Positions 1 to 64,000 of a DNA stretch of 64,000 nt are shown here, in pieces; the first letter of the stretch is position 1; the number at the start of each line of letters is the position of its first letter. The position numbers and the translations under genes were made by a program. The notes below the pieces were generated by a model that was not told where the DNA came from, ran no database searches, and worked only from the letters and a program-made list of their open reading frames with translations. The stretch is from positions 1-64,000 of the forward strand of contig JAQYVF010000006.1 in assembly GCA_030145625.1 (NCBI GenBank), read 5' to 3'. The stretch is from Desulfocapsa sp. (GTDB taxonomy: Bacteria > Desulfobacterota > Desulfobulbia > Desulfobulbales > Desulfocapsaceae).

Positions 1-189
1 AAATTTCTCCCCATTCTTGGTTATGAACCGGGACGGTTTGAATATACCTGGGTTTCTGCCTCTGAAGGTCAGCGTTGGCAACAGGTGGTGACTTCATTCA
101 CCGAACAAATTCACAAACTCGGCCCGGCTCCAAAGATTGTTGGACCGGAAGCCTCGGATACACTCAGCCTTATGCAGGCTGCCCTGTAA
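1..189 (+). CDS. flxD: FlxD / MvhD-type hydrogenase iron-sulfur subunit, C-terminal part (5' end outside window)
   Basis: The window opens inside a reading frame that runs 62 codons to a TAA at 187-189. The visible end (LGYEPGRFEYTWVSASEGQR, followed by a helix and a KLGP turn) matches the C-terminus of the methyl-viologen-reducing hydrogenase delta subunit family (MvhD). In hdr-flx operons of sulfate reducers this protein is FlxD, the small [2Fe-2S] protein that links the NADH-oxidising FlxABC part to HdrA. It may be a stand-alone FlxD or the tail of an HdrA-MvhD fusion; the missing 5' part would decide. It lies 38 bp upstream of flxC in the same direction, so it is probably co-transcribed with flxCBA and with hdr genes to the left of the window. 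Confidence 0.75.
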   Translation, partial: KFLPILGYEPGRFEYTWVSASEGQRWQQVVTSFTEQIHKLGPAPKIVGPEASDTLSLMQAAL

Positions 190-227
190 AGGGAAACCTC
201 AGATCTGAGCCGAACAAAGGAGACCAG

Positions 228-1187
228 GTGAAATTTCAAAACGAACTCAAAGACAGCATCAGAAAGGCCCTGCCTGAATTGGATGTGGTTATTGGTTGGT
301 GCGGGAGCTTTGATCGCCTGCATGCCACACCACATTTTATTCGCAGGGAAGAAGATATAGAGAAGCTCGAGATAGGACCGCTTAGCGTACACAACCTGGC
401 TACTTACCTCCCCGGCCTGCGTGGCAAAAAGGTGGGGATTGTGGTCAAGGGCTGTGACAGCCGCTCAGTCATTGAGCTGCTTCAGGAAAAACTCATCGAC
501 AGGGAAGACATAACCATATTTGGGTTCCCCTGCACAGGTGTTGTGGATCAGGCAAAAATCAAAAAGGCCCTTGGATATGTGGGGAATGTTGAATCCTGTG
601 ATATGTCTGACAAGTCGATGGTACTTGTTATAGACGGTCAGACACATTTGTTGAACTTTTCTGAGATAAAGGCCGAAAAATGTTACTCCTGCAAGTACCC
701 GGACGCAATTATCAGCGATCATTTTGTCGGAGACAAGATAGGAAATGGAGACTCGACCGATGCGAATTACGAGGCATTGGAGACCTTCGAGAAACTCCCG
801 GTTTCTGAGAGATTCGGTTACTGGCTGAAAGAACTTGACCGCTGCATCCGTTGTTATGCCTGTCGTAATGCCTGTCCATTATGTGTCTGTCGTGACCATT
901 GTGCGGCTGAAAGTCGTGAGCCACATTGGTTGTCCCAGGAAAACAATGTGCGTGATAAATTGATGTTTCAGGTTATTCACGCCTATCATCTGGCAGGAAG
1001 ATGTACTGAATGTGGCGAATGTCAGCGTGCCTGCCCTGTGGATATTCCTGTTCTTATGCTTAAGCAGAAAATGAACAAGGAAGTCAGGGATATCTTTAAA
1101 TATGAGGCTGGAGTTGACCCTGAAGAAACTCCGCCACTGCTCTCCTTCAAGATGGAAGAAGAGAATATTACAGAGAAGGATTGGTAA
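228..1187 (+). CDS. flxC: FlxC: iron-sulfur electron-transfer subunit of the Flx-Hdr complex
   Basis: This 319-residue protein has two ferredoxin-like cysteine clusters near its C-terminus, CIRCYACRNACP and CTECGECQRACP, each suited to a [4Fe-4S] centre, plus a CYSC motif near residue 150. The N-terminal half resembles the F420-reducing hydrogenase beta-like fold found in FlxC. I chose GTG at 228 because AAAGGAGA stands just upstream; the longer open frame back to 75 only overlaps the end of flxD. In the Flx-Hdr system this subunit is thought to relay electrons between FlxA/FlxB and FlxD-HdrA in the cytoplasm. The stop codon overlaps the flxB start (TAATG), which points to translational coupling. 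Confident of the family; the precise electron route is from knowledge of the system. Confidence 0.82.
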   Translation: MKFQNELKDSIRKALPELDVVIGWCGSFDRLHATPHFIRREEDIEKLEIGPLSVHNLATYLPGLRGKKVGIVVKGCDSRSVIELLQEKLIDREDITIFGFPCTGVVDQAKIKKALGYVGNVESCDMSDKSMVLVIDGQTHLLNFSEIKAEKCYSCKYPDAIISDHFVGDKIGNGDSTDANYEALETFEKLPVSERFGYWLKELDRCIRCYACRNACPLCVCRDHCAAESREPHWLSQENNVRDKLMFQVIHAYHLAGRCTECGECQRACPVDIPVLMLKQKMNKEVRDIFKYEAGVDPEETPPLLSFKMEEENITEKDW

Positions 1188-2248
1188 TGGCTCTTGTTAA
1201 ATATCTGAAATCATCGGACTTGAAGTCCTGGCTTGCGGAACTGGCACAGAAAAACAGTGTTTTCGCCCCACGTTATGAAGGCGACTCAGTGATTTTTGCC
1301 CCCTTTGATCCCGAGCAGGAAATTTTTATAAAAAACGCAGCCACCGCGCCGCCTAAAAAGACGGTTTTTCCCCAGAGTGAAAAACTTGTCGATTTTAAGT
1401 ACAGCAAAGATCCTGAAGATTTGAGCAGGATCCTGATTGATGCAAAAGAAAACCTTCCCGAAGGAACAGCCATAGTGTTTGGTGGCCGCCCCTGTGACGT
1501 TCGCGGATTTACCATGTTCGATCGGGTGTATATGTCGGAAGAAGCAACCGATATTTATTACAAGACCCGCAGGGATAACACATCGTTCATCACTTTGGCC
1601 TGTGACTCAACCGAAAATACCTGCTTTTGTAACTGGGTGAACAGCAGTCCCTCAGACCCGACCGGTTCAGATGTGCTGGCTATTCCTGTGGGTGATGGCC
1701 TACTCCTGAAAGCTGTTTCCGACAGGGGCGAAAGTCTGTTGACTTCCAAGCTTCTGTCAGATGGGGAGAGCAGAATAGGCGAAGGGGAAAAGGTATGCAA
1801 AGAGGCTGCTGAAAGCTTGAGTCAGGTACAGGATCTGTCAAACGCTCCCCAGAAACTTCTGGAAGTTTTTGATAGCATCGAATTTTGGGAAGATGTTTCG
1901 GCAAAATGTCTCAGTTGCGGTGCCTGCACCTATCTTTGTCCAACATGCTACTGTTTCAACATCACTGATGAGACCAAAGGTTTGCAAGCTTCCAGGATCA
2001 GGTCATGGGACAACTGTATGTCAGCCCTTTTTACCATGGAAGCCAGTGGTCATAATCCTCGTCCTACCAAGGCTCACAGATTGAAAAACAGGGTGGGGCA
2101 CAAATTCAGTTATTATCCGGATCTTCATGACGGAGTTATTTCCTGCTGCGGTTGCGGCAGATGTATAAAGAGCTGTCCGGCAGGAGTGGATATTCGTGAA
2201 ATAGTGCTGAAGGCCATTGAATTTGAGCCAACAGTTGTAGAGGGGTAA
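1187..2248 (+). CDS. flxB: FlxB: 4Fe-4S dicluster subunit of the Flx-Hdr complex
   Basis: This 353-residue protein belongs to the family of sulfhydrogenase beta / anaerobic sulfite reductase A-like subunits. Two cysteine motifs stand in the C-terminal third, CLSCGACTYLCPTCYC and CCGCGRCIKSCP, for two [4Fe-4S] clusters. The N-terminal part has the typical KSSDLKSWLAEL opening and the FGGRPCDVRGF block seen in this family. The start is ATG 1187, which overlaps the flxC stop; a TTG six bases upstream in frame is less likely. With FlxA it forms the NADH-linked module that feeds electrons to FlxC, FlxD and HdrABC. It sits tightly between flxC and flxA (4 bp gap), so the genes form one operon. Confidence 0.83.
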   Translation: MALVKYLKSSDLKSWLAELAQKNSVFAPRYEGDSVIFAPFDPEQEIFIKNAATAPPKKTVFPQSEKLVDFKYSKDPEDLSRILIDAKENLPEGTAIVFGGRPCDVRGFTMFDRVYMSEEATDIYYKTRRDNTSFITLACDSTENTCFCNWVNSSPSDPTGSDVLAIPVGDGLLLKAVSDRGESLLTSKLLSDGESRIGEGEKVCKEAAESLSQVQDLSNAPQKLLEVFDSIEFWEDVSAKCLSCGACTYLCPTCYCFNITDETKGLQASRIRSWDNCMSALFTMEASGHNPRPTKAHRLKNRVGHKFSYYPDLHDGVISCCGCGRCIKSCPAGVDIREIVLKAIEFEPTVVEG

Positions 2249-2252
2249 GCAG

Positions 2253-3086
2253 ATGAATACAAAGAATCTCTATCTTCCTGAGATGGCTACGATCCAAGAA
2301 GTCATTGAAGAAACACATAATATTGTAACATTTAGGGTGACGCTGAACAATCAGGAAGCGATGAAGAATTTCAGCTTTGAACCTGGTAATGTTGGTCAGC
2401 TTTCCGCTTTCGGCATTGGTGAATCAACGTTTGTTATTAATTCCCCGCCAACACGCATGGATTACTTGCAATTCAGTGTCATGCGATCCGGTGAGGTGAC
2501 GACCAAATTGCATTCCCTCAAGGCCGGAGATCAGGTAGGCGTGCGTGCACCGTTAGGCAATCATTTCCCATATGAGAATATGAAGGGAAAAGATATTGTT
2601 TTCGTTGGTGGTGGTATCGGCATGGCCCCCCTGAGGACTCTTCTCTTATTTATGCTTGATAACAGAGATGATTACGGAAAAATAACCCTGCTTTACGGAG
2701 CCAGATCTCCCCTGGATATGGCATATAACTACGAGTTGCAGGACTGGTTGGATCGTGACGATCTTGATACCCATCTGACCATTGATGCTGAGTTTGAAGG
2801 CTGGGAACATAACGTAGGGCTTATCCCTAATGTTCTTCTTGAGATCGCACCCAGTGCTGAAAATAGCGTAGCGATTACCTGTGGTCCGCCGATTATGATT
2901 AAGTTCACCCTGCAGGCCCTGGAAAAACTTGGGTTTAAGGATGAACAGATAGTGACCACCCTGGAAAAACGGATGAAATGCGGTGTTGGCATCTGTGGTC
3001 GTTGCAATATTGGCTCAAGTTATGTGTGCAAGGATGGACCAGTTTACACTGGTGCCCAGCTCAAGGAACTTCCCAATGAATTGTAG
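2253..3086 (+). CDS. flxA: FlxA: FAD/NAD(P)-binding oxidoreductase subunit of the Flx-Hdr complex
   Basis: This 277-residue protein is a ferredoxin-NADP+ reductase-like flavoprotein. The FAD-binding barrel lies at about residues 8-100, with the INSPPTR turn. The nucleotide-binding fold follows, with VGGGIGMAPLR near residue 125 and CGPPIMIKF near 210. The C-terminus carries four cysteines, CGVGICGRC plus a later VCKDG, typical of a [2Fe-2S] site in this family (HydG/AsrB/PyrK-like). In Flx-Hdr it oxidises or reduces NAD(H). It is the last gene of the operon; the spacing after it (206 bp) and a fresh ribosome site before the aldehyde oxidoreductase suggest a separate transcript there. In other species the operon is linked to ethanol or aldehyde metabolism, which agrees with the next gene. 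Confidence 0.84.
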   Translation: MNTKNLYLPEMATIQEVIEETHNIVTFRVTLNNQEAMKNFSFEPGNVGQLSAFGIGESTFVINSPPTRMDYLQFSVMRSGEVTTKLHSLKAGDQVGVRAPLGNHFPYENMKGKDIVFVGGGIGMAPLRTLLLFMLDNRDDYGKITLLYGARSPLDMAYNYELQDWLDRDDLDTHLTIDAEFEGWEHNVGLIPNVLLEIAPSAENSVAITCGPPIMIKFTLQALEKLGFKDEQIVTTLEKRMKCGVGICGRCNIGSSYVCKDGPVYTGAQLKELPNEL

Positions 3087-3292
3087 AGTCCTCTTTGTGT
3101 GAATATAGCTATTATCCTGAAGTGTTATGAAATGGTAGCTGTAGGTTTCAATAGTTAGCAAAGAGTTAGATGGATTTCTAGAAAAGTAAAGTGATAAAAA
3201 TGAGGCCATGTGGCCTTACGGGTCGTTGAAGATGTGTCTCTGTGGATATTCTTACACACCCTCAAATTTTCAATCCTAAAAGGAGCAACATT

Positions 3293-5020
3293 ATGGCTGA
3301 TAAGATTTTTCGGGTCAATATGACGGATCTTTCAACTTCTGTCGAAGACGTACCGGCTGACTGGGCTGGTCATGGTGGACGCGGACTCACTTCAACAATT
3401 GTAGCGGCGGAAGTCCCTCCCACCTGTCATCCTCTGGGACCCAACAACAAGCTTGTTGTCGCACCAGGTCTGCTTTCCGGTACTCCTGCTGCAAACTCAG
3501 GGCGTCTTTCCTGCGGGGCCAAGAGTCCTTTGACCGGCACCATCAAAGAGTCAAATTCCGGAGGTACTTCTGCACAGTCGCTTGCTAAATGTGGCTGTAA
3601 AGCATTGATTATCGAAGGCCTGCCCAAAGGTGATGCCTGGTACAGCCTGGCTGTAACCCCTGAAGGTGTAACCATCAATGAGGAAACAGAAGTTATCGGT
3701 AAAGGTAACTTTGCAGCGACTGAACTTCTCAGTGAACGTCTTGGAAAATCTCAAGGAATTATCACCATCGGCCCTGCCGGTGAAATGAAAATGAGATCCG
3801 CCAATCTTTCAGTAAAAGATCCTGATGGACATCTGCGCTCCTGCGGACGCGGTGGTCTTGGCGCCGTAATGGGATCAAAAGGTGTCAAATTTATCAGTAT
3901 TGATTCCAAGGACGGTAAGGTTGAAGTTGCCGATATGGACAAATTCCGGGCAGCCAACAAAGCCTTTGCCAAAGCCCTTGTCGATCACCCTGTCAGCCAG
4001 GCCCTCGGAACCTACGGCACAAACGTTCTTGTAAATATTATTAATGAGTCCGGTGGACTGCCAACCAGGAATTTTACTCAAGGTCAATTTGAAGGCCACG
4101 AGCAGATTTCCGGGGAAACCATGCACGATGTAATTAAAGAGCGTGATGGCAAGGTCAAACATAACTGTCACAAGGGATGTGTCATTCAATGTTCCCAGAT
4201 CTATAATGATGTAAAGAATGAATATAAAACCTCAGGTTTTGAGTATGAGTCAATCTGGGCTCTTGGCGCCGACTGTGCCATTGATAATCTGGACCATATA
4301 GCTGAGGCCGATCATCTCCTTGACGATCTCGGCATTGATTCCATTGAAACTGCTGTAGCCATAGGTGTTGCCATGGAAGCAGGTGTTATAGAATTTGGTG
4401 ATGGTGAAGGCTTGATTCGTTTGTTGACAGACGAAGTTGCCAAGGGAACCGGTCTTGGTCGTATCATCGGCGGCGGTGCCGGTGATGTTGGTCGCGCCTT
4501 CGGTGTTACCCGTGTTCCGGTGGTAAAAAACCAGGCTATTCCTGCCTATGATCCACGTGCCATCAAGGGCATCGGCATTACCTACGCCACCTCCACCCAG
4601 GGAGCTGATCATACAATGGGCTACACCATTGCCACCAATGTACTCGGTGTCGGCGGTAGCGTTGATCCTCTTTCCAAAGAAGGTCAGGTTGAGCTTTCCC
4701 GTAATCTACAGATTGCCACCGCTGCCATCGATTCAACAGGTATGTGTCTCTTTATCGCCTTTGCAGCACTTGACGATGAGACCTGTCTGCCGGCTCTTAT
4801 TGATCTTATCAATGCCCGTTTCGGTATTGCATTGACCGGTGATGATGTAACAAATCTGGGTAAATCCATCTTGAAAACCGAGCATGCCTTTAATCAGGCT
4901 GCCGGCTTTACAAATGAGGATGACAGATTGCCTGAATTCTTCAGTATGGAACCTGTTGCTCCCCATAATGTAGTGTGGGATTTCACAGGAGCCGAGATCG
5001 ATACCTTCTGGGATTTCTAA
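3293..5020 (+). CDS. aor: Tungsten-type aldehyde:ferredoxin oxidoreductase (AOR family)
   Basis: This 575-residue protein has the full length of the AOR family (N-terminal tungstopterin domain plus C-terminal domains). The N-terminus DKIFRVNMTDLSTSVEDVP is the usual AOR opening. A PGLLSGTPAANSGRLS segment and a GRGGLGAVMGSKG segment (near residues 60 and 185) are pterin-binding regions. Cysteines for the [4Fe-4S] cluster appear as CHKGCVIQC (near residue 290) with a fourth in the later DSTGMCLF motif. The ATG at 3293 has AAAGGAG eight bases upstream; the open frame further upstream has none. The enzyme would oxidise aldehydes to acids with ferredoxin, or run in reverse, in the cytoplasm. The substrate cannot be told from sequence. 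The following cofactor genes support a bis-pterin W (or Mo) enzyme. Confidence 0.88.
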   Translation: MADKIFRVNMTDLSTSVEDVPADWAGHGGRGLTSTIVAAEVPPTCHPLGPNNKLVVAPGLLSGTPAANSGRLSCGAKSPLTGTIKESNSGGTSAQSLAKCGCKALIIEGLPKGDAWYSLAVTPEGVTINEETEVIGKGNFAATELLSERLGKSQGIITIGPAGEMKMRSANLSVKDPDGHLRSCGRGGLGAVMGSKGVKFISIDSKDGKVEVADMDKFRAANKAFAKALVDHPVSQALGTYGTNVLVNIINESGGLPTRNFTQGQFEGHEQISGETMHDVIKERDGKVKHNCHKGCVIQCSQIYNDVKNEYKTSGFEYESIWALGADCAIDNLDHIAEADHLLDDLGIDSIETAVAIGVAMEAGVIEFGDGEGLIRLLTDEVAKGTGLGRIIGGGAGDVGRAFGVTRVPVVKNQAIPAYDPRAIKGIGITYATSTQGADHTMGYTIATNVLGVGGSVDPLSKEGQVELSRNLQIATAAIDSTGMCLFIAFAALDDETCLPALIDLINARFGIALTGDDVTNLGKSILKTEHAFNQAAGFTNEDDRLPEFFSMEPVAPHNVVWDFTGAEIDTFWDF

Positions 5021-5109
5021 AGGTATCACCAAAGATGTACGTTCTGTTTTCTGCCTATTTCTCTTCTCTTTCCTCCTCCATTAATAGGCAGAGAGCAGGC
5101 GTATGTTGT

Positions 5110-5195
5110 AAAGGTCACCTTGAATAATTTCTTTTTTACCCAATTTTCTCTTCCTCGATCTTGAGTAAAAATTGAGATTATTCAAGGTACCCTTT
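5110..5195. repeat. Palindromic repeat, family P, copy A (86 bp)
   Basis: The left arm at 5111-5127 reads AGGTCACCTTGAATAAT and the right arm at 5178-5194 is its near-exact inverse (ATTATTCAAGGTACCCT). Pairing can be extended inward into the T-rich and A-rich flanks. The same arm sequence occurs at 16893 and 35737. It lies in the gap between the AOR gene and the next gene. It may form a long hairpin in RNA, but there is no clear T-run after it, so I do not call it a terminator. Confidence 0.7.
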
Positions 5196-5205
5196 GATTG
5201 TATAA

Positions 5206-5850
5206 TTGCAGAACCCGCTTTTTCCTCTTCTTATGTTGAACTCCACTCATCATATACCCCGGCTTGAAATTCTAATATCTCCTGGTTCCATCTCCAAATA
5301 TACAACACTGTTGCAGGCAGGCATCATTGTGGAAAGGTCATCCACAATCACTTTTGCAGAGCTTTTTGCCTCTTTGCCTGGATTCAGCACCAAATATATT
5401 GGTGATCGTATAGAAACGATTTTCCAAAATGGCTTACCTGTTGATGATATTGAAACAGGTATAGACGGACCTGCTCCCGTTATTGCTATTTCGGGTGCCA
5501 TGCCTGGTCTTGCCGGAGCTATTTTTCGAAAAAATAGTTTTCATGCCGCCCTGCGAACCTCAGACTCTAACGCTTTGCCTGACAAGTTGGAGAGGTCGGA
5601 GGGCGTTTTGATAAGACTGAAGTTTTTCAATGTGATTGCCAGTGAAAAAGGGGGGACTATCCTGAATAGCGGCTGTTTTATGAAAAGTGACAGCGTGTTG
5701 AAGTTTATTAACTACAGGCCGCGGCTCTTTTCAGAGGTACTGTCCCTGCATTGCAATGATGAATCCTTAGGGCTTGATGACATGAAGACTATTCTTCATA
5801 AGTCAGAAACCGTTTATTTGAGGATTCAAGAAGACAATGTCGCTCTCTGA
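5206..5850 (+). CDS. Protein of unknown function in the AOR / cofactor operon
   Basis: I do not recognise a named family with certainty. The frame gives up to 214 residues from a TTG at 5206; an ATG at 5233 would give 205 and is at least as likely, although neither has a good ribosome site. No signal peptide, membrane segment or cysteine pattern is present. A conserved-looking core reads KYIGDRIETIFQNGLPVDD near residue 63, then AISGAMPGLAGAIFRKNSF near residue 95. The gene lies between the aldehyde oxidoreductase and moeA genes and overlaps the moeA remnant by 14 bp. That position suggests a helper role in maturing or regulating the tungsten enzyme. This is inference from context only. Confidence 0.65.
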   Translation: MQNPLFPLLMLNSTHHIPRLEILISPGSISKYTTLLQAGIIVERSSTITFAELFASLPGFSTKYIGDRIETIFQNGLPVDDIETGIDGPAPVIAISGAMPGLAGAIFRKNSFHAALRTSDSNALPDKLERSEGVLIRLKFFNVIASEKGGTILNSGCFMKSDSVLKFINYRPRLFSEVLSLHCNDESLGLDDMKTILHKSETVYLRIQEDNVAL

Positions 5851-6259
5851 AAAAACAACAGATATACTTGGGCGGCAACCCCTGACTTCCGTCAAAGATG
5901 CTCTTGCACTTCTTCGGGTCAGCCTGCAACGTATTTTACCTCGGACAGAGTCTATTTGCCTGGACGAGGCACTCGATCGGATTATTTCTAAAAACACCCT
6001 TTCTCCTAAAGATCTTCCGGATCTGGCACGATCAACCATGGATGGCTTTGCCGCAAAAGAGGCAGACACCTTTGGTGCCAGCCAGTTTATGCCCTGTAAT
6101 TTACAGATAAGTGGCGAGGTGCTTAAGGCCCTGCCGATCCTGGGTAAATCAGGATCAATATCAACCCGGTCCAGAGCCCATGGCTACTTTCTTATCGATG
6201 AAAGTCTACAGGGCCTGGCAAAAAAAGACTCTTAAGTCAGGGGTCATTTGCTGCAATGA
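5837..6259 (+). pseudogene. moeA remnant: large internal deletion plus late stop codon
   Basis: The first ~95 codons match the N-terminal domain of MoeA, the molybdate/tungstate insertase: DLPDLARSTMDGFAAKEADT followed by LQISGEV. The next residues, PILGKSGSIST then SRAHGYFLI and LQGLAK, match the C-terminal domain IV instead. The catalytic middle of about 270 residues is missing, so an in-frame deletion has joined the two ends. A TAA at 6233-6235 ends the frame, but the same frame continues VRGHLLQ to a TGA at 6257-6259, which looks like the original end. That TGA overlaps the start of the next moeA (ATGA at 6256-6259), as expected for an intact tandem pair before decay. The product (132 residues) cannot act as MoeA. 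The neighbour at 6256 probably supplies the activity. Confidence 0.8.
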
Positions 6260-8187
6260 AAAAGCCAAATATTTTTGTCAAAAACCACCCCCTCGTCGAT
6301 GCCAAAAAACTTTGGCAGCAAGCACTCGATAGAATTGAATTCAGCAGCAGGCAGATAACCATTCATTTTTTTCCTGTCGATGAAGCCCTTGGTTACCGCC
6401 TTGCCGAACCGGTTTTTGCCAGTCACTCCTCACCTTCCTACAATGCTGCTGCCATGGATGGTATTGCAGTCCATTTTGCTGATCTGTCTCAGGCAAGTGA
6501 GGCCTCGCCTATGCAGCTAGGCAAAGGGAGATTTATGCCGGTTAATACCGGTAACGCCCTGCCTGATGGTTTTGATGCCGTTGTCATGATTGAAGATGTT
6601 CACTATGTCAGCGATGAGCTTGTGGAACTGACCATGCCGGCAACCCCCTGGCAGCATGTACGAACCATTGGTGAAGATATAGTGGCAACGGAGCTCATTC
6701 TTCCCGAAGGCCATAAAGTCCGTCCCATTGATCAGGGGGCAATGCTTGCAACCGGGGTAACAAAAATAAATGTGCGGCGTCCGCCTAAGGTGCTGGTTAT
6801 CCCCACCGGCAGCGAACTTATCCAACCAGGACAGGCTGTGAAACCAGGACAGATCATTGAATTTAATTCCAGAATACTCGCTGGATACCTCAATGACTGG
6901 GGGGCGGAGACCAGGGGGTCGATGCCGGTAATTGATGATATCAAGCACCTCCGGAAGGCAATAAAAAAAGGGGTACAGGAGAACGACATTGTTGTGATCA
7001 ATGCCGGAGCTTCTGCGGGCAGCAGGGACTTCACCTCGAATGTGTTGGCAGAATTGGGTGAAGTTATTGTCCATGGTGTGGCCATCAAGCCTGGAAAGCC
7101 TGTTGTTTTAGCCATTGTCGACAATACCCCTGTTATTTGCCTGCCGGGCTATCCGGTATCGGCCATTCTTACCATGCGGGTTTTTGTTCGTGATATGATA
7201 TATGCCTTCATGGAGCAGGACGCTCAGAAAATACACATGATCGATGCCGTGATGTCTCGTCCACTTGCCTCGTCCATGGGGGTTGATGAGTATGTACGGG
7301 TTAGCCTGGGGCAGGTTGATTATAACCTCATGGCTACTCCTGTAGAAAAGGGAGCAGGGGCCGTGATGTCCCTTGTTCGCGCCGATGGCTTATTGACTCT
7401 TCCGGCGGGAAGTGAGGGGATTGGCGCTGGTGAAGTTGTTGAGATTGAGTTGCTTCGACCTCGACAGGAGATAGAGGCAACGCTCGTCTTTATCGGTAGT
7501 CACGATAACATCCTTGATGTAATTGCCAACCAGCTTCACATACGGCGCCCTGCCACCAGAGTTTCTTCGGCCCATGTTGGTTCCATGGGTGGTATAATGG
7601 CAATGCGCAGGGGGGAAGCCCATCTTTCTGGAATTCATCTGCTTGATGAAGAAAGTGGAGAATATAATATTTCCTACATTAAGCGTTTTCTAGGTGATAT
7701 TCCTCTACAGCTTATTAATCTCTGTTACCGTGAGCAGGGCTTACTGGTTCAGAAGGGCAATCCACAAGCCATTAAGGGCTTTGTTGATATTGCAACGCGT
7801 CAGCTTTCTTTTATTAACCGCCAAAATGGTGCCGGTACCCGTTTGCTTACAGATAAAATGTTGCGTGATCTGTATGTTGATCCTGGTGCTATCCAGGGCT
7901 ACGATCATGAAGAATACACCCATAAGGGTGTTGCGGCAGCCATTGCCGGTGGTAGTGTTGATACGGGAATAGGTCTTCGCGCTGCGGCGGTGGCTCTTGA
8001 TCTTGATTTTATACCCCTGGCGGAAGAGCGTTATGACCTCATTCTTCCTCTTAAGTTTCGACAAGATAAAAAGGTGGGAACTGTTCTCGATCTTATGGAA
8101 AATGACCAGGGTTTTCATGAAAAAGTTCTCTCTCTTGGTGGCTACGATCTCCGTGATTGTGGGAAGGTGATGTACGAACAAGGATAA
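6256..8187 (+). CDS. moeA: MoeA-family molybdopterin insertase fused to a substrate-binding-protein-like domain
   Basis: Residues 1-410 form a complete MoeA: the SYNAAAMDGIAVHF motif near 60, NTGNALPDGFDAVVMIED near 97, IPTGSEL near 190, INAGASAGSRDF near 248, GVAIKPGKPV near 275 and CLPGYPVSA near 295. Residues ~420-640 form a second domain of the periplasmic-binding-protein-like type often attached to MoeA in anaerobes; it may bind molybdate or tungstate or act as a sensor. There is no signal peptide, so the whole protein is cytoplasmic. It starts within the old stop of the preceding moeA remnant (ATGA). With the AOR gene upstream and a MoaD-like gene downstream, it probably inserts tungsten or molybdenum into the pterin of the AOR. 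Metal preference is not readable from sequence. Confidence 0.87.
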   Translation: MKKPNIFVKNHPLVDAKKLWQQALDRIEFSSRQITIHFFPVDEALGYRLAEPVFASHSSPSYNAAAMDGIAVHFADLSQASEASPMQLGKGRFMPVNTGNALPDGFDAVVMIEDVHYVSDELVELTMPATPWQHVRTIGEDIVATELILPEGHKVRPIDQGAMLATGVTKINVRRPPKVLVIPTGSELIQPGQAVKPGQIIEFNSRILAGYLNDWGAETRGSMPVIDDIKHLRKAIKKGVQENDIVVINAGASAGSRDFTSNVLAELGEVIVHGVAIKPGKPVVLAIVDNTPVICLPGYPVSAILTMRVFVRDMIYAFMEQDAQKIHMIDAVMSRPLASSMGVDEYVRVSLGQVDYNLMATPVEKGAGAVMSLVRADGLLTLPAGSEGIGAGEVVEIELLRPRQEIEATLVFIGSHDNILDVIANQLHIRRPATRVSSAHVGSMGGIMAMRRGEAHLSGIHLLDEESGEYNISYIKRFLGDIPLQLINLCYREQGLLVQKGNPQAIKGFVDIATRQLSFINRQNGAGTRLLTDKMLRDLYVDPGAIQGYDHEEYTHKGVAAAIAGGSVDTGIGLRAAAVALDLDFIPLAEERYDLILPLKFRQDKKVGTVLDLMENDQGFHEKVLSLGGYDLRDCGKVMYEQG

Positions 8188-8298
8188 TGTGGTAGCCGGA
8201 ATGATGAACTGTCTGTTTTTCATTTTGCAGGCAATTGCTAGTGAAAATGATTTTGCCTACGTTTACTAGAGAGTTATGAACAGATAGAGGAATTGTGT

Positions 8299-8523
8299 AT
8301 GAAAGTATCCGTAAAACTTTTTGCCTTCTTTCGCGAAGGCCGTTTTAAGATAGAAGAGAGAGAATATCCTGAGCCGACAACGGTTTCCGAGGTTGTTGCA
8401 GGGCTGGGTATAGATCCTGAGGAAGTTGGTGTCCTTATGATAAATTCCAGGCATTGCCAGTTTGAGACCCTTATAGAAGAAGGGGACAGCCTGGCGATTT
8501 TCCCAGTGATTGGCGGGGGCTGA
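8299..8523 (+). CDS. MoaD/ThiS-family sulfur carrier protein
   Basis: This 74-residue protein has the beta-grasp fold pattern of MoaD/ThiS: it begins VSVKLFAFFREGR and ends with IFPVIGGG, whose terminal Gly-Gly is the site of adenylation and thiocarboxylation. MoaD gives sulfur to precursor Z in molybdopterin synthesis together with MoaE. I chose ATG 8299 because AGAGG lies eight bases before it; the TTG at 8293 is too close. It follows the moeA fusion by 111 bp in the same direction. A MoaE-like gene is at 21577 and could be the partner. In AOR gene sets a dedicated MoaD-like protein is common; whether it is specific for the tungsten pterin is inference. Confidence 0.85.
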   Translation: MKVSVKLFAFFREGRFKIEEREYPEPTTVSEVVAGLGIDPEEVGVLMINSRHCQFETLIEEGDSLAIFPVIGGG

Positions 8524-8556
8524 TACAGGTATTGGCCCATGGTCTCAATATGGTTT

Positions 8557-9147
8557 TTATCGGCCAATCTGATCAAAGAGCAGGTTGGAAATATGATCAG
8601 CAATCACCTTTGGCTCCCCATACTCTTCCTGCCAGCCTGGCAGTTTTGACTGCAGGGCCCTGCTCTCAAAATGGTAGGTGACAAGGCCTATCAGGGAAAT
8701 GGCGAAAAGCGTTGGATTCTGAGAGGGAGACAGGTCTTTAATGAGATCGGTGAGAATATCAAACTGCTTTCTGAAGACATATTCTGCTAGGAGTTGTAAT
8801 CGTTCTTCGTCGCCGTCAAGGAGTTCTCGTTGGATAAGTTTCCACACGTTCGGATGATTGTGCATCAGTTCTGTGAAAAGATGGATGAAACGGGCAAGAC
8901 GTTCCGGGGCTTTTTCCTCGCCCTTTAGGACGGTAGATAGAGTCTCGAATTTATCGGTCAAGGCGTATGACATCGCCTCAAGATAGAGGGCCTGTTTATT
9001 TGGGAAGTGATAGTATAGAGCTGCTGCAGATATGCCGACCTCCGCGGCAATGGCACGCATGGAAACAGCGGCAAAACCATTGTTTGAAAATAATGGGATT
9101 GCCAGTTCCAATATTCTTTCTTTGTTCCTAGGATTTATTGGTCGCAC
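8557..9147 (-). CDS. TetR/AcrR-family transcriptional regulator
   Basis: The 196-residue protein has an N-terminal helix-turn-helix at residues 8-55: RILELAIPLFSNNGFAAVSM, then IAAEVGISAAALYYHFPNKQ, the TetR recognition helix with its YYHF signature. The rest is a helical ligand-binding and dimer domain (a TetR_C-like part with RFIHLFTELMHNHP). It starts with GTG at 9147. It is the last gene after adaptor, RND pump and TolC on the minus strand, 44 bp behind tolC, so it is probably part of the same operon and represses it. A palindromic site upstream of the adaptor gene (14938-14961) is the likely operator. The inducer is unknown. Confidence 0.87.
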   Translation of the reverse strand: MRPINPRNKERILELAIPLFSNNGFAAVSMRAIAAEVGISAAALYYHFPNKQALYLEAMSYALTDKFETLSTVLKGEEKAPERLARFIHLFTELMHNHPNVWKLIQRELLDGDEERLQLLAEYVFRKQFDILTDLIKDLSPSQNPTLFAISLIGLVTYHFESRALQSKLPGWQEEYGEPKVIADHISNLLFDQIGR

Positions 9148-9191
9148 AATGATATCCCAAAATGGTTAAGAGTTTTCTCCATCTGAAGAGA

Positions 9192-10496
9192 TTATAGATC
9201 TCCCATGGCGTGACGTAGTCTCAGTGAGGACAGAATGACAGTATACACCGCATTGTCATAATTGACATGGCTCAACATGCGTTGTGTCTCAGCATCAAGT
9301 ACCTCACTGTTTATCGCAAGACCTTCCAAGTAACGATCTGTTGTAAGTTCTAGATTTTCTTCACTTCCTGCCAAAGCCTCGCCTGTCACCTCTACTCGTT
9401 TTCTGCTGTTTGCGAGACTATGCCAGGCATCTTTTACCTGCAATGGAATGATTGATTCAACTTCCAGCTGTTGTTCCAATAGGGCTTCTTGCTGTCTGGC
9501 AATGGCGTCAGCCTGATATTTTGCTACACCTCCGTCGAACTGTATTGATAGACCAAGAGTCATTGACCAGACACCCTCATGGGCCTGATAATCATTTTCC
9601 TGATACTCATAGCCGCCATTAAGGAACAGTTGCGGGCCATAGGAGGCGTATATCATATCTTTTTTCTGCATCAGACTATTCATTCGATGGTTGAGGATTG
9701 TGAGCTCTGGTCGATTATCAAGTGCTCTATGGGTTAATTCCTCTAAGTCTTTATCAGGGAGGAGAGCTTCGGGGGCTTTCAGGTCAACAGTGGTTGTCAA
9801 AGGGCGACCCAGAAACCTGTTGTAGGCAGCAAGGGCAATGGCATATCTATCTTCAGTGGTGAGTAAATATTGCCTGGCATTTGCAAGGGCTACCTGAATG
9901 GAGAGGAGGTCATTTAAGGGGACAAAACCCTCATCGTACAGATCTTTTACTACTTTTTGGTGTGCCGACAAACTTTTCACATGGCTGTGGGCAACGGCAA
10001 GACCTCGTTTGGCCTGCAGGACAGAGACAAATGATTCCGCCACGTTAAGTTTTAAATTGCGCAGGGTGTTCGTTTTTTCTGCAAGGGCGGCATCCCAGCC
10101 AAATTCAGCCGCCTTGATTCCGTGCGTTATGCTGCCGCTGGTATAGAGAGGAAGTGTGGCTGTTGCTTGAGCAGTATAAAAATCCTCATTTCCCAAAGGT
10201 ATCTGCATGCTTTCGGGCCCTGTATTCATGAGCATCGCCGGTGACTCACTAAGCACTGTATACCCACCATGAAGAGAGAGCTGGGGCATCCTTGCTGCCT
10301 GAGCGGCTTTATGCAGGAGTTCAGCCGAACCCGTCAGGTTGTCAGCTGCCTTGAGAGTATGATTTGTTGAGATGGCCAGTTCCCAGGCTTCCTCCAGAGT
10401 CTCAGCAAGAGAGATCGATACAGAGCCGCAGGCAAGAGTCCAGAAAACGAGTGCTGTGAAAAGGGTGCGGTGGAGTTGGTGTCTTGTTAATATCAC
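9192..10496 (-). CDS. TolC-family outer-membrane efflux protein
   Basis: The 434-residue protein starts with a signal peptide (hydrophobic core LFTALVFWTLACGSVSISLA, cleavage probably after SLA near residue 31). The body has two repeats of long alpha-helices typical of outer membrane efflux proteins (TolC family), with LEEAWELAISTNHTLKAADN at the mature start. It forms the trimeric channel across the outer membrane and periplasm for the RND pump encoded just upstream. The GTG start shares one base with the pump gene's TAG stop (TAGTG), so the two are translationally coupled. Length agrees with the family. Confidence 0.88.
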   Translation of the reverse strand: MILTRHQLHRTLFTALVFWTLACGSVSISLAETLEEAWELAISTNHTLKAADNLTGSAELLHKAAQAARMPQLSLHGGYTVLSESPAMLMNTGPESMQIPLGNEDFYTAQATATLPLYTSGSITHGIKAAEFGWDAALAEKTNTLRNLKLNVAESFVSVLQAKRGLAVAHSHVKSLSAHQKVVKDLYDEGFVPLNDLLSIQVALANARQYLLTTEDRYAIALAAYNRFLGRPLTTTVDLKAPEALLPDKDLEELTHRALDNRPELTILNHRMNSLMQKKDMIYASYGPQLFLNGGYEYQENDYQAHEGVWSMTLGLSIQFDGGVAKYQADAIARQQEALLEQQLEVESIIPLQVKDAWHSLANSRKRVEVTGEALAGSEENLELTTDRYLEGLAINSEVLDAETQRMLSHVNYDNAVYTVILSSLRLRHAMGDL

Positions 10497-13400
10497 TATT
10501 TTACCTCCGTTTCCTGCCTGTTGTGGCTACCGGTCGCTGTTTGCGAAGATGATCTGCCAAACAGGGTGTAGACCAAAAGTGGGATGATCAACAAGGTGAG
10601 AATTGTGGAACTGAGGGTCCCGAAGATAAGAGAGATGGCCAGTCCGCAGAACACCGGATCTGTCAGCATGATAGAGGAACCGAGAGTGACGGCAAGTGCG
10701 GTTAACAGGATAGGACGTAATCTTACCGCACCTGCTTCTCGCACTGCTTCTTCCAGTTTTTTACCTTCTCTGAGGTAAGTCAGGATAAAATCGATGATGA
10801 GCAGTGAGTTGCGGACAACTACCCCCGCAAGGGCTATAACGCCTATCATGGATGGACCGCTAAAGGGTTGTCCCATGAGCCAGTGACCTGGAAAGACGCC
10901 TATCAACCCAAGGGGGATAGCGGCCATGGCTATCAGTGGAATAACAAATGAACGGTAATAGGCAACAAATAAGAGATAGATGAGGGCCATTGCCACCCGC
11001 ATGGCATTACCCTGGTCTCTGAAAAAATCCAGACTCTGACGAACCTCTCCTGACCAGAGAAGCTGATACCCTTTGGTGGTGTCTGGTCGGATACTCTCCT
11101 GGCTGAGATTACCTGTGCTCAGTGTTCTCTGGTCATCAATCATCATGTCGTTTATCCGTCTGTCCAGGTCAAGAACGGCATAGAAAGGGGCAGTCTCATT
11201 TTTCAATTGGGCTTGCACATACACTACCTGTTCGTTGTCCTGATGCAGGATCGGCCTGTCTCTGGGGCCTTCGCTGATAATGACCAGTTCTGACACGGGT
11301 ACCTTCTGTCCCATTTTGTTAGTGATGAAAATTTTGGAGAGCAGCAGTGGGTCAATTTGATGCCTGCGAGGGACATGGAGGAGGATTGGCACTTCATTTT
11401 TTTCGCCTTGCATATGAACCCGGCCAAGATCAACGCCATTGATTATGTGACGAAGTGCTTCTGCGATCTGGGCGGTGGTAATCCCAGAGAAAGCAGCCTT
11501 TTCCTTGTCTACGCTAATTCGGTATTCCAATACATCCTCGACTTCAGAATCAGTTACTTCCAGGGCACCGTAGGTCTTGCTGAATTCTGTGTTGACTTGA
11601 CCGGCAATCTTACGCAACAGCACCGGATCAGGGCCGTATATCTCTGCCAGCACGGTTGCCCGCACCGGAGGACCGGGTGGGTCTTCCACCAGCTGGATCA
11701 GGGCATTTAGATACTGTTTTTGAATCGCTTCAACCTGTGGCCGTATTTCCTCGACAATCTGAATGGAGGATTTGTCGCGCTGATGTTTGTCAATGAGGTT
11801 GACACGAATCTCGGCAAGATGAGGGCCAATCTTGTTTCCGCCTCCTCTGAGCAAACTGTTGAAATCAATCACACCGCCGGTGCCGATATAGGCCTGGTAG
11901 TTCGTGATATGGGGCTGCTTGCGTAGGAGTTCGCAGAGGTCACGGACAAGCTGATCTGTTCGTTCAATGGGGATGTCTTCTCCCATATCCACTGTGATAT
12001 TAAATGTGTTCTGATTATCTTTGGGAGACATTTTTAAGGCCACCCCCAAAGGAGAAAAGGGGCCGCCAACCCCCTGAGGACGAATAAACTGCCAGGCCGG
12101 CATCAACAAGGTGACAAGGATGAGAATAATGGTGAGCAGAAACAGGGTATAGCGAAAGGAGGGTTTTCTGAGAAATGGCGTTATGACTCTGGAATAGAAG
12201 CGATGCAGGCGATCCTCATTGTCTTTTGGAACCTTACGTGAGGTGACTGTTTTCGGTTTGAGCCAGCGATATGCCGCCCATGGCGTGATGATATATGCCA
12301 CCAGCAGAGAGGCAAACATGGCTACCGGAACATTAAAGGTGATGGGAAAAAAATATTGCCCCGACATGCCGGTAAGAAAGAGCAGCGCGGAAAATACCGC
12401 CATAACTGCAAAGGTTGCCAGGTTGGTGGGATTGCCGATTTCATTGGTGGCCAGGACTGCGGCAAGACGCCTGTCACCGTCTTGAATGGTTCGATAGTGA
12501 CGGTTAATATTTTCTATGACTACAATGGCTGCATCCACCAACATGCCCAGAGAGAGGATGAGGGCAAAGAGGGTGATCCGGTTGATGGTAGGGCCAAACA
12601 GAAAATCTGCTCCCAGGGTGAGTGCGAGAATGAGAGGAATTGTGAAACTGACGATGAAGGCCTCTTTTAAGCCAAGAAACAGGGCGACGACTGCAAAAAC
12701 GGTGAGGATGGCAATCCCGAGATGCTCAAGGAGGAGGTTTACGGAATCATCCGCTTTTTTGCCATCGTTTCGGGTAATGATACACTCGACATCGGATGGG
12801 AGAAAATTGATTTTCATCCGTTCCAGGCGTTCCAGGACGTCATCGGCAACAAAAACAGCGTTTGTTCCTTCTTTTTTCGCAACGGCCAGAGTGACAGCTG
12901 CCATTTCCATGGGACCAGATGTCTTGAAACGTGAATCCGCACGGCCAAAACCGAAGCGGGAAACGGTGTCTCTTTCCGTCAGGGGGCCATCAATTATCTC
13001 TGCTACATCTTCCAGGTAGATCGGTCGTCCCTGATGCATCCCCACCACAAGGCCTTCCACGTCCTGGGTGGATGTTAGAAAGCCGTGCAGGAACATGTTT
13101 CTGTTTCGGCCCTTTTTGACCAGGTTATCTATGGGGACAGAGAGGTTTGCTGCTGCCAGCATCCCTTGAATTTGATCAAGGGGTATGGCAAAGGCCTGCA
13201 GACGTTCCGGATCCAGCTCGATCCGTATTTCCCGGTCGCGTCCACCTTTCACATAAGTTACTGAGACTTCTTCAAGGGAGCGTAACCGTTCAATCATATT
13301 GTCGGCCAGTCGTTTCAGTCCATAGTCATCATAGACTGTTGAAGCCAGGGTAATGGTGACGATGGGCACATCATCCACATCAATACTTTTAATTACTGGC

Positions 13401-13798
13401 TCTCCGGCGTCTTTGGGAAAAAGATGCCGGTTCCCCATTACCTTGTCATAAAGTTTTACCAGTGATTCTTCTTCATCTTCACCACATGAAAACCGGACCA
13501 TGACCATGCCCACGGAATTTAGGGCGGTGGCATAGATGTGGTCAACTCCGGTAATCTGGCTTGCCAAGCTCTCAAGTGGAATAACGATCAGTTCTTCCAC
13601 TTCATGGCTTGAAGCACCCGGAAGGGGAATGACAACTTCCACAGCCGGGACAATGATCTGGGGATTTTCCTCTCTTGGAGTTTGCAGTACGGCCACCAGG
13701 CCAAGGAGAGAACAGCCGATAATAAAGAGAATAGTCAGCCGGGAGTCGACAAATATTTCAGCAATTCGGCCTGCCGGATTAAAGGCATGATCATTCAT
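10496..13798 (-). CDS. RND-family efflux pump (AcrB/CzcA superfamily)
   Basis: The 1100-residue protein has the RND layout: one N-terminal membrane helix (residues 19-37), a large periplasmic loop, a group of helices near 360-490, a second loop, and helices near 930-1085. The proton-relay region reads LSLGMLVDAAIVVIENI near 425, with one aspartate rather than the two of AcrB. Motifs TPREENPQI near the N-terminus and GPPVRATVLAEI in the second loop suit the broad multidrug/export subgroup rather than a clear metal pump. It exports substrates from the periplasm or inner membrane using the proton gradient, with the adaptor and TolC of the same operon. It overlaps the adaptor gene by 8 bp. Substrate unknown. 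Confidence 0.9.
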   Translation of the reverse strand: MNDHAFNPAGRIAEIFVDSRLTILFIIGCSLLGLVAVLQTPREENPQIIVPAVEVVIPLPGASSHEVEELIVIPLESLASQITGVDHIYATALNSVGMVMVRFSCGEDEEESLVKLYDKVMGNRHLFPKDAGEPVIKSIDVDDVPIVTITLASTVYDDYGLKRLADNMIERLRSLEEVSVTYVKGGRDREIRIELDPERLQAFAIPLDQIQGMLAAANLSVPIDNLVKKGRNRNMFLHGFLTSTQDVEGLVVGMHQGRPIYLEDVAEIIDGPLTERDTVSRFGFGRADSRFKTSGPMEMAAVTLAVAKKEGTNAVFVADDVLERLERMKINFLPSDVECIITRNDGKKADDSVNLLLEHLGIAILTVFAVVALFLGLKEAFIVSFTIPLILALTLGADFLFGPTINRITLFALILSLGMLVDAAIVVIENINRHYRTIQDGDRRLAAVLATNEIGNPTNLATFAVMAVFSALLFLTGMSGQYFFPITFNVPVAMFASLLVAYIITPWAAYRWLKPKTVTSRKVPKDNEDRLHRFYSRVITPFLRKPSFRYTLFLLTIILILVTLLMPAWQFIRPQGVGGPFSPLGVALKMSPKDNQNTFNITVDMGEDIPIERTDQLVRDLCELLRKQPHITNYQAYIGTGGVIDFNSLLRGGGNKIGPHLAEIRVNLIDKHQRDKSSIQIVEEIRPQVEAIQKQYLNALIQLVEDPPGPPVRATVLAEIYGPDPVLLRKIAGQVNTEFSKTYGALEVTDSEVEDVLEYRISVDKEKAAFSGITTAQIAEALRHIINGVDLGRVHMQGEKNEVPILLHVPRRHQIDPLLLSKIFITNKMGQKVPVSELVIISEGPRDRPILHQDNEQVVYVQAQLKNETAPFYAVLDLDRRINDMMIDDQRTLSTGNLSQESIRPDTTKGYQLLWSGEVRQSLDFFRDQGNAMRVAMALIYLLFVAYYRSFVIPLIAMAAIPLGLIGVFPGHWLMGQPFSGPSMIGVIALAGVVVRNSLLIIDFILTYLREGKKLEEAVREAGAVRLRPILLTALAVTLGSSIMLTDPVFCGLAISLIFGTLSSTILTLLIIPLLVYTLFGRSSSQTATGSHNRQETEVK

Positions 13799-14897
13799 TG
13801 CCGATCTCCTTTCTGGTCACCACGTCACCCTCTCTGAGTCCTTTCCCTCCCTTGGCCACTATCAGTTCACCATCACTTAATCCTGCATTGACCTGTACCC
13901 TGTCCGGCCATTCCCTGCCTGTCCGTATCCAACGAAATCCGACACTCATATCTTCCTTCACCAGGAAGACACCTTTCAGGCCGGCCCGAGTAATGATGGC
14001 GGATTTCTGGATGATGGGGTCATATTCATGGCCGATAATAAAAGTTGCCCGGCCAAACATCCCAGGCAATAAGATGGCCTTATCAGAGAAAGCAATTTTC
14101 ACCAGATATCTTCTGGTAAGCGGATCACCGGAAGGAACCAGTCTGGCGATTTTGCAGATGAATGTTTTGTGCAGGGCGTCTATCCGGACTTCAACTGTGT
14201 CTCCCGGCTGTATTGCACTTACCCTGGATTCAGCCACATGGGTTTCAAAAAGGAGATTGTCAGCCGATTCCACGACAATGATTGGTTTTCCGGGAATTGC
14301 CAGATCTCCCTTTCTTTTTGCTTTGACAACAACAATGCCGTCTACAGGAGAGAGGATTGTGACATAGGCGCGCTGGGCTATAGCTGTCTCCAGTCCTGTT
14401 TGTGCCTGTTTTACCGTATCCATTGCCAAATCTCGTTGAAGTCTGGCTTTGCGGAGAATATTATCTGAGGTGCTTCCCTTCTTGAAGAGGGTCTCATGAC
14501 GAATGGCATCTATTTGCATATCCTTATAAGCTGCTTCCGTCTGTGCCAATGCTGCACGTGCTTGCAGGATGGCCCCCTCCACATCGGAGTTGTCAAGAAC
14601 CACCAAGAGTTCTCCGGTTTTGACAGCCTGTCCCTCTTGAACCGTGATATCGTGGATATACCCACTTATTCTTGATGTTATCTCTACTCTGGCATCGGAA
14701 ACCACTGTTCCTGTGGTTGTGTACACTGTGTCAATGGCTTGATTGGTAATTTTTTCGATCGGTAGGGTGAAGGTTCTCGGTTCGGGATTTTCCATGACAG
14801 GATGGTCGGGAGAACATCCTGTCATGACCGCTGTCTGCATGATCAGCCAGAGGGATGAAATCAAATGACGTATGTTGAGGGAGTGTTTTGCTTTCAT
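13791..14897 (-). CDS. RND periplasmic adaptor (membrane fusion protein), lipoprotein
   Basis: The 368-residue protein is a HlyD/AcrA-like adaptor. It starts with a lipoprotein signal whose lipobox is VMTGC (cysteine at residue 28), so it is anchored in the inner membrane. A lipoyl-like half (GTVVSDARVEITSRISGYI), a helical hairpin at ~105-165 (ILQARAALAQTEAAYKDMQ), the second lipoyl half (ILSPVDGIVV) and a beta-barrel follow in order. It joins the RND pump to TolC. It is the first gene of the minus-strand operon; the promoter must lie between 14898 and ~15000, where the TetR-type palindrome is found. Confidence 0.88.
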   Translation of the reverse strand: MKAKHSLNIRHLISSLWLIMQTAVMTGCSPDHPVMENPEPRTFTLPIEKITNQAIDTVYTTTGTVVSDARVEITSRISGYIHDITVQEGQAVKTGELLVVLDNSDVEGAILQARAALAQTEAAYKDMQIDAIRHETLFKKGSTSDNILRKARLQRDLAMDTVKQAQTGLETAIAQRAYVTILSPVDGIVVVKAKRKGDLAIPGKPIIVVESADNLLFETHVAESRVSAIQPGDTVEVRIDALHKTFICKIARLVPSGDPLTRRYLVKIAFSDKAILLPGMFGRATFIIGHEYDPIIQKSAIITRAGLKGVFLVKEDMSVGFRWIRTGREWPDRVQVNAGLSDGELIVAKGGKGLREGDVVTRKEIGNE

Positions 14898-14937
14898 AAG
14901 AGAATACCTTTACGTGGAATGACAGTGACCAATTAAC

Positions 14938-14961
14938 TTAACGAACGTTAGTTAAACTAAC
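14938..14961. promoter_or_regulatory. Probable TetR operator upstream of the efflux operon
   Basis: Two overlapping palindromes lie 41-64 bp upstream of the adaptor start. The first, 14938-14955, is TTAACgAACGTTaGTTAA (symmetric apart from two bases). The second, 14947-14961, is GTTAGTTAAACTAAC, a perfect 15 bp palindrome about a central A. Size and AT-rich symmetric form fit a TetR-family operator, and the operon encodes a TetR regulator as its last gene. The binding is inferred. Confidence 0.6.
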
Positions 14962-15627
14962 TACTGCTTACCGATTTGTCAAATATATTGAGAAGGGCAA
15001 TGGGAGTACCAAGATGAGGTAAGGGAGCAGTTTTGCTCGATTATGGTCGCTGGTTAATTTGCTCTGATTTTACTAACTGTATTTTAAAAACAATATGTTA
15101 TATGATGAATGTTGTGAGTTGTGGAGGCGGTCTGAAAGGTTTTGCTGGGGGGTGTGAGAGAGGATAAGAAGGTGTACGTTTTTTTTGTAGGAGCGGATTT
15201 ATCCGCGAACAGGAGGTGCTGCGCTCCGCTTGCCTGTTTGAGCAGTGTGAGGGATATTCGTGGCTGTAGTTGCTCCTCTTTACCTACTTATAGAGTGGAT
15301 CACTCGTTTGTTGAGCCTGTTTCATGTGTGAATGAATTGGAGTAGGGAATTTTTTTGGAGCCCGATGATTCTTTTGGCATCATGGTTTGGTGATTGATCA
15401 GTTAAACGAAATTGCACTGTTAATTGTAAAATATCGATATTGCAGTGGGATGGCTGTGATCACTTGCTTGTGTTGAGATAGTTAGCCCCAGGAGCAAAGT
15501 ATAATGTCACATCGAAGATCGGATATAACCTAAACAATGGCTTGCACTTGACCGAAAAGAAAAAGAAAACAGGGCTGTGAGAGTGATAATTATATAAACT
15601 GCTATTGAGATTAATAAAGAATGTTGA
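14962..15627. other. Intergenic region with one REPIN and no gene
   Basis: Between the divergent efflux operon and the small zinc-protein gene I find no supported gene. A short open frame at 15142-15345 spans the repeat at 15187-15277 and is not convincing. The rest (15280-15627) is AT-rich and shows no RNA gene I can recognise. It should contain the promoter for the gene at 15628. Confidence 0.6.
15187..15277. repeat. REPIN-like repeat (two inverted REP units)
   Basis: The left unit, GTAGGAGCGGATTTATCCG (15187 on), continues CGAACAGG. The right unit at 15255-15277 is inverted: ATTCGTGGCTGTAGTTGCTC. Each unit holds its own small hairpin (CGGATTTATCCG). The unit is of the same type as REP sequences known from Pseudomonas and other bacteria, and it recurs at 47402, 47581, 53922 and 56334 here. 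Confidence 0.75.
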
Positions 15628-15933
15628 ATGAAATTTTGTAAAGACTGCGGAGGAGTTCTCAATCTTTTCGAAAACAATACCTCAGAGCTATGCTCTTCCT
15701 GCGTCCAGCATAAGAAACAACCTTTATCAAAAGTACATAAACCGATAACAGATAATAACGATCTGCTTGGTGAAACCGTATTTACATATGAAAACGGTAA
15801 GATTATTTTACGTTCAAAAGAGGGCTGGCTGTTGTGGAGTGCTTCCGGAGAAGCAGAGACTGAGATGAAAACAGTGCTGAAAACAGCAAGATTTATTTAT
15901 GAAGTTCGCAAAAAACGTAAAAAGAAGAGTTGA
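15628..15933 (+). CDS. Small zinc-ribbon-like protein, unknown function
   Basis: The 101-residue protein opens MKFCKDCGGVLNLFENNTSE followed by LCSSC, so two CxxC pairs about 15 residues apart form a likely zinc ribbon. The middle (~60-80, GKIILRSKEGWLLWSASG) could be a small beta fold and the C-terminus is very basic (RKKRKKKS), suggesting nucleic acid or membrane binding. No named family is recognised. The gene ends 39 bp before the MinD-like ATPase in the same direction and may be co-transcribed with it. The ribosome site is weak (ATAAAG), so the start is likely but not certain. Confidence 0.65.
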   Translation: MKFCKDCGGVLNLFENNTSELCSSCVQHKKQPLSKVHKPITDNNDLLGETVFTYENGKIILRSKEGWLLWSASGEAETEMKTVLKTARFIYEVRKKRKKKS

Positions 15934-15972
15934 TCGTTCAGCAAGTGATAAAATTAATAAAAAGTTTTCAAT

Positions 15973-16896
15973 ATGGCCGTTACGATATCAATAGGCTCAG
16001 GCAAGGGAGGCACCGGGAAGACAATGCTTCTTTGCAACCTTGCACTCTTGCTTGCAAAAAAAGGGAAAAAAGTATGCCTCGTTGATCTTGATATTGGTGG
16101 TGCTGATGCCCATCTTTTGTTCGGCCTTTTTGAGCCCAAATATTCTCTTACTGATTTTCTTACAAGAAGAGTTGAATCCATTGCAGATGCCTTGCACACT
16201 TTCTATTCATTCAATGGACTGCAACTCCTTCCGGGAACAGGCAGCACCCTGCAGACTGCCAACATGACTTATCAGGAAAAGCAGCGTCTATTGAAAAGTA
16301 TTTCTACGCTTGATGCTGATGTTGTACTCATTGATGTTGGAGCAGGTACAAGTTATAATTCTCTCGATTTCTTCATGTGTACCGATGTGCAGATCTGTGT
16401 TGCCATGCCGGAACCCACGTCAATAATGGATTTTTACACCTTTCTGCAACTGGCAACAATACGAAAAGTGCTGGACAGCTTTCTCTCCCATAGTGAAGTG
16501 AGTTTACTTCTCAAAAAACAGAACTTTTCTTCTTTGACTGATGTGTTTGAGTTAGCGGAGAATACCCAGGAAGGTGCAAGGGAAAAGGCCCAGCAGGCTC
16601 TGTATGGTTTTAATCCTTTACTGGTGATTAATAGAAATATTTCTAATGGTAAGGTCAATAAAACCAAACTCAAAGAGCTTGTGGCAAAATATCTTGGGAT
16701 TGATATTCCGTTGCTGGGAGAAATTCCAGAAGACCAGGCGGTCAGTGAAGCCCTCAGAGCATATATACCGGTATGTGAACTTTCTCCCGATGCACCTTCT
16801 TCGATAGCATTGCAGAATATCGCCGATAAGATCGAAAAGGTAATAGAACTCTTCCAGAACTACTCAAGCCAACCTGATCCAATTGAGAAGGCTTAA
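15973..16896 (+). CDS. MinD/ParA-like P-loop ATPase
   Basis: The 307-residue protein has the deviant Walker A motif GSGKGGTGKT at residues 8-17, the CLVDLDIGGADAH switch region near 35-47 and DVVLIDVGAG near 115. This is the MinD/FlhG/Mrp side of the ParA superfamily. The C-terminal part contains a helical insert (~175-215) and ends without an obvious MinD membrane helix, so it resembles FlhG-like or orphan MinD proteins more than cell-division MinD. No flagellar or minC/minE gene is next to it. Its TAA stop lies inside a palindromic repeat (16893-16936). The role is unknown; partners might be found through the small zinc protein just upstream. Confidence 0.8.
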   Translation: MAVTISIGSGKGGTGKTMLLCNLALLLAKKGKKVCLVDLDIGGADAHLLFGLFEPKYSLTDFLTRRVESIADALHTFYSFNGLQLLPGTGSTLQTANMTYQEKQRLLKSISTLDADVVLIDVGAGTSYNSLDFFMCTDVQICVAMPEPTSIMDFYTFLQLATIRKVLDSFLSHSEVSLLLKKQNFSSLTDVFELAENTQEGAREKAQQALYGFNPLLVINRNISNGKVNKTKLKELVAKYLGIDIPLLGEIPEDQAVSEALRAYIPVCELSPDAPSSIALQNIADKIEKVIELFQNYSSQPDPIEKA

Positions 16897-16936
16897 GGGT
16901 ACCTTGAAAAATTCTAATTTTGCAAGGTGGCCTTAA
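16893..16936. repeat. Palindromic repeat, family P, copy B (44 bp, minimal form)
   Basis: Left arm 16893-16913 starts TTAAGGGTACCTTGAAAAAT; right arm 16916-16936 ends GCAAGGTGGCCTTAA. The arms pair at about 17 of 21 positions with almost no loop. The left arm supplies the stop codon of the ATPase gene. Copies at 5110 and 35737 have longer centres. Confidence 0.75.
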
Positions 16937-16981
16937 GAATTTCATTCACCTTGAGTTGTAATTTTCTCTTTTATCCTGGTG

Positions 16982-18385
16982 TCAGGATACCTGCTGTTCT
17001 CTTTCCGCAAAACTCATATTGAGAAAAGGGTCTGCCTGTTTAAGGAGGAGTGATGCTGCCTTTCCTCCTTTTGTTTGTGGAAACGTTTTCCCTAGGATTG
17101 CTGTGATGATCTCCTGGTGTTGGATCTGATCGGCAGGGGCGCTCGGGAGGAGACGTCCTTTTTGGGTGGCGACCAAAATATGCGAAGAAAGGAGCTTTTC
17201 CAGTGTGCTGAATATGAGCCTGGCCGAGTAGGCAGGGCAATATGCTGGAAGTTCATTTTTTTGCAATTCTTTATTGTCAGCATAGGAGTCCAGGGTGGTC
17301 GTGAGGATGTCAAAGGCAGCGCTGAGCTGTTCAAGTGGTGAATGCTCTTCTTTTCTGAGCTGATAATTGCTGTGCTGTTGACAGGCAAATGCCAATTGAG
17401 CTCCACCCAGGATGAAGACCCAGCCGAGAAACATCCAGACCAGGAAGAGCGGCAAGGTGGCAAAAGAACCGTAGATGGCATTATATTTGGATACACCGAT
17501 CTGAAGGTTGATGTAGAAATTCTGGGTAATGAACCAGAGTGTGCCTGCTAAAAGGGCACCGATAAGGGCAGGTATTGGTTTGACCTTGGTATGTGGGAAA
17601 AAGATATAAATCAGAAACAGAGTCAAGGTGATAAAAAAGAGAGGGACGATGAGGAGCAGGGCGGTCTGTGTCCAGACTGCAGGAAAAAAGGCCATGATTT
17701 TGCCGAGTAGCGCATCATTTTTGAGCACGGCATTGGCTGCAAAACCAAAGTTAATAGAAAGGGGCATAAGCACCAGAAAGGTCAGATAATCGGTAACTTT
17801 TCTTAGAATAGAGCGACCCGATGAGACATGCCAGATGGTGTTCATGGAAAGTTCAATGTTGCCGAGAACTAGGACGGCACTGAACAGGATACCGAGAACA
17901 CCAAAAGTACCAAGGGTGGCAAAATTTGTTTTGTCAACGTAGTCAAAGATTTGATCTGTTGCTGAACGGAGGTGTTTAGTAATGGAGGCATCTTGTTGAG
18001 GTGATGGCGTATTTTCAACAGGTTGTGATTTTTGTGTGTTTTTCAAAAAGGTGGGGCTTATTGCCTCCTGCGTGATGGGGGTAGTTCTTTCAAGGGTGTC
18101 AATGTAGCTGTATACCACCTGTCGTAACTGGTCACCGCCACCAAGTCCTTTTATCACAGCTGTACTCATGGCTAGCATGGGGACAAGTGAGAGCAGGATT
18201 GTGTATGTCAGAGCACTTGCCCGGATATTGAGTTCGTTGCTGTTGAATTCTTTGGCAGTGATAAGGATAATGCGAAAAAAGGTGTGAAACGCGTGCAGCA
18301 AAAAAGAGTCTCCTGAAAATGGAGTGTTTGCCCAAGTCAGGATTCGTTGAATTAAGGTTTCTTTGCTGTGGTTTTGTTTTTGCAT
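16982..18385 (-). CDS. YihY/BrkB-family inner-membrane protein
   Basis: The 467-residue protein has the YihY/virulence factor BrkB pattern. The N-terminal part includes IRASALTYTILLSLVPMLAM at about residues 55-75, the family's first membrane segment. Further segments lie near 170-190, 205-225, 245-270, 280-300 and 315-345, with the FGSFATLPLFLVWM-like block (YGSFATLPLFLVWMFLGW). A soluble C-terminal part of about 120 residues follows, with a winged-helix-like character. Once called RNase BN, the family is now regarded as membrane proteins of unclear role. Unusually, a polar insert rich in Gln/Thr/Pro lies near 105-150. The gene is separate from its neighbours (73 bp from the kinase gene). 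Confidence 0.85.
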   Translation of the reverse strand: MQKQNHSKETLIQRILTWANTPFSGDSFLLHAFHTFFRIILITAKEFNSNELNIRASALTYTILLSLVPMLAMSTAVIKGLGGGDQLRQVVYSYIDTLERTTPITQEAISPTFLKNTQKSQPVENTPSPQQDASITKHLRSATDQIFDYVDKTNFATLGTFGVLGILFSAVLVLGNIELSMNTIWHVSSGRSILRKVTDYLTFLVLMPLSINFGFAANAVLKNDALLGKIMAFFPAVWTQTALLLIVPLFFITLTLFLIYIFFPHTKVKPIPALIGALLAGTLWFITQNFYINLQIGVSKYNAIYGSFATLPLFLVWMFLGWVFILGGAQLAFACQQHSNYQLRKEEHSPLEQLSAAFDILTTTLDSYADNKELQKNELPAYCPAYSARLIFSTLEKLLSSHILVATQKGRLLPSAPADQIQHQEIITAILGKTFPQTKGGKAASLLLKQADPFLNMSFAEREQQVS

Positions 18386-18458
18386 AAGGGTACGTGGTTC
18401 ATGAAAGTATGGAATGGGTGGGATACTCTTTTTTCAATTGCCTGGGCGAGGGAGGCAG

Positions 18459-20609
18459 TCAAGGTTTAGAGTATAACCATTTGTTCAGGATATTAAAGAC
18501 AATATCTCGTTTGATTGGTTTTGTAATATAGTCACTCATACCGGCTTCGAGACAGAGCTCCCTGTCGCCTTTCATGGCATTTGCGGTCATGGCTATGATG
18601 GGAATATCGGTAAACCCAAGACTGCGGATTTTTTGTGTGGCCTCATAGCCATCCATTTCCGGCATCTGTACATCCATAAGAATGGTATCAAACTTGTCCG
18701 GGGCGCTGCGGAAGGCTTCCACTGCCAGTTTGCCGTTGGCTGCAATTTCTACACTATATCCGGCTTTGGTCAACATCATATTGGCCAGCTTTTGGTTTAC
18801 CAGGTTATCTTCCACCAACAATATTCTGACGGATTGTTTGATTTCTTCACGTACAGAATATTGTGTAACCAACTTTTTATCTGCTGGAGGAATATTTTGA
18901 TTGTCATCACTATTCAACGTTTTGGAAAGGGTGCGCAGGAGAATAGAACGTCTGGCAGGTTTGGTCAAAAAGGCCTCAAAGCCGGCTTCCTTGCATTTGC
19001 TTGCTATTTTCTCTGTTGAAGAGGTATAGGCGAGCAAGGGAATGTTTTTACTTGTCAGGGCTGAGTTTCTGATCATGGCAGCCAGTTTAAAGCCGGAAAT
19101 CATAGGCATCTGCAAGTCAATGATTGCGAGATCAAAAGGGTTTCCCTGTTCTTCTGCCGCAGCCAGGGTGTCCATGGTTTGTGTTTCGTCAAGTAGGGTG
19201 ACGACATGAATTTCTGCGTTTTTAAGGACATGCTCCAAAATTTCATTGTTGGCCCGGTTGTCATCCACGATGAGCATCCTGCTCCCCTTTAGGTCAAGCT
19301 GGCTAAGTGTTTTGCTGCGTGAAATGGCGGACTTACGCATTGCTGCCGTGAAGTGGAAGGTTGTGCCTTCCCCCTGTACACTTTCTACCCAAACTTTTCC
19401 CTGCATCAGGGCCGCAATTTTACGACATATGGAGAGTCCCAGTCCTGTTCCTCCATACTTGCGGGTGGTTGAACCGTCTTCCTGTTTAAAGGCTTCGAAG
19501 ATGGAATCAAATTTGGAAGGAGCAATGCCGATTCCGGTGTCACGAATCAAACAGTGCAGGGTGATTGTGTTATTATCTTCCTCTTCCACATTGATGGCCA
19601 ACTCCAGTTCGCCTTTTTCAGTGAACTTGGCCGAGTTGGCCAGGAGATTGATCAGTACCTGGCGGAACCTTCCCGGGTCACCTTTTAGATTAGCCGGGAG
19701 GTTGTCATCTATGCGACAGAGGACTTCGATGGGTTTACCGGACACCCTTGGACGTATCATGTCGCAGACATCGTGAGCAGTGATCTCCGGGTCAAAATCA
19801 ATGTACTCAAGGCTCATTTGACCGGCTTCAACTTTGGAGAAATCGAGGATGTCATTAATCAGGCCCAGTAGGGCTTCGCCGCTTCTTTTGATGGTCCTGG
19901 CACTGTCACGCTGCTCCTCATCAAGCTCGCTTGCCAGGAGCATATCAGTAAAGCCAATGACACCGTTCATCGGTGTCCGTATTTCATGACTCATGGAGGC
20001 AAGGAACTGGCTTTTGGCAACTGAAGCAGCTTCTGCGGCGACTTTTGCTTTACGCAACTGTTTGGTCTGGATTTCAATTTCAGTTTTCAGGGTTTTAGAG
20101 TAATTCTCCTGCTGTTCCTGAATAATCTGATAGTTCTTTTCATTATCCTCCAGGGTGGTCTGATATTTTTTTTCCAGGACTGAAAATTTACGATCGAATT
20201 GTTTTTTTTGTATGGTCAGTTTTTTTTCAACTGAGGCTTTCTCCAGACGGCTGGCAAAGAGGTTGCAGCTGAGGCCGATTATCCTGACAAGATGTGAGGG
20301 GACGTTGCTGGAAGGGAGGAGGGTGAAGAAGAGAGTTGCCCTGATATCGGGAAGGGCGATCGCATGCCAGGCACAATTTTCTGTGGTGACACAAATGAAT
20401 GGCTTTTGTTTCTCGGCCAGGAGGATAGTTAGTTCGTCCACGATGGCTGACGAGGGATGAATGCCTTCTGCTGTGCTGACGTGCCCACCTTTGTGATCTA
20501 AACAGAGAAAAAAACATTCGGCTGCCGTTTCCTCCAAGAGCATCAAAAGTTCTTTGATTTCCTCTTCATAGGAGGTGAGTGGTTCAAAAATTGCGAAGTT
20601 CTGAGTCAT
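18459..20609 (-). CDS. Hybrid histidine kinase with two receiver domains
   Basis: The 716-residue protein is soluble. Residues 1-130 form an unrecognised sensory part. A coiled coil (~130-195) follows. The HisKA domain has [19 protein letters not shown] with the phospho-accepting histidine near 206. The ATPase domain has [23 protein letters not shown] and [10 protein letters not shown]. Two receivers come next: the first with LIVDDN, IIDLQMP and LTKP, the second with [17 protein letters not shown] and ITKP; both keep the acidic pair, the aspartate and the lysine. I chose ATG 20609, since GGGGAG stands just before it and it begins 5 bp after the HDOD gene. The two are probably one operon, so the HDOD protein may act in the same pathway. 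The signal is unknown. Confidence 0.9.
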
Positions 20610-20613
20610 TTGA

Positions 20614-21459
20614 TTACTCCCCAGCTCCATAAATAGCCTGGGCTTTGACCATTTCTTCTGGAAGATCTTCAATCAGTACCTTGTATTCATCCATGTTTTC
20701 CTGGAGATGGGGGACTAGTTGGGGAGGAAGTTCCGGGATGTTGTTGAGCAGGGCGGTGTAACCCAGTTGACCGGTGATGTATTCTGCGATCTGAATAATG
20801 CCAAGCAGGCTTTCAGGCGGGTAGTCGCCATCCTGCAGGTGATGATCCCGGATAGCTTCCTGAATGGACTGCGGCATCTTCCAGTCAAGGGTCATGAGGT
20901 AGCCGATTTCGCAGTGATCGGTTCCAATAAACTGCTGCTCCAAGTCGGTGATGGAGCTTCCGGTGTCACAGGCCTTGCAGGCTTTTAGAAATTTTTCGCT
21001 TTCTACCTGCTCCTCTACGATGAGTCCAAAATCATGCAGAATACCACATAGGTATGCGTCATCGCCGTTGGTGCCGAAAATCCTTTCGGCGATCATTTTG
21101 GCACAGATACTTACAGCGGCACAGTGCAGCCACAGTTTTTTTCTTGAAAAGATCTGGGATTCTCCATCTTCATGAAAGATGTTTTTCAAGGCATCGGTTA
21201 CAGCCATATTGTGCAGGTTTTTCATGCCGATGAAGGCTACTGCTCTACTTATGGAGTCAATTCGTTGGGTGAGTCCGTAAAAAGAGCTGTTGACCAGACG
21301 AAGCAGGCGCACCACCAGAATTGGATCCATTTTGATGACGTCTTCAAAGTCCTTCATCGTTGCCTCCTCATCCGAGATGAGCTGAGAGAGGGTGGTCACT
21401 ACGTGAGGAAGAGTTTCGATGCCATTAAATTTTCTAATGATCTTTTTTGCAGTAGACAT
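20614..21459 (-). CDS. HDOD-domain signalling protein
   Basis: The 281-residue protein is a HDOD domain protein, a relative of the HD phosphohydrolases that usually lacks catalysis. The N-terminal region has [20 protein letters not shown], then [18 protein letters not shown] near residue 48, the family signature. [15 protein letters not shown] near 140 is the HD-like region; the [14 protein letters not shown] block follows. Such proteins work in signal relay, often with histidine kinases or in chemotaxis-like and cyclic-di-GMP systems. The hybrid kinase gene begins 4 bases after its stop and probably belongs to the same transcript. ATG 21459 is preferred over the GTG at 21465. Confidence 0.88.
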
Positions 21460-21576
21460 GGGCACCTGTCTTTTATGGACAAGGGGTACTCCTTAAATGC
21501 AAGGCAGATTATGGTGTGTTGGCCTAAACCACATCATTATTTGTCTTGTCGTAAGTGGATACCCCTTTGTTATGGA

Positions 21577-21942
21577 TTACTCTGCCATTATCTCTTTTTT
21601 GCTGACTGCTTCGGATTTAACCCGGTCGAGAAGTTCTGCAAGAACTGGTTTGATGTTTTCTCGAATATCACCGGCAACAATGAGATATAGCAGATCATCT
21701 CCGGGTTGGAATCGTCCGGTTTTGGCCTCTGCAACTATGTCATAAATTCCTTCACGTTTGAGAAATTCCTGGCGGATCGTCTCAATTTTGGCAAGATCCG
21801 GGGTGACTTCAAGGGCAACTACCTTCTTTCTGTCAGTTCGTGACCAGTTGCGGACCACACCGTTATGAATGAGTATCATCCCGACATTGTCTTGAAAACC
21901 TTGCTGCTGCTTCATTTCAGCAATACGTTTTGAAATATCCAT
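21577..21942 (-). CDS. MoaE-like molybdopterin synthase large-subunit homologue
   Basis: The 121-residue protein begins MDISKRIAEMKQQQGFQDNV and continues VGMILIHNGVVRNWSR, and later has LYLIVAGDIRENIKPVL. The pattern (HNGVVR block and the VAGDIREN block) fits the short MoaE-like proteins of Desulfobacterota that are annotated as molybdopterin synthase catalytic subunits. MoaE with MoaD converts precursor Z to molybdopterin. It is shorter than E. coli MoaE (150), and I am not sure all catalytic lysines are present. AAAGGAG lies before the ATG. It is separated by ~13 kb from the MoaD-like gene at 8299, but the two could act together in supplying the pterin for the AOR. Confidence 0.68.
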   Translation of the reverse strand: MDISKRIAEMKQQQGFQDNVGMILIHNGVVRNWSRTDRKKVVALEVTPDLAKIETIRQEFLKREGIYDIVAEAKTGRFQPGDDLLYLIVAGDIRENIKPVLAELLDRVKSEAVSKKEIMAE

Positions 21943-21994
21943 AAAAATAAACTCCTTTTGTTGAAAAAATATGTTGTAGGAAAGGGACTCCGAA

Positions 21995-24025
21995 TCAAAT
22001 AGCCTTGACTATGGGGATTGTCAACTGCTGTGAAGATCGGAGGCGGTTAAAATCAAGACTGGTGTTATATTTTTTGAGAAGCCAGAAGGGGAGATCAAAC
22101 TTATTGCGGCAGATCTCCCATATGGTGTCACCTTTGCTTACCTCATAGACTTTGACTCCGACAATCTTATAAGCACTATAGAAATCTTCTTCAGTTTCAA
22201 GATGAAAGTCAAATCGTTTTTCTTCAAATTCGCTGGCTGATACTCTGGTCAGGGGGATGCGAATTAATTCATCTGGGCGTAGCAGACGATTAGCAGGGAT
22301 CTTGTTTAGCTTGCGAAGCTCCTGGCCGGGTATCTGTAACCAGTTGGCCAGAAGTTCCACTGACTCTTCCGGGAGAACTGTTATTGTTCCCTGCATAATG
22401 TTGTTTTTCAGTGAAGGTTTGCGGACACTGAGTTCTCCAAGGACGACACCGCGTGCCTTTTGGATAGATTTCCATGCAGCCTCTTTTTTATAGGTCTTTT
22501 TCAATATTGGTACGGAGTATTGTTTGCCTGTAGTGGAAGAAGCACTCAACGTGGGAATCGTACGCTTCTGTGCTGTGGAGCGGATGTTTTGTATTTTCGC
22601 CTGCCTGCTTTTTTTGTTTTGATCAGGGATGCGTAGGTTCTGTCCAACAAAAACGGATGCCTTTTTGTCAAGTTTGTTGGCTAGCATAAGGGTTTTGAGG
22701 CTGATTCCATGGGCAAGGGCTATTTTTCCGGCGGTATCTCCGGAGCGGACCCGATAGAATTTTGTTGGCTTTTGTTTTTTGTGGTAAAGGTGCTGCGGGA
22801 GCGTCACCAGTAATTTTGTCTGTTGTCGGCTATGGGGGAGACGCAGAGTATACCCTTTCGGTATATATTTTTTTCCTTGAAGCACAGAGCTGCGCAAGGC
22901 AGGATTTAATGTTTTTATGGTACGTTGAGAAATATTAAGATGTTTGCACAGGTCGTTAATAGCCATATAGCCGGGTAGCTTTATGGTCGTCACCTGTTGA
23001 GGTCTATTCAGGGTGAGAGTGGGATCGTTCTCAAGTTTCCTGGCCACGCTCAGGGCTGCAAGAAATTCGGAGTAAAAATTGCGAGAGGCAAATTTAAAAT
23101 ACCCCTGCTTATAGTTGGAAAAAATCTTTTCATAGCTCTTGTGGGCTTTTTGGGCTCGTAGCATGCCGGCTGTTCCATAGTTATAGGCGGTCAGGGCAAG
23201 GGGCCAGCTGCCAAGGAGTTGATGGTTTTTTTTCAGGAATTGTGCGGCGGCTCGGCTTGCGAGGATGGGATCCTGCCGTTCATCTACTTCGTAATTGATG
23301 GTAAGAAATTGACTTCCCGTGGCGCGAGTGAACTGCCAGATTCCGGAGGCACCGAATTTCGAATAGGCCTTCAAATTAAAAGAAGATTCCACGTGGGGGA
23401 GATAGGCGAGTTCTTCCGGTAAGCCTTGATCTCGGAATATTTTGCGAATATCACTAAGATAAGCCCCTGACCTGATGAACCCTTCGAGAAAACGCTCTTT
23501 TTGGCCAATCTGGATACGTATTGAGTTTGCAGCCTCCTGTAACCGTTTTGCATTGTCTGTGCGGAATAACGAGGCAATCCTTTTTTCTTCATTACTGCGT
23601 GGTGTGGCACCACCCGCAAGCTTCTTGAGAATCTTTGAGTATTTCTTTTTTACCCCCTTGAAAATCGGAGTGTTAATTTTTGAAGCCCCTGGAATTCGGT
23701 GGTCTAAGATGGGGAGAACTGTATAGATCTTTGAGAGGTCATGTGAATCATGCACCACGGCCTGACTGGTGGAATAGTGTTGGTATATTTTTTCCCAGAA
23801 GCGGACATTGTTTTCTATGACAGGATAGCGGGGGAACGTTTCACCGGCGAAGCTGATGGCGGGGAAAATGGTTGTGAGACAGAGGAAAAAGAAAAATAGA
23901 GAAAATCCCAGCTGTCGGAATCTGAAAAAAATGATGGCTGGAATGATTGGATGCGTATTGCACATTTGAAAGAGGATACTGTTTTTAGGAGAGACCAATG
24001 TCTGTCTGGATTGCAATGGAGACAT
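21995..24025 (-). CDS. Membrane-bound lytic murein transglycosylase with LysM domains (MltD-like)
   Basis: The 676-residue protein has an N-terminal hydrophobic segment (FRFRQLGFSLFFFFLCLTTI region, residues ~35-60), a signal peptide or anchor. A helical lead follows, then an SLT domain at about 195-310: LPEELAYLPHVESSFNLKAY holds the catalytic glutamate, followed by GASGIWQFTRATG and ALTAYNYG. Several LysM-type modules follow: YRVRSGDTAGKIALAHGISL near 425, a weaker one near 545, and YEVSKGDTIWEICRNKFDLP near the C-terminus. It would cleave peptidoglycan in the periplasm during wall growth. The true start may be the ATG 20 codons downstream (MCNTHP). It stands alone, divergent from the NUDIX gene. 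Confidence 0.88.
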   Translation of the reverse strand: MSPLQSRQTLVSPKNSILFQMCNTHPIIPAIIFFRFRQLGFSLFFFFLCLTTIFPAISFAGETFPRYPVIENNVRFWEKIYQHYSTSQAVVHDSHDLSKIYTVLPILDHRIPGASKINTPIFKGVKKKYSKILKKLAGGATPRSNEEKRIASLFRTDNAKRLQEAANSIRIQIGQKERFLEGFIRSGAYLSDIRKIFRDQGLPEELAYLPHVESSFNLKAYSKFGASGIWQFTRATGSQFLTINYEVDERQDPILASRAAAQFLKKNHQLLGSWPLALTAYNYGTAGMLRAQKAHKSYEKIFSNYKQGYFKFASRNFYSEFLAALSVARKLENDPTLTLNRPQQVTTIKLPGYMAINDLCKHLNISQRTIKTLNPALRSSVLQGKKYIPKGYTLRLPHSRQQTKLLVTLPQHLYHKKQKPTKFYRVRSGDTAGKIALAHGISLKTLMLANKLDKKASVFVGQNLRIPDQNKKSRQAKIQNIRSTAQKRTIPTLSASSTTGKQYSVPILKKTYKKEAAWKSIQKARGVVLGELSVRKPSLKNNIMQGTITVLPEESVELLANWLQIPGQELRKLNKIPANRLLRPDELIRIPLTRVSASEFEEKRFDFHLETEEDFYSAYKIVGVKVYEVSKGDTIWEICRNKFDLPFWLLKKYNTSLDFNRLRSSQQLTIPIVKAI

Positions 24026-24097
24026 AATAAGAAGAGAGGAAGAATGAGAATTATCCTACTATGACTACTGTCATTATTTAATCATAAGGAGTAACTG

Positions 24098-24583
24098 ATG
24101 TATAGCCCTATCTTGGCGACCCTTGGGTTTGTTCTTTCCAAAGATAAAGAAAATGTCTTGCTGGTTCACAGAAATAAAAGGCCAGGAGATCAGCATCTGG
24201 GAAAATATAATGGTCTTGGTGGGAAAATGGAAGCAGGGGAAGATGTTTTTGCCTGTATGAAGCGAGAAATCCAGGAAGAAGCCGGTATAGTCTGTGAAAA
24301 AGCGGAACTGAGAGGTACCGTCAACTGGCCGGGTTTTGGTCCTGCCGGCGAGCATTGGTTTGGATTTATTTTTTTGATAGATTGTTTTCAGGGGGAACCC
24401 TGGTCTGCAAATGAGGAGGGTGATTTGTATTGGAAACCACTCACAGAACTTGATACCCTGCCGATGTGGGAGGGAGATAAATATTTTCTGCCCCTTGTTT
24501 TTGACGGCAATCACAAACTTTTTCATGGACATATGCCCTATGAGAATGGACACCCTCTGAACTGGAATTATTCACGGGTATAA
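24098..24583 (+). CDS. NUDIX hydrolase (MutT-like, 8-oxo-dGTP diphosphatase type)
   Basis: The 161-residue protein has the NUDIX box GKMEAGEDVFACMKREIQEE with AGI after it (residues ~46-68), which binds Mg2+ and catalyses diphosphate hydrolysis. The preceding KYNGLGGK and later WPGFGPAGEHWFGFIFL segments are typical of the MTH1/MutT-like 8-oxo-dGTP diphosphatases. It would remove oxidised nucleotides or related substrates. AAGGAG before ATG 24098 is a good ribosome site. It diverges from the transglycosylase gene, 72 bp away. Confidence 0.88.
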   Translation: MYSPILATLGFVLSKDKENVLLVHRNKRPGDQHLGKYNGLGGKMEAGEDVFACMKREIQEEAGIVCEKAELRGTVNWPGFGPAGEHWFGFIFLIDCFQGEPWSANEEGDLYWKPLTELDTLPMWEGDKYFLPLVFDGNHKLFHGHMPYENGHPLNWNYSRV

Positions 24584-24893
24584 GTAATATGGATTGTGTG
24601 TTTGACAACTGAACCTGCAGGTTGGTCAGGAGATGGTGAATAAAAGGGAGTTGATATTCTTTGCTGCAAACTGTAGCACATGGAATTTTAAGTAGTTTTT
24701 TTGAAACGGTAGTTTGAAATTCTTTGCTGAATACCTGATAATTGTTACTGGAAATAGTACGTGTTTTTAGATGAATAGCATGGAGTGAAACCTTGCAATA
24801 ATAGACTTTGGAGGTATAATTGATGTGTTCTTTATCTGTTACTTATAATTTTATGTTTTAATTTTTTTTTATATTTGCTCAGGAGTGTATGGT
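24584..24893. other. AT-rich intergenic region, no gene found
   Basis: About 310 bases between the NUDIX gene and the coiled-coil gene. No open frame, tRNA or clear hairpin with a T-run is visible. It probably carries the promoter for the zapA transcript. Confidence 0.5.
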
Positions 24894-25235
24894 ATGGCTC
24901 AGGAAAATGAATTACAGCGTCTGGAAGGATTTGTCTCTTCCCTGCTAGAGAAATTTAATGCCCTGCAGGAAGAAAACGGTGAATTGACTGAACGGATACA
25001 GAGGCGTGATGATACCATCGGCACCCTCCAGGAAGACCTTGCCGCCATGAAGGATGAGCGGGGAGAGATTTCCAACCGGGTAGGCAGTCTTATCGATAAG
25101 ATCGAGGAGTGGGAGACTGTCAGTGGAGTTACCACCAAAGAGAGCGATACCTCATATTCTACAGAGAAGGCGGGCGATTCCGGAGTCCAGGGAAGTCTTT
25201 TCTCAGTTGACTCGCAAGATGGAGTGAGTTCTTAA
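24894..25235 (+). CDS. Small coiled-coil protein, possible ZapB-like cell-division factor
   Basis: The 113-residue protein is almost all heptad-patterned coiled coil for residues 1-75 (LQRLEGFVSSLLEKFNALQE, then ELTERIQRRDDTIGTLQEDL), then a Ser/Gly/Asp-rich tail. No cysteine, signal or membrane part is present. ATG 24894 has AGGAG at 24881-24885. It is 75 bp ahead of zapA in the same direction. ZapA binds FtsZ and ZapB is a small coiled-coil partner of ZapA in other bacteria; the gene order suggests a similar pair here, but sequence alone cannot prove homology to ZapB. Confidence 0.7.
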   Translation: MAQENELQRLEGFVSSLLEKFNALQEENGELTERIQRRDDTIGTLQEDLAAMKDERGEISNRVGSLIDKIEEWETVSGVTTKESDTSYSTEKAGDSGVQGSLFSVDSQDGVSS

Positions 25236-25310
25236 TAAGTTGAAGCATATGCAAAGCAGTCTGGTCTATTTTTCAGTCTGCACTGAAAGATAGGTTGAAA
25301 GGAGAATCAA

Positions 25311-25622
25311 TTGGAACGCCTCGTTCGCTTTGAGCTTCTGGGGCAGCAATTTGCCTTTTATACCGGTGCCCCCGAAGAGGAGGTGGACGAGATTCTCCAG
25401 ATGGTGGAGAGCCTTGTTCTTGAAAATAGTTCTTCTGAAGCCCCCGGTAGTATATCGGTCAGTAAGGTTGCTGTTTTGGCCAGCTTGAATATGGCCTCCA
25501 GGTATGTTGAGCTGAAAAGAGATTTTGAGACCTATAAGAATGACACAGAAACTCGATTGATTCGCCTTACTGAACAAATAAGTGGTGAGTTGGCAGATGA
25601 AAAAAAAACATCAGAGAGATGA
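25311..25622 (+). CDS. zapA: Cell division protein ZapA
   Basis: The 103-residue protein has the ZapA pattern: an N-terminal domain (VRFELLGQQFAFYTGAPEEE), a helix with QMVESLVLENSS, and a long C-terminal coiled coil (VLASLNMASRYVELKRDFET). ZapA bundles FtsZ filaments at the Z-ring. TTG 25311 is the start, seven bases after AAAGGAG. The gene is directly followed by a probable 6S RNA, an arrangement well known in several proteobacterial lineages (zapA-ssrS), which supports both calls. Confidence 0.85.
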   Translation: MERLVRFELLGQQFAFYTGAPEEEVDEILQMVESLVLENSSSEAPGSISVSKVAVLASLNMASRYVELKRDFETYKNDTETRLIRLTEQISGELADEKKTSER

Positions 25623-25874
25623 TGGCCTTGCAGTACAGCTATCTTCCCGTTGTTGTAATATTATTTGTGTTATGACGACGTAATGGAGTATACTTGAATA
25701 ATAGAGAAAATCACGATCCTCATCTCTGAATTCTTTTGTCTGCCATTTAAAATGAGAATTTTTACGACTCCATTGAGTATAATCTGTTTTCGTTTTCCGG
25801 AAACTTTGTTATAGTTAATTAAAATAAGATTAAAATCTAGTCCGGTTACTTAGGGTGACGGAAAGGATTAATAG

Positions 25875-26045
25875 TTTTCCCTGCGCTGTTGGTGATCTTC
25901 AGTGTCGTTGAGCCAACTCTCTTAAAAAGGGTAACCTCGCTGTGCTTGAATGGAAAATCGCTTGCGAATTCCCTGAAGAGCACATGGGTCTGCCCACCTA
26001 TTATATAGGTTTAACTCTCCTGGTGACACGGCAGGGTGGGGAAAT
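25875..26045 (+). ncRNA. ssrS: Probable 6S RNA (ssrS)
   Basis: The region folds as a 6S RNA. The closing stem is CCCTGC (25879-25884) with GCAGGG (26031-26036), continued by TGT/ACA after a small internal loop. An inner long interrupted stem pairs GGG...ACC...TGTGCT on the left with AGCACA...GGGT...CCC on the right (TGTGCT/AGCACA close the terminal loop). The unpaired central bubble lies between, and a short hairpin ACCTAT-TAT-ATAGGT sits in its 3' side, a feature seen in many 6S RNAs. 6S RNA binds the housekeeping RNA polymerase and damps transcription in stationary phase. Position right after zapA and before a strong terminator fits. Ends are estimated to within ~10 bases. Confidence 0.72.
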
Positions 26046-26055
26046 TAAATTTTCT

Positions 26056-26086
26056 CAGAACAGAAAATATTTCTGTTCTGTTTTTA
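26056..26086 (+). terminator. Rho-independent terminator after 6S RNA
   Basis: Perfect 11 bp stem CAGAACAGAAA / TTTCTGTTCTG with a 3-base loop (26056-26080), then GTTTTTAT-like T-run (TTTTTATAT). It ends the probable zapA-6S transcript or the 6S RNA itself. Confidence 0.85.
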
Positions 26087-26510
26087 TATTCCGGGAACGG
26101 ATCGTTATGCAGGCATTATTGCAGAATAAAAACGATGCATCCCCCCGGAAATAACCAGCAGGATTGACTGCGGCTGAAAGAGTAGTTGTCGGAAAGAAGA
26201 CGAAAAAAGGAAATGCAGAGTCTGTTTATATCAACTGTCTAACGGTGCGGCACTATCTTTTGGCCGATTTCATATATAGAGAAAAAACGTTATCTACATG
26301 TCTTTGATATCGCATGTGTTTTTTTAGTGATGATGTAAATATTTGACTTTTTAATGTGATTTTTCAGGTATAGGGAAAAATAACTTGCCTGGATAAAGTT
26401 TGTGCAACTCCCTTCCTTTCGTTTTTCTCCCCCTTCTTGTGTGGAGTTTTTACTCCTATCTCTCTGTTTTGTCGTCATCTTCGTTTCTGCTGCCACAGGG
26501 AACAGTTCAT
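26087..26510. other. Intergenic region upstream of rny
   Basis: About 420 AT-rich bases with no supported gene. Open frames here have no ribosome site. A TTGACT at 26343 with TATAGG about 20 bases later is a possible but poorly spaced promoter for rny. Confidence 0.45.
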
Positions 26511-28076
26511 ATGGAATTTGTAAATCAATCGCTTGTGCTTCTGCCTCTTGGCTTGCTGGCAGGTCTTGTTGGCGGTTTTTTCCTGAGAAAACGATTTGTT
26601 GAAGGGCAACAGGCCAATATTGAATCCCAGGGAAAACAGATCATTGAGACAGCCATCGTTGAGGCTGAGCAGATAAAAAAAGAGGCTTTAATCCAGAGTA
26701 AGGAAGAAGCTTATAAGCAAAAACAGAGTGCAGAGGAAGAAATTCGGGCAGAAAAAAATGACCTGAAGGAGGAGTTGCTGCTCCTTGACCGTAAAAAGGA
26801 TCAGCTGAAGAAAGAGTGGACTACTCTGGACAGACGTCAAGGAGATATGGATAAGCGATCCGATAAGCTCCAACGGTTTGAAAAAGAAGTAGTGGAGAAA
26901 AATAAGGAAATTGATACCCTGATCGGAAAACAGCGTTATGAGCTGGAAAAAATCTCAGGCGTGACTCAGAGTGAAGCTAAAAAGCTGCTTATGGAGTCTC
27001 TGGAGAGCGAGGCTCGTATGGATGCGGCTAAACGGCTTGCTCGTATAGAAAATGAGATGAAAATGGAGGCTGACCGCAAGGGGAAAAATATTCTTGCCTT
27101 GGCCATTTCTCGTTATGCCGGAGATTATGTCGCAGACAAGACCGTTTCCATGGTCCCCTTGCCCAATGATGAGATGAAAGGGCGGATTATTGGACGGGAA
27201 GGACGAAATATCAGGGCCATAGAGGCTGCTACCGGTATTGATATTATTATTGATGATACCCCTGAGGCCGTAATCCTGTCTGGCTTTAATCCTGTTCGTC
27301 GTGAAGTTGCCCGCCTGGCCCTGCTGCAGTTGATTAATGACGGACGTATTCACCCAGCCCGAATTGAGGAAGTTGTGGCCAAGGTGACCAAGGAGCTTGA
27401 GGGGGTTATCCGGGAGGCTGGAGAACAGGCTACCTTTGATGTAGGTGCGCATGGCGTGCATGTGGATTTGATCAATATCCTTGGCCGCTTAAAATATCGA
27501 ACCAGTTATGGGCAGAATGTCCTGCAGCATTCCCTGGAGGTTGCTTTTCTCTGCGGAATAATGGCTGCGGAACTGGGTATTGATGTTAAAATGGCAAAAC
27601 GTGCAGGACTGCTTCACGATATAGGAAAGGCAGTGGATCATGAAGTGGAGGGGTCCCATGCCATCATTGGTCGTGATCTTGCAAAGAAATATGGTGAACC
27701 GGAAGAGGTGGTTTATGCCATTGGTGCTCATCATGAAGATCAGCCGCCTCAATCAGTTCTTGATATCCTGGTACAGTCTGCCGATGCTCTTTCCGGTGCC
27801 CGTCCGGGTGCGCGAAAGGAAATGCTGCAATCCTATGTCAAACGGCTGGAAGATCTTGAGGCTATAGCCAGTTCCTTCCAAGGTGTTGACAAATCCTACG
27901 CCATTCAGGCTGGCCGGGATCTTCGTATTATCGTTGATTCGCAGAAAGTCAAAGATGCTGAGACCAATCTGCTCAGCCAGGATATTGCAAAGGCCATTGA
28001 AGAAAAACTTACCTATCCTGGCCAGATCCGTGTGACCGTCATTCGTGAGACCAGGGCTGTTGGCTATGCCAAATAG
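26511..28076 (+). CDS. rny: Ribonuclease Y
   Basis: The 521-residue protein has the full RNase Y order: one N-terminal membrane helix ([17 protein letters not shown]), a long coiled coil (~30-200), a KH domain ([20 protein letters not shown] then [19 protein letters not shown]), and an HD domain with [22 protein letters not shown] and GAHHED that holds the metal-binding His/Asp residues. It is a membrane-bound endoribonuclease that starts mRNA decay. I chose ATG 26511, since the long frame upstream lacks a ribosome site and would put an extra hydrophobic stretch ahead of the helix. Neighbours are the 6S RNA upstream and tyrS 139 bp downstream. Confidence 0.93.
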
Positions 28077-28215
28077 AGGTTGAAGGCAGGGAAGGATGAG
28101 GGCTGAAGAGTAAAGGCCCAAGACTGAAAAGGGTATACCGCATTAATATTATTCCTACATGTGCGTCTTAACTGGGCGTCTTCTTAAAGTATTTTCGAGG
28201 TCTGAATAAACGATT

Positions 28216-29427
28216 ATGGTATCGATTGAAGAGCAGATTTCCCTTCTTGAAAGGGGCGTTGTTGATTGTATTGCTCATGATGAGCTGGTCAAGAAGCTAA
28301 AAAAGGCGGAGGCCACTGGAGTACCCCTGCGCATCAAGGCCGGATTTGATCCAACCGCGCCGGATCTCCATTTGGGCCATACTGTTTTATTGCAGAAATT
28401 AAAGCATTTTCAGGATCTTGGGCATGAGATCTTTTTTCTCATTGGAGATTTCACTGGGATGATAGGTGACCCTACGGGGAAGTCGGAAACAAGAAAGGTG
28501 CTTACTCGTGAAGATGTTGCCAGAAATGCTGAGAGTTATAAGGAACAGGTTTTTAAAATTCTGGATCCCGAAAAGACGCAGGTGGTGTTTAACAGCGAAT
28601 GGCTGGGGAAACTCGATTCCTTTGATATGATACGTCTGGCATCGGAATTGACTGTTGCCAGGATGTTGGAACGTGAGGATTTTAAAGTCCGTTTTCGTGA
28701 GGGGAGCCCCATTTCCATCCATGAATTTATGTACCCTCTCATTCAGGGGTATGATTCGGTAGCTTTGCAGGCAGATGTGGAACTTGGCGGAACGGATCAG
28801 CTTTTTAATCTTCTCATGGGCCGTGATCTTCAGCGATCAAGAGGACAGGAGCCGCAGGTGGTGATGACTCTTCCTCTTCTTGAGGGGCTTGATGGTGTTA
28901 ATAAGATGAGTAAGTCGCTGGGGAACTATATTGGTATCACCGAACCGGCGAACGATATCTATGGCAAGGTCCTTTCTGCCTCAGATGAACTCATGTTTCG
29001 TTATTTCGATTTGTTGAGTGACCTTGGTAGCGAAGAAATTGCAGCTCTGAAGGCAGATATGGAGGCAGGAACGCTTCATCCAAAGAAGATCAAACAGCAA
29101 CTTGCTCGTGAGTTAACAACGCGCTTTCATTCAGCTGAAGCAGCTCTGCAGGCAGAGGAAAACTTTGAGAATGTTTTTCGACAGGGGGGGCTGCCGGATG
29201 ATATTCCTGAAAAAAGGATACAGGCGAAGGAGGAGATCTGGTTGCCTCAGCTCCTAGTTGATCTGGACTTGGTGAAATCGACCTCTGATGGTCGGCGTAT
29301 GATCAAACAGAATGCTGTTTCTCTTGATGGTGAGAAGGTTCGTGATCTCAAAAAATCAATAACTCCTCAGGGGGATATATTGATTAAAGTTGGAAAACGA
29401 AGGTTTTGTAAGGTCGTCTTCGAATAA
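28216..29427 (+). CDS. tyrS: Tyrosine--tRNA ligase
   Basis: The 403-residue protein is a class I aminoacyl-tRNA synthetase of the TyrRS type. It has the HIGH-like motif (DLHLGHT near residue 55), the tyrosine pocket ([20 protein letters not shown]), and KMSKS ([13 protein letters not shown] near 230). A C-terminal S4 RNA-binding domain (residues ~340-403, [20 protein letters not shown]) recognises the tRNA. It charges tRNA-Tyr in the cytoplasm. It belongs to the longer-insert TyrRS subgroup (TyrZ-like). A hairpin terminator lies ~100 bp after the stop. Confidence 0.94.
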
Positions 29428-29524
29428 TGAGGGCATTAGCCTTACACCAGTGACGAGCCACTGTCTTTCCAAATAAATCGAGTTATAGAAAGACATTAGA
29501 CGGCAGTATGCTTAGAGCAGACAA

Positions 29525-29558
29525 GGGCCTGTTGGAGAAATCCGACAGGCCCTTTGTG
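29525..29558. terminator. Hairpin terminator between tyrS and fur-like gene
   Basis: Stem GGGCCTGTTGGA (29525-29536) and TCCGACAGGCCC (29541-29552) with loop GAAA, one G-T pair, followed by TTTGTGGTTT. It lies between convergent genes and may serve both. Confidence 0.75.
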
Positions 29559-29604
29559 GTTTCTCAGTAGAAACTATTTTTCTCTTTGCAGGTGGAGGTT
29601 AAAA

Positions 29605-30018
29605 CTAGTTTATAGTTTCAACTCCCTGAGAACTGCAATCACTGCAGATACCGGCGAATTCGATGTGATGGCCAAGTACCTGGTAATGACTTATCTCGGC
29701 TGCAGTCTTGTTGATATCCATCTGTACAGGGATATCGATGTCATCAACTTTGCCGCAGTGCAGGCAACGGATGTGATAGTGCGGGTCAACGGTAGCGTCA
29801 AATCGTTTCTGGGTTCCGCCAACTTCCAGTTTCAGGATGAGGCCGGTTTCAGACATGAGTTCGAGGTTTCTGTATACGGTGCCGAGACCGATACGGGGTA
29901 GACGTTTTCTCACCATGTCATATACTTCATTGGCAGTTGGGTGAGAGGTTACTTTTCCAAGCTCCTCCAGGATGATCTGTCGCTGTGTGGTTAAACGCAT
30001 TTGTGGAGTGTGTTGCAT
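29605..30018 (-). CDS. Fur-family metal- or peroxide-responsive repressor
   Basis: The 137-residue protein has the Fur fold: winged helix (RLTTQRQIILEELGKVTSHP, ANEVYDMVRKRLPRIGLGTV with YRNLELM) and a C-terminal dimer domain. Zinc cysteines occur as CLHCGK and CSDC. The regulatory metal ligands of the HxHxxC type appear in PHYHIRCLHC and later GHHIEFAGIC. It may be PerR-like (short, with HYHIRC) or Fur; the sequence alone does not decide. I prefer ATG 30018, where AGAGGA lies upstream, over the longer frame from 30060. It is alone and converges with tyrS. It is likely autoregulated. Confidence 0.88.
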   Translation of the reverse strand: MQHTPQMRLTTQRQIILEELGKVTSHPTANEVYDMVRKRLPRIGLGTVYRNLELMSETGLILKLEVGGTQKRFDATVDPHYHIRCLHCGKVDDIDIPVQMDINKTAAEISHYQVLGHHIEFAGICSDCSSQGVETIN

Positions 30019-30172
30019 GTGGGATCCTCTTTTTAATGAGTGGGAATTATTCTTGATCAATAATGTAGAACAAAACTGGAGAATTTCAAGAGAAAAAAAG
30101 CAGAAAAGAAAAAAAATGTAAGTGTAAACTTTATGCTAACTAGGTAGAAAAGAGAAAGAAAACGGTGGGTTT

Positions 30173-31468
30173 CTAGCGAATAACAGGGTTGTAATAACCA
30201 AATTGTAACTTTGGAAATTCTTTTTTAATGTCTTCCAACCATTGTTTCATACCCATGGATGGGGATGATGTGTGAAATTTGATGCAGCGAAGATACCACT
30301 CAGGGTCAATATTCAGATTACGCAGTTGGATGCGATCCGGTTGATAGGTGTGGAGCAGATGGCGGAGGGCCGTGTATTCTTCAACAGAATCTGTGACACC
30401 GGGAAGAATAAAGTAGTTCAGGGAGACAAAGCCTCCGGATTCTTTCATTACCCGAATTGATTCGAGCACGTCGGGAAGAGAGAACTTTTGTGGTCGGTAA
30501 TAGCCGGTATGATAAGACAGTTGTGCGGAGTTAAGGCTGACACGCAGGCTGTCTAGTCCTGCAGCTGAGAGGCGTTTAATGGCTTGGGGCAGGCTTGCAT
30601 TAGAGTTGAGATTGATGGTGCCTCTGTCGGTCTTTCGGCGGATTAAGGTAATGGCTTGTTCTATGGTATCTGCCTGAAGCAGTGGCTCTCCCTCGCAGCC
30701 CTGACCGAAACTGACAATAGCCTGTTCTGCCTGTTGCAGATGGGGGATGGCTATTTCTGCAATTTCTGCGGGAGTAGGGACAAAACGCATTCTGTCCTGA
30801 GTGGCCGAGCATTTGCCGGATGATTGCAGAGAAATACAACCGACACACCTGGCATTACAGGTCGGAGAAGTGGGCAGAGGGGCTTCCCAACGTCCCAGGA
30901 AGTAATTTCTTGCGGCTGGACAGGCATAGGTCAGGCAGCATTTACCAAGATGTTGAATCAGCCGATTGTTCTTGTGCTGTTTAAGTTTTTTCTGGGTTTT
31001 GCTGTTGATCACTGTCTGATTAAACTGTGAACTGTCCTGACGCACATCAACATCGCAGCGAAAGGCAGTGGTCCAGAACCGATCATCATACCAGCCAACG
31101 GCGGTATAGGCAAAAAGAGGGAGGTGTGGAGCATTCTCCTGAGTCTGATAGGCGCTGTTGAAGATTGCGGTATGAGCAGGAGACATGAAGGCGGAAACGG
31201 CCTGGATCAGTTCACCTGGCTTATGCGGATTGTCTTCAAGCAGGAGCGGTTCTCCTGAATCCGGGTCCAATCCCACCGGGAGACGACCAGGCAGGACAAA
31301 GAGCTCACTTCCTTCAGGAAGAGGAATGAAATCTTCTTTTTTGGGAAGTAAAAACTGCCCACTGCTCATGCCCGCCATGTGGAGCAAGGGGAAATCTGAG
31401 ATGTTTCCATTTGCATCGGCATAGACGAGGGTGGGTTGCCCTGCAGGGTGATTGTTGTTATGGGGCAT
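30173..31468 (-). CDS. Radical SAM protein of unknown reaction
   Basis: The 431-residue protein carries the radical SAM cluster motif CNARCVGC (CxxxCxxC) near residue 205, after an unusual N-terminal region of about 200 residues. That region includes a second cysteine group (GKCCLTYACPAARN) right before the core. The SAM barrel continues through QGCEGEPLL, DRGTINLNSNASLPQAIKRL and LDSLRVSLNSAQLSYHTGYY to the C-terminus. Radical SAM proteins of this type occur widely in Desulfobacterota with no assigned substrate. No peptide precursor or biosynthetic partner stands next to it. The gap on either side (112 and 180 bp) suggests its own transcript. Confidence 0.82.
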   Translation of the reverse strand: MPHNNNHPAGQPTLVYADANGNISDFPLLHMAGMSSGQFLLPKKEDFIPLPEGSELFVLPGRLPVGLDPDSGEPLLLEDNPHKPGELIQAVSAFMSPAHTAIFNSAYQTQENAPHLPLFAYTAVGWYDDRFWTTAFRCDVDVRQDSSQFNQTVINSKTQKKLKQHKNNRLIQHLGKCCLTYACPAARNYFLGRWEAPLPTSPTCNARCVGCISLQSSGKCSATQDRMRFVPTPAEIAEIAIPHLQQAEQAIVSFGQGCEGEPLLQADTIEQAITLIRRKTDRGTINLNSNASLPQAIKRLSAAGLDSLRVSLNSAQLSYHTGYYRPQKFSLPDVLESIRVMKESGGFVSLNYFILPGVTDSVEEYTALRHLLHTYQPDRIQLRNLNIDPEWYLRCIKFHTSSPSMGMKQWLEDIKKEFPKLQFGYYNPVIR

Positions 31469-31648
31469 AAGAAAAAATTGAGAAACCTCGAAATGGAACT
31501 GTTCGGTACTGTCTCAAGTAGGCCACTTTTAGGATATAAATTGGGGCTCCGGAGCCGGCAATCAGACTTGCCGGTTTCACATCAACTGTGCAGGATAGCC
31601 TGATTTGGGGAACAGTAATGTGGGGTCTGAATGGTTATGCCGGGTGAA

Positions 31649-32074
31649 TCACTGGGGCCTAAGAACTTTGAAAACAGAATCTATGGCCCTGTAGATATCG
31701 ATATCATCACCAAAAATATCCTCTATGGAAGGATGATTGATAAGATCTTCAATAATATACTGAGTCAGATAGAGACTGAGTATGTTGGGGTCGGGAATGA
31801 GGGTGCGTATGGGAGCCACTTTCATCTGTATGTCAAATTCTTCCATTTCCGGAAGTTTTTTTAACTGATCTACAAAGACATCACGTAAACTTTGAACAGA
31901 GTCGGTCTCAATAACATCTCGATCAAGAAGTCTCTGGACCAGTTTTGCAGAAAATTCTTCAGCATTGTCGCGGGCTTTTCTCAGGATGAAACGTCTCTCT
32001 CTTTCCCGTTTTCTGTCAATGGTGCGGATTGTTTTGTCAGTAGCGTTGGTGGCGCTTATATGAATTTTTGCCAT
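31649..32074 (-). CDS. Hypothetical protein, unknown function
   Basis: The 141-residue protein is basic at the N-terminus (TIRTIDRKRERERRFILRKA) and acidic-helical in the rest. It has no signal peptide, membrane part or cysteine. ACAGGAG stands before the ATG, so the gene is probably real. It follows the glucan phosphorylase gene by 228 bp on the same strand. No family is recognised. Confidence 0.6.
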   Translation of the reverse strand: MAKIHISATNATDKTIRTIDRKRERERRFILRKARDNAEEFSAKLVQRLLDRDVIETDSVQSLRDVFVDQLKKLPEMEEFDIQMKVAPIRTLIPDPNILSLYLTQYIIEDLINHPSIEDIFGDDIDIYRAIDSVFKVLRPQ

Positions 32075-32302
32075 TTTTTTCTCCTGTAGACATTCTCTGT
32101 CAGGATATATGGGGAAAGCCGGAATTTCTTCCTTTTCTGTGCAGCAGGCACAGAGTTTCTTTTCAGGCTATGTACAGTCGGACGAAATTTACAGCATATG
32201 GAGAAATCTTCCAAATAAAAAATTTACAAGAACTTGTCGATACACCATTTTCGGACGCCCAGGCAATGTCCCTCTGAGATTTAGTCAGATGTCCATGCAG
32301 TT

Positions 32303-34576
32303 TTATTGGTTACTGTTATATAACGCAGCAAATTTATCCATTTTCTTTTGCAGTGACGAGGGGAGCTTCAGCTCATATTTTTGTAAATATTCCGCGGCCA
32401 TTCGGTGGGTGTTGAATATGGGAATATTGAGACAAAGATTCATGACCGCCTTGTCGATAAAGCGAGAGTGGGAACTGTCCGCATAAAAGTCCTGGAGAAC
32501 AGTTGGCAGGGTCTTGTAAAAGGAGGCGGAGTCTTCGGTGTAGAGCAGGCTTTCTGGTGATTCACTGAGGTCGGCTACATCCACAGGGCCTTCGTGTCCG
32601 AATTTCCATCCGGTGGCACCATCATGGTATCCTTCAGCCCACCATCCGTCCATGATGGAAAAATTGGGTACCCCGTTCAATGCTGCTTTCATACCACTGG
32701 TTCCAGATGCTTCCAGTGGACGTTTTGGGTTGTTGAGCCAGATGTGAACGCCTGCAACCATCATCTTGGCAATCTGCATATCATAATTGGGGATGAAAAT
32801 GAGATTCGCCAGTCCTTGACTTTTGGTGTGCAGTTCTTCCTGGTAATCAAGAATAAGTTTGATCACTGATTTGCCCGGTTCATCTGCAGGGTGGGCCTTT
32901 CCTGAAAAGAGGAAATTGACCGGCCACTTATTTTTTATCAGAATGTCGCAGAGTGTATCAATATTGTCGAAGATGAGATCTGCACGTTTATAGGTGGAGA
33001 AACGCCTGGCAAAACCGATGGTAAAGGCAGAAGGGTCGAGCTGGTTGTCGGGATCAATGAGGTTGGAGTAGTAGTTAGGGGGGTCTATCCAGGTACTTGT
33101 CATCTGGTTACGGTGACGAAGGAGCATGGTATTGATATACTTATAGAGGGTGTTTGAGTCCTTTGCCCATGCGCGACTGAGATAGGTACGGAACCGGTTG
33201 TTATTTCGAAGCTTTTTGACTTTTTGAAAGACTCCAGGGTCATCTCTCCAGTTTTTTAGCTGGGGGAAGGCATCAAAAGCTTCTGCCCTCGCTTCGCTGA
33301 TCCAGGTCAGATGATGTACGCCATTGGTGATGGCGGTGATTTTGTCAACGGCTTCGGGAAACTGTTTGTGGGTGACATCTCTGTGCAATCTGCTGACACT
33401 GTTGGTGGTCCTGTTGACCCGCATGGCAAAGGTCGTAAAGTTATAGGAATGAGGGGTGTCTTTGTCCTGAGCGAGCAGTTCAAGGATATGACGACAGGAT
33501 TTGTGACTCATTCCTGCGTAGACGCTTTTGTCAAATCGGTCATGTCCGGCTTTGACAGGGGTGTGGATGGTGTAGACCAGCTTATGAGAGACCTTTTCTG
33601 CTGCGGCCAGGATCTGTTTGTCACTGGCATGGGAAAAGTCGGAATGTTTGAGAGTGGCTTGCAGTTCTTCAGCAATAAGTTGCAGGGCTACCACAACACC
33701 GTGCTGCTCATTGAGATGCAGGGTGTTTGATGTAATATCAAGTGCCTGCAGTACTGGAAGAACACCTGTGCCGAGCATTCTTCGCTGCGTGGCTTTTATG
33801 AATGAAGAATCGGAATTGTAGAGCTTGCCTGCGGCATCTTGAATAGGGGCAGGATTGTCTTTCAGGGAAAAATCAAGAAGGAGTTCCGGGACAAAGAAAT
33901 CCAGGGAATGATTAACTTCCATCTTCATCCATACATGGGCCGAGGCTATGGTCTCCTGGTCATGCTCATTGAAGAAGGGAATATGGACCTGTAGGGGGGC
34001 TTTTGGGTTTTTTGGATCGTGAAGGAGGTAGAGTCCGGGGGTCTCTTCCGGATGCCAGTCCACCGACTGGGATATCTGGCCGAGTTTGGAGTCGACTATC
34101 TGGGAAAAATAGCCATGCCGATAGAGCAGACTGACTGCGACAACAGGTATCCGGCAGTCGGCAAAACTTTTTAAGGTGTCCCCGGCAAGTACCCCCAGGC
34201 CACCGCCATAGCAGGGGATTTTTTCAGGGCCATTGAACAGTTTCTTGGTAAATTGCTTGAGCTTGGAATCCATGCTGTCGGTTCGTTCAAGGTCCATCAG
34301 TCTGTCTTTGATGGGGTGAAAGACATCAGGATCGGCACCGATTTCCATGGAAATATAGACCACGGAATTTCCGTCGCTTGCGGTCAGGTTTTGCCAGACT
34401 TCATCAAAGAGTGTTTGGGGGACTCCGAAAAAAGTACCGAATCGATTTTTGGCAATCAGGGTGTGGATGTCTAGGTCGTTGTCAGATATGAGATTTTGAT
34501 GCATAGTGTCTTCTGTGCTGAGGGGTGAGTTTTTGGAGATGTGTAGGTTCGTTTGTGTCAGTCCATAACCGGCCAT
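32303..34576 (-). CDS. glgP: Alpha-glucan (glycogen/starch) phosphorylase family protein
   Basis: The 757-residue protein is a GT35-like alpha-glucan phosphorylase. Motifs include VVYISMEIGADPDVF near residue 75, CYGGGLGVLAGDTLKS near 125, LNEQHGVVVAL near 290, and the PLP-binding region EASGTSGMKAALNG near 635 with the reactive lysine in GMKA. It releases glucose-1-phosphate from glycogen or maltodextrin in the cytoplasm. It has the shorter N-terminus of the alpha-glucan phosphorylase subfamily rather than the classical E. coli GlgP. The first ~24 residues may be dispensable: an ATG (MHQNLISDND) downstream is an alternative start. No other glycogen gene is next to it. Confidence 0.9.
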   Translation of the reverse strand: MAGYGLTQTNLHISKNSPLSTEDTMHQNLISDNDLDIHTLIAKNRFGTFFGVPQTLFDEVWQNLTASDGNSVVYISMEIGADPDVFHPIKDRLMDLERTDSMDSKLKQFTKKLFNGPEKIPCYGGGLGVLAGDTLKSFADCRIPVVAVSLLYRHGYFSQIVDSKLGQISQSVDWHPEETPGLYLLHDPKNPKAPLQVHIPFFNEHDQETIASAHVWMKMEVNHSLDFFVPELLLDFSLKDNPAPIQDAAGKLYNSDSSFIKATQRRMLGTGVLPVLQALDITSNTLHLNEQHGVVVALQLIAEELQATLKHSDFSHASDKQILAAAEKVSHKLVYTIHTPVKAGHDRFDKSVYAGMSHKSCRHILELLAQDKDTPHSYNFTTFAMRVNRTTNSVSRLHRDVTHKQFPEAVDKITAITNGVHHLTWISEARAEAFDAFPQLKNWRDDPGVFQKVKKLRNNNRFRTYLSRAWAKDSNTLYKYINTMLLRHRNQMTSTWIDPPNYYSNLIDPDNQLDPSAFTIGFARRFSTYKRADLIFDNIDTLCDILIKNKWPVNFLFSGKAHPADEPGKSVIKLILDYQEELHTKSQGLANLIFIPNYDMQIAKMMVAGVHIWLNNPKRPLEASGTSGMKAALNGVPNFSIMDGWWAEGYHDGATGWKFGHEGPVDVADLSESPESLLYTEDSASFYKTLPTVLQDFYADSSHSRFIDKAVMNLCLNIPIFNTHRMAAEYLQKYELKLPSSLQKKMDKFAALYNSNQ

Positions 34577-35198
34577 TTTTCTCTAACTGTCTGTTGCTCC
34601 AAAAAATAATCTTTTGGATAGCAGAGAGATGCACCCCAAGGGTACTTGTACCTGTAGTTAGGGTGATTCTTGCAGGGCACCTGCGGTAAAATTTATCGAG
34701 CTCCTCAATTGAGAAAAACTTTCTCATTGATGGACAGGTACCAGTCCGTATTTTTTCTTCGTTATATTTCTGGTATGCACATATTTGAGGCTAGTCTTAA
34801 ATGTAGAGGTATGGGGAATATTAATCAAGCTTAAAGCTCTCTATAAAGTAACTCCGGTTCACGAATGATCCCTGGTGCTTTTTATAAGGACCTATTTAAA
34901 AGAGTTAAGTCCTTTGACAATAGACACTAACTCTAAAACTTATTAGCTTTTTTTTATTTTTTGTCATAGAAAAATAGGAGAGTTACATATAACGTATTAA
35001 AAAAAGATGAGTGTTTCCGGAAGAGAGGAAAACCGGTTGGATCTGTTCGTTCTCTTTTGAACCTTGTTTTTATCCGGGGAAAACGCCTGGTATTTTCTGA
35101 GAAATAGAATTAGACTAATAAATTGATTTTAATATTTCAAAACTTTTGTAGAGACTATTTTTTTTTTAATATATTAGTTTGTCCACAGAGAGGAGATT
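34577..35198. other. Long AT-rich intergenic region, no gene found
   Basis: About 620 bases between divergent glgP and pal. Only short overlapping open frames without ribosome sites occur. T-rich stretches (near 34950 and 35160) and several weak hairpins are present. It must contain promoters for both genes. A small RNA cannot be excluded. Confidence 0.5.
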
Positions 35199-35711
35199 AT
35201 GAACTGTAGAAACAGCGTTTGTCTGGGAATCGTTATGGCATATTTTTTTCTGTTCTTGGTCGGGTGTTCCGGCAAAAAAGCTTCAGAACAGGATGTTGCA
35301 GCAGAGCAAGACCCGGCAGCCATTGGGAAAGTAGAGCCCTTGGAGTCCAAGACCACTGGCATTATGGAGGGGCGCACCTCGGGGCCTATGTTGCCGATTT
35401 ATTTCGATTTTGATAATTATTCAATTCGAGCTGATCAACAACCGCGGATTCAGGTAAATGCGGATTTTTTGAAGAAAGAAGAAGGTGTGAAGATAAGGAT
35501 AGAAGGAAACTGTGATCCCAAGGGAACCCGGGAGTATAATCTGGCTCTTGGGGAGAAACGGGCGCTCAGTGCTAAAAAATATCTCATCAACCTTGGTGTA
35601 TCTCCGGATCGTGTGACCACGGTCAGTTTTGGCGAGGAGAAAATACTGGTTCATGGGCATGATGAGATGGTTTGGGCTCAAAACCGTCGTGATGATTTTA
35701 TTATTGAGTAA
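35199..35711 (+). CDS. pal: Peptidoglycan-associated lipoprotein (Pal)
   Basis: The 170-residue protein starts with a lipoprotein signal (AYFFLFLVGCSGKK, lipobox LVGC, cysteine near residue 25). After a linker comes an OmpA-like domain: YFDFDNYSIRADQQPRI, EGNCDPKGTREYNLALGEKR and KYLINLGVSPDRVTTVSFGE. That order is typical of Pal, which ties the outer membrane to peptidoglycan and works with TolB. GAGGAG precedes the ATG. TolB/TolA are not in the window. The arginine-rich end (AQNRRDDFII) is the usual OmpA_C end. Confidence 0.9.
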   Translation: MNCRNSVCLGIVMAYFFLFLVGCSGKKASEQDVAAEQDPAAIGKVEPLESKTTGIMEGRTSGPMLPIYFDFDNYSIRADQQPRIQVNADFLKKEEGVKIRIEGNCDPKGTREYNLALGEKRALSAKKYLINLGVSPDRVTTVSFGEEKILVHGHDEMVWAQNRRDDFIIE

Positions 35712-35736
35712 CATTTGGAACTGGTAATTTTTTTCC

Positions 35737-35886
35737 TTAAGGGTATCTTGAAAAATTAGAATTTTCGTTTAAAATCGAGGCATGAGATAAATTTTACCGC
35801 AGGCATATATTCGATATTCCGAGGATAAAATTTATCTCATAACGAAGAGTTTGGGCGAAAAAGCAATTTTGCAAGGTGGCCTTAAG
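35737..35886. repeat. Palindromic repeat, family P, copy C (150 bp, with nested palindrome)
   Basis: Outer arms: TTAAGGGTATCTTGAAAAAT from 35737 and AATTTTGCAAGGTGGCCTTA ending near 35885. Inside lies a second inverted pair, ATGAGATAAATTTTACC (35782 on) and GGATAAAATTTATCTCAT (35823-35840). The outer arms match copies at 16893 and 5110. The element lies between pal and the OmpH gene and carries no gene, consistent with a non-autonomous mobile or structural repeat. Confidence 0.75.
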
Positions 35887-36002
35887 TCTTTTAGCTGAAT
35901 ACCTGAATCGTTTCGATAACACTCTATAGTAGTAATAATAATATTCCTCTCATTTCGGGGAATAGAGAAGTGTAAATCCATATAATAAACAGGAGAAAAA
36001 AG

Positions 36003-36530
36003 ATGTTGAAACGTATATTGCTGACAGTTACCCTGATGGTTCTTGCTACTTTTGCACTGGATAGCACCAGCGTTCGTGCTGAAGGGACAAAGATTGGGGT
36101 GATGAATATTCAGCAGATCATTCTCGAATCTTCTGCAGGTCGCAAGGCAAAAGATATTTTTGAGAAAAGAATGAATGAATTGCAGTCTAAATTCAAGTCC
36201 GAGCAGGATGCGCTGGTTACTCTGCAGCAGGAAATTGAAAAGAAAAGCTCAGCCTGGAGTGCTGAGAAAAAAGGTGAAAAGGTCCGCGAACTGCAGAAAA
36301 AACAGCGTGATCTGCAGGTAAAAAGTGAAGATGCACAGATCGAGCTCAAGCAACTGCAGGACAAGGAGTTGGAGCCTATTTTCAAGATGCTGCAGACTGT
36401 TGTTAATACCTATGGTCAGAAGAATGGTTACCTCGTGATCCTGGACTCCAAGGTTGGTGTCCTTTTTGCTGCCAATGGTGTTGACATCACTGAAGAGGTG
36501 AAAAAGGAACTGGACAAGCGAATGAAATAA
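36003..36530 (+). CDS. OmpH/Skp-family periplasmic chaperone
   Basis: The 175-residue protein has a signal peptide (RILLTVTLMVLATFALDSTS, cleavage near VRA) and then the OmpH pattern: GTKIGVMNIQQIILESSAGR followed by a long helical pair rich in Lys/Glu/Gln (residues ~50-130) and a closing strand segment (YLVILDSKVGVLFAANGVDI). Skp/OmpH binds unfolded outer-membrane proteins in the periplasm. GGAGAAAAA precedes the ATG. A strong terminator follows the stop. Confidence 0.88.
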   Translation: MLKRILLTVTLMVLATFALDSTSVRAEGTKIGVMNIQQIILESSAGRKAKDIFEKRMNELQSKFKSEQDALVTLQQEIEKKSSAWSAEKKGEKVRELQKKQRDLQVKSEDAQIELKQLQDKELEPIFKMLQTVVNTYGQKNGYLVILDSKVGVLFAANGVDITEEVKKELDKRMK

Positions 36531-36565
36531 GAATTGCCTGTTCTTTCTGATTTTTTCTTTTTGCT

Positions 36566-36603
36566 AACGATGCAGGGGACGTGGTCCTCTGCATCGTTTT
36601 TCT
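36566..36603 (+). terminator. Rho-independent terminator after the OmpH gene
   Basis: Stem AACGATGCAGGGGAC (36566-36580) pairs with GTCCTCTGCATCGTT (36584-36598), one G-T pair, loop of three bases, then TTTTTC. Confidence 0.85.
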
Positions 36604-36629
36604 TTGTCCGTAAAATATGATAAAAATCC

Positions 36630-37454
36630 ATGCAGCCTCTTGAGTTTATAAAATTTACCCCCCGAACCAACTGCGGCGAATGCGGGTATGCCGCTTGTCT
36701 GGCCTTTGCTGCGGCCGTTACGAAGGGTGGAGAGGATCCGGGTAAATGTCCCTATATTGACCAGTCTCTCCTTGGAGATGAATTTGGCACTCAGGAAAGG
36801 GGCAAAGATGGATTGCATGGAGTGGCAAAACTCCTTGATGAGAAGGATCTGGCACTGGTGGCTCATCTTAAGGAGAAGACCAGTGTGATTGATTTTTCTT
36901 CGGTGGCAGAATCAATAGGCTGTAATTGGTCCGGCCCTGAAGAGGATTGCCTTTTTTTCAGGTTTCTTGGACAGGAAGTAGAGCTCTCTCATAAAGGTGT
37001 TCTTATTGATGGGAAAGAGGTTGAAGACCCCAGGGATCAGATTTTGCTCTACAACTATGTGCATTTCGGTGTTGGTGGCCGGGAACCGAAGCAGCAATGG
37101 ATCGGGATGGAGTCTCTACCCAATTCCATCTCTAAAATTCGCACCCTGCGAGTCTACTGTGAGGAGCGGATAGCGGCATATTTTACAGGCTGTCCCGACC
37201 TGCTCAAACAACGTGCCTCCGCATTGGATGCTGTTTTTCAGGAAAATGCGGAGCAAAGTTGTACTGCTGCCTTTTTGGTACCGGCGCTGCCGCGCCTGCC
37301 CCTGTTTGTCCTTTTCTGGGACGAAGAGAAAGAGGACAATTTTCCATCAAAAGTAAAGGTCCTTTTTGATCAGAACGTCTTGGATTTTCTTGATATAGAA
37401 TCGTTGGTTTTCGCCGCAGAAAGGATGGCCGAGCGCTGGGTGCACCAGGAATAG
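36630..37454 (+). CDS. DUF3786-type protein with N-terminal iron-sulfur domain
   Basis: The 274-residue protein starts with a short Fe-S domain, TNCGECGYAACLAFAAAV followed by KCPY, which matches the four-cysteine [4Fe-4S] domain of the acetyl-CoA synthase gamma/RnfB type. The rest (~60-274) is the DUF3786 domain, seen mainly in anaerobes, with YNYVHFGVGGREPKQQWIGM near 140 and LPRLPLFVLFWDEE near 225. Its role is not known; it is often near corrinoid or methyltransferase genes, but not here. It is followed 18 bp later by the heptose kinase gene. Confidence 0.8.
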   Translation: MQPLEFIKFTPRTNCGECGYAACLAFAAAVTKGGEDPGKCPYIDQSLLGDEFGTQERGKDGLHGVAKLLDEKDLALVAHLKEKTSVIDFSSVAESIGCNWSGPEEDCLFFRFLGQEVELSHKGVLIDGKEVEDPRDQILLYNYVHFGVGGREPKQQWIGMESLPNSISKIRTLRVYCEERIAAYFTGCPDLLKQRASALDAVFQENAEQSCTAAFLVPALPRLPLFVLFWDEEKEDNFPSKVKVLFDQNVLDFLDIESLVFAAERMAERWVHQE

Positions 37455-37472
37455 TTACGAGTTGAGGAGATG

Positions 37473-38495
37473 ATGAGCGAGTTGGAAGATCTGGTACAGC
37501 AGATTGCCGGGAAAAAAATCCTGGTGGTAGGCGATATTATTGTAGATCATTTTGTATGGGGAACGGTAAGCAGAATTTCTCCGGAAGCCCCGGTTCCCGT
37601 GGTCAATGTAACCAAGGAAGAATTGCTGCTTGGCGGTGGCGCCAACGTCCTGCACAACATTTATTCCCTGGGGGCAGAGGCTGTCCTCTGTGGGATTGTA
37701 GGAGCTGATGAGATGGGGGGCCGTCTTAAGGGATTATTGCAGGACCTGGGCGCTTCTACCCGCGGCCTTGTGCAAGGGAAACGGCCGACAACGGTAAAGA
37801 CCCGGGTTGTGGCTCAGGGGCAGCAGGTGGTCCGTTTTGATCGGGAACAGACCGGCAGTCCCTCTGAAAAAACGATTGAGGCCATGAATGTTTTTCTTGC
37901 GGAAAATGTTTCTGATTTTGATGCAATAATCATCTCTGATTATTACAAGGGAGTTATCTCCAAGCCTCTGATGAATCAGCTTCTGATCCGGGTGGCTGAG
38001 GTAGAAAAAGAGACTGGGAGAAAGATACCGGTGGTTGTTGACCCCAAACCGGAGCAACCGGATCGTTTTTATGGGGCAAGCCTTATTACCCCCAACCATA
38101 TTGAAGCAGAAAAGATGTCGGGTACACATATCCATAACATAGAAGAGCTTCGAGTTGCAGCCGAACTTCTGCTGCAAAAAGTTGGTTGTCAGGCAGTTCT
38201 CATAACACGGGGGGAAGCGGGGATGGCTCTGCTGGAGAAGGGAAAAAAATTGGTTTCCATTCCCACCACTGCCCGTGAAGTCTTTGATGTGACCGGCGCA
38301 GGTGATACCGTGATTGCAGTCCTGGCACTGGGGCTAGCTGCTGGTGCTCCCTTTGGTGAAGCGGCAGCTCTTGCTAATATTGCTGCCGGGGTGGTGGTCG
38401 GCAAGGTTGGAACCGCCACTGTCAGTCAGGAAGAACTGCTCGCGGTGTTGCATGGCGAGGAGAAAATTGAAACAGTATTTACAAGCTGCGGGTGA
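37473..38495 (+). CDS. rfaE1: D-glycero-beta-D-manno-heptose-7-phosphate kinase
   Basis: The 340-residue protein is a PfkB-family sugar kinase close to the kinase half of HldE. Motifs: DHFVWGTVSRISPEAPVPVV near residue 26, LLGGGANVLHNI near 52, and the catalytic DVTGAGDTVIA near 268, with the anion hole and general base. It phosphorylates D-glycero-D-manno-heptose 7-phosphate for ADP-heptose and LPS inner core synthesis. The nucleotidyl-transferase half of HldE is missing, so a separate RfaE2 must exist elsewhere. Two in-frame ATGs at 37470 and 37473 are possible; GAGGAG just before suggests the second. Confidence 0.88.
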   Translation: MSELEDLVQQIAGKKILVVGDIIVDHFVWGTVSRISPEAPVPVVNVTKEELLLGGGANVLHNIYSLGAEAVLCGIVGADEMGGRLKGLLQDLGASTRGLVQGKRPTTVKTRVVAQGQQVVRFDREQTGSPSEKTIEAMNVFLAENVSDFDAIIISDYYKGVISKPLMNQLLIRVAEVEKETGRKIPVVVDPKPEQPDRFYGASLITPNHIEAEKMSGTHIHNIEELRVAAELLLQKVGCQAVLITRGEAGMALLEKGKKLVSIPTTAREVFDVTGAGDTVIAVLALGLAAGAPFGEAAALANIAAGVVVGKVGTATVSQEELLAVLHGEEKIETVFTSCG

Positions 38496-38500
38496 CACGT

Positions 38501-39382
38501 ATGTCCAGTAAAAGTATGACCGGGTTCGGCAGGGGAGAGACAGAGGCGGGAGGCAGGATGTGGACCGTTGAGATTCGCTGCGTCAACCACCGTTATCTTG
38601 ATCTCAAAATCAAATTGCCGAGAGGCTATGCCGGACTCGAGGAACGGGTGCGAAAAACAGTGGCTGCAACTCTTTCGCGTGGCCGAGTGGATGTCCTGCT
38701 TTCGGTTAGCGGGGATTTCTCTGATCTCATGGAGATGCGGGCGAATACCAGTCTTGCGCTTATTTACCGTGATGCCTTGGCTGACCTTGGTAAAACACTT
38801 GACCTGAATAATGATACCACACTTTCGCAGCTTGCGTCCTATCCGGATGTCCTTGTTCGAGAGCAGCGGACAGAGGATTTGGATGCGGTTTGGGACTCCA
38901 TGGAGTCTGCCTTGAAAGAGGCGCTGGTTACCTGTGATACCATGCGAAGTCAGGAGGGAGATGCCATGGCCAGGGATCTTCAGGAGCGGCTGGATAATTT
39001 TTCCCGGGTTGTGCATGATATTGAGGCTGCCATCCCTGAACTCCTGCAGCGCCGAGAACAGAACCTGAAAGAGCGGCTGCAGAAACTCCTCGACAATGTC
39101 CAGCTCGATCCGCAGCGTCTGGCCCAGGAAATAGCGATTCTTGCCGATAAAACTGATGTTACAGAAGAAATTGTTCGTTTATATAGTCATATCAGTCAGT
39201 TCCGTTCTTTTCTCGAGTCGGAAGAGGCGACCGGTCGAAAGATCGATTTTCTTCTTCAGGAATTTCTGCGCGAGGTCAATACAATGGCTTCTAAGATTAA
39301 TGATGCGACCATTGCCCATCTCACAGTAGAACTCAAAAGCGAACTGGAGAAGATGCGGGAACAGGTGCAGAATATTGAGTAG
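38501..39382 (+). CDS. yicC: YicC/YloC-family endoribonuclease
   Basis: The 293-residue protein starts SKSMTGFGRGET, the family signature, followed by VEIRCVNHRYLDLKIKLPRG and later RGRVDVLLSVSG. The C-terminal half ends with the conserved EATGRKIDFLLQEFLREVNT and IVRLYSHISQF. YicC-family proteins are recently recognised as endoribonucleases in stationary-phase RNA turnover. ATG 38501 (MSSKS) is preferred to the GTG at 38492. It stands five bases behind the heptose kinase stop and ahead of RemA and gmk, a linkage common in many bacteria (yicC-gmk). Confidence 0.9.
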   Translation: MSSKSMTGFGRGETEAGGRMWTVEIRCVNHRYLDLKIKLPRGYAGLEERVRKTVAATLSRGRVDVLLSVSGDFSDLMEMRANTSLALIYRDALADLGKTLDLNNDTTLSQLASYPDVLVREQRTEDLDAVWDSMESALKEALVTCDTMRSQEGDAMARDLQERLDNFSRVVHDIEAAIPELLQRREQNLKERLQKLLDNVQLDPQRLAQEIAILADKTDVTEEIVRLYSHISQFRSFLESEEATGRKIDFLLQEFLREVNTMASKINDATIAHLTVELKSELEKMREQVQNIE

Positions 39383-39460
39383 TGGGCTGTAGGGTAGGCT
39401 GGCAGGAATTTTTATGGGCCACTGAAATGCTAAGCGATCTGATCAGGGTAAACAACTTCT

Positions 39461-39745
39461 ATGCAACTGATTAATATTGGATTTGGAAATACGGTGATGG
39501 TTAATCGGATCATTGCCGTGATCAACACTGGTTCTTCACCGGCGCGGAAATTGAAGGAATTGGCAAAGGAGTCAGGGCAATTGGTGGATGTGACGGAGGG
39601 ACGGCGGACCAGGTCTCTTCTGATTATGGATTCTAATCATGTTATCCTCTCCTCCATTCAGCCCGATACCATTAGTCAGCGCCTGGCAGTTTTGCAGCAA
39701 AGCCTGCATTTAAACAGGGCACTGACGGGAAAGGAGACAGAATAG
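39461..39745 (+). CDS. remA: RemA-like / DUF370 small DNA-binding regulator
   Basis: The 94-residue protein begins MQLINIGFGNTVMVNRIIAV and has VDVTEGRRTRSLLIMDSNHV, which matches the RemA/DUF370 family. In Bacillus RemA is a DNA-binding regulator of matrix genes; in other bacteria the role is less clear. Here it lies between yicC and gmk, the conserved position of DUF370 genes (yicC-remA-gmk). The stop (39743-39745) is one base before the gmk start. Confidence 0.88.
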   Translation: MQLINIGFGNTVMVNRIIAVINTGSSPARKLKELAKESGQLVDVTEGRRTRSLLIMDSNHVILSSIQPDTISQRLAVLQQSLHLNRALTGKETE

Positions 39746-39746
39746 G

Positions 39747-40364
39747 ATGTCAGTAAAAGGACAACTTTTTATCCTCTCAGCTCCCTCGGGGGCAGGCAAA
39801 ACAACCATTCTGAAAAAAGTGATGGCCCAAGTGCCTGGGCTTGCCTTTTCAGTTTCTCACACCACCAGGTCGCCGCGCAGTGGTGAGGAAAATGGTGTCG
39901 ATTATCACTTTGTCTCAGTTGAAGAGTTTCAGGCCATGCGTGATAAGGGACTTTTTCTTGAATGGGCAGAAGTTCATGAAAATTTTTACGGAACCAGTCG
40001 ACCCGCAATTATGAAGCAGCTTGCGCGGGGCCTGGATATTGTCCTCGATATAGATGTCCAAGGGGCAGCCATTATTTCAAGGGATGCAACAGTGCCCGCC
40101 GTCTCTGTTTTTATTGCTCCGCCGACACTTTTAGAATTGGAAAAGCGGCTGCGGGGAAGGGGGACGGACAGTGAAGAGACCATTGAGCTGCGTCTGAATA
40201 ATACTGCTTGGGAAATGGAATCGGCACCTGATTATAATTATCTGGTGATTAACGATTCACTGGAAGAGGCCGTCACCACTCTAAAGGCCGTGATTATTGC
40301 CGAACGGAGCCGCGGCCACAGACTACCAACAGGTGAACCCATAGTGCTGGTGAATAAAACGTGA
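39747..40364 (+). CDS. gmk: Guanylate kinase
   Basis: The 205-residue protein has the P-loop LSAPSGAGKTTI at residues 9-20, SHTTRSPRSGEENGVDYHFV near 35 (GMP-binding), and the lid with FIAPPTLLELEKRLRGRGTD near 117. It phosphorylates GMP to GDP. Length and motifs are standard. AAAGGAG lies before the ATG. The stop overlaps the next gene's GTG start (GTGA). Confidence 0.94.
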   Translation: MSVKGQLFILSAPSGAGKTTILKKVMAQVPGLAFSVSHTTRSPRSGEENGVDYHFVSVEEFQAMRDKGLFLEWAEVHENFYGTSRPAIMKQLARGLDIVLDIDVQGAAIISRDATVPAVSVFIAPPTLLELEKRLRGRGTDSEETIELRLNNTAWEMESAPDYNYLVINDSLEEAVTTLKAVIIAERSRGHRLPTGEPIVLVNKT

Positions 40365-41164
40365 GAAAAAAAGAGAACAACCATAAGGGGAATGAGCGCA
40401 AAATTCGTCTCAGTGATGATCTGCTCTGGGGAATTCATCCCGTATATGAAGCCCTGGAGCAGGAAGCAGAGCGTATCAGCGAAATCATCGTGGTTAAGGA
40501 CAGGAAGGGCGGTAAGCGTGAGGAGATTATTGAAAGTGCGCGCAGAGCAGGGATAAAAACTTCCTTTGTTTCTTCTCTTCGACTGACCGGAGAAGAGGCC
40601 TCACAGGTTCGTCATCAGGGTGTGGTGGCTCGAATGTCTCAAACGAAGCTGATGCCTTTTGACGATTTGGTGGAGAAATTCACAACCTTGGTGGCCAGCG
40701 GTATGAATCCTAGGCTTATTGTTCTCGATTCTCTGCAGGATCCTCATAATGTGGGAGCTATTATTCGCTCTGCCCATGCCTCAGGAATGAATGGGGTTCT
40801 CTTGACCAGGGAACGTTCTGCCCCCATTGGGGGAACTGCTGCAAAATCTGCGGCCGGGGCCATGTCCCATATTGATATCTGTCAGGTGACAAATCTGTCA
40901 AATGCTCTGCAAACCCTCAAAAAATCTGGTGCCTGGATTTTTGGCGCCGTAAAAGATTCTGAGGCTCAGTCCTTGTATAAAGCAGACCTGGCCGTCCCGG
41001 CCTGTGTGGTTGTGGGGAGTGAGGGGCAGGGTATACGCCCTCTGGTGCGGAAGCAATGCGATGTTCTTATTTCTATCCCCATGGAAGGACAACTGGACTC
41101 TCTGAACAGCTCTGTGGCAGCAGGGGTGATTATGTTCGAGATGCTAAGGCAGCGTAATGTGTGA
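40361..41164 (+). CDS. rlmB: 23S rRNA (guanosine-2'-O)-methyltransferase RlmB-like (SpoU/TrmH family)
   Basis: The 267-residue protein has an N-terminal substrate-binding domain (LLWGIHPVYEALEQEAERIS, then VRHQGVVARMS) and a SPOUT methyltransferase domain: LIVLDSLQDPHNVGAIIRSA near 125, VVGSEGQGIRPLVRKQCDVL near 215, and ISIPMEGQLDSLNSSVAAGV near 236. It makes 2'-O-methylguanosine in 23S rRNA (G2251 in E. coli). The N-terminal extension of ~20 basic residues is not always present. GTG start overlaps the gmk stop, so it is in the same operon. Confidence 0.88.
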   Translation: MRKKENNHKGNERKIRLSDDLLWGIHPVYEALEQEAERISEIIVVKDRKGGKREEIIESARRAGIKTSFVSSLRLTGEEASQVRHQGVVARMSQTKLMPFDDLVEKFTTLVASGMNPRLIVLDSLQDPHNVGAIIRSAHASGMNGVLLTRERSAPIGGTAAKSAAGAMSHIDICQVTNLSNALQTLKKSGAWIFGAVKDSEAQSLYKADLAVPACVVVGSEGQGIRPLVRKQCDVLISIPMEGQLDSLNSSVAAGVIMFEMLRQRNV

Positions 41165-41388
41165 GTGCTGAAGAGACGGAGTCGTCTGCACCTGCTGTGA
41201 ATCAGCAGCTCGGCTATAACCGAGCTTGCCGACGCGGGGCCGGGGTGCCAGCACCTTGAGGGCCTGCATGGCATCTACAGTATTGCAGTTGCACCCTGCA
41301 CATCCATGAGGCTGCAGTCTAAAAAAGGATGAGACCAATAGAGCCTGTCAGGCAATGAATCAGTCCAATCCTCGAGGTCACAGACGGT
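41165..41388. other. Intergenic region with two small overlapping hairpins
   Basis: Between convergent rlmB and the S1 gene lie CTGCTG/CAGCAG (41192-41208) and AGCTCGG/CCGAGCT (41207-41226), which share two bases and so exclude each other. No T-run follows. The GC-rich part up to 41320 looks like a decayed sequence, but I recognise no gene. Confidence 0.4.
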
Positions 41389-42582
41389 CTATTTTGACTT
41401 TTCTCTCATTTTTGCCTGGAGGAGGTCACCGAGGGTTCCAAGGGTTGCAGACTGCTCTTTCTTGCTCTTCTTAAAGGTCTTTAAGAGATCCTGTTCCTTG
41501 TTTTGGTCTTCTTCAGGGCTTACATAGTCGGAGGGGGCAAGGCTGATTCGTTTTTCTACTGTATCAACGTTTTCCACTTGTACTTCGAGCTCCTGACCTT
41601 CTTCAAGGACTTCTCGTGGATGGTTTATCCGTCGTCCTTTGCCCAGCTTAGAGATATGTACCAGTCCATCCACTCCTGGTTCCAGAGTGACAAAGGCACC
41701 AAATTGGGCCAGCCGGGCCACGGTACCGGTGAGTATGCTGCCCACAGTTAACTTTTCGGCAGCCTTTTCCCAAGGATCCTCAAGTGTCTCCTTGATACTC
41801 AGAGAAATACGATCTGCATCCCAGTCCAGTTTTTTGATGACAACGTTTATTTCCTGGCCCACTGTGTAGTAATCATTGATGTTTTCTACCCGGCTCCATC
41901 CAATTGCAGAGATAGGAACCAGGCCATCGACTCCCCCGATATCGACAAAGGCACCGAAGTCTCGGATAGAGGTGATTGTTCCGCTGACAGTCTGTCCTTC
42001 TTCTAGGGTTTCTTGCAGTTTGGCGCGCTGTTCTTCCCGTTCTGCTTCCAGCAAGGCTCTGGCGGAAACTACAATGTTGCGGCCATTCTCTTCAAATTTG
42101 GTGATAAGAAAGGTCATATGTCGACCCATATATTCGGCGCCTGCATCTTCCACGCGGCGCAGCCCCATTTGAGAGTAAGGGCAAAAGGCACGAATAGAAC
42201 CGCCAAGGGTGATTTCAAATCCTCCCTTTATCTCTTCTTTGACAAGACCCTCCACCGGGATAGCACTGCGGCAGGCCTCTTCCAGGTGGCTCGCGTCTTT
42301 TCCGGAACTGAGTGTGGTGGTAAAGAGTTGCTCACCTCTGGCAGCCTTAAGGAAGTAGACTTCGATTTTGTCTCCCTCGGTGACTTTGAGTTCTTTATTC
42401 TCGTCAAGCAGCTCGGAACTATTAAGAATACCTTCGCTCTTCCCTCCAGTGTCAAGGAAGACAGATTCGCCGCTCATACCGACGATGGTGGCTGTGATCT
42501 TTTGCCCCGGTGTCAGACGACGTATGGGCTTGGAGTCGATCTCCTGAAAGAGTGCTGCAAAACTATCTGTATCCTGGGACAT
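41389..42582 (-). CDS. S1 RNA-binding-domain protein (ribosomal protein S1-like, four S1 domains)
   Basis: The 397-residue protein contains four S1 domains, at about 25-95 (GQKITATIVGMSGESVFLDT), 105-185 (a degenerate one with FCPYSQMGLR), 195-265 (GQTVSGTITSIRDFGAFVDI) and 280-350 (GSILTGTVARLAQFGAFVTL), then a charged tail. E. coli S1 has six. It binds mRNA or single-stranded RNA and may help translation start or RNA turnover. With four domains and about 400 residues it resembles the shorter S1-like proteins of many bacteria (RpsA-like or YpfD-like). It converges with rlmB and stands alone. Confidence 0.85.
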   Translation of the reverse strand: MSQDTDSFAALFQEIDSKPIRRLTPGQKITATIVGMSGESVFLDTGGKSEGILNSSELLDENKELKVTEGDKIEVYFLKAARGEQLFTTTLSSGKDASHLEEACRSAIPVEGLVKEEIKGGFEITLGGSIRAFCPYSQMGLRRVEDAGAEYMGRHMTFLITKFEENGRNIVVSARALLEAEREEQRAKLQETLEEGQTVSGTITSIRDFGAFVDIGGVDGLVPISAIGWSRVENINDYYTVGQEINVVIKKLDWDADRISLSIKETLEDPWEKAAEKLTVGSILTGTVARLAQFGAFVTLEPGVDGLVHISKLGKGRRINHPREVLEEGQELEVQVENVDTVEKRISLAPSDYVSPEEDQNKEQDLLKTFKKSKKEQSATLGTLGDLLQAKMREKSK

Positions 42583-42968
42583 GTCTATTACCTGCTAGAG
42601 ATGAAAAAGAAGAAGAGTAAGAAAACCAGTTAATAAAAAAACTATTTTACCATGTATGAGAAGGAAAGGAAGAGGGAAAATGGTCTGTTGGTTATGGGGT
42701 TCCTTCTCGTAGGATCTGAAATGGTATTTTTGCATCGTATGAGACAGCTATTACTCATTGTAGATTTAACCTGAAACAAGCTGATTGCAAGAGAATTGTT
42801 TACTTCTTACAGGAAAATTGCAAAATATCTATCTAAAAGTTCCTAAGTTTGTTGTGCAATTATAGATCTGTTATAATACATATAGAAGAATTCGTATGTG
42901 AACCGGTGTGTTGCTGTCCATAAAAGGAAGTGGAGTCAAATTCTCAGGCAAGAATAAAGGAGTGTCCT
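42583..42968. other. AT-rich intergenic region, no gene found
   Basis: About 390 bases between the divergent S1 gene and the ABC transporter set. No supported open frame or RNA gene. It should hold promoters for both directions. Confidence 0.5.
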
Positions 42969-43682
42969 GTGACCAATAGTCCTATTCTCATGAAGCTTGA
43001 AAATGTCCATCGCACATTTCAGGTGGGTGAGATTGCTGTTCATGTTCTGCGAGGAGTTGATCTCGATATTTATGCAGGAGAGTTACTGATAATCCAAGGT
43101 GAATCCGGTTCCGGTAAGAGCACCCTGATGAATATGATCGGTGGTATTGATCAGCCTTCTCAGGGGACGATTAGCTTTGAGGAACAGGATATCAGTAAAT
43201 TAGGTGATCGTCGACTCACCATGTTCCGCAGGGACCAGGTAGGCTTCGTTTTCCAGTTCTACAATCTTGTTCCCACTCTTTCAGCACTTGAAAATGTGGC
43301 CACGGCCACAGAGATAGCAGATAAACCAATGGACCCGGCCGAGGCCCTGGATCTGGTAGGTCTGTCAGATCGAATCAATCATTTTCCCGCACAACTGTCA
43401 GGTGGTGAGCAACAGCGGGTGGCCATGGCCCGAGCCATTGCCAAACATCCGAAACTCATGCTCTGTGATGAACCCACCGGTGCCCTTGATCATGAAAACA
43501 CCATCATGATTCTAGAACTCTTACAAAAAATTAATCACGAGACCGGTACCACCATGGTGATGATTACCCATGCCCAGGCAATGACTGGGATGGCGAACCG
43601 TATAGCACTAATTGCCGATGGTATAATAGACAAAGTGAGCATTAATTCTGCTCCGGTACTGGCTAAGGAACTCGTCTGGTAA
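42969..43682 (+). CDS. ABC transporter ATPase (MacB/LolD-like)
   Basis: The 237-residue protein has Walker [10 protein letters not shown] near residue 45, the Q-loop ([18 protein letters not shown]), the ABC signature [19 protein letters not shown] near 145, and Walker [13 protein letters not shown] near 168. It belongs to the MacB/LolD/DevA group that drives export or lipid/protein release. I chose GTG 42969 because AAAGGAG stands just upstream; the GTG at 42930 directly follows its own weak site. It overlaps the permease start by one base (TAATG). With the permease and a HlyD adaptor it forms an export set. Confidence 0.9.
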
Positions 43683-46060
43683 TGGAGACTCTGGACCGCA
43701 AACTTCTGCGAGATGTAGGGCAGAGCTGGCATATGTTGCTGGCAGTGAGTGCAATTATTGCCGTCGGCATTGGCTGCTTTGTCGGCATGTTGTCGGCTGC
43801 CCGGAATCTTGAATATGCGAGGAGCAGCTATTACTCGTCCTGCAGACTTGCTGACTTCTGGCTTGATCTGAAAAAGGCCCCGGCAGAAGAGATTAAACGG
43901 TTGGCAATGGTTCCTGGTATCTCAGAGATCCGGGAGCGTATTCAGTTTCATGTGCTTCTTGATCTTGCTGAAACTGAGAAGCCGATCGGTGCCATGGTCA
44001 TCTCCATGCCAGATGAAGAGGAACCTGTAATTAACAATATTATCATTCGTACGGGCACCTATTTTACCCATGGTCGAGCTAATGAGGTGATCATCTCAGA
44101 AAAATTTGCCAAGGCACGTAACATCATGCCGGGAGATAGTATCCCAGCAATATTGAACAATCAGCGCAAGGAGTTGATCGTTGTGGGGACAGCGATCAGT
44201 GCCGAGTTTGTCTATATGGTTTCTCCCGGCAGCATGATCGATGATCCCGGCAGTTATGGGTTGATGTATATCAAGCGAAGTTTTGCTGAGGACACCTTCG
44301 GTTTCAACGGCGCATGCAATAGTGTTGTAGGTCTGCTGGCGCCGGAGGCACGGCAGGAGGCAGAGCGGATTGTCAATAGCCTGTCTGACAGGTTGGAATC
44401 TTATGGGGTATTTGTTGCTCTGCCTCGAGCTGAACAGTTTTCTCCCATGATATTGGATGGTGAGATGACACAGCTTAAAAATATGGCCTACATCTTTCCC
44501 TCTTTTTTTCTTGTGGTTGCGGCTCTACTTTTAAACGTCCTGATGATTCGTCTGGCCGAGCAGCAGCGTACCGTTATCGGAACACTCAAGGCTATCGGCT
44601 ACGAAAATCGTGTCCTGATGATCCATTTCCTGAAATTTGCAGCCACCGCAGGGTTGGCGGGCGGTATTTTCGGGTGCCTTTTTGGCTATTGGCTGGCCGG
44701 CGTCACCACAAAAATGTATGTGGAATATTTTACCTTTCCGAAGCTGACCAATAGCTTTTATCCAGACCTCTTGCTGGCAGGATTGTCTGTATCAATTTTT
44801 TTCTCAATGCTTGGTACGCTGAAAGGAATTCGCCATATTATGCGACTGGAGCCTGCAGAGGCCATGCGCCCGGCAGCGCCGCCGATCGGAGGAGTTGTTT
44901 TTCTGGAAAAGATCCGTCTGTTCTGGCAAAATCTCGATGTCCAGTGGCAGATGATCCTGCGGGGACTTTTACGGAATAAGGGGCGTACTGCGGTGGCGGT
45001 CTTTTCTGCGGCAATGGGAAGCAGTATCGTTGTATTGACTTTCGGCTTCGTCGATTCAATGGACGAGATGGTCTGTTTGCAGTTTGAGCGACTGCTGCGC
45101 AGCGATTACCACCTGACCTTTCGAAATGAGATGAGTTTTTCTACCTTTGATGAGATCCGTCGTCTCCCAGGAATCATACATGCAGAACCGGTACTCATCG
45201 TTCCCTGTACCTTTCAGGTAAGAAACCATTCCAAACGCGGTGCCATTATGGGTATTGTCCGCAAGGGTGAGCTGACAAACCCGACCAATGAAAAAGGGGA
45301 TATTATTCCCCTTCCAAGTGCCGGGTTGCTCATGAGTAGTCGTTTGATGAAGCGACTGGAGATATCACCTGGAGACTCCGTTGATGTACTTCCCGTCAAA
45401 GGTGAGCGTCGTACCCTTACCCTCCCTGTTGTTCAGGGGGTCAGCAGCATGGTGGGGCTCATGGTATATGCAGAGTATGATTGGTTAAATCATGTTTTGG
45501 GCAGCGAGAGGATGATCAATGAGGTCCATGTTCTTGCTGCCCATGGTGATACGGAAAAGAAGGAGCTTATGAATAAGGTGCGGACCATGCCCGGTCTTGA
45601 AGTGCTGACTGATCTGGGTGAACAGAAGCAGGCTTTGAACAGCCAACTCGACAGGGCCATGCGTTCTTCGGCCGTTATCATGATACTGTTCGCTGCAGTC
45701 ATTTTTTTTGGGGCTATTCTTAATGGAACCCTGATTGCAATATCAGAGCGGCGTAGGGAAATGGCAACTTTTCGAACCATGGGATATTTCGAAGGCGAGG
45801 TGGCAAACCTCTTTCTTCGTGAAAATATGGTGACTAATGTGGTTGGCACTTTGATCGGTTTACCGTTGGGCTATTGGATGCTCATTGGCTCAATGCAGAT
45901 GTTTGTTACCGATGCCTACAGTTTTCCAGCAAAACTCGATGCTGTCAGTTACGGTTATACCCTTGGCCTTGCCGTCTTGTTTGTGCTGTTGTCTCAGGGG
46001 ATTGTGAGAAGGACTCTGAGGAAGCAGAACTGGGTTGAGGCCTTGAGTTTAAAGGAATAA
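43682..46060 (+). CDS. ABC transporter permease, duplicated FtsX-like type
   Basis: The 792-residue protein has an N-terminal helix (LLAVSAIIAVGIGCFVGMLS), a periplasmic MacB-like core domain, three helices near 265-380 (first FtsX block), a helix near 435 (AVFSAAMGSSIVVLTFGFVD), another periplasmic domain, and a C-terminal FtsX block with helices near 660-790. This two-times-four helix layout is that of large FtsX permeases rather than the four-helix MacB. It would move a substrate from the inner membrane or periplasm outward, energised by the ATPase encoded upstream. It ends 104 bp before the adaptor gene. Confidence 0.87.
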   Translation: METLDRKLLRDVGQSWHMLLAVSAIIAVGIGCFVGMLSAARNLEYARSSYYSSCRLADFWLDLKKAPAEEIKRLAMVPGISEIRERIQFHVLLDLAETEKPIGAMVISMPDEEEPVINNIIIRTGTYFTHGRANEVIISEKFAKARNIMPGDSIPAILNNQRKELIVVGTAISAEFVYMVSPGSMIDDPGSYGLMYIKRSFAEDTFGFNGACNSVVGLLAPEARQEAERIVNSLSDRLESYGVFVALPRAEQFSPMILDGEMTQLKNMAYIFPSFFLVVAALLLNVLMIRLAEQQRTVIGTLKAIGYENRVLMIHFLKFAATAGLAGGIFGCLFGYWLAGVTTKMYVEYFTFPKLTNSFYPDLLLAGLSVSIFFSMLGTLKGIRHIMRLEPAEAMRPAAPPIGGVVFLEKIRLFWQNLDVQWQMILRGLLRNKGRTAVAVFSAAMGSSIVVLTFGFVDSMDEMVCLQFERLLRSDYHLTFRNEMSFSTFDEIRRLPGIIHAEPVLIVPCTFQVRNHSKRGAIMGIVRKGELTNPTNEKGDIIPLPSAGLLMSSRLMKRLEISPGDSVDVLPVKGERRTLTLPVVQGVSSMVGLMVYAEYDWLNHVLGSERMINEVHVLAAHGDTEKKELMNKVRTMPGLEVLTDLGEQKQALNSQLDRAMRSSAVIMILFAAVIFFGAILNGTLIAISERRREMATFRTMGYFEGEVANLFLRENMVTNVVGTLIGLPLGYWMLIGSMQMFVTDAYSFPAKLDAVSYGYTLGLAVLFVLLSQGIVRRTLRKQNWVEALSLKE

Positions 46061-46164
46061 GGAGTTGTTGTGGTGATACGGCGAAAGGTTGAAGACTGAA
46101 GGGAGATAGTATGTGAGTTACTTTTCAGCTGAAGAGTTCGTTTGGTTTTAACGAGAGAGAAAAA

Positions 46165-47370
46165 ATGGCACAAGAGAGTCGAAAGCGATGGATTTGGACA
46201 AGTATGATTGTTGTTTTGGTGCTGGCTGTAATGCTGGCAATTGTCAGCAAAATGAACAAAAAAAGCCCAGTTCGTAGTGCTGTCACCACTGAAGGAGTTA
46301 TCAAGGCCTATGTTGAAGAGCGGGCTCGAACAAGTTTGCCACATATCTACCATGTAACCATGCCTCTGCAGGGACGGGTACTGCCCATTGCCGTGGAGGA
46401 AGGGGATAAGGTGAAGACAGGAGAGATCGTGGTGCGCCTTGAAGACATCGACTGGCAGGACACCACAAGGCAGGTGCAGGATATACTCGTGGCGGTAGAC
46501 AATTGGATTCAGGCATATGAAGCACAGGTGAGGGCTAACAGAATCAGGCTGGATTTCACCAAATGGGAGTGGGAGAAAAATGAAATTTTATTAAAATCTT
46601 CTGCTGTCAGTGAACGGCAGGAGCGTGATTCAAAACGATGGTATCTTGATTCAACAGTAAAGATTGAAGAGAGCCAGGCCATGTATCATATGAGTAAGGC
46701 AGTTCAATCCATCGTAGAACTGATGCCCGCCTATGTAAAACGAAACCTCGATCGCACCCTGGTCGAAAGTCCGGTCAGCGGGACGGTTCTCAAACGCCAC
46801 GTCTGGAATGAAAAAGTAATGACACCGGGGGAACCTTTACTTGATATTGGAAACCTGACAGAGCTTGAAGTAACGGCAGATATATTATCCGAGGAGGCAG
46901 TACATATTCAACCGGGCAACAGGGTGGAGATATTTGGTGAATCTATCGGTAGCACTCCCATACAGGGGAGTGTTCGACTGGTTGAGCCGGAGGCATTTAC
47001 TAAAATGTCATCTCTGGGTGTCGAAGAACAGAGGGTTGCTGTGAAGATTGTATTTGCTGAGAAAGCTCTGGAGTCCTTGAGCCAGTCTGGTAAAACCATG
47101 GGATTGCACTATCGTGTTCGGGTTCGGATCATCACTGATGAGAAAACGAGTGTCAGTATCGTTCCTCATACATCTTTGTTCCATGGAATGGAGGGCAATT
47201 GGCAACTTTATCGTGTAGTGGCTGGACGGGCACAGTTGACAAATGTGGAGGTTGGTTTGATGAATGATCATCAGGCGGAAATTCTGTCCGGTGTACAAGT
47301 GGGAGAAGAAGTGATTGTGGCCCCGGAATCGACAATAAGTGATGGTACCAGGGTTGTGGCCATACAATAG
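46165..47370 (+). CDS. HlyD-family periplasmic adaptor for the ABC exporter
   Basis: The 401-residue protein has one N-terminal membrane helix (MIVVLVLAVMLAIVSKM) and the adaptor order: lipoyl half (YHVTMPLQGRVLPIAVEEGD), a helical hairpin (~105-185), the second lipoyl half (LVESPVSGTVLKRHVWNEKV), then a beta-barrel and C-terminal domain (SGVQVGEEVIVAPESTISDG). It would connect the ABC permease to an outer-membrane channel. No TolC gene is near, so the set might borrow the one at 9192 or another. The substrate is unknown. Confidence 0.85.
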   Translation: MAQESRKRWIWTSMIVVLVLAVMLAIVSKMNKKSPVRSAVTTEGVIKAYVEERARTSLPHIYHVTMPLQGRVLPIAVEEGDKVKTGEIVVRLEDIDWQDTTRQVQDILVAVDNWIQAYEAQVRANRIRLDFTKWEWEKNEILLKSSAVSERQERDSKRWYLDSTVKIEESQAMYHMSKAVQSIVELMPAYVKRNLDRTLVESPVSGTVLKRHVWNEKVMTPGEPLLDIGNLTELEVTADILSEEAVHIQPGNRVEIFGESIGSTPIQGSVRLVEPEAFTKMSSLGVEEQRVAVKIVFAEKALESLSQSGKTMGLHYRVRVRIITDEKTSVSIVPHTSLFHGMEGNWQLYRVVAGRAQLTNVEVGLMNDHQAEILSGVQVGEEVIVAPESTISDGTRVVAIQ

Positions 47371-47401
47371 GGAAACAGCTTCCTGAATAGTTTACTCTAC
47401 A

Positions 47402-47496
47402 GGTAGGAGCAACTTCAGCTGCGAACAGCCCTCCATAGCTGAACCAGTCAGGCGGATTGCGCCAAGTCCCATTCGCGAATGAATTCGCACCACAGG
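47402..47496. repeat. REPIN repeat, tandem copy 1
   Basis: It starts GGTAGGAGCAACTTCAGCTG and continues CGAACAGCC; the middle (CATAGCTGAACCAGTCAGGC and CGGATTGCGCCAAG-like) leads to the inverted right unit with ATTCGCGAATGAATTCGC. The outer right end has decayed (ACCACAGG). Copy 2 at 47581 repeats the same centre almost base for base. Confidence 0.8.
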
Positions 47497-47580
47497 AAAG
47501 GCAGTGTCTGGTCAAGCTGATATCCTGATAAGACGAAAGTCACGTAACTGGCACCAATTCAACAACGTTTTATTCCTCAT

Positions 47581-47674
47581 GTAGGAGCAGATTAATCCGC
47601 GAACAGCCCCCCCCATAGCTGAACCAATCAGACGGATTGCGCCAAGCCCCATTCGCGAATAAATTCGCTCCTAC
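47581..47674. repeat. REPIN repeat, tandem copy 2
   Basis: Outer units are GTAGGAGCAGATTAATCCGC at the left and the inverted AAATTCGCTCCTAC at the right. The centre CATAGCTGAACCAATCAGAC with GGATTGCGCCAAG is nearly identical to copy 1, 179 bp away. Identity in the centre implies a recent duplication or a conserved REPIN type. Confidence 0.82.
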
Positions 47675-47835
47675 AAAAATACTTTGCATTCCACTGCTGA
47701 TATAACAGCAGACAAACAGTACAGGAGAATTCCCGATATTTCGTTGTTAAGTCTGTTGAGGCGGAGTAGATATCATGAAATTCTAAATCAATTTGCCGGG
47801 TGAGCAGTTGATTCGTACAACAGAGGGAGGCAGAT

Positions 47836-47925
47836 ATGGAAAATGCAATCGTGCGAAACCTACACCCGGAGTTCGAGCCGGTGGCCGTCGTCCGTCATTT
47901 TATTATTCATTTTCAATTAATGTGA
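47836..47925 (+). pseudogene. 5' remnant of a gene, possibly of the DUF169 family
   Basis: A strong ribosome site (GAGGGAGG) stands before ATG 47836, but the frame ends after 29 codons. The first 19 residues, ENAIVRNLHPEFEPVAVV after the Met, resemble the N-terminus of DUF169 proteins, whose start has a PVAV motif. The rest (RHFIIHFQLM) is AT-rich and does not fit. The next gene starts 4 bases later and is also AT-rich. The likely explanation is that an insertion or deletion joined the 5' end of this gene to foreign DNA. The family call is tentative. Confidence 0.42.
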
Positions 47926-47929
47926 TGCC

Positions 47930-48565
47930 ATGAAACAACAAACTCTCCCTGGTTTTTCTTCATCTAGTGGTCAAGGGGATTTTCCCTCCATTGACAGTGA
48001 TGGGTCTTATGAAGACAAAACTTTTTTGGCGTTGCACCAAGATGAAGGTCATAAGACAACACATACTGAGTTTTATGATTGTGTGTTTAAAAACTGTAAA
48101 TTTTTTAAAAGCTCATTCTTCTATTGTATATTCGAGAATTGTCAATTTGAAAATTGTGATTTGTCATTATCTGTAATGAGATCGACATCTTTTCGAGATG
48201 TAAGATTTTCTGATACAAAACTTTCAGGTATCCAATGGGCAGACGCGGCAATTCCTTTGGATGTTGGATTTTACAGGTGTTTGTTGAATTATTCAGGATT
48301 TATTGGAGTGGACCTCACAAATACCGAAATAATTGAATGCCAATTGAAAGATGCTGATTTTTCAGAGGCCAACCTGTCAAAAGCAAGATGTTGTTTCTCC
48401 GATTTTACAGGCGCAAGATTTGTGAATACAAACCTGACACGAGCTGATTTTACAAATGCCACCAATTATTCCATACATCCACATGGAAATAAATTATGCA
48501 AAACAAGATTCTCCTCACCCGAGGTGTTATCGCTATTGGATGTTTTTGATATTATTGTGGAATAG
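47930..48565 (+). CDS. Pentapeptide-repeat protein
   Basis: The 211-residue protein contains many A(D/N)LxX-type five-residue repeats: FYDCVFKNCKFFKSSFFYCI (residue ~48 on) and later DADFSEANLSKARCCFSDFT, GARFVNTNLTRADFTNATNY. They should fold as a right-handed beta-helix. The C-terminus (NKLCKTRFSSPEVLSLLDVF) is a cap seen in many such proteins. Some pentapeptide proteins (Qnr, McbG) protect DNA gyrase, but most have no known role; no catalytic motif is present. The gene is more AT-rich than its neighbours and has no clear ribosome site. It follows a truncated gene, suggesting it arrived by transfer. Confidence 0.82.
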   Translation: MKQQTLPGFSSSSGQGDFPSIDSDGSYEDKTFLALHQDEGHKTTHTEFYDCVFKNCKFFKSSFFYCIFENCQFENCDLSLSVMRSTSFRDVRFSDTKLSGIQWADAAIPLDVGFYRCLLNYSGFIGVDLTNTEIIECQLKDADFSEANLSKARCCFSDFTGARFVNTNLTRADFTNATNYSIHPHGNKLCKTRFSSPEVLSLLDVFDIIVE

Positions 48566-48704
48566 GCAGGGCCTACAATCCACCAGGTCCATGGGTTTGG
48601 AGTACAGGTAGGGGAAAATCTCAGATGGACATGTTTAAAAGAGGTTATCTCATTTGTGAGGTGCCATCCCATCTCTTATTGGAGTCGTTTCCTGGAAAAG
48701 ACCA

Positions 48705-50111
48705 TCACTTTTTAAATTCTTCTTTTTTTAATCCATATTTCCTCATTAACTTATGGAGTTGTCTGGTGGTAATGCCTGCTGCTTCAGCGCTTTTGTTGAT
48801 TTTTCCACAGTTTTCATCCAGTACCTCCTTGAGATAACAGCGCTCTATTTCTTCAACTCCCCTCCTGCGCACCTCGGAGAGTGGCAGCATGGTGTCCATC
48901 TGGACTCTGGTCAGCGAATCTTCTGTGGTGAAGAGCTCGGCAGGGAAGCTTTCCGGAGCAAGGACTGAAGCTCTTTCAAGGATATAGGCTCGTTCCATGA
49001 TATTTTCCAGTTCGCGAATGTTACCGGGCCAGGAATAATTTAAAAAGGCTTCGATAACCTGGGGATGGATATCAAAGATGTCCTTACTGTGAAAACGGTT
49101 GAGCTGGGTGATAAATACCTCGACAAGCTCGGAGATATCTTCTTTTCGATTTCTAAGTGCTGGCAACTCAATGGGAAAGACATTCAGGCGATAATAGAGA
49201 TCATTTCGAAACTTGCGCTCACTGCAGAGTTGCTTGAGATCTTCATTGGTTGCGGCAATGATACGTACATTGACTTTCACATCTTCTTCACCGCCGATAC
49301 GTTGAAAAATGCCCTCCTGTAGGACTTGTAATAATTTGATTTGCGCAGCAGGCGTTATGGTTCCGATCTCATCTAGGAATATGGTGCCGCCATGGGCAAT
49401 TTCAAACTTTCCCAGTTTACTTTTCACGGCCCCGGTGAAGGCCCCTTTCTCATGACCGAAGAGTTCGCTTTCCAGTAAAGTGTCGGGGATAGCCCCGCAG
49501 TGTACACTGATAAACTGTTCATCTTTTCGATTACTGTGCTTGTGGATGATCTTGGCAAGTACACCCTTGCCTGTCCCTGTCTCGCCGGTGAGTAGAACAG
49601 TACTTCTGGTTGGTGCCACCGAGCGGACATTCTCAAATACTGTCTTCATGGCAGGAGATTTGGTCTGTACAAAGGGAACCGAATCTTTGTCCCAAAATTG
49701 ATCGCGCAAATAATCCAGTTCAGATTGCACCTTTTGTGACTCGGTAAGGTTACTGGCAATCAGTCGGATTTCATCTGCAATGATGGGGTACATAATATAG
49801 TCACTGGCTCCTTGCTTGACAGCTGCCACTGCTTCTCGAAGTGTTTCCTGAGCTGTCATGACCACAATCTTGAGACTCGGATAACGTAGCCAGAAGGGTT
49901 GTAGAATGGCCTTGTACCCACTTGAGGCTGCTAAGACTTGGAGGATCTCCATATCGAGGAACAAGAGATCACACTGGAAATTTTTCAAACTATCGATTGC
50001 TTCCACCAGGGAAGATGCAGTGGAGATAGTGTCTTCAGCAGTGCAGCTTTCTTGAAAAATGGCCAATACATCACTATTTCGACTGATAAGCAGGATATTT
50101 CTCACTTTCAT
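48705..50111 (-). CDS. Sigma-54-dependent activator with a degenerate receiver domain
   Basis: The protein (468 residues from ATG 50111; a GTG at 50105 is equally possible) has three parts. The N-terminal receiver-like domain (1-115) has FLDME but lacks the usual acidic pair (ILLISRNSD instead of VDDE) and the lysine (YIMYPI instead of K-P). The AAA+ domain has GETGTGKG (Walker A), [14 protein letters not shown], which contacts sigma-54, and FLDEIG. The C-terminal Fis-like helix-turn-helix ends [20 protein letters not shown]. It activates sigma-54 promoters. The receiver probably does not take a phosphate, so another signal may control it. No kinase gene is next to it. Target genes are unknown. 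Confidence 0.88.
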
Positions 50112-50390
50112 TCCTCGGAAATAGCAGAACTTGTAGTTCCGTTTGTCTGATTTTAGGAACCGAAAGTTCTGGGTATGAATTTTCTCAAATTGGCAAAGGG
50201 ATTCCACCAAAAAAGAACTTTTCTATACACCCTGTCATACTGTTCAACAACAAAAAAGAGAATTTTAAGTTCTTGTCATTTGAATGCAATGGTGAGGAAA
50301 CCATGATTGAATAAGGAAATATGTATATGGCATGCCTATTGCTAGGGTGGAATTCAGGCTGTTTTTATCATTTTTTATAGAGGAATTGAT

Positions 50391-50573
50391 ATGAAAACAA
50401 AAAGATGCTCTGTATGCGGAGGAACAATCAGAATTTATCATGATCATGACATCGGAGATGATGTTTACTGCGATGAGTGTGAAAGGGAATTCAGGTTGAT
50501 CTCAACAAAACCTGTTAGAATGGAACCGCTGGAAATGTGTGATGACTATTACTTTGAAGAAGATGAATATTAG
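50391..50573 (+). CDS. Small zinc-binding protein with a LysW-like layout
   Basis: The 60-residue protein opens KRCSVCGGTIRI, then IGDDVYCDECEREFRLIS, then PVRMEPLEMC and an acidic end (FEEDEY). Two CxxC pairs and the order (CxxCG, short strand, IGD, V-C-x-x-C, E-F-x-L, PVRMEP) closely follow the amino-group carrier protein LysW, but LysW ends in EDWGE with a C-terminal glutamate that is the attachment site. Here the end is a tyrosine, so the carrier role is doubtful. No LysX/ArgX ligase is near. AGAGGAA precedes the ATG, so the gene is probably real. It lies ~460 bp before the polyamine genes. Confidence 0.65.
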   Translation: MKTKRCSVCGGTIRIYHDHDIGDDVYCDECEREFRLISTKPVRMEPLEMCDDYYFEEDEY

Positions 50574-50766
50574 CCGCAGTTGATTTCAGACAAGGTCCTC
50601 ATTATTACATGAGACTTTCATACAGGTCGTTTCATGGCGACCTGTATGAAAGTCAGGTACGCCATGTAAATATTTTTTAGACCGTGCGTACATTCCTGAA
50701 AATTCCTATCAAGTTATTCTTTCTGTTCTCTTCATCTTTCCAGTACACAAAAAGGTAAAAGCAGAA

Positions 50767-51021
50767 ATGGATCAAAGAAAAATTACTCTTGTAGGGGTTC
50801 TTGTCCCGGACCAATGGAAAGGGAATGGAGATGTGTCAGGTTTTGCCCTGTTGACCAATGATGAAAACAAATATGTACTTAGCTACAATGAAAGTGAAAA
50901 AGATCTCATGCAATTGCTTCGACAACAAATTGAGATAAGTGGCTTTCTGAAGAGCGAAGCGCAAGAAAAAACAATCCTTGTTACCTGTTTTCGGCCTTTT
51001 GGTTGTCGGGAACCAATCTGA
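50767..51021 (+). CDS. Small hypothetical protein
   Basis: The 84-residue protein (KITLVGVLVPDQWKGNGDVS, then LQQ-like helix and KTILVTCFRPFGC) looks like a small beta-barrel or OB-like fold with one helix, by hydrophobic pattern only. No motif or family is recognised. It starts at ATG 50767 after AAAGGTAAAAGC and ends 12 bp before the agmatinase gene. It may be co-transcribed with the polyamine genes. Confidence 0.6.
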   Translation: MDQRKITLVGVLVPDQWKGNGDVSGFALLTNDENKYVLSYNESEKDLMQLLRQQIEISGFLKSEAQEKTILVTCFRPFGCREPI

Positions 51022-51033
51022 TTCACAAATATT

Positions 51034-51981
51034 ATGACAAAGATGAACAACGTTGTAGGACAAAAAAAAAGTCCTCTTTATTTCGGTGCCAGGCCAGCTG
51101 ATCGATTGATGGCCGGCAGCCTGAACATCGTGGGGGTTGGGTATGACGGCACGGCTTGCTTCCGCAAGGGCGCTGCCCAGGGACCGGATGCAATTCGTCG
51201 GGTTTCCTCTCAATTGGAGTCCTATTCACCCAGTCTTGATCTGGATCTTGTTGAAATTCCTGTATACTACGATCTGGGTAATCTGAAGGTAAGCCAAAGT
51301 GACAATAAAGATGCAGATTGCAGCAAGGTCCATAATGCCTTTGCAGGCCTGACCCGTGGTATCGATTTGCAAAAGAATCATACGCGCCTTCTGGCTTTGG
51401 GTGGGGAACATTCCATCTCATACCCCTTTGTTTCCAAGTGTTTGCAGACGTATCCTTACCTGGTATTGATCCATCTCGATGCCCATGCCGACCTGCGTGA
51501 CGGCTATGAGGGGCACCATTTTTCCCATGCCTCTATTATCAGGCGTTGTCTGGATGAGTTCGGTCCTTATCATCAGTTGGCTCAATATGGTATTCGTTCC
51601 GGAACCAGGGAGGAGTTTGCCTGGATGCGGCAGGAAAAGACCCTGTTTGACAGCTTTGCCCGCTTCAGCGTCTGGTTGCATGAGTTGTCCAGAAAACAAC
51701 CTCTCTATCTCACTGTTGATCTGGATTATTTCGACCCGGCCATCTTACCTGGTACCGGTACCCCGGAAGCCGATGGCGAAGACTTTCGTTCTTTTTTGGA
51801 GATCCTTGCCATCCTGCGCAGCAAAAATCTGGTGGGTGCTGATGTGGTTGAATTGGCCCCGGCGATTGATCCAACAGGGAACAGTGCAATCTTTGCTGCC
51901 AAAATAGTAAGAGAACTTATCCTTGCCTTTCATGGTAACTCTGAGAATGACCGTTTTTATGAGGGTGCCTTGCATGACTGA
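51034..51981 (+). CDS. speB: Agmatinase (ureohydrolase family)
   Basis: The 315-residue protein has the ureohydrolase metal motifs: GGEHSISYPF near residue 125, HLDAHADLRD near 148, and DLDYFDPAILPGTGTPEADG near 228, which bind two Mn2+ ions. SpeB hydrolyses agmatine to putrescine and urea. The next gene, arginine decarboxylase, makes the agmatine, and overlaps it by 8 bp. The first three residues MTK could be extra (a second ATG follows at 51043). Confidence 0.9.
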   Translation: MTKMNNVVGQKKSPLYFGARPADRLMAGSLNIVGVGYDGTACFRKGAAQGPDAIRRVSSQLESYSPSLDLDLVEIPVYYDLGNLKVSQSDNKDADCSKVHNAFAGLTRGIDLQKNHTRLLALGGEHSISYPFVSKCLQTYPYLVLIHLDAHADLRDGYEGHHFSHASIIRRCLDEFGPYHQLAQYGIRSGTREEFAWMRQEKTLFDSFARFSVWLHELSRKQPLYLTVDLDYFDPAILPGTGTPEADGEDFRSFLEILAILRSKNLVGADVVELAPAIDPTGNSAIFAAKIVRELILAFHGNSENDRFYEGALHD

Positions 51982-53893
51982 TCGTTGTTCCTCATTGAGT
52001 CTGCAGGAAGGTGGTGATCCTTATAACGTCAAACAGTGGGGAAATGACTATTTTTCCGTGAATGATAAAGGACATCTCTGCGTCCTTCCGGAAAAGAAAA
52101 AAGATGGTCCGAAAATTGATTTTCTTCAGGTCATTGAAGAGATAAAGGACCAGGGAATCGCTTTTCCAACGGTTATCCGTTTTCATGACATTTTACGTTT
52201 TCAGGTTCGACTCTTAAATACGACTTTTGCTGATGCCATAGCAGACTGTGGTTTTACGGGCCGTTTTTTTGGAGTATACCCGATCAAGGTCAATCAGATG
52301 CGGGAGGTGGTTGAAGAGATTATTGATGCCGGGTACCCCTATGATTACGGTCTTGAGGCCGGATCGAAACCTGAACTGCTGGCCTGCCTGGCCTATAACG
52401 AAAATTGTGACTCTCTGACAGTTTTAAACGGCTATAAAGATGAGGATTACATACGTCTGGCACTGCTGGGTCGCAAGCTGGGCCGTAAGGTCATCATCGT
52501 TGTAGAGAATTTTTCAGAATTTGAACTTATTATCCGTCTCAGTGAAGAGATGCAGGCAAATCCCCTCATCGGTATTCGCACCAAGCTTGCGGTGAAGAGC
52601 AGCGGGCGCTGGGCCGCTTCCAGTGGTGATCGAGCCAAGTTTGGACTTACCTGCAGTGAAATTCTGGCTGGAATTGAGTTGCTGCGCCAAAATGGGATGG
52701 TGAATTGTCTTAAACTGCTTCATTTTCATGTTGGTAGCCAGATTCCGGATATCAGGATTATTAAACAGGCCGTAACTGAGGCTGGACGTATTTATGGCAG
52801 TTTGCGGCAGAGCGGTATCCCTATCGAATATTTTGATGTTGGTGGTGGCCTGGGAATTGATTACGACGGCAGCCGTTCTGCCACCGATTCTTCATGCAAC
52901 TACAGCTTGCAGGCGTATGCAGCTGATGTTGTCAGCGGTCTGCAGCAGGTCTGTGATGAGGCGGAGGTGCCTCACCCAAATATTGTCTGTGAAAGTGGAC
53001 GCTATGTTACTGCTCATCACTCCTGCGTCATTACCAATGTGGTCGACATCATCCATCAGGCTACCAATTCCTGTGTCACCACAGCAATGAGTGATGAGCA
53101 TAGCCTGGTCACGAATATGCGGGAAGCGGCAGAGAGTCTCTGTCTGGAGAACTATCAGGAAATTTTTAACGATATCCAGCAATATAAGGATGAAACCATA
53201 AACGCCTTCCGGCTTGGGGTCATTAATCTTGAGGAACGAGCAAAGATTGAGACCCTTTACTGGCAGGTTATCCGTCGTATTTATTCCATGTTGGGTAATG
53301 TGGATTTCATTCCCGAAGAACTTCAGCAAATCGAGGAACTCAAGGCCAGTCAGTACCTCTGTAACTTTTCGGTCTTTCAGTCGGCAGCAGACACCTGGGC
53401 CATTAAGCAGATTCTGCCTATTATGCCGGTTATGCGCCTTGATGAACAGCCTGATGAGCGATGTTCTCTGGTCGATATTACCTGTGATTCCGACGGGAAG
53501 ATCACCCGTTTTATAGCCAAAAACGGGTATGAGAAGACCCTGCTCCTCCATCCCTTACGAAAAGACGAGGATTACTATATTGGCCTGTTTCTTACCGGTG
53601 CCTATCAGGACGTTATGGGGGATATGCATAATCTTTTTGGGCGTCTTAATGAGGTCCATATCTATTGCGATGACGATGACCCCAATGATTTCTATATTGA
53701 AGAGGTTATTAAGGGAACGTCAGCGAAACAGGTCCTTGCCACTATGCAGTACAGTCCTGATATTATGGCCAGATCTATCAAGAAAAAGATAGACCGCCAG
53801 ATCCAGCAGGGTGTCATTCTTCCCAGGGAAGGGGTGCGGTTGATAGATTTTTACGAGAGTTGCCTGGAAGATTACACCTATTTGAAGATTTAG
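51974..53893 (+). CDS. speA: Biosynthetic arginine decarboxylase
   Basis: The 639-residue protein belongs to the SpeA family (PLP-dependent, alanine-racemase fold type). The lysine for PLP is in YPIKVNQM near residue 105, the pocket HFHVGSQIPDIR near 255, and the conserved VGGGLGIDYDG near 290. The C-terminal catalytic cysteine is in LVDITCDSDGKI (E. coli has CDSDG). It decarboxylates arginine to agmatine. I chose ATG 51974, which overlaps the speB stop; the open frame further upstream overlaps speB and has no ribosome site. The length (658 in E. coli) fits. Confidence 0.92.
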   Translation: MTDRCSSLSLQEGGDPYNVKQWGNDYFSVNDKGHLCVLPEKKKDGPKIDFLQVIEEIKDQGIAFPTVIRFHDILRFQVRLLNTTFADAIADCGFTGRFFGVYPIKVNQMREVVEEIIDAGYPYDYGLEAGSKPELLACLAYNENCDSLTVLNGYKDEDYIRLALLGRKLGRKVIIVVENFSEFELIIRLSEEMQANPLIGIRTKLAVKSSGRWAASSGDRAKFGLTCSEILAGIELLRQNGMVNCLKLLHFHVGSQIPDIRIIKQAVTEAGRIYGSLRQSGIPIEYFDVGGGLGIDYDGSRSATDSSCNYSLQAYAADVVSGLQQVCDEAEVPHPNIVCESGRYVTAHHSCVITNVVDIIHQATNSCVTTAMSDEHSLVTNMREAAESLCLENYQEIFNDIQQYKDETINAFRLGVINLEERAKIETLYWQVIRRIYSMLGNVDFIPEELQQIEELKASQYLCNFSVFQSAADTWAIKQILPIMPVMRLDEQPDERCSLVDITCDSDGKITRFIAKNGYEKTLLLHPLRKDEDYYIGLFLTGAYQDVMGDMHNLFGRLNEVHIYCDDDDPNDFYIEEVIKGTSAKQVLATMQYSPDIMARSIKKKIDRQIQQGVILPREGVRLIDFYESCLEDYTYLKI

Positions 53894-53921
53894 TACCTCA
53901 GGAATCAATTACTGAGTTTTT

Positions 53922-53944
53922 GCAGGAGCGGATTTATCCGCGAA
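53922..53944. repeat. Single REP unit
   Basis: GCAGGAGCGGATTTATCCGC followed by GAA matches the left unit of the REPIN at 15187 except for one base. It lies 28 bp after the speA stop; no partner unit is visible within 100 bp. Confidence 0.75.
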
Positions 53945-54001
53945 TGTGATTACGTTGTAAAAAGCTATAAAGTTAATCTCGGTTAGCAAGAGGAAGTTTT
54001 C

Positions 54002-55180
54002 ATGTCAAGAGTACTCATAATAGGGGCCGGTGGAGTTGGCTCGGTGGTCGTCCATAAATGTTGCCAGGTGCCGGAGGTCTTTTCTGAGATTATGCTGGCC
54101 TCCCGTACCAGGGAAAAATGCGATGCTATAGCCGCTCAATTACCCATACCCATCAAGACGGCGCAAGTGGATGCGGACCAGGTGGACGAACTGGTTGCTC
54201 TGATGAATGATTTTCAACCGGAGTTATGTATCAATGTCGCCCTGCCATATCAGGATCTGAGCATAATGGATGCCTGCCTGGAGTGCGGTGTTCATTATCT
54301 CGATACTGCCAACTACGAGCCTCGTGATGAGGCCAAATTTGAATATCATTGGCAATGGGCCTATCAGGAGCGATTTAAAGAGGCAGGGTTGATGGCTTTG
54401 CTCGGTTCCGGATTTGATCCCGGGGTGACCAATGTTTTTACCGCCTGGGCTTTGAAGACTGAGTTTGATGAAATCCGGGAGCTGGATATCATTGATTGCA
54501 ATGCCGGTGATCACGGTCAGCCTTTTGCCACCAATTTTAATCCTGAGATTAATATTCGTGAGGTAACCGCTCCTGCACGCCATTGGGAAAACGGTCAGTG
54601 GGTGGAGAGTCCGGCCCTTGAGACAGCTCAGGAATTTGATTTTCCCGAGGGGATTGGGAATAAGAAGATCTATTTGATGTACCATGAAGAGCTGGAGTCG
54701 CTGACCAGACATATTCCAAGCATCGAAAAAGCACGTTTCTGGATGACTTTCTCCGACAATTATCTCAAGCATCTTGAGGTGCTGCAGAATATTGGGATGA
54801 CCAGTATTGAGCCAATTGAGTATAACGGACAGGAGATCATCCCCCTACAGTTCCTGAAGGTCGTTCTCCCCGATCCCAGTTCTCTTGGGCCATTGACCAA
54901 GGGGCGTACCTGCATAGGCTGCTTGATTAAAGGACTGAAAGATGGCAAAGAAAAGCACTATTATATCTATAATATCTGTGACCATGAGCAGTGTTACAAA
55001 GAAGTGGGAGCCCAGGCCGTTTCCTATACCACCGGTGTACCTGCCATGATCGGTGCTCTGCTCATGCTTACCGGCGCCTGGAAGGGCGCAGGGGTCTTTA
55101 ATATGGAAGAACTCGATCCAACTCCCTTTATGGAGAAGCTGAACATCCACGGACTCCCATGGAAAGATCGTATCTTGTAG
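54002..55180 (+). CDS. Carboxynorspermidine / carboxyspermidine dehydrogenase (saccharopine dehydrogenase family)
   Basis: The 392-residue protein has an N-terminal NADP-binding fold (SRVLIIGAGGVGSVVVHKCC) and the family's VNVALPYQDLSIMDACLECG-like block (INVALPYQDLSIMDACLE), then LALLGSGFDPGVTNVF-like GSGFDPGVTNVFTAWALK. That pattern is typical of carboxy(nor)spermidine synthase (CANSDH/LYS1-like). It condenses aspartate semialdehyde with a diamine. Here arginine decarboxylase and agmatinase supply putrescine, so carboxyspermidine is the likely product. It overlaps the decarboxylase gene by 22 bp. Confidence 0.9.
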   Translation: MSRVLIIGAGGVGSVVVHKCCQVPEVFSEIMLASRTREKCDAIAAQLPIPIKTAQVDADQVDELVALMNDFQPELCINVALPYQDLSIMDACLECGVHYLDTANYEPRDEAKFEYHWQWAYQERFKEAGLMALLGSGFDPGVTNVFTAWALKTEFDEIRELDIIDCNAGDHGQPFATNFNPEINIREVTAPARHWENGQWVESPALETAQEFDFPEGIGNKKIYLMYHEELESLTRHIPSIEKARFWMTFSDNYLKHLEVLQNIGMTSIEPIEYNGQEIIPLQFLKVVLPDPSSLGPLTKGRTCIGCLIKGLKDGKEKHYYIYNICDHEQCYKEVGAQAVSYTTGVPAMIGALLMLTGAWKGAGVFNMEELDPTPFMEKLNIHGLPWKDRIL

Positions 55181-56316
55181 ACTTTGCTGTGCAACAGGTG
55201 CCAAGTCCTTGTTTTGTGGTTGATGAAGGGGCTATTGAGCGGAATCTGCAGATCCTTGCCGAGGTACAGGTACGTACCGATTGCCAGATTCTGCTTGCCC
55301 TGAAGGGCTTTGCCATGCCGCGGGTCTTCCCATTGATTCGCAAGTATCTGGCAGGAGTTTGTGCCAGTTCTCCGGATGAGGCCAGACTGGGGAAGGAGGA
55401 ATTTCAGGGAGAGGTGCACAGCCATGCTCCGGCTTTCAGCAAGGATGATCTGGATGTCCATTTGCGCTGTTGCGATCACCTGGTTTTTAACAGTTTCCAA
55501 CAGTGGAAACGTTTTCAGCCTCAGGTCAAGGCTTGTAGCAAGCCACCCTTATGCGGCCTACGTGTTAACCCCTGTCATTCAGAAACCGAGGTCGCTCTCT
55601 ATGATCCCTGCCGCCCCGGTTCCCGTCTCGGTATTCCCAGAGAGCAGTTTGCAGGCCAGTCTCTGCAAGGTATCAGCGGGCTGCATCTTCATACCCTTTG
55701 TGAAAAAGGAGCCGACGCCCTTGCACGAACAGCAGAGGTCTTTGAGAAACAATTCCAGGAAATTCTGCTCCGGATGAGTTGGCTCAACTTTGGCGGCGGC
55801 CACCTGATCACCGCGCCGGGATATGACGTGGACCTGCTCTGTGAGATAATCGATCATTTCCGCACCTCCTATGACCTGACGATCTATCTGGAGCCAGGTG
55901 AGGCCATTGCCATCAATACCGGAGCCTTGGTCACCACGGTACTTGACGTGATTGATAATGCAGGTCCCATTGCTATCCTCGATACCTCAGTGGCCTGCCA
56001 CATGCCCGATGTTCTGGAGATGCCATATCGGCCGGAGATCCGAAATGCCGCATTGCCGGGAAAATTGCCCTATACCTATAGTCTCGGTGGTATCTCCTGC
56101 TTGGCAGGGGATATGCTGGGGACCTATTCTTTTGCTCAGCCTTTACAACCCGGCGATAGGCTTCTTGTCGAAGATATGAGCCATTACACCATGGTCAAGA
56201 CCAATACTTTCAACGGTGTTCGACTGCCGTCCATTGCCCTGTACACCAAACAAGGCCATGATTTTGAAATCGTATGTCAATTTGGGTATGAAGATTATCG
56301 TTCTCGTCTCGGATAA
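55159..56316 (+). CDS. nspC: Carboxynorspermidine / carboxyspermidine decarboxylase
   Basis: The 385-residue protein is a PLP-dependent decarboxylase of the alanine-racemase fold. LALKGFAMPRVF near residue 37 has the PLP lysine, GLHLHTLCEKGADAL near 175 the active-site pocket, LNFGGGHLITAPGYDVDLL near 212 the glycine-rich loop, and YLEPGEAIAINTGALV near 240. The C-terminal catalytic part includes SCLAGDMLGTYSF (the conserved cysteine pair region). It turns carboxyspermidine into spermidine. Overlap with the preceding gene points to coupled translation and one pathway. Confidence 0.9.
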   Translation: MERSYLVDFAVQQVPSPCFVVDEGAIERNLQILAEVQVRTDCQILLALKGFAMPRVFPLIRKYLAGVCASSPDEARLGKEEFQGEVHSHAPAFSKDDLDVHLRCCDHLVFNSFQQWKRFQPQVKACSKPPLCGLRVNPCHSETEVALYDPCRPGSRLGIPREQFAGQSLQGISGLHLHTLCEKGADALARTAEVFEKQFQEILLRMSWLNFGGGHLITAPGYDVDLLCEIIDHFRTSYDLTIYLEPGEAIAINTGALVTTVLDVIDNAGPIAILDTSVACHMPDVLEMPYRPEIRNAALPGKLPYTYSLGGISCLAGDMLGTYSFAQPLQPGDRLLVEDMSHYTMVKTNTFNGVRLPSIALYTKQGHDFEIVCQFGYEDYRSRLG

Positions 56317-56333
56317 GCCCAGTTGCTTTCTCT

Positions 56334-56429
56334 TATAGGAGTCAGATTTCTCAACGAACAGGGCTTGGTGTGGTCCGCTTATCTGTTTTCGCTGTGTGGA
56401 GAGCTGTTCGCTGCTGAAGCAGCTTCAGA
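56334..56429. repeat. Degenerate REPIN repeat
   Basis: The left unit TATAGGAGTCAGATTTCTCA with ACGAACAGG is a mutated form of the REP core. The inverted right unit is CTGTTCGCTGCTGAAGCAGC and TTC (56404-56426), which when reversed matches the REP type with a different hairpin. A short open frame at 56396-56608 overlaps the right unit and I do not accept it as a gene. Confidence 0.6.
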
Positions 56430-56647
56430 GATCATTTCTTATTAAGTGGTCAGTCCTCCCTCCTCTTGCAGTTCTCATATTGTCCAATAAGAGACTCGTG
56501 CTCTTATTGCAGGATGTTCAATCCGCGCTTTCAAATGCACATCATAGGAAGTGTGAGGTGGTGGAGAAAACTGGACGGACCTTAGAAAAAATCCATGATA
56601 TAGAGTAGGATTAAATAAAACTGTTTCTATAAAAGGAGAATTTAACT

Positions 56648-57013
56648 GTGATTACTTATTTGTATTGGCTTGCAATATTTGTTCTTGTCGGTGTGGTGGT
56701 TTACGGTATTGGACTAAAAGCACAGAACTGGAAGGTTGCTATTATTGTCGCATTGGTCATTCTCCTTGCAGGATGGGCGACCTATTTTTTTCGTCTACAG
56801 CAGGTTTTTGTCAAGCGTTATGGGGGTGTTATGAGTATCCGTGTTCCAGAGGGTCAGCATCATTTGGCAGCGACTTGGAAGGATGATAATCTCTGGATTG
56901 AGAATTACGACCCCAAGAGTAATACGTGTATTTTTAGCGAATATTCCAAGGGAAATATGCTCCAGGGCAAAGTGACTATAACGAATTGTAACCCTCTTGT
57001 ACCTCAAAAGTGA
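56648..57013 (+). CDS. Small membrane protein, unknown function
   Basis: The 121-residue protein has two N-terminal membrane helices (YLYWLAIFVLVGVVVYGIGL and VAIIVALVILLAGWATYFF, residues ~4-50) and a soluble C-terminal domain with RYGGVMSIRVPEGQHHLAAT and two cysteines. The GTG start at 56648 has AAAAGGAG before it. The C-terminal domain would face one side of the inner membrane. No family is recognised. Confidence 0.68.
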   Translation: MITYLYWLAIFVLVGVVVYGIGLKAQNWKVAIIVALVILLAGWATYFFRLQQVFVKRYGGVMSIRVPEGQHHLAATWKDDNLWIENYDPKSNTCIFSEYSKGNMLQGKVTITNCNPLVPQK

Positions 57014-57338
57014 CAGGGGAAGATGGCGAATTCTCACGAAAACGTTTTGAAGGCCAGGGCCAGATAGCCTTCCTTCACTAAAATATATCTTCTTATGTGC
57101 GAAATCTTGCAGATAATGACTTACTCATTTTGAATTTCAGCCTAAATTTTAGATGCATATGATTGCCCCTCATAGGTGCGTGAATCCAGAATGTTTAGCA
57201 GTTTGAGTTTAATGGTTCTGGTAACCAGTCTCCTAAACAAGTTGTAAAATACTCTTTGGCAGGTATGATGTCACTTAGCCGGAATATCAGTGAGTTACGA
57301 GTTAAAGAAAGAGAAGTATAAAGAGATATAGGAGAGTT
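57014..57338. other. Intergenic region, no gene found
   Basis: About 325 bases between the small membrane protein and the LysE gene. No supported gene; a promoter for lysE is likely in it. Confidence 0.5.
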
Positions 57339-57980
57339 ATGGTGTTTGATTACACAATTATGCACTGGACGACATTCTTATCTGCTGCCGTTTTGCTCAA
57401 TCTTTCACCTGGCCCTGACATGGCGTTTATCCTGGGTCAAACGGCAAGCAATGGCCGACAAGGTGGTTTTGCCGCGATGTTTGGGGTATGGTCCGGTGCC
57501 TTTATTCATGTTGTAATGGCTGCCATCGGACTGTCAGCGATACTTGCTACATCAGCAATTGCCTTTTCTTGCGTAAAATGGATTGGAGCTGCATATTTGG
57601 TTTGGCTTGGGATACAGGCACTTATTTCAAGGGATAGCTCATTTCTTTCAAGTGGAGATTCAAAGGAAACGAATATGCGCTCCATTTATAGGCAGGGTGT
57701 GCTTGTTGCATCTCTTAACCCCAAAGTAGCGATTTTTTTCCTGGCATTTCTGCCTCAATTTGTAGTTGAAGGTGCCGGTCCAGTAAATGCGCAATTATTT
57801 CTACATGGAAGCCTCATAATTGTAGTTGCAGCGTTGATAGAGCCTCCACTAGTGTTAGTTGGCTCTCGACTGATCTCCTTACTCAAGAGTAATCGGCGAA
57901 TTGGATTATGGATGGACAGAAGTCTTGGAACTCTATTTGTAATCTTGGGAATACGCCTTGCTCTGAGCGAGAAGAGCTGA
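57339..57980 (+). CDS. LysE/RhtB-family amino-acid exporter
   Basis: The 213-residue protein has the family signature LNLSPGPDMAFILGQTASNG near residue 21 and GGFAAMFGVWSGAFIHVVMA. It has about six membrane helices and the LNPKVAIFFLAFLPQFV block near 128. LysE/RhtB proteins export amino acids or related small molecules with the proton gradient. The substrate cannot be predicted. AGGAG before the ATG. It stands alone. Confidence 0.9.
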   Translation: MVFDYTIMHWTTFLSAAVLLNLSPGPDMAFILGQTASNGRQGGFAAMFGVWSGAFIHVVMAAIGLSAILATSAIAFSCVKWIGAAYLVWLGIQALISRDSSFLSSGDSKETNMRSIYRQGVLVASLNPKVAIFFLAFLPQFVVEGAGPVNAQLFLHGSLIIVVAALIEPPLVLVGSRLISLLKSNRRIGLWMDRSLGTLFVILGIRLALSEKS

Positions 57981-58552
57981 ATGGATAATTCGCAATATGG
58001 TTGTTCTCTCTGCTCGTCAGTAGAGTAAGATATCCCATGGCGAGTCTCGATTGAGAATACCGTACTGAACTTGATAGAATGAGCATATTCAAACAGAAGA
58101 TGTTTCTCAAACATCATTGAAATACCAGACGGTCCTGTTGCCGAATATCATCTGACTTCTCAATCGCATCATTATTTTCACACCGTTGCGAGATACCTCA
58201 CTTGCCTGTTGTGCCCTGTTGATTTCTTCTTAGCCACCCACGTAACTCGCATTTCCGGCAGGCCAAATCTTTATTGAATTTTTATTCTTTTTGCACTGTT
58301 CCCTACAGGACATCGTGTATTGACTATCTGTCAAACAACTCCACCAGTATGAACTTTTTTTCGGGGAAATATTAATTTGTCATTTTTTTATATGGTTAGG
58401 ACTGCCGCAGGATTGGTTTTGTCTCTTTTTGCATAATTATCGGGAGAATGGGTAGTTATACCTATGGAAAAAAAATCGTAGCTGTGATTAAATGAATGGT
58501 GGTTCATTTAATGGGGGGAGGATTGTACAAACACTAATACGTGGAGGCAGAA
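57981..58552. other. Intergenic region, no gene found
   Basis: About 570 bases with no accepted gene. Weak frames lie only on the minus strand across the lysE end. It ends with a GGAGG ribosome site for the short secreted-protein frame at 58553. Confidence 0.5.
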
Positions 58553-58687
58553 ATGTACCGTCAAATCTTATCTGTTTTTCTGGGAACAGCATATTGTCTG
58601 TTGATCATTAGCACGAGTTATGCTGCAGCTGACAAAGTTGTCGTTATTCCGATGGCAAGCCGCTTGTTGGGTCAACTGTTTAATTAA
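58553..58687 (+). CDS. Short secreted-protein leader, probably a truncated gene
   Basis: The 44-codon frame has a good ribosome site (GTGGAGG) and codes for a signal peptide (FLGTAYCLLIISTSYAAA), then ADKVVVIPMAS and a TAA after RLLGQLFN. The mature start ADKVVVIP is the same as the beginning of longer secreted proteins of this group of bacteria, so it is probably the 5' end of such a gene that has lost the rest, or a short peptide. It lies 53 bp before the FecR gene, in the same direction. Confidence 0.45.
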   Translation: MYRQILSVFLGTAYCLLIISTSYAAADKVVVIPMASRLLGQLFN

Positions 58688-58740
58688 TAGAAGTTATTTT
58701 TTTGTGTATGTGCTGCCTGGCATTATATGAGGGGACAATC

Positions 58741-60420
58741 ATGACGATAAAAAGTAAGAGATATCCCAGGATAAATCATAACTGTTACATCAGTCGGGTG
58801 GTCGGGATACTGGTATTGCTCATCTTGTGGACCGGGGGAGTGAATGCAGCCGAACAGGATGAGTGGACGTACTCTATGGTTCGTGGAGATAATCTGTGGA
58901 ATATCACCGAGCAATATCTTGATGGTGAATTTCGCTATTGGAACTCATTAATACGTCTCAATAATGTCACAGATCCTAAACATATGCCGCCTGGAACCAA
59001 GGTTCGTATTCCCTTGCGCTGGTTGAAAATTGATCCTGCCACGGTGCGGGTTCGCGATATGCATGGCACTGTGCAGTATGTCGAAGCTCAGCAGGTGGAG
59101 TCCCGTGCCCTTACGGGAAGTACGCAACTCAAAGACGGTGATCAGGTCGTGGTTGGCGAGGATGGGAACGTGGTGTTGGAGTTTGTTGATCAATCAAGGC
59201 TTTTTCTGGGAAGCGGCAGTCGGATAGAGTTGGATCGGGTAAGGAAGTTTTCGAATAGTGGCCTGGCCGACAGTAAGGTGGATCTCAAGAAAGGTCGCAG
59301 TGAAAGTAAGGTGAAGACCAGGAACAGTCGTTTTCAAATCAAGACCCCCTCTGCAAATACAGCAGTTCGCGGGACTGATTTTCGGGTTACAGTTGATCAG
59401 GAAAATATTGATCTGTCACGGGTAGAGGTGTTGAGTGGTACTGTTCATACAAGCAGCAGCAGTGGAGCACGAGATGTTAAAGCTGGATTTGGAACTACTG
59501 TGGCCAAAGGTGAAGCACCCAGTTCTCTGGTAAAATTGTTATCAGCCCCAGAGATCCTTTCACCACCCAAATACAGCCGAAAGTTGCCGGTGGACATCAA
59601 ATGGCAGAAAGTTGCCGGTGCCGAACAGTATCGTATACAGATCCACAGAGCAGAAGGGGAGCAGACACTGCTGATTGATGAAGTCATCTCCATTACCCGC
59701 TTTAACACCAGTGCTTTGGAGGATGACGAATATATTATCCGGGCGCGTGCCATTGACGCCAATGGGCTGGAAGGCAAAAACGCTGAGCAGATATTGCAAC
59801 TGGATGCCAGACCCAGGCCTCCACTGGCCATCAGTCCCAAAGATGATGAGATCGTGCGTATGGTTTTGCCGGAGTTTGAATGGTCAACTCCAACCGGGGG
59901 CACGGGCTATCATTTCCAGTTGTCCGAACATCCTGATCTTAGCTCGCCTGTTATCGAGAGCACAGAGTTCAGCGGAACCCGCTTTAGTCCTGAACAGCTT
60001 CTGCCTGGGACCTATTATTGGCGTCTGGCGACTTTTGCTGATACTAAGGAAGGGCCTTTCGGGCCAATTTGGAGTTTCAGCCTGCGCCCTGCTCCCAAGG
60101 CACCTGACTTGTCCAAGATGTCCAGCGAGGTGGGCGAGACTGATATGACCTTGCACTGGCAGGCAGGTACTGCGGGGCAGCAGTACAAGATGCAGCTGGC
60201 GGAGGATTCTGATTTTAAAAAAATAGTTGAAGAAAAAAAATTGGCGCAGCCTGAACTGACCATGGAGCGTCCTGCCAGACCGCTTTATTTTCGGTTAAAA
60301 GTCATTGATGTTGATGGATTTGAGGGGGATTGGAGTCCTGCGCAGCAAATAGAGCCGTTGCCGGCTCCCTGGTATTACGTTTTGATGCCGATGATCCCCT
60401 TTCTTTTACTAGCATTGTAA
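58741..60420 (+). CDS. LysM- and FecR-domain periplasmic protein
   Basis: The 559-residue protein has a signal peptide (SRVVGILVLLILWTGGVNAA, cleaved near residue 37), a LysM domain (YSMVRGDNLWNITEQYLDGE, ~44-92) that binds peptidoglycan, and a FecR domain (~100-250; GDQVVVGEDGNVVLEFVDQS, TPSANTAVRGTDFRV). Then follow fibronectin-like modules with PP/SPKDDEIVRMVLPEFEW and FSLRPAPKAPDL. The C-terminus ends hydrophobic (YVLMPMIPFLLLAL), possibly a membrane anchor. I chose ATG 58741 over the longer frame because GAGGGGA stands just before. The stop overlaps the next gene's start (TAATG). LysM-FecR proteins commonly pair with CHASE2 signalling enzymes and may act as its sensory partner. Confidence 0.88.
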   Translation: MTIKSKRYPRINHNCYISRVVGILVLLILWTGGVNAAEQDEWTYSMVRGDNLWNITEQYLDGEFRYWNSLIRLNNVTDPKHMPPGTKVRIPLRWLKIDPATVRVRDMHGTVQYVEAQQVESRALTGSTQLKDGDQVVVGEDGNVVLEFVDQSRLFLGSGSRIELDRVRKFSNSGLADSKVDLKKGRSESKVKTRNSRFQIKTPSANTAVRGTDFRVTVDQENIDLSRVEVLSGTVHTSSSSGARDVKAGFGTTVAKGEAPSSLVKLLSAPEILSPPKYSRKLPVDIKWQKVAGAEQYRIQIHRAEGEQTLLIDEVISITRFNTSALEDDEYIIRARAIDANGLEGKNAEQILQLDARPRPPLAISPKDDEIVRMVLPEFEWSTPTGGTGYHFQLSEHPDLSSPVIESTEFSGTRFSPEQLLPGTYYWRLATFADTKEGPFGPIWSFSLRPAPKAPDLSKMSSEVGETDMTLHWQAGTAGQQYKMQLAEDSDFKKIVEEKKLAQPELTMERPARPLYFRLKVIDVDGFEGDWSPAQQIEPLPAPWYYVLMPMIPFLLLAL

Positions 60421-63248
60421 TGTCATTTTGCCGAATTCAGACGGTCAAACGATACGGTTTGGGAGCCCTTTTGTTACTGTTTGCAGTTGTTTTTACCCAG
60501 ACAGGGCTGCTTACCGGTTTCAGTCGGATATTTTATGATCAGTTTATTCGCTTTTCGTCTCATCCACCGGCGGAAGATATTGTTATTGTGGCCATTGATC
60601 AGCACAGTCTGGATCAACTCGGGCGCTGGCCCTGGCCACGTCGCCTGCATGCGGAATTACTGAACAAACTTGCATCATTTGAACCAAAGGTAATTACATT
60701 CGATATCATCTTTGCCGAACCGGATACCGGGGTGCCCAATGATGATGACATATTGGCTGAGAGCATTGCGGAAAATGGGCCGGTTGTTTTGCCGATTATG
60801 GTTGAAAAACCCTGGTCGGCGCCGTTGCGGGAAACATTACCTTTAGAGAAATTCAGTGTCGTTGCGGCAGGGCTTGGACATGTCGATACGGAACTGGACA
60901 GTGACGGTATTGCCAGATCGGCTTTTCTTAAAGGCGGTCTCGGTAAACCCTGCCGTCCCACACTTGCCCTGGCAACGTTGCTGGCATCCGGCAGAAACAT
61001 ATCGGATGCGGCATTACCCGGCGAAAGGAATCCTCAACAAACTGTAGTGGACAGTGGCTACTGGGTCAGAGATTACCGTGTCCTTGTGCCTTTCTCCGGC
61101 CCTGCCGATCACTTCCAGCAGGTTTCCTTTGTTGATGTCCTTTCCGGTCATGCAAGCCCATCATCGTTTAAAGATAAGTATGTACTGGTTGGCGCCACGG
61201 CAATCGGTCTCGGAGATACTGTTCCCACCCCTGTTTCCGCATTAGGTCGGCCCATACCTGGGGTTGAATTCAACGCCCATATCCTCGATGGTTTCTTAAG
61301 GGGACGGCTGATAGAGCCTGCAACACAATCAACTTTATTTTTTATTAACATCTTTATAGCCTTTGTTTGTGCCTTACTCTTTATTGTTCCTGGAGTAAAC
61401 GGTCTCTTGCTGTGGACCATGATCCTGGCTATCGGTACACTACTTGCTTCCTGGTTCGGGCTCACTCTGCTGCATATCTGGTTTCCGCCGGGCACGGCTT
61501 TAGGCACAATCCTGCTTGGTTCTCTTTTGTATAACGGGCAACACATTAAACGCTTGCTGAGCACTTTATTTGAAGAACGCCTTCAAGCACAGGCAACGCT
61601 CACTTCAATCAGTGATGCGGTCATCCGAACCGACGAATCAGGTAAGGTGAGGGAGATGAATCATGCGGCTGAAAAGCTTTGTGGAGTCTCCATCAAGAGA
61701 GCCATTGGAAAGCCGGTTGAAGAAATGTTGCAGTTATATACCCGTAAGGGGAAACTAGCCTACCCTGTACGGAAGCTAGTGAAAGATAAAGTGTATCATC
61801 ACCGGGAACCGCTTATCCTGGGAAATAAAAAGAGTAAGGAAAGAATAGTTCAGGTTGCGACTACGCCAATTCCTCCACTTGCTGAGCAACAGGGAGGAAC
61901 AATAATAGTGTTAACCGATATCAGTGAAGCGGAACGATTGGCCGGTGTTGTTGAGTATAGTGAAACCCATAACAGTTTGACTGGCCTTCCCAATCTGCTT
62001 TTGATCAGCGAAAAACTTCAGGAAGCAATTGATCGGGCCCAACTCTCCAGACGACTGATTGTGGTGGTCGATATTGATATCGACCACTTTTCCAAGATCA
62101 ATAAATCCATGAGTAATGTAACAGGAGATTTGTTGCTGAAGAGTGTGGCGGAGCGCTTGCATGTTTCTCAGTTGGAACATACGATCCGGGGACATGTGAG
62201 TGGGGATGAGTTTATCCTGATTATTGAGGATGTGCAGAGCAGAAACGGAGTCATGCCGTTGGTGGCTGATGTCCGGCATGCGCTGGGTAGCACCATAACT
62301 TTGCTTGATAAAAAGCTGTGTCTGTCATTCACCCTTGGAGTCAGTGTTTATCCAGAAAATGGTCGAAAGCCGGATATACTGCTGCACCGTGCAAATGCCG
62401 CCATGCATCGAGGCAAGGAGCAGGGCCAGGGGAGGACGGTACAGTATACCGATAGCCTGCAAACACGGGCCAAGCGACAGCTCCATGTTGAGCAGATCAT
62501 ACAGGAGGCTGTTGAAAGTGGCCGGGTTGAGACTTTGTATCAACCCCTGGTGCAGGCAAGTAACCTGCAAATTGTGGGTGTCGAAGCACTGATGCGCTTG
62601 CGAGATGATACAGGAGAATATCTTAATCCCGCAGAGTTTATAGCTTTGGCGGAAGAATCAGGCAAGATTGTCAGTTTGGGCAATTACCAATTGTATGATG
62701 CCTGCCGTGAACTTGTTTCCTGGGAGGATAAGGGTGTCAACAAACCATTGCGACTTTCTTATAATCTGTCACCGCGCCAGTTGCAGGATCCTGATCTGGT
62801 GCAAAACATAGAACAGACGCTCGAAACAGCAGGGTTCCCACCTCATCTGCTCGAATTTGAGATTACCGAGAATCTGCTGCTTAAGAATAATGCAAAGATC
62901 AAAACAGTAATTGATCAGCTGCGAGAGCTCGGCACAAAATTTACAATTGATGATTTCGGCACAGGCTATAGTTCAATGAGTTACCTGACCCATTTCCCGT
63001 TTCACCGGTTGAAAATAGACAGGTCTCTGGTCTGGGACTTGGCAAAAAAGCCTGGAGCGCGCGCCATAACCTCTGCAATTATCAATATGGCACACAGTCT
63101 CGACATGAAGGTTGTAGCAGAAGGAGTGGAAATGTCATCTCAACGTGAGATTTTGCTCTCTCAAGGATGCGATGAAGTACAGGGCTTTTTAATAGATCGG
63201 CCATTGACGGCAGGTAACTTAGAAAAACGATATCTCAAGCATCTCTGA
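60420..63248 (+). CDS. CHASE2-PAS-GGDEF-EAL cyclic-di-GMP enzyme
   Basis: The 942-residue membrane protein has one N-terminal helix, an extracytoplasmic CHASE2 domain (~30-300; VAIDQHSLDQLGRWPWPR, DKYVLVGATAIGLGDTVPTP), three membrane helices (~305-375), a PAS domain (~385-500), a GGDEF domain (~520-665) and an EAL domain (~690-935). The GGDEF motif is SGDEF (HVSGDEFILI), so cyclase activity is possible but not certain. The EAL domain keeps EALMRL, the NLSPRQL asparagine, FEITENL, DDFGTGYSS, LKIDRSL, AEGVE and EVQGFL, so phosphodiesterase activity is likely. It may both make and break cyclic-di-GMP, under a signal sensed by CHASE2 or by the FecR partner encoded just upstream. Confidence 0.9.
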   Translation: MSFCRIQTVKRYGLGALLLLFAVVFTQTGLLTGFSRIFYDQFIRFSSHPPAEDIVIVAIDQHSLDQLGRWPWPRRLHAELLNKLASFEPKVITFDIIFAEPDTGVPNDDDILAESIAENGPVVLPIMVEKPWSAPLRETLPLEKFSVVAAGLGHVDTELDSDGIARSAFLKGGLGKPCRPTLALATLLASGRNISDAALPGERNPQQTVVDSGYWVRDYRVLVPFSGPADHFQQVSFVDVLSGHASPSSFKDKYVLVGATAIGLGDTVPTPVSALGRPIPGVEFNAHILDGFLRGRLIEPATQSTLFFINIFIAFVCALLFIVPGVNGLLLWTMILAIGTLLASWFGLTLLHIWFPPGTALGTILLGSLLYNGQHIKRLLSTLFEERLQAQATLTSISDAVIRTDESGKVREMNHAAEKLCGVSIKRAIGKPVEEMLQLYTRKGKLAYPVRKLVKDKVYHHREPLILGNKKSKERIVQVATTPIPPLAEQQGGTIIVLTDISEAERLAGVVEYSETHNSLTGLPNLLLISEKLQEAIDRAQLSRRLIVVVDIDIDHFSKINKSMSNVTGDLLLKSVAERLHVSQLEHTIRGHVSGDEFILIIEDVQSRNGVMPLVADVRHALGSTITLLDKKLCLSFTLGVSVYPENGRKPDILLHRANAAMHRGKEQGQGRTVQYTDSLQTRAKRQLHVEQIIQEAVESGRVETLYQPLVQASNLQIVGVEALMRLRDDTGEYLNPAEFIALAEESGKIVSLGNYQLYDACRELVSWEDKGVNKPLRLSYNLSPRQLQDPDLVQNIEQTLETAGFPPHLLEFEITENLLLKNNAKIKTVIDQLRELGTKFTIDDFGTGYSSMSYLTHFPFHRLKIDRSLVWDLAKKPGARAITSAIINMAHSLDMKVVAEGVEMSSQREILLSQGCDEVQGFLIDRPLTAGNLEKRYLKHL

Positions 63249-63581
63249 TAGCTTCTGGGTGAAGGTTGCCAAGGGGCACCTGTTCTTGTCGGAGTTCCAA
63301 TGAGGTGAGGAGTAATGAGAGAAGTGCAGTCATGGTTTTAGCTTTTTTTGATAGCTTTGAATCCTGGCCGTCTGCGCATGAGGTGATCCTGCCTAGAAAT
63401 TTTGGGCACCCAATCACCTCGTTATTAAGTGCAGCGATATTCGAAGAGTGAGTATTTCTCGACAGCGGCCTATGAAGAGAAATGGAGGAGTAACCAGTTG
63501 AAAATTGCTTAACTGGTATTCTAGTTTTTAAGGTGAGATCAGTTGCGGGTATTGCGATCTTTGTTGATGCCGGAGAAATTG
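63249..63581. other. Intergenic region, no gene found
   Basis: About 330 bases between the CHASE2 gene and the bidirectional terminator. Frames on both strands overlap without ribosome sites and look like noise. Confidence 0.5.
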
Positions 63582-63626
63582 AAAAAGAGATGGAGCAGCC
63601 CTTTAAAACTGCGCCATCTCTTTTTT
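63582..63626. terminator. Bidirectional Rho-independent terminator
   Basis: Stem AAAAAGAGATGGAGCAG (63582-63598) and CTGCGCCATCTCTTTTTT (63609-63626) with one mismatch; T-runs stand on both strands. It ends the CHASE2 transcript and the minus-strand gene at 63650. Confidence 0.8.
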
Positions 63627-63649
63627 GAAATATTGAGTGGGTGATCTTT

Positions 63650-63928
63650 TTAGAGTTGAAGGCGAGGGCGGTTTGCCTGTTGTTGCCGTCTTTTCTCAAG
63701 CTGCTCCGCTTCGGTGAGAGACCGCTGTACCTGTTCCATATTTTCGTCTGTCCCCAGGGCTTCACCGAGAAGATCGGATGGCTGAAAGAAACAGTACCAT
63801 TCCTCTCTCTTTTTTTGTCGATTGGTACTGGAATGCTTTCCTTTGCTAAAGTGGTCAACGGTTGTGGATAACAGGTGAAAAGCTCCGATAAATCCTACTG
63901 TCGCTGCAAATAGTGTTAATGGTTCCAT
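63650..63928 (-). CDS. Small membrane-anchored hypothetical protein
   Basis: The 92-residue protein has one N-terminal hydrophobic segment (LTLFAATVGFIGAFHLLSTT) and a basic/polar rest, ending in a Glu/Gln/Arg-rich helix (EQVQRSLTEAEQLEKRRQQQ). AAAGGAG precedes the ATG with good spacing, and the terminator at 63582-63626 follows its stop, so the gene is probably real. No family is recognised. Confidence 0.65.
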   Translation of the reverse strand: MEPLTLFAATVGFIGAFHLLSTTVDHFSKGKHSSTNRQKKREEWYCFFQPSDLLGEALGTDENMEQVQRSLTEAEQLEKRRQQQANRPRLQL

Positions 63929-64000
63929 GATATATGCTCCTTTGTGAAAGAAAATTATAGACGTGAACAGCGGAGATCATAAACCGGAACATGGGCACGT

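Follow-up and report, generated by a model that had tools for sequence, protein, structure and literature searches.

A LysW-fold zinc-ribbon protein with a conserved acidic tail beside polyamine genes of Desulfocapsa sp.: a possible target of tail editing by a ligase and a peptidase

The window analysed in this study is a stretch of 64,000 nucleotides from Desulfocapsa sp. (contig JAQYVF010000006.1). An open reading frame at positions 50391-50573 of its forward strand runs from ATG to TAG and encodes a protein of 60 amino acids with two CxxC pairs and an acidic tail ending in YFEEDEY. The original prediction had placed this gene exactly, including its EEDEY end, and the LysW-type motifs that it named are found in the protein. 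The best Pfam match is Zn_ribbon_LysW (PF21344; E = 2.4e-5, 24.3 bits), slightly below the curated 27-bit cut-off; a paralog of the protein scores 42.1 bits with the same model. Matches to the two NCBIfam LysW/ArgW carrier models (E = 5.5e-6 and 2.1e-5) are both far below the cut-offs, with 24.3 bits for TIGR01206 (cut-off 53.2) and 26.3 bits for NF041070 (cut-off 75). A sequence search of the PDB matched LysW (3wwl) at 4.4e-5. AlphaFold predicted a five-strand core (pLDDT 82-87 over the first 40 residues) and a disordered tail (residues 51-60, pLDDT below 50). The six best PDB structure matches of this model are all LysW chains (probability 0.95-1.00, E = 0.004-0.21); no PDB match at E <= 0.001 was obtained in this structural search. 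Both CxxC knuckles and the LysW topology, by which a LysW-like zinc-ribbon fold is recognized, are present in the predicted structure. The fold is thus most likely that of LysW, as had been proposed, and the C-terminus differs from LysW, also as proposed, with EEDEY in place of EDWGE and no terminal Glu. An unrelated zinc-ribbon family, which had been named as the finding that would speak against this assignment, is ruled out by the six LysW structure matches and by the fact that no Pfam family outscores PF21344 on this protein. A chance reading frame is ruled out by conservation in other genera and by selection on the protein.

A sigma54-type -24/-12 promoter (TGGCATGCCTATTGCT; 50328-50343, + strand) is located 63 bases 5' of the start codon and agrees with the sigma54 -24/-12 consensus at 12 of 12 scored positions. 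Scores of at least 11/12 within 150 bases were obtained for 13 of the 18 genes of the subtype defined below; the corresponding figures are 6 of 49 for the remaining LysW-like genes and 8 of 772 for genes called mechanically in the same loci. A divergent gene (48705-50210, - strand) encodes an NtrC-type sigma54 activator, which comprises a receiver, an AAA+ domain and a Fis HTH, and relatives of which adjoin LysW-like genes. Its receiver reads DYIMYP, and receiver domains usually carry Lys before Pro; therefore, ordinary phosphorylation may not switch this activator. Farther away, positions 47930-48565 (+ strand) encode a 211-residue protein that by eye resembles a pentapeptide-repeat protein.

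Downstream of the LysW-like gene lies a hairpin with perfect 17-bp arms (50613-50654, + strand; fold z-score -6.0), which is perhaps a terminator or an attenuator. Hairpins of other sequence occupy the equivalent place in two other genomes of the genus (L026 and L023), and none was found in L025. The terminator scan did not call this hairpin; consensus sigma70 and terminator scans gave yields no higher than those from shuffles, and an Rfam scan of 48500-56500 detected no family above the gathering score. The next gene (50767-51021, + strand) encodes a small OB-fold protein of 84 amino acids (AlphaFold pLDDT 84.3), the Foldseek matches of which are OB-fold proteins, with SSB types among the best. 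Four polyamine genes follow on the + strand, in accordance with the predicted position of the gene upstream of such genes. They encode agmatinase SpeB (51034-51981; TIGR01230, 211.5 bits, cut-off 174.3), biosynthetic arginine decarboxylase SpeA (51977-53893; NF003763, 829 bits, cut-off 369), a carboxynorspermidine/carboxyspermidine synthase-like protein (54002-55180; NF043000, 422.5 bits, below the cut-off of 800) and carboxynorspermidine decarboxylase NspC (55159-56316; TIGR01047, 471 bits, cut-off 409).

This arrangement recurs in part in other genera. A neighbour clustering analysis covered 54 loci from 45 genomes of 15 genera, and 20 further loci were read later. Sigma54 activators are the most frequent neighbours of LysW-like genes (13 of the 15 genera, median distance 247 bases); because such activators are common in the genomes of these bacteria, the short distance counts more than the number of genera. 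LysW-like relatives adjoin polyamine genes in other genera as well: speB was found in eight genera (median distance 96 bases), speA in eight, and the carboxynorspermidine synthase-like gene and nspC in seven each. The OB-fold gene recurs in five genera at a median distance of 86 bases. ATP-grasp neighbours are Ddl-like proteins (five genera), RimK (four) and RLAN (three), and further recurrent neighbours are an ABC-transporter ATPase (six) and citrate synthase (four).

The LysW-like profile (A1) matched 80 of 257 genomes of the order. Twelve of these were left out, namely 11 with weak matches (E = 8e-6 to 8e-4), one of which (G063) has RimK, and G056, which encodes a canonical LysW, and 68 were used. 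The G056 protein (L147:170, - strand) ends in EDWGE and is distinct from the window type; therefore, both LysW types occur in the group. Relatives in three other genomes of the genus show 87, 80, 63 and 63% identity to the window protein, and its own genome contains two paralogs, both on contig C156. Named loci with LysW-like genes (Desulfogranum japonicum, Candidatus Electrothrix and Desulfobulbaceae MAGs) point to the order Desulfobulbales, and a profile search of genome contigs identified nine loci, which belong to records of the Desulfobulbaceae type or to MAGs labelled 'Proteobacteria'. Proteins of the window type are found in sulfate-reducing and cable bacteria. Genes in these analyses were called mechanically as the longest ORFs, a procedure in which some small genes were missed; for some genes, the Met closest upstream of CxxC was taken as the start. 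Among the matches listed in a search of open-licence papers, none concerned the group of the window protein or polyamine operons that encode a LysW-like protein.

The subtype of the window protein was delimited by an alignment of 21 members (A2), which was built before the RimK survey described below and represents 15 genomes, including three (G226-G228) whose proteins have tails without a Tyr end. The 18 subtype genes are these 21 members minus three paralogs of this genus. All 21 match PF21344 at E <= 0.01 (best, 1.8e-12), and they score 89-117 bits with the A2 model, which was built from them, compared with 61.5 bits for the next LysW-like protein. Fifteen is the number of subtype genomes identified and is perhaps incomplete, because approximately 11 LysW-like genomes of genus g27 were not read as sequence. 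When 395 genomes of the phylum were surveyed with the A2 profile, 13 gave matches, seven of them outside the order, but the profile is unspecific at this level because 5 of the 13 matches belong to genus g27, which has another LysW-like subtype. Among the seven outside the order, G320 and G328 seem to hold stand-alone relatives with acidic tails.

The tip of the tail is conserved. Between five genes of the genus and five Candidatus Electrothrix genes, amino acid identity reaches 0.90 over the final seven residues, compared with 0.57 for the core and 0.09 for residues 47-53. At the third codon positions of matching residues, the same genes have diverged equally in the core and the tip (0.56 and 0.57), indicating that the tip is held as protein. 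The subtype tails end in Tyr in 13 of the 18 genes and in N, A or D in the other five. In the wider LysW-like family, the tail varies in length and end and is acidic for the most part; raw counts among 67 proteins, which ignore relatedness, gave 28 ending in Tyr, 18 in Asp and 2 in Glu. Two loci of the Candidatus Electrothrix genus (L100:9905-10162 and L101:9940-10197) contain a second LysW-like gene, the product of which has a long tail built from Asp/Asn-Tyr repeats, and a LysW-like gene with a comparable Asp/Tyr-rich tail is present at L025:8994-9308.

The gene had been described as lacking a ligase. This holds for its own contig (C45) as far as RimK-family and LysX searches go, which gave no match there, but not for the genome, in which RimK is encoded on C156 beside the two paralogs. 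There, RimK, RimB, both paralogs and a MATCAP-type peptidase lie within 5 kb. The linkage to a ligase and a peptidase is a feature of the paralogs, and the window gene itself adjoins neither. In total, RimK (PF18030) was found in 39 of the 257 genomes: in all 15 genomes identified as having the subtype versus 24 of the 242 others (Fisher 3.5e-14), and, within the genus, in 4 of 4 genomes with LysW-like genes versus 0 of 16 without (2e-4), where genomes of one genus are dependent and the four positive ones may be one clade. The same 4 of the 20 genomes of the genus carry LysW-like genes, RimK and the MATCAP-type peptidase. The prediction had held that it would fall if no genome with the protein had an ATP-grasp partner; this is not the case, because RimK is present in every identified subtype genome and lies close to a LysW-like gene in several genomes. 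Of the 68 LysW-like genomes, 25 have RimK, out of the total of 39, and 43 lack it. Those without RimK include all 23 LysW-like genomes of genus g27, in which the LysW-like sequences that were read belong to another subtype. RimK lies <3 kb from a LysW-like gene in eight genomes of five genera (G000, G002, where the LysW-like gene is a remnant, G007, G009, G039, G126, G174 and G237), whereas random placement would give 0.075 in the 25 genomes with both, relatedness being ignored; in the other 17 of these 25 genomes, the two genes do not lie within 3 kb of each other.

Several loci show variations on this linkage. One 10-kb contig of G237 holds RimK, RimB, a LysW-like gene of another subtype and the four polyamine genes. 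In Candidatus Electrothrix G126, a RimB-type protease-RimK fusion protein (L107:8333-9724) adjoins a LysW-like gene, and similar RimK proteins of approximately 480 amino acids are encoded in L150 and L151, where no LysW-like gene adjoins them. A LysW-like remnant with an internal stop (G002:C13:103455-103586, L137) is located between RimB/RimK and MATCAP.

RLAN, another ATP-grasp type, was found in 79 of the 257 genomes and was not found in the genome of the window, which weakens the idea of RLAN as the general ligase. In Desulfogranum japonicum (G110), whose subtype protein (L125) has a tail ending in VNEY, an RLAN ATP-grasp gene follows the LysW-like and OB genes as the second gene downstream, and in G009 and G002 RLAN lies beyond the polyamine genes, together with GNAT and SET genes. 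These loci resemble the described RLAN ATP-grasp neighbourhoods, which contain GNAT, FGase and a DUF1704/QEGLA metallopeptidase: a single locus of G009 holds RLAN, GNAT, SET and MATCAP-FGase, and in G002 and G007 these lie on separate contigs. The present neighbourhoods differ in that they also include a LysW-like protein and polyamine genes. Neighbourhoods of RLAN, FGase and DUF1704 are reportedly treated in the study of ATP-grasp amidoligases by Iyer et al. (2009), in which modification of tails or peptides by these enzymes may have been predicted already. Pairs of a class-I glutamine amidotransferase and a Ddl-like ATP-grasp protein were seen near LysW-like genes in two loci (L080:10333-13081 and L093:5289-8036); by eye, L080 also has an aminotransferase-like gene and L093 an AstE-like deacylase-type gene after RimK, each a single-locus observation.

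The MATCAP-type peptidase on C156 is a protein of 682 residues that combines an FGase and a MATCAP domain (PF08014, E = 3.4e-104, 349 bits, cut-off 27), which bears the name QEGLA at NCBI. Its ORF begins 43 bases 3' of the second LysW-like paralog and is the sole copy found in this genome. MATCAP was detected in 7 of the 257 genomes: the four LysW-positive genomes of the genus; G029 and G129, which have their LysW-like genes elsewhere in the genome; and G021, which has no LysW-like match. In G009, the gene order is MATCAP, speB, a LysW-like gene ending in EEDDY and speA. HExxxH and [Q/E]EGLA are kept in all seven copies and, in the copy of this genome, align with human KIAA0895L. In the human enzyme, these motifs serve metal binding or catalysis, and mutation of E281 or E316, both predicted to be catalytic or metal-binding, strongly reduces activity; the enzyme takes the terminal Tyr and then Glu off alpha-tubulin, and the family also deglutamylates (PMC10499314). 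Not every subtype genome has MATCAP, as it is present in 5 of the 15 and absent from 10, and removal of Tyr by MATCAP therefore cannot be general. A tyrosination model built on MATCAP alone is also weakened by Electrothrix, where the tail tip is the same and MATCAP occurs in only one of seven subtype genomes (G129), as a divergent copy approximately 60 kb off. No bacterial MATCAP substrate was found among the matches listed in the search of open-licence papers, and the word 'bacteria' was not found in the text of PMC12393276.

On these grounds we tentatively favour, at somewhat short of even confidence, the interpretation that the window protein is a tail protein under nitrogen regulation, with a ligase and a peptidase editing its tail. 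The predicted fold, the conservation of the tip, the promoter, the operon context and the way in which RimK and MATCAP co-occur with and are linked to the family were presented above; that the tail is an enzyme substrate, in what order the steps proceed and what their physiological output is, we infer. The protein would be made under sigma54/NtrC control of the nitrogen type, along with polyamine synthesis. Its folded part (approximately residues 1-47) would serve as a docking body, and the disordered, strongly acidic -FEEDEY tail would be the working part. A RimK-type ligase, or in some relatives also an RLAN- or Ddl-type ATP-grasp enzyme, would put glutamate or another amino compound on the tail, from which the RimB protease and, in this genus, the MATCAP-type carboxypeptidase would strip residues. 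MATCAP could take off the terminal Tyr and thereby expose Glu as an acceptor, and the state of the tail may report or adjust nitrogen/polyamine status.

The main rival to tail editing, and a serious one although we consider it rather unlikely, is that the protein is a non-covalent acidic adaptor or regulator, in which the binding partner of the zinc ribbon and of the never-modified tail would be the NtrC-type activator, an enzyme of polyamine metabolism or polyamines as such. In its favour, the widest links of the family are those to the sigma54 activator and speB, above those to any of the ligases, and the mostly acidic tails of the wider family differ in length and end. However, the exact tip is conserved, whereas the seven residues that precede it are free to change; RimK also co-occurs with the subtype in 15 of 15 genomes, and the family is linked both to ATP-grasp proteins of three types and to the RimB and MATCAP peptidases.

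We regard it as improbable that the link to RimK is incidental, RimK modifying S6 only and sharing lineages with a LysW-like protein of unrelated role by coincidence. The RimK of this genome scores 464 bits with the S6-glutamate ligase model (cut-off 331), and ribosomal S6 may therefore be its only substrate; the 17 genomes in which the two genes are not within 3 kb also speak for this reading. The linkage within 3 kb in five genera, far above random placement when relatedness is ignored, and the all-or-none presence of RimK within the genus argue against it, as does the fact that the ribosomal S6 of this genome ends in SEEK, with Lys and no terminal Glu. In Pseudomonas, RimB trims glutamate chains added by RimK (PMC10092738 and PMC12239564). 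The RimK-RimB-RpsF system of S6 polyglutamylation involves the same ligase and protease families that are found here beside LysW-like paralogs; its substrate is S6, whereas the putative substrate here is a LysW-fold protein.

A true LysW-type amino-group carrier, to whose tail an amino compound would be bound and processed as in lysine/ornithine synthesis, is very doubtful: the LysW/ArgW carriers (PF21344; PDB 3wwl, 3vpb and 5k2m) are alike in size, two-CxxC zinc-ribbon fold and acidic tail, and ATP-grasp relatives of LysX are present in the genome and, in relatives, inside the same gene cluster, but the window protein falls below the PF21344 and LysW cut-offs, has Tyr in place of the terminal Glu of the EDWGE end (presumably the general carrier motif, of which G056 supplies a canonical example) and adjoins polyamine genes, and, because a whole-genome search with the LysX model (TIGR02144) gave a best score of 133 bits and none above the cut-off of 275.6, classical lysine/arginine carriage is unlikely in this genome.

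Tail editing, if it occurs, has a known parallel in the tail code of tubulin. Both involve a disordered acidic tail with an -E-Y end, and the TTL/TTLL ligases of tubulin are ATP-grasp-like; here, an ATP-grasp ligase and a MATCAP-family carboxypeptidase with HExxxH and [Q/E]EG motifs are encoded in one genome. The present system differs in that it is bacterial, is not proposed to act on tubulin, lacks MATCAP in 10 of the 15 subtype genomes and involves enzyme actions that are putative. We therefore hold it unlikely, though worth stating, that this is a bacterial counterpart of the tubulin code, in which a Tyr-ended tail is detyrosinated by MATCAP, glutamylated by RimK/RLAN-type ligases and trimmed by RimB as a reversible nitrogen-to-polyamine signal. 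If true, this would give the bacterial MATCAP (QEGLA) enzymes a substrate.

To our knowledge, bacterial MATCAP/QEGLA peptidases and RLAN ligases have no known substrate, and if the tail is edited, the LysW-like protein would provide a small, readily purified one with which both could be tested. RimK would then reach beyond the ribosome, the LysW fold would gain a role outside amino-acid carriage, and bacterial and tubulin tail editing would become directly comparable. Even without editing, the protein is probably a nitrogen-regulated zinc protein that is conserved beside the polyamine genes of sulfate-reducing bacteria and forms a part of their polyamine control.
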